Below are positions 1 through 23,599 of a DNA stretch of 23,599 nt, piece by piece. Both the position numbers and the translations under genes were made by a program. The stretch comes from a virus, in IMG/VR virus record IMGVR_UViG_3300046467_000343, positions 1 to 23,599 of that record; one strand, written 5' to 3'. Position 1 is the first letter of the stretch, and each line of letters opens with the position of its first letter. The notes under the pieces were generated by a model. The model saw only the letters and a program-made list of their open reading frames with translations. It did no database searches and was not told the origin of the DNA.

Positions 1-43
1 CGGTGGCTCCGCCCGATTGTTTCAGTTCCCACGGTTTTGGCAT
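1..43 (-). CDS. Start of a leftward virion gene, truncated by the window edge
   Basis: Only the first 14 codons are visible, reading MPKPWELKQSGGAT. The ATG (minus strand, bases 43-41) overlaps the TGA of the preceding coiled-coil gene in a TGATG arrangement, so it continues the same leftward operon and is probably translationally coupled. An N-terminus with KPWE is common in large internal virion proteins and virion-associated lysozymes of podoviruses, and those genes often follow the tail genes, but 14 residues are too few to assign a function. Confidence 0.6.
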   Translation of the reverse strand, partial: MPKPWELKQSGGAT

Positions 44-1098
44 CAGTTAAGTCTTTTCCAGTTGGCCTGTGTCTTGTATCCACCACCCATATAAATCCAG
101 ACCACGCCGTTCTCCACTTGCTGTATGCCGGGGTAGATCGCTTTCTGAACAACCTCTCCATTGGCTTGAGGAACATCTACAATATCCTCTGGCGGGTAAA
201 GGCGGCGCAGCTCCGCTGTTGCCTCCTCCTCGGTACTTCCATCGCCCATTAGATCAACCTTCTTTTTCCGCATCTCAACCTCCAGCCTTTTGTATGCCGT
301 TAAAGCATCGTTTGTGGTTTTGTAGCTTGCCGCTCTCTGCTTTATTTCGGGATCAGCGCTGTAAAGTGTGGTTGTGCCTGACTCGCTCCTTGTCACTCGT
401 TGGCTAGTTGTAGGCTTGAGCGGTGAAAACTTTTGGAGGTCTCCCCTAAACAGAGCCTCCTCTAGTTTGCCTGTTGAGAGGTTGATATAATCCTTTGCGT
501 TAATCCCTCTCTTTGCGGCATCCCTAAAATCCACCCCCATCTCCGCAGCGATTTTTGAACCGTGCGATAATGCTCTCAACTCCTGCGCTGTCCGCAGCTC
601 GGTAACCGCTGTTTCTGGGTTATCTCCAAAATGGGAAGAGAGGCCGAAGTTATCAACCAAGTCCTCAATATCGTCCCGACTCTTTTCAAGCCGGATATAG
701 TCTTTATTGCTTTTTCGTGAAGCCACATAGTTTTCCCGTATAGTAAATGCCTGCTTTTGCGCTGCGCCCACCAATCCGGGTGGCGGCATAGGGATGGGCT
801 TTTGCGAGACATAATCAGCACCGCCAATAAAGTTAGCCAGCGTTGAATTGTACTGCTTTGATAAGTCCAGCTGCACCGTCTGCTCGTTGTCATTATCTTC
901 TTGCTGGGTATAGTCATAGTCCAACTGTTTATTTAGAAGGTTCAGCCGAGCTATATTCGCGTTAGCCTGCTTCTCGCTAATGTCCAGCTGGCGGTTTGTC
1001 TGCGCTGCACGCTCGGCGAGGTTGGTGTGACGTACTCGCTGATCCGAGACGCGCAGTCCTAGCTCTGCTCCTTTGTAAAATTCGTCCATTTGTCCCAT
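43..1098 (-). CDS. Coiled-coil structural protein, probably an internal virion (ejection) protein
   Basis: A 351-aa protein that I do not recognise by family. Residues about 25-75 are rich in Q, N, L and K with a heptad-like pattern, suggesting a coiled coil, and much of the rest looks helical and charged. The C-terminal 25 residues are aromatic and Gly-rich (VVWIYMGGGYKTQANW) and may form a small beta element. It is the second-last gene seen in the leftward tail operon, behind the Gly-rich protein, a position where podoviruses keep internal core/ejection proteins; that role is inferred from position only. An in-frame ATG three codons downstream is an alternative start, and neither has a clear ribosome site. 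The stop overlaps the next gene. Confidence 0.75.
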   Translation of the reverse strand: MGQMDEFYKGAELGLRVSDQRVRHTNLAERAAQTNRQLDISEKQANANIARLNLLNKQLDYDYTQQEDNDNEQTVQLDLSKQYNSTLANFIGGADYVSQKPIPMPPPGLVGAAQKQAFTIRENYVASRKSNKDYIRLEKSRDDIEDLVDNFGLSSHFGDNPETAVTELRTAQELRALSHGSKIAAEMGVDFRDAAKRGINAKDYINLSTGKLEEALFRGDLQKFSPLKPTTSQRVTRSESGTTTLYSADPEIKQRAASYKTTNDALTAYKRLEVEMRKKKVDLMGDGSTEEEATAELRRLYPPEDIVDVPQANGEVVQKAIYPGIQQVENGVVWIYMGGGYKTQANWKRLN

Positions 1099-1113
1099 AA
1101 CTATAAATTCTTT

Positions 1114-1941
1114 TTACCAGCCGGGGGGTAGTGTCGAAGGGCGTGTGCCGTAGGCCGACCCACCGCTGCCAGTGAAGTTGTACATCGTTTGATTTGCTGG
1201 CCCAGCTACCGTAGCTGGCGATCCAGTTCCTCCAAACATATTGCCGAACATTCCGCCAATGCCCCCGCCGCCACCACCGCCTCCAAACATACCGCCAGCC
1301 ATCATACCTCCGACGCTCTGCATAGCCCCGCCTAGTTTATTGCCAAAGCTGTTAGCCGCTTTGGCTTTGGCCATCGCAACGGCGTTCTGGTGCGCGTAGC
1401 GGTTCTCGCCTATAGCGTTCTGTGTCCATTGAGCTGGGTTGACATACGATGCACCAACGCTCATCGGGTTCGCGACGGCTGTGCTGCGCACGGTGGACAG
1501 GAAAGGATTGAGCGCACCCAGCCCGCTTTGCGTCATCTGCATCTGGCTTAACCCAAGGTCGCGTGCCACGAGGTTGCGTCCAGCTTGACTACCACCCATA
1601 CCTCCAGCCATACCACCCTCGGCAGCTCGACGCATTATCATCCCTTGGTCTGCCATCGGCAGATCACCACGGATCATACTGCCAATCGCGCTGCCAGCTC
1701 CGCCAATTAGCTTGCCATAACCGGGCATAGCTTTCTCCAGATTGGCCATAAGTATGTCTTGGTCAGCTGCGCTGGTCTGTGCGGCCAGCTGCTTTGATTT
1801 GTCAAAGCTGGCTAAATTACTAGAGATCGAAGCGTCTTGCTCCTTCGCTTGGTCTATCTTTTCATACTTGGGAACTTTTGGCCCCTTTGAGAAAAGCCCG
1901 CCAAGGACTCCCATTGCTGCTCCAATTGCTTGTACTGCCAT
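1114..1941 (-). CDS. Gly/Ala/Met-rich structural protein
   Basis: A 275-aa protein with a hydrophobic, glycine-containing N-terminus (about residues 3-18), a central helical part, and a C-terminal third dominated by Gly and Met, including a run of eight glycines near residue 223. Such low-complexity Gly/Ala-rich proteins with an amphipathic start occur among podovirus internal virion or membrane-interacting ejection proteins. No catalytic motif is visible. It lies 4 bases after the adaptor-like gene and 15 bases before the coiled-coil gene, so it clearly belongs to the leftward tail operon. Function is inferred from composition and neighbours. Confidence 0.75.
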   Translation of the reverse strand: MAVQAIGAAMGVLGGLFSKGPKVPKYEKIDQAKEQDASISSNLASFDKSKQLAAQTSAADQDILMANLEKAMPGYGKLIGGAGSAIGSMIRGDLPMADQGMIMRRAAEGGMAGGMGGSQAGRNLVARDLGLSQMQMTQSGLGALNPFLSTVRSTAVANPMSVGASYVNPAQWTQNAIGENRYAHQNAVAMAKAKAANSFGNKLGGAMQSVGGMMAGGMFGGGGGGGGIGGMFGNMFGGTGSPATVAGPANQTMYNFTGSGGSAYGTRPSTLPPGW

Positions 1942-1945
1942 AGTG

Positions 1946-2953
1946 TTATATTACGCTTTCGATTCCCCCACCGCCGTGGGTATTTAGGTTAGTCATTTGT
2001 AAAACTGGAACAGCCCCATCCCCCATATGATTGGCGAGTTGATTCTGTAACGATTCAATTGCCAAGTTGCGGTACTCGGTGGCTGCTCCAAAGTCTCTGT
2101 TCTCCTCCAACTTGATAGCTACGGCCATATTCTTTATGGCGTACAGATCGCTAACCATCAGCACGTCCGTGTCATTGACAGCATTGATGAAGCGCAGCTT
2201 GGCTATGACTGTAACGGCGACCTTCTTGTCGGCTCCGTCCTCGCAGCCAGCTGCACCACCGAGGCTAGGGATGAGAGAGCGCCGGTAGCTGGGCAAAGTT
2301 TCGTCTGGCTCGTAAGTGGCAATGTCAACAAGTGTGGGAGTAGCGGCGACCAGCTCGTACATCTGGACATTCCCTTCGGTCGTGTCTTTCAGCACGCCTG
2401 TGATGCTTTTGAAGCTGGTGCTTGTGTCAGCGTACCCGTTTATGAGCGTCACTACCTCCCCGTCTTGGTATGTGGCCCCAGCTCCGCTTCCGCTTTTCAG
2501 CGTCCTCACCCAGTTGTCGTTGCTGTCATAGCCTTGAACGGTAATTTTCTTACCAGCGTCAGCTTCGAGGAATGCGTAAATTCTTACCGGCTTACCAGCC
2601 CCGCTCATATCTTTATGCGTGGGCGATTCGCCTCTATCAAGCAGTTGGTATCCAACATTGTCCTTATTGTCCAGCAGGCCGTAGCCGCTTTCGACAAACT
2701 CAAACCAGCCGTTGCGAACTACACCAACATTCTCTGATACAGCTACCGTCTCGATAGTCTCGATCTGGCGGGGCCACGCGATGCACCCGCTGGTCGCGCA
2801 GATGTTGAACCGTCCGTATGTTCCCTTCCACTTTCCGCTCTCGACAAGACGCCGTTGCGCCTCGTTGATGTACTCGGTAGTACGGGCGTCGGTGGCGCAA
2901 AGATTGAGATGCTTTGCGATGCGTGTCTTTGCTGTGCCGAGATTAACCTTCAT
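1946..2953 (-). CDS. Head-to-tail adaptor / tail tubular protein A-like
   Basis: A 335-aa protein. The first 80 residues (helical start, EYINEAQRRLVESGKWKG, then an IAWPRQIETIE segment) resemble the opening of podovirus tail adaptor proteins of the T7 gp11 / P22 gp4 general type, where an N-terminal helical bundle contacts the portal and a beta region follows. The C-terminal 70 residues are again helical (DLYAIKNMAVAIKLEENRDF). The middle (about 90-230) is beta-rich and longer than in T7 gp11, which is about 200 aa. The ATG shares one base with the stop of the collar gene (TAATG), so the two are coupled. The assignment rests on pattern and operon position, not on a search. Confidence 0.65.
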   Translation of the reverse strand: MKVNLGTAKTRIAKHLNLCATDARTTEYINEAQRRLVESGKWKGTYGRFNICATSGCIAWPRQIETIETVAVSENVGVVRNGWFEFVESGYGLLDNKDNVGYQLLDRGESPTHKDMSGAGKPVRIYAFLEADAGKKITVQGYDSNDNWVRTLKSGSGAGATYQDGEVVTLINGYADTSTSFKSITGVLKDTTEGNVQMYELVAATPTLVDIATYEPDETLPSYRRSLIPSLGGAAGCEDGADKKVAVTVIAKLRFINAVNDTDVLMVSDLYAIKNMAVAIKLEENRDFGAATEYRNLAIESLQNQLANHMGDGAVPVLQMTNLNTHGGGGIESVI

Positions 2954-3648
2954 TAGACGGTGTAATAAATCCTAGATGTGCGCTTAATAAAGTAGACGCC
3001 GTAGTAGGGCGGGAGGTTGGTGAATGATTCTGACGTTTGGCTGGAACCAGCCGTAATCATTCCGTTGACTGTTCTTGACCCAGCTATGAATGTACCTTCT
3101 CCTTCGTGCTGGTTAGCTCCTACGTTTTTGAGTGTGCGTTCGGTGTGGTTAAGATCGTGGACGTGCGGCGGTAAGTTCTTTTCTTCCAGCGTTGTATTCT
3201 TTTCGCCGCCCGTATCTGTTACCGCAGCAGCAAAATCGCCAACACCAACTGGGAACCTCGCAGACATATCTATGTCTACTGTCCAGAACGGCCCCGCCAT
3301 ATCCTTTGCTGTGCCGCTCTCGCCGCCGTCGTATGTTTCCAGCGCAACCTCTGACCCGACCCACATCTGTCTCACATTACCGCCCGCCGGAATGGAGTGC
3401 TTTGAAACCCATTCGCCGTCTACAAAAGAATATAGCCGATCTGGCTTCCCCCCTATTGTCCTTATCCACGGGCGGTCTTGATCGTCCACGGCGGGCGTTG
3501 AGTCGCCGTAGTTAAACAAGCTGTAACCACCCGCGACGTAGGCGGTGGTGTTGTTTATAAACGTGTTGTAAAGCTGCTGTATGCTTTCAAAGCACGTCTC
3601 GGTCGGGACTGAACCCGCTTGGAGAATTACTTGCTGGTTAGATGCCAT
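2953..3648 (-). CDS. Phage tail-collar domain protein (short tail fibre)
   Basis: A 231-aa protein. Its C-terminal 100 residues show the tail-collar signature: RFPVGVGD (131-138), NLPPHVHDLNH (158-168) and a closing block NLPPYYGVYFIKRT (211-224). These are the hallmarks of short tail fibre / microcystin-dependent-type proteins, where His and backbone loops build a metal-threaded trimeric tip. The N-terminal 130 residues probably attach it to the tail. It follows a 36-aa ORF in the leftward tail operon. The sequence just upstream of the ATG (AAGGA, then TAGGAT) is a plausible ribosome site. It is likely one of three surface proteins that contact the host in this window. Confidence 0.85.
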   Translation of the reverse strand: MASNQQVILQAGSVPTETCFESIQQLYNTFINNTTAYVAGGYSLFNYGDSTPAVDDQDRPWIRTIGGKPDRLYSFVDGEWVSKHSIPAGGNVRQMWVGSEVALETYDGGESGTAKDMAGPFWTVDIDMSARFPVGVGDFAAAVTDTGGEKNTTLEEKNLPPHVHDLNHTERTLKNVGANQHEGEGTFIAGSRTVNGMITAGSSQTSESFTNLPPYYGVYFIKRTSRIYYTV

Positions 3649-3651
3649 ATC

Positions 3652-3762
3652 CTAAAGTTCCTTCTGTGTGTCGTTGCAGCTGCCCGTGATGCTGTAAGTG
3701 TACCGCGTGTTCGCGCTCGCATTAGCGCAGCTGATTATTAGTTCTGTGTAAGTAATGTTCAT
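3652..3762 (-). CDS. Possible 36-aa protein between nozzle and collar genes
   Basis: The 117-base gap between the 815-aa gene and the collar gene is filled almost exactly by an ATG-started ORF of 36 codons, beginning MNITYTELIISCANASANTR and ending TAG. It starts 3 bases after the upstream stop and ends 3 bases before the collar ATG. The residues (T, Y, S, N, two Cys) resemble a beta hairpin more than random translation. No strong ribosome site is seen and there is no recognisable family. The tight fit argues for a real gene, but the length makes chance possible. Confidence 0.4.
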   Translation of the reverse strand: MNITYTELIISCANASANTRYTYSITGSCNDTQKEL

Positions 3763-3765
3763 AAA

Positions 3766-6213
3766 TTATACGCAATTACCCACCGTACCACAGTCACCAT
3801 ATGGCTCTTCCACGATTGGGTAGGCGTGCAGTCTGAAAGTCTTTATTCGTGCGTGGCCAACCCACTCGATGCGTGAGGAGAACTCGTAACCGTTTCGCAT
3901 TGGCACACCGTTAGTAGCCTCACAATCGTCAGCTGGTTGTGGTAGCCGCATTCTTGATCGGTACTGTGGCTTGTAATTCTTTAGTGTGAGGCACGAACCA
4001 GCGACAGGGTTGCACGTCTCCGCTTTCGCGCACTCTGTCCAGCTGTTCCAATCCACCCAAGCTGGGTACTGGTTTGGCTTGTAGCGAATAGTGAAGTCCA
4101 CCTCGCCACGAAGGTCATCGACCCACATCTCCCCGTACTCAAGCTGCTTCATCTCGAGCGGGTTTTCAAAGCTGTAGCTGGGTGTTTCGATATAGCAACC
4201 GATGCGGCTACTGTCCGCGTCCTTTATCCCGTCTTTTGTCAGCTCCCACAGCTGGATGTTGCAGCTGCTATTCAAATGGAATACGAAACACCGTTCCTCC
4301 GCCTTGATCTCGGCGGTAAGTATTTGCAAGAAGTTCAACCCTGTCCAAAGACCCTCCCAAGCTGGCGGCATCTTATCGCCCGTTCCTCCAACGGTGTCAA
4401 AGTCAAGTGGGGCAATGCCCCGAAAATACACCCCTTGCGATGTGTTCTGCGGCGTGACCGTTGTGAGCAGGCGGTTATCGAAAAGAACAACGCTGGTGCG
4501 CTGCGCTATCTCGTGATCCTTCTCATCGCGCAGTACCGGCCCGATCTCGCGACTCACGGGAATCTGCCCGTACTCCTGCCACTCGCGGCGGCTGGAGATG
4601 TAGCTGCGTATTCCGTCTGGCGCACGGTAGAACATATCACCGTTGACCAAAGCGCAGCTGCGGTCGCTGACGGAGCCGTAGTTGATTGCCACGATACGGA
4701 CTGTGGGATACTCCAGATTCTTCCAGCTGTCGCGGCTGGTCGGCACGTTGACCGCAAACACAGCGCGAGACGTGTGAACCAGCAGCTCGCCTTGCCCGAG
4801 GCTTGAGTCTGGCTGGTTCATAAACCGCATTGCCGTGATGTCGCCGGTGTCCAGCGGGACAGCGAACGCGCCGCCCTCTGCGATGTAGGTGTTCTCTGTA
4901 AATTTAATAACGTCGGTCGGGCCACCAACGATGTCGCCAGCAACAAACTCACGCCCACGCGCTACCCACAACCGACCATTCCCGTAGGCCATCACTTTGC
5001 CGGTGGGAACCTCGTCGCCGGACGGGTTGGCTCTGCGGGAGGTTGCGCCGTCAAAGATGATAGCGGCTGACTCACCGTTTTGTATGATGAGATAATGCTC
5101 GGCTTGCTGGAAGTAGGACACCTCGATGTCCGATGCGTTCGGATCGTAGATAGTCTCCCCAAGGCTGTTAACACCGTTGGTTGGGGTGATGTCCTGCACC
5201 ATCCCCGTCTCCGTGTTGATCTTATAGATGTGGCCACCTATGGAGGTGACTAGGTAACTGTTTTTCCCGTGGTTATAGCTGTACGCCCCTTGGAACCGAT
5301 CTGTCTCGAACGCTGCCTTAATCCTCTCGTCTGACTCGTCGATGGTAGCCAGCTCAAACATAGTTGTAGACACCTCGCCCGTGCCGGTTGACCCTGTGTC
5401 GCCAACTAATAAAATTTCGACAGGATGCGTTCCTCCGTCTAGGTCAATGTTTGCTTGGCTGGACGAGTTTGTAATTATCCTCAACTCCCCGCCATTCAAA
5501 TTGATTGTGTAAGTTTTGACCCCGTTTTCAATCACTTGCTGGTCGCCAGCTGCGTTTGTTAAATACCAATCGTTTGAGTTTGCGAAGTTAGAACCGGCTT
5601 CCAGTTTGATTGTGACTACATCTAGGTTGTCTGGGTTCAGCCATTTAATACCAATGCCAGAAGCGAAAGTGCCTACCCCAGTTCGGTTCGCCATCTCCAG
5701 TATATTGTCCTCAACACTTAACGCGGCTGGGTCTTCTAGAAGCGAACCCACGGTAGACCAATCGTCGTATGCAGAGTTAAACGCAGACGGGGAGGCGGCA
5801 TCTATCCCCCAGTCTGCGGCGTCAGTCTCGTCGTTTTGGTTTGAGCCAGATGATCCAGACCCACTGCTTGCGTCACCCCAGCTGGGGGTTGTGCCTGTTG
5901 CGGTGAAGATCGTGCTTACGTTATTGTTAGCTGCACCAACACCAGTAACGTCAAAGCCTGTTCCGGTCTTTGTGATCTTGTACTTCTTGCCAATGACAAG
6001 TGTGCCGCTGTTAATCAGCTTGAACGATCTGTCGAACTCAAGAGGAATGTTAACGAAGGAGGGGCGCGTCTTTGCGTAGCCGCCGCGCATTGTCACGTTG
6101 CCAGCGAAGGAGGCTTGGTTGCGGGCCAGCAAACTAGGCGACCGGCCAGCATCCACGCCGCGTTCCAGCGTAAGGAACCCGTCGCTAATCCGCTGGCGGT
6201 CGATTACTGGCAT
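3766..6213 (-). CDS. Tail nozzle / tail tubular protein B-like, with inserted domain
   Basis: An 815-aa protein, close to the length of T7 gp12 (about 790 aa). The N-terminus (GFLTLERGVDAGRSPSLL, then RGGYAKTRPSF at 43-53) is typical of podovirus nozzle-type proteins, and residues about 300-560 contain repeated beta blades (SYLVTSIGGHIYKIN, HYLIIQNGESAAIIFDG, MAYGNGRLWVARG) fitting a beta-propeller-like barrel. Residues about 65-295 look like an insertion: they begin with a YKI-G-GFDVTGVGA-F-ATG pattern, pass through a Ser/Gly/Asp linker (113-132), then a beta-sandwich-like stretch. The ATG shares one base with the stop of the fibre gene (TAATG). The protein is expected to form the distal tail tube through which DNA leaves. 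Confidence 0.75.
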   Translation of the reverse strand: MPVIDRQRISDGFLTLERGVDAGRSPSLLARNQASFAGNVTMRGGYAKTRPSFVNIPLEFDRSFKLINSGTLVIGKKYKITKTGTGFDVTGVGAANNNVSTIFTATGTTPSWGDASSGSGSSGSNQNDETDAADWGIDAASPSAFNSAYDDWSTVGSLLEDPAALSVEDNILEMANRTGVGTFASGIGIKWLNPDNLDVVTIKLEAGSNFANSNDWYLTNAAGDQQVIENGVKTYTINLNGGELRIITNSSSQANIDLDGGTHPVEILLVGDTGSTGTGEVSTTMFELATIDESDERIKAAFETDRFQGAYSYNHGKNSYLVTSIGGHIYKINTETGMVQDITPTNGVNSLGETIYDPNASDIEVSYFQQAEHYLIIQNGESAAIIFDGATSRRANPSGDEVPTGKVMAYGNGRLWVARGREFVAGDIVGGPTDVIKFTENTYIAEGGAFAVPLDTGDITAMRFMNQPDSSLGQGELLVHTSRAVFAVNVPTSRDSWKNLEYPTVRIVAINYGSVSDRSCALVNGDMFYRAPDGIRSYISSRREWQEYGQIPVSREIGPVLRDEKDHEIAQRTSVVLFDNRLLTTVTPQNTSQGVYFRGIAPLDFDTVGGTGDKMPPAWEGLWTGLNFLQILTAEIKAEERCFVFHLNSSCNIQLWELTKDGIKDADSSRIGCYIETPSYSFENPLEMKQLEYGEMWVDDLRGEVDFTIRYKPNQYPAWVDWNSWTECAKAETCNPVAGSCLTLKNYKPQYRSRMRLPQPADDCEATNGVPMRNGYEFSSRIEWVGHARIKTFRLHAYPIVEEPYGDCGTVGNCV

Positions 6214-7256
6214 TAGGCGAAGATGGCAAAAGTAAACTCTTTGGTCGTGGCTGTGGCGGGTAACTGGACAGTCATCGCCGACGTGGTAATCGAGGCGACA
6301 TATAAGCCAACGCCGTTGGCATCATTTGGTGTCAGCATAGCCTTTGGGAACGATGAGGTTATGCTCGTGGTGAAATTAACCGTAACAACGTGTGTACTCA
6401 ACGTTGGCACTCCCGCACAGTTCGTAGGCGTTCCGTTGTAAGCTACAGAGGGACTGCCCGAGGTTGTGTAGATCACACGCCCCATCGCCTCCACATTAAC
6501 ATCGCTGGCAGTGACGGTGGCCCATTGCGGAGCGTTTGACCCCCCTTGCTCAAGCCGCTGCCCTGTGACTCCTTTTGCCAACCTAACCCACGCACTGCCG
6601 TTCCAATAGGCAATATCCCCAGCGGCTCCGCCAGCGTTAGCTATGCCCGCCAGAGGCAACTGGCCGCTGGTTGTAACGGTGTTAAGTGCGAGCGTCCCAC
6701 CGAGGTCGCTGTACTGGACAGTATCCCACGCTATCCCAGCCGTGGCGCTGCTGTCAGCGCCGAGGAACTTGTTGTTGGCCCCTACCGCCAACGCGATGTT
6801 CAGGGTGCTGTAGGTGGCTAGACCGCCTTTGGCCAGAGTTGGCAAACCCGATCCAGCTACACCAGCTGCGCCGGTATCACCCTTAACTCCAGCCGCGCTG
6901 ACTGTGCTTGAGCCAGCAACGGTAGCCCCGACGGCTGCATTTGTAGGTACTGCGTAAAGGTTCCTGACCGTGATTGATATGGCAGATGTGACAACTGTAA
7001 CCTCAAAGTAACCACCACCACTCACATACAAAGCCTGTCCGACAGACATCCAGCCCGAGTCGCTCACCGCAACCACAACCGTCGAGCTGACGGCTGGCAT
7101 TGTGAACGAAGCGGTTGTCGTGGTGTAGGCGCTTGACCCATTCGTACCGTTTGACCCAGCTGCGCCAGCTGCGCCAGTTGCGCCAGCTACGTTTGTGGAG
7201 GAGGTGGAGCAAGTTGTTTCGCAGCAGTCGGTGTTTTGATTTAAGGTGATAGCCAT
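6213..7256 (-). CDS. Collagen-like tail fibre protein
   Basis: A 347-aa protein and the first gene of the leftward operon. A Cys-rich start (CCETTC at 11-16) is followed by Gly-X-Y collagen-type triplets (about 24-42) and a second triplet block about residue 125, features of trimeric phage fibres. The rest is Ala/Thr/Val-rich beta sequence, with fibre-type phrases such as GDIAYWNGSAWVRLAKG (about 213-229), ending in a hydrophobic beta strand. It probably attaches to the tail and contacts the host. The ATG directly abuts the palindromic divergent promoter region, and no ribosome site is visible upstream. The DNA of the first triplet block contains short tandem copies of GCGCCAGCT (7155-7190). 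Confidence 0.75.
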   Translation of the reverse strand: MAITLNQNTDCCETTCSTSSTNVAGATGAAGAAGSNGTNGSSAYTTTTASFTMPAVSSTVVVAVSDSGWMSVGQALYVSGGGYFEVTVVTSAISITVRNLYAVPTNAAVGATVAGSSTVSAAGVKGDTGAAGVAGSGLPTLAKGGLATYSTLNIALAVGANNKFLGADSSATAGIAWDTVQYSDLGGTLALNTVTTSGQLPLAGIANAGGAAGDIAYWNGSAWVRLAKGVTGQRLEQGGSNAPQWATVTASDVNVEAMGRVIYTTSGSPSVAYNGTPTNCAGVPTLSTHVVTVNFTTSITSSFPKAMLTPNDANGVGLYVASITTSAMTVQLPATATTKEFTFAIFA

Positions 7257-7339
7257 TGTTTGACAGTTTGCAAAAGTTGTGAGGTATATTTTCCCTCGTA
7301 AGGGAGTATAACCTCAACATACCCCCTTATTGTCAAACA
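7257..7339. promoter_or_regulatory. Divergent promoter region built as a concentric quasi-palindrome
   Basis: Between the leftward fibre gene and the rightward terminase lie nested inverted repeats sharing one centre near 7298: TGTTTGACA (7257-7265) with TGTCAAACA (7331-7339); GAGGTATA (7281-7288) with TATAACCTC (7307-7315); TCCCT (7292-7296) with AGGGA (7301-7305). Each outer arm contains TTGACA. On the plus strand TTGACA (7260-7265) is followed after 19 bases by TATATT (7285-7290). On the minus strand TTGACA (7336-7331) is followed after 20 bases by TATACT (7310-7305). A sigma70-type promoter pair is the simplest reading, though the spacing is longer than the usual 17. TCAAAC-A-GTTTGA (7333-7345) is a further perfect short palindrome overlapping the terminase start. 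Confidence 0.6.
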
Positions 7340-9018
7340 GTTTGATTAAGCACAAATACGGATTGGCGTTTGACGTGCAACTAAATGAGATTGAGCTGGA
7401 GTTGTACGCCTTCAGAATCAACCACTCGCCGGATCGTGGCGGGCTGGGGGCGTTCCGCCACTTTAAGAACGTGGTTGCTTTTCTGTGGCCAAAGATGATC
7501 TGGAACCCGTGGTTGGAAAGGCAGATAGAAAGTCTGTGCGAGAATCAATGGGTGTGCTGGGCGGGGTGTGGCGCAAGCGGGAAGACCTACGCTGCCAGCC
7601 TTTACTCGATGGTTTATTTCCTAGCTGCCCCGCTTCAGACCTCGATCATCCTTACCTCCACCACCGCAAAGATGATACGGAAGAGGGCGTGGCCGGTCAT
7701 CCAAGATCTTTACCGGACGTGCAAGGGCGGCTATCCCTCGCATATGGTGGACAGCAAGACCACGTTGCAGGCGATTCGTGGCGACGATAAGCACGCCATA
7801 TTCGCAATCCCCGTGCTGGACGGGGCCACCTCGAAGGCGGTTGCCAACATACAAGGGATACGCTCCCCGCGCACTATGGTGATCGTGGATGAGGCCACCG
7901 ATACGCCCGAGGCGGCGTTCGAGGCTTGTTCAAATCTTCAGAAGGGAACCAACGAGTTCAAGTTTCTGGCAATCGGGAACCCCCACAGCAAGTTCGACCA
8001 GCACGGGCGGTTCGCCACCCCAAAGAGCGGGTGGTCGGGTATCAGCATTGAGGATGATGAGTGGGAGACGGAGCGAGGTGTGTGCCTTCGGTTCGACGGA
8101 TTGAAGTCTCCCAACGTGCTGGCGGGTAAAACGCAGTACAGCTTCCTTATATCAGACGATCAAGTCCGTCAGGCGCAGAAGTATGACGGCGAGGACAGCC
8201 CGAAGTTTTGGAAATACACGAGGGGGATGTGGTCGCCAGATGGGGTGTGCAAGACCGTGTTAAGCGAAAACTTGGTCGAGAAGTATAGGGTAATGTTTCC
8301 TGCTGTTTTTGTGAAAAAGAGCCACATGATGGCCGGTTTAGACCCTGCTTTCAATGGGGGCGACCGCTGCGTTATCCAGCTGGGGCGTTACGGAGACTTT
8401 GACAACGGGAAGATGGGTATATCGCTGGAGAAAAACGAGATCATCCAGATCGACGCGAAGAGCAGCGAGCCGGTTCACTTCCAGATTGCCAGCCGAGTGC
8501 AGGCTATCTGCGAGGAGAACAACGTGAAGCCGGAACATCTGGCGATAGACGCCACCGGCGAGGGTGGGGGGTTGTGTGACATACTGGCCAAGACGTGGAA
8601 CTCGTCGATCCAGCGGGTGGAGTTCGGCGGGAAAGCCAGCGACCGCCCCGTCAGCCCCGAGGATTATCGTAAAAGCAGCGACGTGTACGCCAACAAAGTG
8701 ACAGAGCTTTGGTTTAGCGTGCGCCAATGGGTTATCAACGAGCAGCTGCGCGGAATGCACCACGAGGCGGTAATCGAGTTCTGCGCTAGGATGTTCGATG
8801 ATGAAAAACGTATGACGATCATCGAGAGAAAGGTTGATATGAAGGCTCGCACCGGCAAGTCGCCGGACTTTGCGGACGCGATCACTCTGGTAGTGGAGAT
8901 GGCCCGCAGGCTGGGCGGATACGCCTCGGCAACCCGCCAACGTGGCGGGCTGTCCAACTGGGACAGGCTTGTGAAAGATTACGACAGCGTTTATCACGAC
9001 ACGTTTGCTGGGGTATGA
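7330..9018 (+). CDS. terL: Terminase large subunit
   Basis: A 562-aa DNA-packaging motor. The ATPase domain shows Walker A GCGASGKT (79-86), Walker B VIVDEAT with D187 and E188, and a coupling-motif-like FLAIGNPHS (212-220). The C-terminal RNase H-like nuclease shows the acidic residues expected: D338 in GLDPA, D407 in AIDATG, and D513/D516 in SPDFADA. It would cut concatemers and pump DNA through the portal encoded just downstream. The start is uncertain: the longest frame begins with TTG at 7330 inside the palindromic promoter region without a visible ribosome site, and a TTG at 7342 or a GTG near 7375 are alternatives. No small subunit is visible next to it. The stop overlaps a 22-aa ORF (ATGA). 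Confidence 0.95.
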   Translation: MSNSLIKHKYGLAFDVQLNEIELELYAFRINHSPDRGGLGAFRHFKNVVAFLWPKMIWNPWLERQIESLCENQWVCWAGCGASGKTYAASLYSMVYFLAAPLQTSIILTSTTAKMIRKRAWPVIQDLYRTCKGGYPSHMVDSKTTLQAIRGDDKHAIFAIPVLDGATSKAVANIQGIRSPRTMVIVDEATDTPEAAFEACSNLQKGTNEFKFLAIGNPHSKFDQHGRFATPKSGWSGISIEDDEWETERGVCLRFDGLKSPNVLAGKTQYSFLISDDQVRQAQKYDGEDSPKFWKYTRGMWSPDGVCKTVLSENLVEKYRVMFPAVFVKKSHMMAGLDPAFNGGDRCVIQLGRYGDFDNGKMGISLEKNEIIQIDAKSSEPVHFQIASRVQAICEENNVKPEHLAIDATGEGGGLCDILAKTWNSSIQRVEFGGKASDRPVSPEDYRKSSDVYANKVTELWFSVRQWVINEQLRGMHHEAVIEFCARMFDDEKRMTIIERKVDMKARTGKSPDFADAITLVVEMARRLGGYASATRQRGGLSNWDRLVKDYDSVYHDTFAGV

Positions 9019-9083
9019 AAAGAAAGCAGTATGATATTCTGCCCGAGGATTGTGATGAGGATCACTTGGTGTGGTTCTGGTAG
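9015..9083 (+). CDS. Possible 22-aa peptide coupled to the terminase
   Basis: An ATG overlapping the terminase stop (ATGA at 9015-9018) opens a 22-codon frame starting MKRKQYDILPEDCDEDHLVW and ending TAG. It fills nearly all of the 71-base gap before the next ATG at 9090. ATGA overlaps are the rule elsewhere in this genome (9680, 20890, 22078), which supports translation. The peptide has a basic start, an acidic middle and an aromatic end. No family is recognised. It may instead act only as a coupling leader that carries ribosomes to the next gene. Confidence 0.35.
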   Translation: MKRKQYDILPEDCDEDHLVWFW

Positions 9084-9089
9084 GTTGGT

Positions 9090-9683
9090 ATGAATAAGTT
9101 AATTGAAACAAGTGTTGTGCCGCCTAACGGGTACAGCTACGAGCAAGAGGAGACAGGGGTGACGCTGACATCCAACAACTTTGGCCAGCTGGTGGTAAGG
9201 GTGGCCGACCACCGGCGGGCGAATAATCTGCCGGTTCCGTTCAACATCGCTGACATTGTTGAGGCCGAAGTCTGCGAGCAGAGGCCGGAATTGTGTGAGG
9301 GATATATTCCAAAACCCCCACCGAACGAGAAACTAACGCTTAATCTGGCTGTGCGCCTCACTCGAACGCTGTTTGCTGCGGGAGGGAAAAGGGTGGAGAG
9401 TCAAGCAGAGGCCGACCAGCGGGCCGCAATCTGTGCGATGTGTCCCGACAACATTGAGCCGGTGGGATGCACCGGCTGTGGCAGCAGTATTATCAAGAAG
9501 ACGGTCGAGTTTATCGTGGGCGGAAAAAAAACATTGTATGACAGCACCCTTAAATCGTGCAAGCATTGCGGTTGCTTTAACGCGGCACAGGTTTGGTTGC
9601 CGCTCGATGCGCTACAAAAGACGATTACTGACAGCGAGAATAAGGCTTTGCCAGATCATTGCTGGAAACGAATATACAAATGA
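9090..9683 (+). CDS. Cys-rich, probably zinc-binding protein
   Basis: A 197-aa protein of unrecognised family. The C-terminal half carries paired cysteines: C115-x2-C118, C127-x2-C130, C157-x2-C160 with C162, and H190-C191. This spacing is typical of zinc-ribbon or treble-clef modules and suggests two metal sites. The N-terminal 80 residues (about 25-55 beta, then PKPPP near 74-78) carry no recognisable motif. It lies between terminase and portal, with its TGA overlapping the portal ATG, so it is co-expressed with packaging and head genes. A role in packaging or as a small DNA-binding accessory is possible but is inferred from location. Confidence 0.8.
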   Translation: MNKLIETSVVPPNGYSYEQEETGVTLTSNNFGQLVVRVADHRRANNLPVPFNIADIVEAEVCEQRPELCEGYIPKPPPNEKLTLNLAVRLTRTLFAAGGKRVESQAEADQRAAICAMCPDNIEPVGCTGCGSSIIKKTVEFIVGGKKTLYDSTLKSCKHCGCFNAAQVWLPLDALQKTITDSENKALPDHCWKRIYK

Positions 9684-11875
9684 ACAATAACTCTCTGCCG
9701 CTTGACAACATAGACGAAAGCGGTACGCCACCGAAAGCCAGACTCTCCTCCGCAGAGGCCGTGGTTGATCTGGTGAAAATGCTGGCCCGAGCCGACCAAG
9801 ACCGCAGCCGCGTGAGGGCGAAAGTGAAAGGCATTGTGGACGGCAACCCGCCGTACAGCTCGGCGCAGCTCAAGCGTACCGGCCAGTCGTACCGCACCAA
9901 CGTCAACTTTAGGGAGGCCGAGGCTTTCTTCGCGATTGCGCTCACGGCCTTCTATGACGTGTTTAGCGAAACCCCCACCTACGCCACCGTCAAGACCAAC
10001 ATCGGAACCGATGCCGAGCGGGTGCAGTACAGCCGAGTGTTGACCGAGGAGTTTGATCGGTTACAGAAAAACGACAGAGAGTTTGATTACACGATGCAGC
10101 TCTCGCAGCACGAGATGGTGTTGTTCGGTTCTGGGCCGCTGACATTCGAGAACCCCACCAGCTGGAAAGCCAGAGCGATTAAGTCGGGCGACCTTCTATT
10201 ACCAGAGAACACCCGTAGCAACCCGAGCGACTGGGAGGTGGCGGTCGTTCGTCGGCGCTACCAAGCCCACGAGATTTATGCGTACATTCGTGACACGAAG
10301 GCAGCCACCTCGGTGGGCTGGGACGTGGAGGCGACCCGTAAAGCCATCATCCAGTCGGGGCCAGAAAGCTACCAGCGCCACAATAATTGGGAGTGGCATC
10401 AGCAGAAAATCAGAAACAACGATCTGCACTACTCGGCCCAATGCAGTTTAATTAACGCCGCCCACGTTTATGTGAGGGAGTATCCGCAGGCCGACGAGGC
10501 GGAGGGGAAAATCAGCTGCTATATTGTGCAAGAGGACGGGAAGGATTTCCTCTACAAGCACGTCGGCAAGTACGACACTTGGGATCAAGTGATGCACCCG
10601 ATGTACTACGACAAGGGCGACGGCCAGCATCACAGCGTTAAGGGGTTGGGTGTGAAGATGTACCCTGTCATCGAGCTGAAGAACCGACAGAAGTGTCATA
10701 TGATTGACGTAGCTGCGACCGCTTCGGCGATGCAGCTGCAAGCCGAGACGCCCGAGGCGATGCAGAAGGCGAGCGTTGTTCAGATGGGGCCGTACTCGAT
10801 ACTGCCAGCTGGCTATCGTGTCGTGCAGCGCCAGTTCTCTGGCATCGTGGATGCGCCGATGGCGGTGGATCGCGAGCTGGAAGGGGTGATGCAGTCTAAC
10901 CTCTCACAGTACAGACAGCGCCTAGACAAGCCTCAAGGGAACCCAAAGACAGCGACAGAAGTTCAAGCAATTGTGCAGCAGGCCAGCGTGTTGGGTAAAA
11001 CGCAGATTGCCCGATACTACCAACAGCTGGATCACTTTTTTTCCGAGCGATATAGACGGGCGGCGAACCCTAACGTGACGGATGCGGAGGCGGTTGAGTT
11101 TCAGAAAAGATGTGTGGGTCGTGGGGTTCCGAAGGAGGCACTCACCAACCTCGACTACGTTCAAGCCTCGCGCAACTACGGCCAAGGGTCGGCATTCCTT
11201 CGGATGCAGACAATCTCCGGCCTAATGCAAATAGCTGGACAGCTGCCCGAGTCTGGACGGGATGCGTTGCTGCGAGACTACATTGCCGCTCTGGCGGGAC
11301 AGCAGCAAGTGGGCCGCTATATGGTGGGGCCGGAGCAAGACATTTACGCCAAAGACCAGATTGCAGAGGCGAACATTGAGAACGCTGTTATGCAAATGGG
11401 AAACCCCGTCATCATTACCGACTCGCACAACCACTCGCTGCACGCCCAAACACATCTAGCAAAAGGTACAGAAATGGCACAGGCGATCCAGCAGGGGGGC
11501 GATCCGGCATCTGCTGTACAGTTTTTCGGTTTGCTAATCCCTCACATCGAGGAGCACCTCGGTATGCTGGCAGCTGACGATTCTCGGAAGGACGAGGTGA
11601 AACAGCTCGGAGAGCAGCTGCAAGAGTTGGCCGGTTTCGCCAACGAGGTGGCCAATCAAGTGGCACAGCAGGCGGAGCAGGCGCAAGCTGCGCAGATGGA
11701 ACAACAAGCGCAGGCTCAAGCTGGGCCAGCGCCGGAGGAACAGATGAAGATGGCTTCTATGGAGAGAGACGAGGCCCGTAAGGACGCCGCGCTGCAAGCA
11801 GAGATTGGCAGAAGCGAGGCAAAGATGAGGCAGGAGATGGCGCTGGCTGATGCGAAAACCGCCGCCGCTTTGTAG
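9680..11875 (+). CDS. Portal protein
   Basis: A 731-aa protein in the canonical position after the large terminase. Podovirus portal features include a helical N-terminal region with EAFFAIALTAFYDVF, a beta-rich wing with conserved aromatics (about 150-340), a long central helix region (VVQRQFSGIVDAPMAVDREL through QYRQRLDKPQGNPKTATEVQ, about 395-450), and a Gln/Ala/Glu-rich C-terminal coiled coil (about 630-731). It should form the dodecameric ring through which DNA is packaged and to which the tail attaches. The start chosen is ATG at 9680, which overlaps the previous stop as ATGA; a TTG seven codons upstream is less likely. Length matches large podovirus portals. Confidence 0.88.
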   Translation: MNNNSLPLDNIDESGTPPKARLSSAEAVVDLVKMLARADQDRSRVRAKVKGIVDGNPPYSSAQLKRTGQSYRTNVNFREAEAFFAIALTAFYDVFSETPTYATVKTNIGTDAERVQYSRVLTEEFDRLQKNDREFDYTMQLSQHEMVLFGSGPLTFENPTSWKARAIKSGDLLLPENTRSNPSDWEVAVVRRRYQAHEIYAYIRDTKAATSVGWDVEATRKAIIQSGPESYQRHNNWEWHQQKIRNNDLHYSAQCSLINAAHVYVREYPQADEAEGKISCYIVQEDGKDFLYKHVGKYDTWDQVMHPMYYDKGDGQHHSVKGLGVKMYPVIELKNRQKCHMIDVAATASAMQLQAETPEAMQKASVVQMGPYSILPAGYRVVQRQFSGIVDAPMAVDRELEGVMQSNLSQYRQRLDKPQGNPKTATEVQAIVQQASVLGKTQIARYYQQLDHFFSERYRRAANPNVTDAEAVEFQKRCVGRGVPKEALTNLDYVQASRNYGQGSAFLRMQTISGLMQIAGQLPESGRDALLRDYIAALAGQQQVGRYMVGPEQDIYAKDQIAEANIENAVMQMGNPVIITDSHNHSLHAQTHLAKGTEMAQAIQQGGDPASAVQFFGLLIPHIEEHLGMLAADDSRKDEVKQLGEQLQELAGFANEVANQVAQQAEQAQAAQMEQQAQAQAGPAPEEQMKMASMERDEARKDAALQAEIGRSEAKMRQEMALADAKTAAAL

Positions 11876-11888
11876 GTTAAGCAACTAG

Positions 11889-12173
11889 ATGACACTAACA
11901 GAATGGACTGGATCGTCTTCCGCAGTAGAGGAGGCGAAGGAGCTAATGGGTGGAGCAACCTTTCAAGCGATGAAGGAAGTGTTGCGCGAAGAGTCGCCGA
12001 TGGTGCGTGTTCCGTTGCCGTTTGGCTCGTCGGCCACCGACTACGCCTACGCTCACGGGATGCAGAAGGGATATGAATTTGCGCTGAAGGTTTTGAAAGC
12101 AATGGGGCAAAGTGCGCCAGAGATGCCGGAGGAACCAGAGGCGACATTTAGCAGGAGCAATAACAATGAGTGA
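11889..12173 (+). CDS. Small protein between portal and scaffold
   Basis: A 94-aa protein of unknown function. The central segment (about 44-70; GSSATDYAYAHGMQKGYEFAL) has an aromatic/Gly pattern seen in many small phage proteins encoded next to portal genes, usually predicted as short helical hairpins. The C-terminus is acidic and Pro-rich. It is separated from the portal by 13 bases, and its last 8 bases overlap the scaffold start, where the ribosome site GCAGGAG lies inside this gene. Co-expression with portal and scaffold suggests a head-assembly role, which is inferred. Confidence 0.75.
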   Translation: MTLTEWTGSSSAVEEAKELMGGATFQAMKEVLREESPMVRVPLPFGSSATDYAYAHGMQKGYEFALKVLKAMGQSAPEMPEEPEATFSRSNNNE

Positions 12174-13260
12174 AAACACATTAACCGAGGCAAATCCGGC
12201 GGCAGTTAAGGGAAACCCCAGCTTGCTGCCGGAAACGAACGAAAACATCACCAGTATGGCAGACGCTTTCAAGCAAGCGATGTCGAGTGATCCAACGCCA
12301 GCTGCCGATCCAGCTGAACCCGCACCGGCCGCCGACCCACCACCGGCGGAGGATAAGGCAGAGTCCAGATCGTCGAAGGACTTCAAGCTCATCAAGCAAG
12401 AGCGCGACGAAGCCCGCAGGCAGATCGAGGAGATGCAAGGCAAAGTCTCCGATCTGGAGCTGAAGGCTTCCACAACCGAGGAGTATGACAGTCTAAAAAC
12501 GCAGTTCGACGAGTTGAGCGAGGTGTTGAGTGTTTCCAATCTCGAGCGACATCCGAAGTTTAAGGAACAGTTCACTAAACCGATCAACGATCAGATCGAG
12601 CGTGCGCTGGTGTATGTGCCGGAGGAGCAGCGGCAGGAAATGGTTAAGCTACTAAAGCTACCAGCCAGCCCGCGACGTGCGGACGCGCTGGACGAGCTGA
12701 CGGGCGACTTGCCCGCTTCTAGGCAGGCGTATCTTCAGAGCGCAATCAGCCGGATCGACGAGATCGCGCACCAACGGGACGAGAAGCTGGAGAGCAGCAA
12801 GTCCAGCTACGAGCAGCTGGTGGCTGACGAGAAGGCTGGCAGCGAGGCGCAGTCTGCGGAGCGAAACAAAGCGTTGGAGCGTTCGTTTGGCGTTGTGCTG
12901 CGCGAGGCGCAAGAGAACATCCCGATCTACCAGACCCGCGAGGGGGATGAGGAGTGGAACTCTGGAGTGAAGGAGCGGGTTGGCTTGGCGCGGCGAATCC
13001 TTATGGAGCAAAACAGCTTCGAGGATGCCGCAACCGCAGCCCTATGGGCGGCAAGCGGTGGGGCGCTGGTGGAGCAAAACGCTGGGCTTGTGGAACACAA
13101 CCGCCGCCTTCAAGCGGAAGTTAACAAGTTGACAGGCGCAGAGCCGAGCACAGCTGGCATATCCGCAGACGGCAAGCCGAAGCCGGTGGAGAACAGCTCG
13201 TTCAGCGATAAAGTGATGGGCGAGCTGCGCGACTTGGGTATCCGAGGTGCAACTCGATAA
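12166..13260 (+). CDS. Scaffolding protein (predicted)
   Basis: A 364-aa protein, mostly charged and helical. A Pro/Ala/Glu/Asp-rich segment at about 43-65 is followed by strongly heptad-like sequence (about 70-125, IKQERDEARRQIEEMQGKV), a middle helical region, and a C-terminal basic tail ending RDLGIRGATR. Lack of cysteine, a long coiled coil, and position between portal and major capsid are the usual marks of podovirus scaffolds, which form an internal core and leave before DNA enters. The start is ATG at 12166, 9 bases after AGGAG (12153-12157); a longer frame beginning at 12112 is in-frame read-through of the previous gene region. A structured noncoding region follows. Confidence 0.8.
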   Translation: MSENTLTEANPAAVKGNPSLLPETNENITSMADAFKQAMSSDPTPAADPAEPAPAADPPPAEDKAESRSSKDFKLIKQERDEARRQIEEMQGKVSDLELKASTTEEYDSLKTQFDELSEVLSVSNLERHPKFKEQFTKPINDQIERALVYVPEEQRQEMVKLLKLPASPRRADALDELTGDLPASRQAYLQSAISRIDEIAHQRDEKLESSKSSYEQLVADEKAGSEAQSAERNKALERSFGVVLREAQENIPIYQTREGDEEWNSGVKERVGLARRILMEQNSFEDAATAALWAASGGALVEQNAGLVEHNRRLQAEVNKLTGAEPSTAGISADGKPKPVENSSFSDKVMGELRDLGIRGATR

Positions 13261-13340
13261 GGCTTAATTGACGGTAATACGGGGCCGTGGATGGCGGCGT
13301 AACCTATTGGTTGCCTCAATCGCTGTCATTAGTTGCACCC

Positions 13341-13386
13341 CAGCTGGCTGCGTCTACGGGTAGGCCAGTTGCCGTCATTTTTTTTT
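13341..13386 (+). terminator. Terminator-like hairpin after the scaffold gene
   Basis: CAGCTGGC (13341-13348) pairs with GCCAGTTG (13364-13371) with one G-U pair. The outer pairing GACGG (13270-13274) with CCGTC (13372-13376) then brings a stem to within one base of nine T residues (13378-13386). It would end or attenuate transcription from the terminase-scaffold operon before the capsid. Because the hairpin is slightly offset from the T run unless the long-range pairing forms, efficiency may be partial. Confidence 0.6.
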
Positions 13387-13589
13387 CAAAAAACTGTTTG
13401 ACGAAACTCCCAACCTGTTGCAAAACAAAAACGCGCTGTGAGTTAGGCGCATAAATTTAGCTCACTTTTTAGCCTTACAGCGAGTGGCAATCGCACCGGC
13501 CCAATCGGGAATGGCCGACCGAACAAGAGGCGTATGCGCCCCCTTCCGTGTGGAAGTGTGGTGTTGCGTCATTAGTTAGAACCCTTTTA

Positions 13590-13598
13590 AGGAAAGGA
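13590..13598 (+). promoter_or_regulatory. Strong ribosome site fixing the capsid start
   Basis: AGGAAAGGA lies 6 bases upstream of the ATG at 13605. It identifies that ATG, rather than the GTG of the longer frame at 13548, as the capsid start. Confidence 0.8.
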
Positions 13599-13604
13599 TT
13601 TATT

Positions 13605-14861
13605 ATGGCTTGTTCAAATGTATTTGATGCTTTTTCTATTGCCACCGAAAATTTAGCGGATGAAGTTTATAGGAATGCTTCTTACCGTTCTGTGTGGCTT
13701 AATGCTATTCCTCGCGGAACTTTTGAGACGGGTGTTGGAACCACCAAGACTACGTTCGCTATCGAAAACAGCGAACCAACGGATGACACGGAAACGTGGG
13801 CGGCAATAACCAACACCCAAGTAGTTGGTGGTGGTGATGGCGGGGCCGGTGGCTCTTGTGCCAGCTCTTACACCGACGTGGAAGTGGGCTACACCAGCCG
13901 CACTTATAACCCAGAGGAGTTTGCCCTTCGCGGGCCGATTCTCTGTAAGGATGATCTGATTTACGATCATAACGTGGACACGTTCCTTCGCGCCTATGTG
14001 GAGGAAATGACCAAGCGAGCGCAGCGCAGCTGGGAGAAACGCTACGAGAATCTCTATATGAAATTCGCGTCGAAAGTTCCAGCTGGCAACGGTTTGGCGA
14101 CCAACGACACCGAAGGAGTGATTGAGGGAGAGCCTATTGCCGCTGCCACATCAACCATCACGCAGCAGTTGCTTGACCAGCTCGCTGTGACGCTGATTGA
14201 TCGCGGTGCGACCAACTCAGACAGCAATGGCTGGATTGGCTATGGCGAGGATGGCCCCGTGTTTCCGCTCTTGATCGGGCTGGAAGCCAGCCAGCAGCTT
14301 GCGATGCACGGCGAAATGCGGAACGACTTCCGTCACGCCGATTCGGGTAAGGGAGCAGCTTCCGAGCTGATGAGCAGGATGGGTGCTACGCGGGTGATTA
14401 AAAACTTCCGCCACATCCCTAACCTTCGCCCGCCTCGTTTCAACCGGAACGCTGGCGACAACGGCTATGATCGTGTAAATCAGTACACGATGAGTTCGGC
14501 CACGAAGGGCAAGAAGGCGGTATTGAATCCCGCTTGGCAGACGGCTGACTTTGAGGCAGCTATCATCTTGAACCCGTCCGTGTTCACCTCGGAGATTGTT
14601 CCGCCGGTGAATGCAGCTGGCGGTGTCAGCTGGAACCCCACCTCCTATATGGGTGAGTGGAAATGGGTGACAGGTGGCAGCAAGATTCAAGCTGCGAATG
14701 CGGACTGTGAAGACCCGCTGGACAAGCTGGGTCGGCATTATGCCGAATTCAAACACGCCGCGAGGCCGGTGTTCCCGAATCACGGGATGACGGTTATCTT
14801 TAAGCGTGCTTGCGGAACCACAACGCAGACGATAACTGATATCACTGCTTGTACCGCGTAA
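13605..14861 (+). CDS. Major capsid protein (predicted)
   Basis: A 418-aa protein placed after the scaffold and before a strong terminator, with one of the strongest ribosome sites in the window. It opens MACSNVFDAFSIATENLADE; residues about 20-60 hold an RNASYRSVWLNAIPRG segment, then a beta region with CASSYTDVEVGYTSRTYNPE, followed by a helix-rich centre (about 105-160, EEMTKRAQRSWEKRYENLYM) that resembles the spine helix and surrounding region of HK97-fold capsids. There is no obvious N-terminal protease-cleaved delta domain, which fits a separate scaffold. Assignment is from gene order, expression signals and overall pattern; the HK97 fold was not verified. Cysteines recur through the chain (including near 85 and 385). 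Confidence 0.82.
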   Translation: MACSNVFDAFSIATENLADEVYRNASYRSVWLNAIPRGTFETGVGTTKTTFAIENSEPTDDTETWAAITNTQVVGGGDGGAGGSCASSYTDVEVGYTSRTYNPEEFALRGPILCKDDLIYDHNVDTFLRAYVEEMTKRAQRSWEKRYENLYMKFASKVPAGNGLATNDTEGVIEGEPIAAATSTITQQLLDQLAVTLIDRGATNSDSNGWIGYGEDGPVFPLLIGLEASQQLAMHGEMRNDFRHADSGKGAASELMSRMGATRVIKNFRHIPNLRPPRFNRNAGDNGYDRVNQYTMSSATKGKKAVLNPAWQTADFEAAIILNPSVFTSEIVPPVNAAGGVSWNPTSYMGEWKWVTGGSKIQAANADCEDPLDKLGRHYAEFKHAARPVFPNHGMTVIFKRACGTTTQTITDITACTA

Positions 14862-14878
14862 GGTGTAGTAGTTTACAG

Positions 14879-14923
14879 CTGGTGGCTCGCTCCGTTATGC
14901 GAGCGGGTCACCAGTTTTTTTTT
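14879..14923 (+). terminator. Rho-independent terminator after the capsid gene
   Basis: CTGGTG (14879-14884) pairs with CACCAG (14909-14914) and CTCGC (14886-14890) with GCGAG (14899-14903), leaving an 8-base loop. Nine T residues follow directly (14915-14923). This is a textbook intrinsic terminator, 17 bases after the capsid stop. It separates the capsid transcript from the decoration-like and fibre genes. Confidence 0.93.
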
Positions 14924-14958
14924 AATTTAGATAAAGTTGAAGCAGTAGAAAACACTTT

Positions 14959-15339
14959 ATGAACAATCCACAAATATATTCAGACGGAGTAGCTAACTCC
15001 ATTCAAGACTCCCCTCTTCGTGTTCAGAACAAAATGCTTGGCGCTCTCAAGAACTTGGGGGGTGTTTCGCAAACCATCGGCTCTGCAAGCGGGTTAAAGG
15101 AGGATGATGCTACCATTGCCGCCAACACGGCTAGAAAAAATCTAATCATCCAGAACGTGAACAGCGCGGTTGTATTAGTTAAGTTAGGTACTGGCGCTAG
15201 TGCGTCAGACTATCATTTTGCCATTGCTGGCACAGGCGGCACAGCTGGCACAGGAGGCGTACTTAATGTGAACTCTTACACAGGTGTGCTTTCCCTTCAC
15301 CCAAGTACAAACGATTTTACGCTCGTTGAGTTCGAGTAA
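14959..15339 (+). CDS. Small beta-rich virion protein, possibly head decoration or fibre base
   Basis: A 126-aa protein. After a short helical start it has a segment ANTARKNLIIQNVNSAVVLV followed by KLGTGASASDYHFAI and Gly/Thr-rich turns, ending in LVEFE. The pattern (R-x-x-L-I-I-Q-N, then LG-x-x-A) resembles small beta-sandwich phage structural proteins that decorate capsids or join fibres. It stands between the capsid terminator and the giant fibre gene, whose ribosome site (AAGGAG) overlaps this stop codon. The exact role is not shown by sequence. The ATG at 14959 lacks a strong ribosome site. Confidence 0.75.
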   Translation: MNNPQIYSDGVANSIQDSPLRVQNKMLGALKNLGGVSQTIGSASGLKEDDATIAANTARKNLIIQNVNSAVVLVKLGTGASASDYHFAIAGTGGTAGTGGVLNVNSYTGVLSLHPSTNDFTLVEFE

Positions 15340-15343
15340 GGAG
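15338..15343 (+). promoter_or_regulatory. Strong ribosome site of the giant fibre gene
   Basis: AAGGAG overlaps the TAA of the decoration-like gene and lies 8 bases before the ATG at 15352. Together with the capsid site it is among the clearest Shine-Dalgarno sequences of the window, so high expression is expected. Confidence 0.8.
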
Positions 15344-15351
15344 ACTTTATT

Positions 15352-18300
15352 ATGGCAGCTTCATTAAGCGGAGGTGGTGGCGGCGTTATCCGCTCTGGTA
15401 GCACGACAGTCGAAAACGAACCCATCGTCAAATCCGATGGTGCGGGTGAGGTGATGCAATGGATACCGTCTGACGGTGTTGTTGCTGATGGCATTACCAT
15501 TAACGAAGCAGTACTGGGTTATCCGTTGCGGTTGGGGATTGGGACGATTGCGCCACAAAGAACAATTCAAGTTCATAATCCAAACGGTGCTGGAAGTTAC
15601 ATTAGCATAACGGATAATACAACTGGTGCTGCTTCTAGTGATGGCCTCTTGGCGGGTTGTTCGGGGACAAATGCTTATCTCTGGAACTATGAAGCCGGTA
15701 GCTTGGAGTTAGCCACCTCCGGTGTGGCTCGTCTCACTATCGCATCTGGTGGCGCAGTCAGCATCCCCGCAACCGGCAGTTTCACAATCGGCTCGCTGGA
15801 CATTGGCCACGGTTTGGGTGCTGCACCTACAAACACGGCTGTTGGTCAAGACGCACTTGATGCAAGTCATGCTGGTTCGGTTCACAATACTGCTATTGGT
15901 CACTCTGCGTTGACTGCACTGAATGCTGATGCTGGCGATAACAACACAGCGGTTGGGTCGCAAGCTGGTTTGGCTATTACTAATGGCACGCAGAATACCG
16001 CTGTTGGTTCGTACTGTTTGGGTACAGTTGATGGTGATTACAACACAGGGGTTGGATACTTTGCCTTAAACGCTGACTGTGTTGGCCACAATGTGGCAGT
16101 TGGCAAAGAGGCACTGAAAGTATTCACCGGCAGCAATGCAACTGCCGTGGGTAGTGGTGCGGCAGTTGCAGCGACGAGTGCGACTTTCCTGACTGCGGTT
16201 GGTAAAGGTGCTTTGACTGCTTGCGATACTGGACTATCGAACACCAGTGTTGGCTATGCGTCGTTAGCGTCTGTCACGGGTGGGGATCACAACGTCGCCG
16301 TCGGCTCATATGCTGGGAACACATTAGCGGGCGCTGGCGCAAGAAACACTTTCATTGGTACTACCGCTGGACAGTTCACAACGTCTACGGATGACTGTAT
16401 TGCGATTGGTCGAGGTGCGCTTTCTGGAATCGGTGTTATCGGCAACTACAACGCCGATGATGCATCCAACACAAAACAAGCAGACGTTACCGGCAATAAA
16501 AACATTGCCGTCGGGAACTACTGCTTGGATGCGTGTACTTCGGGTACGTCGAATGTGGCCATTGGACAAGATGCACTAACCGCTCTTCTGGGTTCCAGCT
16601 ATAACGTAGCAGCAGGAACCAGTGCTGGTAGCGCTTGCGTTGGGAATAACAATGTTTTTGCAGGCCATCAGGCCGCGCGTTATGCAACAAGTGTCGATCA
16701 TTGTGTGGCAATTGGACGAGGTGCTTTAGCTGGTGACGGCACAACTGCACCAGATGCCAACTACAACATTGCCATCGGTGGCTACTCACTTGATGCAGCG
16801 ACTACGGCTACGGAAAATGTGGCCATTGGCTACGGTAGTTTGGGCGAACTTACTGACCATTCATACAATACTGCTGTTGGCACAAGTGCGGCTGGTTACA
16901 CGATAGGTGCATACAATGTTGTCGTTGGCCGCCAAGCTGCATATTACGCTGGTAATGTTGACCACTGCGTTGCAATCGGCCACGAAGCGTTGAAAGGGCC
17001 AGCGGGCGCTACCGCTACTTGCACTCTTGTGGGTATTGGAGATGCCAGCGTTACTTGTACAGATGATGGGAATACCATAGATGCTGGCTTTTATGTTACG
17101 GGAACAGGTGTTCCAGCAGGAACCACAGTTCTCAGCATCACTACTGGATCATTCGCCAGTGGTAATGTTACTGCGTTCGAGTTATCTGCTGTTGCAACAG
17201 CAAACGGTGCACAAACACTCACGTTCTACAAGAACAGCGGCGACTACAACATTGCCATCGGCAGTTACGCGCTGGATGCAACGACTACGGGGAATCAGAA
17301 TATCGCCATCGGACACAATGCTGGCACGGCAATCACAGACAACACCAACAACATTGCCATTGGTTATCGTGCATTGTTTTCAGCCAACACAGGCGAACTC
17401 TCCAACATCGCCATCGGAACTGATGCGTTATATGCAGAAACTAGTGGTGCAGACGGTTGCGTAGCGATTGGTCACAACGCGTTGGCGGCGCAGAACACCG
17501 ACTTATCAAACAACGTAGCCATTGGCTATCAAGCCGCAACCAATCTCAACGGCGGCACAGACAGTGTGTATGTGGGTTACAAAGCCGGTAGCGTTGGGGC
17601 GATTGAAGGTGATTTCAATACGGTGGTTGGCACAAATGCTGCGTTAAACGCTACGGATATGTCAACCAGCGTGTTTATTGGTTATAATGCTGGTGGTACT
17701 GGTGTTGTGCAGGGTGCAAACAATATTTGTATCGGCACATTGGCTGGCAATGACCTCACTACGGGCGCATCCAACATATTGATCGGCAGAGATGCCGGTA
17801 CGAACTCAAAGTTAGATACTGACAACATAGTCATCGGTAAAAATGCGATGGATGCTGATGTTGCAGATGCTGGCTATTCGCGTACACATAACATAGCTAT
17901 CGGCACGGATGCGCTTGGTGGGGATACTGCTGGTTGTGATTACTGCGTGGCGATTGGTTCTAGCGCACTCATCTTACAAAACGCCGACGTCAAGAACACC
18001 GCCATTGGTGGACTTGCGGGTGATGCGATTGTTGCTGGTTACAGCAATACGTTACTTGGTTATAGTGCCGGTAGCAGTATTGTTGGCGGTCTTAAAAATA
18101 CCGTCATCGGCCATAACGCGTATGTATTAGGAACTGCCAACAATAACACCGTAATAGGTTATGCCGCCGGTGCCTCAACGGTTGACGGAACGCCGACCGC
18201 TGCAATGTCTGGTGCTGACAATGTATTGCTGGGTGCGTCTGCTGGTTACGGACTCACAGACGGCCCCGGCAATGTACTCATCGGCAAGGATGCCGGTCTG

Positions 18301-20226
18301 GCAATGACCACCGGCGATTACAACATCGCCATTGGATGGCACGCTGCTGATGCGTTGGTTGGTAATGCTAACTACAACATTGCGGTTGGTTATAATGCTT
18401 TAGGCGGTTGCACTGCTACAACCCAACACTCTATTGCTATTGGCGCTAACACGCTTGGACACGCTTCATACCACGCCGACAACATCAATTTAGCGATGGG
18501 TTACGACTCCGGTGCGGCAATCACCACCGGCACAGCGAACGTAATGATCGGCCACCAAGCGGGGAGTGCGATTGTTGGTAACGACGATATGACGGCTGTT
18601 GGTTATCAAGCGTTGATGTCGGCTACTGGTGCTGACAATACGGCAGTTGGTACTTTCGCAGCCGCACAAATTACAACGGGTGACAAGAACGTAGCCATCG
18701 GCAGTTGGGCGTTATTCGACGCAAACGGTGATGAAGCGAACAATGTCGCGATTGGTTACGAAGCGTTACACGGGTTAAACGCAGACGCGGGTGACGATAA
18801 CGTAGCGATTGGTTATCAAGCCGGTAAGTTTGACCCCGCTGGAACAGATCCCGCTGACGAACTAGAAGAAGCGACTCAATCAATTTACGTTGGTTCTAGC
18901 ACACGCGCATCAGCTACAACTGGTGTGCTTAACGAGATCGTCATTGGTTACGGCGCAATTGGTCAAGGCGACAACACAATCATGTTGGGGAACTCGTCAG
19001 TTGACTCGACAAATGGTTTGTTTTGTTACGACACAGCGGCAGCTTCTCCATCTGATAGTCGAATCAAGAAGGACGTTGAGGCTTCATCGGTTGGTTTGGA
19101 CTTTATTGAGAAGCTGGCTACGGTTAGCTATAAGAAGATCAACCCAGCAGATTATCCTGTTGAAATCCGCGAAAGTAGATGGTCGGAAACAACCTGCGAA
19201 CAAACCGTCACCCGTGCAGTCGAAGCTGCCGACGAGGTGTGGGAAGACTACGTTGTCCAAGATGCGCGGGAAGCGACTGAAGAAGAAACCCGCGACGAAG
19301 TTCATGCCGCAGTTGCGGAAGTCAAGGAACTGCAAGTAACGCAAGAAGCGTGTGATGAAGAGTGGGAAGAGACTGTTCATCCAGCGGAAGCTGAAGAGAC
19401 AGAAGAACGGGTCACGCAAGAAGCACGCGAGGAGATCAAAGGCGAGCGGCACAAGCACAGCGAAGCGGAAGTCAGCGAAGACGTTACCACCGTGGATTTC
19501 GTGAAGAACGAAGCCGGTAACTACGTTCGCACCGAGACTGCCGAGACGGTCACCCGCACCGAACGCACACCGTTGTACACGGATCACGAAGTAGTGAATC
19601 CAGATGGTACGCCGTGTGTGACAGTTGTGTCGGCGGCGGTTGAAGCCAAAGACGCTGTTGTCGATGAAGACGGCAACGAGACTGAACCGGCGGTTGAAGC
19701 TGTCGCAGAAGTCACCGAGCCGGTCATCCACAAGTGTCCGGTGATGGAAGAGTACGTTGTGCAAGAAGCGTGCGATGAAGTGTGCGAGACGGTTGTCACC
19801 AGAGAAGCCATTGAGGAACGTACAGAACGTCGGTTGGTTCGTGGGGCGCAGGATGAGGTCAAGGAAGAGGTCGTGGTTGTTGAGGCGAAAGCTGAATGGA
19901 CAGAAAAGCACGTCACCAGACCGGCTGAACCGGCCCGCGAAGAAGTCACCGAACGTCGCTTGGTAAGTGCCGCTGTCGAGGCGAAAGCTGCCGTCTACGA
20001 GACGGTCACGGTTCCCGCTGATGATCGACCAGCAGATATTGATATGCCGCATCTCGGCCTGATAGCGCAAGACGTACAAACCGCAATGACTGAAGCGGGT
20101 GTGGAATTTCCGTTAGTGGCGGAAACCTCTGGAGGAATGTTTGCTGTTAAATATGGCAACTTGGTGATGCCATTGATTAAGGCGGTGCAAGAACTTTCAG
20201 CAAGGGTGAAGACACTTGAAGGATAA
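15352..20226 (+). CDS. Giant tail fibre: YadA-head-type repeats with C-terminal S74 autocleaving chaperone
   Basis: A 1624-aa protein. Residues about 1-155 form a fibre N-terminal region. From about 160 to 1220 there are roughly fifty-five copies of a short motif like NxAIG or NTAVG, usually followed by AL or AG, spaced about 15-28 residues: the left-handed beta-roll (Hep_Hag type) of trimeric adhesin heads. About residues 549-632 a different beta module interrupts the series (VTGTGVPAGTTVLSITTG). The C-terminus is a peptidase S74 intramolecular chaperone: SDSRIKKD (S1234, K1239) is the self-cleavage motif, and HLGLIAQDVQ (from H1567) and KYGNLVMPLIKAVQEL close it. Between these halves about 290 acidic residues are inserted (about 1270-1562). 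It is probably a long trimeric receptor-binding fibre, released from its chaperone after folding. Confidence 0.88.
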   Translation: MAASLSGGGGGVIRSGSTTVENEPIVKSDGAGEVMQWIPSDGVVADGITINEAVLGYPLRLGIGTIAPQRTIQVHNPNGAGSYISITDNTTGAASSDGLLAGCSGTNAYLWNYEAGSLELATSGVARLTIASGGAVSIPATGSFTIGSLDIGHGLGAAPTNTAVGQDALDASHAGSVHNTAIGHSALTALNADAGDNNTAVGSQAGLAITNGTQNTAVGSYCLGTVDGDYNTGVGYFALNADCVGHNVAVGKEALKVFTGSNATAVGSGAAVAATSATFLTAVGKGALTACDTGLSNTSVGYASLASVTGGDHNVAVGSYAGNTLAGAGARNTFIGTTAGQFTTSTDDCIAIGRGALSGIGVIGNYNADDASNTKQADVTGNKNIAVGNYCLDACTSGTSNVAIGQDALTALLGSSYNVAAGTSAGSACVGNNNVFAGHQAARYATSVDHCVAIGRGALAGDGTTAPDANYNIAIGGYSLDAATTATENVAIGYGSLGELTDHSYNTAVGTSAAGYTIGAYNVVVGRQAAYYAGNVDHCVAIGHEALKGPAGATATCTLVGIGDASVTCTDDGNTIDAGFYVTGTGVPAGTTVLSITTGSFASGNVTAFELSAVATANGAQTLTFYKNSGDYNIAIGSYALDATTTGNQNIAIGHNAGTAITDNTNNIAIGYRALFSANTGELSNIAIGTDALYAETSGADGCVAIGHNALAAQNTDLSNNVAIGYQAATNLNGGTDSVYVGYKAGSVGAIEGDFNTVVGTNAALNATDMSTSVFIGYNAGGTGVVQGANNICIGTLAGNDLTTGASNILIGRDAGTNSKLDTDNIVIGKNAMDADVADAGYSRTHNIAIGTDALGGDTAGCDYCVAIGSSALILQNADVKNTAIGGLAGDAIVAGYSNTLLGYSAGSSIVGGLKNTVIGHNAYVLGTANNNTVIGYAAGASTVDGTPTAAMSGADNVLLGASAGYGLTDGPGNVLIGKDAGLAMTTGDYNIAIGWHAADALVGNANYNIAVGYNALGGCTATTQHSIAIGANTLGHASYHADNINLAMGYDSGAAITTGTANVMIGHQAGSAIVGNDDMTAVGYQALMSATGADNTAVGTFAAAQITTGDKNVAIGSWALFDANGDEANNVAIGYEALHGLNADAGDDNVAIGYQAGKFDPAGTDPADELEEATQSIYVGSSTRASATTGVLNEIVIGYGAIGQGDNTIMLGNSSVDSTNGLFCYDTAAASPSDSRIKKDVEASSVGLDFIEKLATVSYKKINPADYPVEIRESRWSETTCEQTVTRAVEAADEVWEDYVVQDAREATEEETRDEVHAAVAEVKELQVTQEACDEEWEETVHPAEAEETEERVTQEAREEIKGERHKHSEAEVSEDVTTVDFVKNEAGNYVRTETAETVTRTERTPLYTDHEVVNPDGTPCVTVVSAAVEAKDAVVDEDGNETEPAVEAVAEVTEPVIHKCPVMEEYVVQEACDEVCETVVTREAIEERTERRLVRGAQDEVKEEVVVVEAKAEWTEKHVTRPAEPAREEVTERRLVSAAVEAKAAVYETVTVPADDRPADIDMPHLGLIAQDVQTAMTEAGVEFPLVAETSGGMFAVKYGNLVMPLIKAVQELSARVKTLEG
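19141..20037 (+). repeat. Degenerate acidic repeats inserted in the S74 domain
   Basis: This part of the fibre gene encodes Val/Thr/Glu/Ala-rich phrases of the type VTQEA, EETVxxAEAEE and VSAAVEAK. A 20-base segment starting GCAAGAAGCGTG recurs with one change at 19341-19360 and 19761-19780 (VTQEACDEEWEETV against VVQEACDEVCETVV), and the ERRLVRGAQDEV and ERRLVSAAVEAK phrases near 19830 and 19960 are further related copies. The pattern suggests growth by internal duplication. Confidence 0.65.
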
Positions 20227-20229
20227 TTT

Positions 20230-20469
20230 ATGGCAGCAGAAGCAACACAGCAGGATAAGTCCGTTGTTACAATCAACGGAGAGGAGCACAATGTATCGGA
20301 TTTGTCTCAAGAACAAATGGCGCTATTAGACCAAGTTGTTGATCTTGATCGCAAGATTGGCCAGATGGGTTTTAGTTTGGCCCAAGTTCAAGGAGCGAAG
20401 AACTTCTTTATGGGCCAGCTAACGGCGAGCCTCGAGGAGAGGGCGGAGCCTGAAGAGGAAAAGAGCTAA
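20230..20469 (+). CDS. Small helical protein following the fibre, DUF6447-like
   Basis: A 79-aa protein. A short beta start (VVTINGEEHNVSDL) leads into a helical hairpin (about 27-72) and an acidic tail. A start of V-x-I-x-G-x-x-H/Y-x-x-x-D-L-S followed by a helix that counts pairs of glutamines and lysines is the layout of small phage proteins such as the DUF6447 type often encoded beside tail fibres in cyanophages; the link is from memory of the pattern and is unverified. It begins 3 bases after the fibre stop with AAGGA upstream, so it may be a fibre assembly partner. Confidence 0.75.
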   Translation: MAAEATQQDKSVVTINGEEHNVSDLSQEQMALLDQVVDLDRKIGQMGFSLAQVQGAKNFFMGQLTASLEERAEPEEEKS

Positions 20470-20477
20470 CGGCCTAC

Positions 20478-20495
20478 AACCGCCACTATGCGGTT
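20478..20495 (+). other. Intercistronic hairpin before the MscS-like gene
   Basis: AACCGC (20478-20483) and GCGGTT (20490-20495) form a perfect 6-bp stem around the loop CACTAT, 11 bases before the ATG at 20507. There is no T run, so it is not a normal terminator. It could limit ribosome access to the next start or protect the fibre mRNA end. Confidence 0.45.
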
Positions 20496-20506
20496 TGGTT
20501 AAGTGA

Positions 20507-20893
20507 ATGACAAACAACATAGACCCAGCGGTTGTCGAGCAACTAGCCGAGCGGGCGGTAGGTCACTACGGATGGATGTTATTTGCGGCCTTTGCCGCTC
20601 TGATGTGCAAGGACGTGCTTGCCAAGTTCATCGCGGGTTTGTTGGTGTTCTGGGGGAGTGCGTTTAAGAATGATGAAATCCTCTACATCAGCGGGCGGCG
20701 GGCGAGGGTGATTCGGATGGGCATTACCGCGACAACTTTCCAAATGAGCGACCGCAAATCGACGATGATTGTTCCTAACTGCCAGCTGACCCAGCTGACC
20801 GTCGAACGGCGTTTACCGCAGAACGGCGGTGAGAGCTATCTGCCAAAAGGCAGCGAGATTGGGGCAGCAAAGGTGGAGATTATGGACGAATGA
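20507..20893 (+). CDS. Truncated MscS-type mechanosensitive channel protein
   Basis: A 128-aa protein with one membrane segment (about 22-50, GWMLFAAFAALM through FIAGLLVFWGSAF) followed by a soluble beta domain (about 53-103) ending in a VPN motif (89-91). The order AGLL, FKNDE, ISG, RV, TATTF, SD, IVPN runs parallel to the E. coli MscS pore helix TM3 and beta domain (AGVLL, FRAGE, LGG, TV, STTM, AD, VIPN). MscS helices TM1 and TM2 and the C-terminal alpha/beta cage are absent; MscS itself is about 286 aa. It could assemble as a small ring in the inner membrane. It heads the cassette of small membrane and lipoprotein genes, with its stop overlapping the next ATG (ATGA), suggesting a role in lysis or ion balance. 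Confidence 0.7.
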   Translation: MTNNIDPAVVEQLAERAVGHYGWMLFAAFAALMCKDVLAKFIAGLLVFWGSAFKNDEILYISGRRARVIRMGITATTFQMSDRKSTMIVPNCQLTQLTVERRLPQNGGESYLPKGSEIGAAKVEIMDE

Positions 20894-21096
20894 AACGGAT
20901 GTTGATTATTGTGGCAATCTGCGCAGCCATCATATGGCTGTCGGTGGGATGCAAAAACCTAAAGGAAGTTGACTTCGGAATCACAGGGCTTGAGGCCGAG
21001 TGGTATGAACCACCACCGTTACCGCCGCAGACGGTGACTCTGACCAACGCGCCAGCTGGCAGCTGGCTTCCGAGGTTGATGCAGCGAGGGGATTGA
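20890..21096 (+). CDS. Small Pro-rich lipoprotein, Rz1-like outer-membrane spanin candidate
   Basis: A 68-aa protein with a basic start (MKRM), a hydrophobic stretch (about 5-18) and a lipobox LSVGC with Cys21 as the predicted lipidated residue. The mature part is about 48 aa and contains a proline cluster (EPPPLPPQT), as in Rz1-type o-spanins that sit in the outer membrane during lysis. It overlaps the MscS-like gene by ATGA and is followed by a holin-like gene. A partner inner-membrane spanin with a typical TM plus periplasmic coiled coil is not evident, so the spanin call is tentative; a general phage lipoprotein is the alternative. Confidence 0.7.
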   Translation: MKRMLIIVAICAAIIWLSVGCKNLKEVDFGITGLEAEWYEPPPLPPQTVTLTNAPAGSWLPRLMQRGD

Positions 21097-21100
21097 ACTT

Positions 21101-21280
21101 GTGCTTGGGCTTATCACATTGGACGATATGAAGGTGGGCGCTGCCTCCACCACGGGGCTTGGCAGTTGGGTGGTAGAGGTGGGGCTGGTACTTCAAATCA
21201 CAATATCGTTGGCCAGCTTGTTCTATATTGTGCTAAAGATAAGGGAGCAGCTGGCGAGGAACCGGCGGCGAAGGAAGTGA
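21101..21280 (+). CDS. Small membrane protein, possible T7-type (class II) holin; GTG start
   Basis: A 59-aa protein starting at GTG (21101), 9 bases after GAGGGG (21086-21091). It reads from LGLITLDDMKVGAAS through one membrane segment (about 22-45, SWVVEVGLVLQITISLASLF) to a strongly basic tail (KIREQLARNRRRRK). A short soluble N-terminus, one membrane helix and a basic cytoplasmic C-terminus resemble T7 gp17.5-type holins, which form membrane lesions that trigger lysis. An ATG at 21128 is an alternative start without a ribosome site. It lies between two small membrane genes in the lysis-like cassette, fitting the 21097-21288 gap exactly. There is no sequence-level proof of holin activity. 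Confidence 0.65.
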   Translation: MLGLITLDDMKVGAASTTGLGSWVVEVGLVLQITISLASLFYIVLKIREQLARNRRRRK

Positions 21281-21288
21281 GTTTTATT

Positions 21289-21477
21289 ATGTTAACTGGT
21301 AAAAAGACCTATATGACGGCAGCTGGCGGGGTACTCGCAGCTGTGGGGGCATACCTCTCCGGCGATCTGGAGCTTGGTATGATGCTGAACATCGTGATCA
21401 CCAGCCTGCTGGCTGTGTTCCTGCGCAAAGGTGTCAAGTCCGACACCGGCGTGGACGAGTCCGAAGCTGGCTCGTGA
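21289..21477 (+). CDS. Small membrane protein, holin-like
   Basis: A 62-aa protein starting at ATG 21289, downstream of AAGGAA (21271-21276). It opens MLTGKKTYMTAAGGVLAAVG, then has a hydrophobic stretch around 8-22 and a second membrane segment (about 32-47, MLNIVITSLLAVFLRKG), with a charged, Ser/Asp/Glu-rich end. The GKKTY start and LRxG after the last helix are common in small phage membrane proteins of the lysis or tail-associated type. It might act with the preceding protein as a holin/antiholin pair, which is inferred from proximity. The frame extends upstream to 21166, but that part overlaps the preceding gene and has no ribosome site. Its stop overlaps the next GTG (GTGA). Confidence 0.75.
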   Translation: MLTGKKTYMTAAGGVLAAVGAYLSGDLELGMMLNIVITSLLAVFLRKGVKSDTGVDESEAGS

Positions 21478-21647
21478 GCTGGTTGCTCGGATTGATTCGT
21501 GGTTTAGGCGGGCTGCGCGAGCTGATTGTCCAGCTGTTCAGCGCCTCCCGTAACGTGAGCGCCAATGTCCGGCTCAAGAAGAAAGATCGCGGCGTGGATG
21601 ACGCTATCGCTGCTGCCCGCGATCGCGACCGGCTGCGCAAGCGTTAA
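21474..21647 (+). CDS. 57-aa basic amphipathic protein; GTG start
   Basis: GTG at 21474 overlaps the preceding TGA (GTGA). The frame runs 57 codons to TAA. Its start SWLLGLIRGLGGLRELIVQL is amphipathic rather than clearly transmembrane, as it holds two Arg and a Glu, and the C-terminal half is very basic with an RDRDRLRKR end. No family is recognised. The next lipoprotein gene starts inside it in another frame, the arrangement of nested Rz/Rz1 spanin pairs, but a typical inner-membrane anchor is lacking. It may be membrane-associated and part of lysis. The gene is easily missed because it is short and GTG-started. Confidence 0.5.
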   Translation: MSWLLGLIRGLGGLRELIVQLFSASRNVSANVRLKKKDRGVDDAIAAARDRDRLRKR

Positions 21648-21792
21648 CCTCAACAACGCCGAGCGGCTCGTCCAGAGCCACGCGGTTGGGTTCGCCGATG
21701 CGGTCAACGCCTCGGTCGAGGCGGAGGCGTTTGTTCGCGACTCGCTGAAGACGATCAACCGGCTTGAGGCGGTCATCGAGAGAGGCGACTAG
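21565..21792 (+). CDS. Small helical lipoprotein overlapping the upstream gene
   Basis: A 75-aa protein with a basic start (SGSRRK), a hydrophobic run (about 8-21) and a Cys at 24 after AIATG, a fair but non-ideal lipobox. The mature 52 residues look helical (LNNAERLVQSHAVGFADAV, then RDSLKTINRLEAVIERGD). It begins 83 bases inside the 57-aa gene in a different frame, like nested o-spanin genes, but it lacks the proline-rich character of Rz1. Small lipoproteins of this layout occur at the end of phage lysis cassettes. It is the last gene of the cassette before a 154-base regulatory gap. Confidence 0.7.
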   Translation: MSGSRRKIAAWMTLSLLPAIATGCASVNLNNAERLVQSHAVGFADAVNASVEAEAFVRDSLKTINRLEAVIERGD

Positions 21793-21946
21793 TCCTCACC
21801 AACCCCCCCCCCCCGCACCAAAGCTGGCTGCGCGAGCCGCGCCCACCTTCGGTAAAATAAATAAAATCTTTTTTTAGAAAAGTGTTGACACGGTGCGAGC
21901 CGCACGCCAACCTCTCCCAAGTTTTGGGTGCATAAAACAGTCAGCA
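21793..21946 (+). promoter_or_regulatory. Regulatory gap before the replication module
   Basis: No gene is seen. Contents in order: a run of twelve C (21803-21814); inverted repeat GCGCG-AGC-CGCGC (21830-21842); an A/T-rich stretch (21853-21880) with no clear hairpin; TTGACA (21885-21890) inside GTGTTGACAC; a second inverted repeat GTGCG-AGC-CGCAC (21893-21905); and CCCAA-GTT-TTGGG (21916-21928). The two AGC-centred repeats share GCGAGCCGC and are 63 bases apart, which suggests an operator pair around a promoter for the rightward unit. No good -10 box follows TTGACA at normal spacing. Confidence 0.5.
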
Positions 21947-22081
21947 ATGAAACAAGCAACAACAACTAACGTCATAGTCGTGGATAAAAAAGTCCACACT
22001 CGGTTTAAGCGGTGGTGCGCGAAGAACGGGTATAAGATGGGTGCAACCGCCACGGAGATATTGCGAAAGGCGTCCCAATGA
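21947..22081 (+). CDS. 44-aa ribbon-helix-helix DNA-binding protein
   Basis: From ATG 21947 the protein begins MKQATTTNVIVVDKKVHTRF. A short beta strand (TNVIVVDKKV) is followed by two helices (HTRFKRWCAKNG and ATATEILRKASQ), the compact layout of Arc/MetJ-type ribbon-helix-helix repressors, which bind inverted-repeat operators as dimers. The longer frame starting at GTG 21893 would begin inside one of the inverted repeats and is disfavoured. No ribosome site is evident. It is first in the new rightward unit and overlaps the kinase gene (ATGA). It probably represses its own promoter through the repeats just upstream; that is inferred from position. Confidence 0.65.
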   Translation: MKQATTTNVIVVDKKVHTRFKRWCAKNGYKMGATATEILRKASQ

Positions 22082-22644
22082 TAGTCATTGGATTGGCTGG
22101 CAAGAAGCAGTCCGGCAAGGACACCATCTATGAGATCGCCCGCAAGCAGCTGCCCAAGCTGCGAGTGAGGCGGGCAGCGTTCGCCGGCCCGCTGAAAGCC
22201 GAGGTGGCCCACGTCACCCAAATGAACGTGGACTTCATCGAGGCCAACAAGGACAAGCTGCGCCTCCTGCTGCAAGCGTGGGGCGCGGATTTTAGGCGGC
22301 AGTTTTATGGGCAGGACTATTGGGTGAACGCGATGCGCCACGCGCTGCGCGATGCCGATCAGCAAGCCGACGTGCTGTTCATCACCGACCTTCGCTACGA
22401 GAACGAAGCCGCGTTCGTCCACGAGCTGGGCGGTGTGGTGGTGCGGGTGGACAGGGCCAGCGACGGCAACGACACCCACTCAAGCGAGACGGTTATGGAC
22501 GGCTATTCCAGCTACGACCACACCATCGACAACAACGGCGACGAGAGCCAGCTGGCTGACGCCGTAGCTGCGCTGCTAAACCAATTTCTTCCGCCGAGTG
22601 GCGGGACAGAAAACACAGAAACAACAACAAAAGAGGAAATATAA
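22078..22644 (+). CDS. Deoxynucleoside monophosphate kinase
   Basis: A 188-aa protein. The P-loop GKKQSGKDT (8-16) is at the N-terminus after a short beta strand (MIVIGLA). Further marks of the phage dNMP kinase family (T4 gp1 type) are LLLQAWGADFRRQFYG (about 63-78), FITDLRYENEA (about 100-110) and an SSETVMDG segment. The enzyme phosphorylates dNMPs to dNDPs with ATP, recycling host DNA nucleotides for phage synthesis. The last 20 residues are Thr/Glu-rich and look disordered. It is co-transcribed with the preceding regulator and the following ssDNA-binding candidate, fitting an early replication module. Confidence 0.88.
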   Translation: MIVIGLAGKKQSGKDTIYEIARKQLPKLRVRRAAFAGPLKAEVAHVTQMNVDFIEANKDKLRLLLQAWGADFRRQFYGQDYWVNAMRHALRDADQQADVLFITDLRYENEAAFVHELGGVVVRVDRASDGNDTHSSETVMDGYSSYDHTIDNNGDESQLADAVAALLNQFLPPSGGTENTETTTKEEI

Positions 22645-22648
22645 TAAT

Positions 22649-23149
22649 ATGTTCTTATCTGCAATAGAGTCTGCAAAGACCGAGTTCGAGCCACACCCCA
22701 AAGGTGTAGCTAATGGAGTGTGTGTCGAGGTGGTCACACGAAACAAGAAGACCGGCGAGCCGTTCACGAAGGTGACGAAGGAAGGCGACGTGAAGAATCG
22801 AATCATTCTGGTGTTCCAGACTGACAAGACAACCAAGAAGGAGGATGGCTCGACGGTGAACTGCGCGTATTGGGATTGGCACAACGCGCCGCAGTCAATC
22901 GCCAACGAGAACGGCAGCTTGCACAAGCGGCTGAAGGATTGGGAAGTCGAGATCAAAGACTACCCGACGCAGGAGGCGTTCGAGAAGGCGGTCGTTGGGC
23001 GTCCGGCAACGCTGGTGTTCACCCACAACACGAGCGAAAAGAATGGCAAGACGTACAGCAACCTAACCAGCTGCACGCCTATCGCCGAGGGGGCGACGCC
23101 GTTCGCGGCGGTGGACTACCAGAACTACAACGAAGGAGCACCGTTCTGA
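22649..23149 (+). CDS. Probable phage single-stranded DNA-binding protein
   Basis: A 166-aa protein starting at ATG 22649 with AGAGGAAA (22632-22639) upstream. Its middle has alternating beta strands (GVCVEVVTRNKKTG, IILVFQTDK, NCAYWDWHNAP), then a helix (SLHKRLKDWEVEI), another strand (PATLVFTHNTSEKNGKTYSNL), and a Pro/Gly/acidic end. The OB-fold-like order and the phrase LxKRLKDWxxxI resemble small phage replication proteins annotated as ssDNA-binding or DUF669-like; this is pattern-based. Position between dNMP kinase and a RecB-like nuclease supports a role in replication or recombination. The frame extends upstream to GTG 22598, but that part overlaps the kinase gene and lacks a ribosome site. 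Its stop overlaps the next ATG (TGATG). Confidence 0.65.
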   Translation: MFLSAIESAKTEFEPHPKGVANGVCVEVVTRNKKTGEPFTKVTKEGDVKNRIILVFQTDKTTKKEDGSTVNCAYWDWHNAPQSIANENGSLHKRLKDWEVEIKDYPTQEAFEKAVVGRPATLVFTHNTSEKNGKTYSNLTSCTPIAEGATPFAAVDYQNYNEGAPF

Positions 23150-23599
23150 TGTTTCTTTCAGCTCAACCGCAACACCGCGAGCTGAACCACGACGGGGGGG
23201 GCCATTGGTATTATCCCGATGGTCGCCCTCTTCACACCGTTCAAAAAAAGGATGGTAGTGGGGAACGCAACACGCATAAAGGAGATGCCCGCGACCTAGG
23301 CTTGTACCCGAGTGTCACGACAATCACGAAGGTCGTGCATAACGATGGCCTGTCGAGGTGGAAAGAAAAACAAATCCTCGACGCTTGCGTGGCAAGCCCG
23401 TTGGCGGAGGGTGAGGATGAGAAATCCTACGCCGCGAAGGTGCGAAAACTTTCGCAGAAAAAGATGGTGGACGCTAGGGCGTTCGGCTCCTTGTTCCACG
23501 AAGCCATCGACGAATTAAACAGGTCTGGATTCCTAGACTCAAAGTTCGACGAGGTGAAGCCGTTCGTGAAGTATTACATTGAATGGACTCGCGATCACA
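23149..23599 (+). CDS. RecB-like / PD-(D/E)XK exonuclease, N-terminal part, cut by window edge
   Basis: 150 codons are visible and the frame is open to the window end. YPSVTTITKVV (53-63) followed by LSRWKEKQI, then AFGSLFHEAIDELN (111-124), match the start of phage nucleases of the PD-(D/E)XK RecB/Cas4-like family, where the GS-x-x-H-E segment is the first catalytic motif. The acidic and Lys residues of the active site lie beyond the edge. The start is ATG 23149, overlapping the previous TGA. A G8 run (23194-23201) codes for part of HDGGGHW. It likely degrades or processes DNA during replication or recombination. Confidence 0.72.
   Translation, partial: MFLSAQPQHRELNHDGGGHWYYPDGRPLHTVQKKDGSGERNTHKGDARDLGLYPSVTTITKVVHNDGLSRWKEKQILDACVASPLAEGEDEKSYAAKVRKLSQKKMVDARAFGSLFHEAIDELNRSGFLDSKFDEVKPFVKYYIEWTRDH

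Follow-up and report, generated by a model that had tools for sequence, protein, structure and literature searches.

Can a phage encode the pore of a mechanosensitive channel stripped of its other parts, and what would such a protein do for the virus? This question is raised by one open reading frame (ORF) of the viral record IMGVR_UViG_3300046467_000343, of which positions 1 to 23,599 were analyzed (hereafter, the window). The original prediction, made from the sequence alone, had placed at 20507-20893 a 128-aa protein with a single membrane helix, and the ORF is present exactly as described. The gene, referred to here as M, and its surroundings are organized as follows:

15352-20226, plus strand: tail fibre/spike protein with a C-terminal S74 chaperone, 1624 aa, upstream of the cassette
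20230-20469, plus strand: F, small tail-fibre-associated protein (phrog_21153, unknown function), preceding M or its replacement
20507-20893, plus strand: M, minimal MscS-family protein, 128 aa (ORF from ATG to TGA)
20612-20803, plus strand: PF00924 match within M (search of the DNA record), over the cut-off
20890-21096, plus strand: L, small lipoprotein, 68 aa (signal helix, ...SVGC-KNLKEVD...)
21101-21280, plus strand: T, membrane protein of about 50-60 aa, a candidate holin judged solely by size and position
21289-21477, plus strand: H, two-helix membrane protein of about 60 aa with weak similarity to holin phrog_3428 (E 0.05-0.07)
21474-21647, plus strand: gene that opens a nested spanin-like pair and encodes the candidate inner partner (the nested arrangement is found in many relatives)
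21565-21792, plus strand: lipoprotein gene in an Rz1-like arrangement, starting out of frame inside the 21474-21647 gene and extending past its end

The gene order in the window's lineage is tail fibre – F – M – L – T – H – nested spanin-like pair. The tail fibre/spike gene is abundant in NIAIGxxAL-type repeats and contains a long Glu/Val-rich repetitive segment past the start of S74.

A phage-encoded MscS pore core

M is composed of a short N-terminal segment, one transmembrane (TM) helix, an MscS beta domain and a tail of about 28 residues. As a check, the original prediction had proposed a profile search against the MscS family, and this came out in its favour: PF00924 (MS_channel_2nd) matched residues 36-99 (E 1.8e-6; 28.4 bits, with a curated cut-off of 20.2 bits), 15/15 members of the M orthologue set carried the match, and 21/21 viral records searched were positive over the cut-off, as were 14/14 control genomes. 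Profile-profile comparison (hhalign) of 26 phage M orthologues with 7 bacterial MscS gave E 4.9e-6 and a probability of 86% over columns 31-96, as compared with E 0.22 for a control, the neighbouring 2-TM family. A sequence search of the PDB returned weak leads only, with the MscS family on top (MSL1, E 0.017), and identity to bacterial MscS is about 20-25% in the aligned core. As judged from these comparisons of sequences, the resemblance of M to MscS is beyond chance.

The proposed correspondence of residues (AGLL, FKNDE, ISG, TATTF, SD and IVPN) was reproduced in a multiple alignment with bacterial MscS, where the TM3b motif KD-x-[LIM]-x-N-F-x-x-G and the PN motif of M are in register with their MscS counterparts. 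Residues K35-D36 of the phage protein align with Q112-G113 of MscS, i.e. with the TM3a/TM3b kink, and an aspartate at the kink position occurs in bacterial MscS too (e.g. KDIFQNLLSG of an Acinetobacter MscS). Residue 40, aligned with N117 of MscS, is asparagine in most relatives and lysine in the M of the window; G44 falls on G121, and the conserved I/V-P-N is matched by V89-P90-N91. Position 32, which we take to be the equivalent of the gate residue L109 of E. coli MscS, is mostly leucine. Position 28, presumably L105, is alanine in this M family, and at least some members of a second lineage (see below) have glycine there; this counts against the channel reading favoured below.

The part of MscS that was retained is its pore core, the TM3-like helix plus the beta domain. 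A helix equivalent to the pore-lining TM3 stands right before the beta domain, as found by profile-profile comparison, alignment, AlphaFold and Foldseek. The single hydrophobic segment of M spans residues about 23-50 (Kyte-Doolittle); since only about 20 residues precede this helix (about 40 in the second lineage) and about 28 (residues 100-128) come after the beta domain, both TM1 and TM2 and the C-terminal alpha/beta cage are absent. They are missing in every full-length M orthologue, including those of the second lineage, with their somewhat longer N-terminus. M thus belongs to the MscS superfamily by its beta domain and TM3, yet it is not a canonical MscS, and the original claim that the phage kept the pore-forming core only has held.

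A structure prediction of the monomer, also proposed at the outset, agreed with this architecture. The AlphaFold model, computed from an alignment of 52 rows (19 phage and 33 bacterial MscS), has a predicted helix at residues 7-50 and, after it, a beta domain of the MscS type with five strands (mean pLDDT 73). The phage rows alone gave a pLDDT of 48 and no usable model, so the fold is supported, yet dependent on the assumption of homology. A Foldseek search of the PDB with the model returned MscS-family channels throughout the list, bar two entries titled only 'membrane protein', and Foldseek and the profile-profile comparison both point to the same TM3b and beta segment. The model also matched a 261-aa protein of an Aureococcus anophagefferens virus and several small BFVD entries (A0A516LVN0, A0A1B1IQW5 and A0A516MLU7), the latter suggesting that further relatives of M exist.

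The M orthologues are strongly conserved, with a mean column identity of 78% in their alignment. Purifying selection (median dN/dS 0.08, 12 pairs), together with the presence of M at 74 loci, rules out a chance ORF or a truncated pseudogene. The C-terminal tail (residues 104-128; window 20818-20893) bears a near-invariant, phage-specific motif, NGGxxYLPKG, with no counterpart among the aligned bacterial MscS segments; this may be a contact site for a partner.

Distribution of the M family

Successive scans of IMG/VR yielded 3, 17, 20 and finally 94 relatives of M, corresponding to 74 distinct loci once near-copies were removed (full-length copies of 128-163 aa). One of the first three relatives, L003, was a false positive, its genes being on the other strand. 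A second lineage (L323-L336), sharing 45-55% identity, resides in different phages with marine cyanophage- and pelagiphage-like genes and encodes an M of 139-163 aa (L331:4935-5378, L332:4935-5378, L326:1574-2008, L327:4926-5345 and L323:4962-5453). This survey of phage genomes, the third of the checks proposed, found lysis-type genes beside M in both lineages.

The original prediction knew of no standard annotation for such a protein, and we found none either. Three tblastn queries detected no M among annotated phages, the Roseobacter phages sharing protein F have no mini-MscS annotation at the corresponding place, and searches of the literature for MscS in phages yielded only giant- and algal-virus cases. 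A search of 84,980 prokaryote genomes with two peptide patterns, limited in sensitivity, gave no relative of the phage-type protein, and on this ground a host-derived or prophage origin of the gene was rejected. INPHARED contained 17 matches to E. coli MscS, which were also set aside, as they look like fragments of bacterial chromosomes filed as phage: one annotated region that was inspected is surrounded by chromosomal genes, and the others inspected are unannotated and encode ordinary long MscS. Such records (MT836427, CAKLQH020000013, OR850920 and others with ordinary long MscS genes, including an Acinetobacter record with bacterial chromosomal context) are a trap for surveys of phage-encoded MscS.

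The M-L module and the exchange of M for protein B

The original prediction had rightly put M just before a lipoprotein gene: the M stop and the L start overlap in an ATGA at 22 loci, that of the window included. L was recognized in 68/74 M loci and in 43/44 loci of the M replacement, protein B (see below), and it occurs without either of them in 6 loci only, 4 of which are cut at a contig edge. Of the six M loci where no L was recognized, two (L331 and L332) were inspected, and both have a lipobox ORF immediately upstream. The pairing is kept in the distant second lineage, where L stands before or after M. We infer that M and L are physical partners. The lipoprotein family, like M, is unnamed and unannotated.

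The description of the locus as a lysis-like cassette stands in part. Small membrane-protein genes and a lipoprotein gene do adjoin M, and in the second lineage the next gene of the L332 locus encodes a 93-aa membrane protein matching the Rz-like spanin phrog_1026 (E 3.9e-4), the one match of this kind. An adjacent endolysin was not found, i.e. no lysozyme, amidase or peptidase gene was recognized in the cassette, and T and H carry weak holin labels (E 0.03-0.2, PHROG). The T7-type holin candidate announced among the neighbours is thus weakly supported. M15_4 and Amidase_2 domains were absent from the 16 records searched. An RlpA-like DPBB (lytic transglycosylase) domain is encoded away from the cassette in 3 records (L032:983-1447, with an N-terminal membrane anchor, G039:7311-7550 and G042:3073-3312) and may represent a distant endolysin. 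The nested spanin-like pair matched no family, though it is conserved in many relatives; its candidate inner partner has no clear TM helix. In a 41.3-kb record (G008, comprising L032/L034), the ORFs at 122-382 and 40992-41252 resemble each other, which suggests that the ends are repeated and the genome nearly complete.

The surroundings of M also allow it to be read as a virion component of the tail fibre cluster, forming an inner-membrane pore for genome ejection. In one lineage M comes directly after the tail fibre gene and F, and in several relatives structural genes (SU10 adaptor) follow. M is absent, however, from close relatives with the same tail genes, does not adjoin recognized tail fibre genes in the second lineage and is paired with a lipoprotein gene, all of which make a role in DNA entry highly improbable.

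Sister cassettes carrying B in the place of M came to light in scans that used T and F as anchors. B is a protein of about 97 aa that contains a single membrane helix together with a coiled coil (unknown function, phrog_18771) and has no detected similarity to MscS. B was found in 44 loci (L049:711-1007, L078:3563-3856 and 42 others), and M and B occur together in none. A record-wide search found no M anywhere in B-type or module-free records, and no convincing B in M-type records (one weak match, E 3.9e-4, in a 1769-residue open frame); B records used as controls in the latter search gave matches. B is itself a candidate for a holin or an exclusion protein.

The exchange is best seen in two near-identical phages, L007 (M) and L078 (B): upstream of the slot they are 91.5% identical across 798 bp, downstream of it 95.4% across 3755 bp, and the slot alone sets them apart. 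Because the exchanged block ends inside the signal-peptide part of L, the mature lipoprotein is common to both. A tree of F, T and H from 54 cassettes (approximate, given these short proteins) requires a minimum of 4 switches between M and B, or 13 once the state with neither is included. M, B and L are all absent from 16 complete cassettes, so the module is dispensable and not essential for lysis, and the replacement of M by an unrelated membrane protein in sister phages makes it an accessory part rather than the sole holin. L plus one inner-membrane protein (M or B) thus constitutes an accessory module that lies near lysis-type genes and is both inherited and exchanged as one unit. The common features of M and B do not go beyond a single helix, a short N-terminus ahead of it and a domain in the cytoplasm; these domains are probably both of a self-associating kind, which suggests that the shared task is the gathering of helices in the inner membrane.

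Allelic replacement between near-identical phages and variation in presence or absence are typical of exclusion genes, and small phage lipoproteins with such a role are known (T5 Llp and TP-J34 Ltp). Hence, M (or B) in the inner membrane and L in the outer membrane might confer superinfection exclusion or envelope immunity, blocking the entry of a second phage's DNA or shielding the phage's own host, and the module does adjoin the tail fibre cluster. The strong conservation of M (78% mean column identity, dN/dS about 0.08) is unlike that of typical, fast-diversifying exclusion genes, and M has lysis-type genes beside it in two lineages; we therefore consider exclusion rather unlikely.

The replacement by B bears also on the idea that M is a dominant-negative or hetero-oligomeric partner of host MscS, inserting into host rings and jamming or opening them. 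TM3 and the beta domain form part of the MscS oligomer interface, and this is the very segment that M keeps and that the fold matches confirmed. Only about a fifth to a quarter of the aligned residues are identical to bacterial MscS, however, and a role shared with B, which lacks MscS similarity, would not be host MscS binding; moreover, microsporidian MscS2 shows that such a core can form a ring alone (PMC11262690). Partnership with host MscS is accordingly improbable.

Candidate function and comparison with known systems

How, then, would M act? By its place in the cassette, a holin-like or venting role leads: M, together with L, may form an oligomeric channel late in infection, a reading that we favour tentatively and at somewhat short of an even chance. 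By analogy with MscS, the helix of M would be the TM3 equivalent, with the N-terminus outside and the C-terminus in the cytoplasm. The beta domain would drive the assembly of a ring, presumably a heptamer as in microsporidian MscS2 and trypanosome TcMscS, and the ring's helices would line a pore through the inner membrane of the host; this is based on the fact that a TM3-like helix and beta domain alone make a heptameric channel in MscS2, and that TcMscS is active without a cage. M and the outer-membrane lipoprotein encoded by the adjacent gene would act together as an accessory to the late envelope/lysis region, and this module would most likely permeabilize or vent the inner membrane as infection draws to a close, serving as a holin-like or pinholin-like auxiliary channel setting or assisting the timing of lysis. 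B would do the same job in sister phages, with the same lipoprotein.

The missing adjacent endolysin, the weak holin labels of T and H and the dispensability of the module count against this holin-like reading. For the new type of holin suggested at the outset, M is no more than a candidate. M matched no known holin family (no PHROG at E up to 1); its size and single helix do fit a holin, i.e. a small protein expressed late that has one or more TM helices and makes timed lethal lesions in the membrane. The long periplasmic coiled coil of a spanin inner partner is absent from M, and with about 20 residues before the helix and a folded domain corresponding to the cytoplasmic beta domain of MscS (assuming MscS topology), M is unlike an Rz-type spanin. 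A bolder version of the holin-like reading, possible but doubtful, is that an MscS-derived pore represents a new class of phage membrane-lesion proteins, i.e. a holin or pinholin working with an outer-membrane lipoprotein, functionally interchangeable with B, in which a fold serving the host against lysis was turned to promote it.

The same pore could instead be a true mechanosensitive safety valve, with tension-gated M venting osmolytes late in infection and delaying premature bursting. The main tension-sensing helices of MscS are TM1 and TM2, which M lacks, and a coiled-coil protein unrelated to M would hardly be expected to take the place of a specific tension-gated valve. The TM3 kink and the N117-equivalent motif are nevertheless kept, and the core is the same as that of TcMscS, which is mechanosensitive without a cage, but TcMscS still has TM2 (PMC12334622). 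On balance, we regard a valve as unlikely.

Canonical MscS proteins differ from M in having three or more TM helices and a C-terminal cage, although E. coli MscS, YnaI and plant MSL1 share with it the TM3b kink motif, the beta strands and the PN motif in register, and are its best fold matches. With phage holins and pinholins, M has in common that it is a small membrane protein encoded among small membrane-protein genes and a spanin-like pair; it differs in the lack of holin-family similarity and of an adjacent endolysin, in being dispensable in sister cassettes and in its folded domain, a beta domain predicted to be cytoplasmic. MscS- or MscL-like genes have been described from giant and algal viruses (PMC6163359); like M, these are virus-encoded homologues of mechanosensitive channels. 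Unlike M, they belong to viruses of eukaryotes, have three TM helices (MscS type) or are of the MscL type, occur sporadically and have no reported pairing with a lipoprotein.

The closest precedents are two minimal heptameric MscS channels, microsporidian MscS2 and trypanosome TcMscS. In Trypanosoma cruzi TcMscS, which is mechanosensitive, the pore is made of TM3 and the beta domain (PMC12334622); the cage is absent from both proteins, and TM2 is kept in TcMscS but not in M. MscS2 of Nematocida displodere consists of a TM3-like helix and beta domain alone and forms a homo-heptameric membrane channel, and its extreme N-terminal truncation was called, to its authors' knowledge, unique to microsporidia (PMC11262690). 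It is the product of a eukaryotic parasite gene, with a possible signal peptide and no lipoprotein partner, unlike M. The phage M family is a second instance of this extreme truncation, in viruses of prokaryotes, and M is the smallest MscS-type protein found here in a prokaryotic system. As such, it offers an evolutionary test of how much of MscS a pore requires, and the natural swap of M and B beside the same mature lipoprotein makes its function directly testable by exchange. If M does act in lysis, phages would have made what guards the host from osmotic lysis into a means of lysing it.
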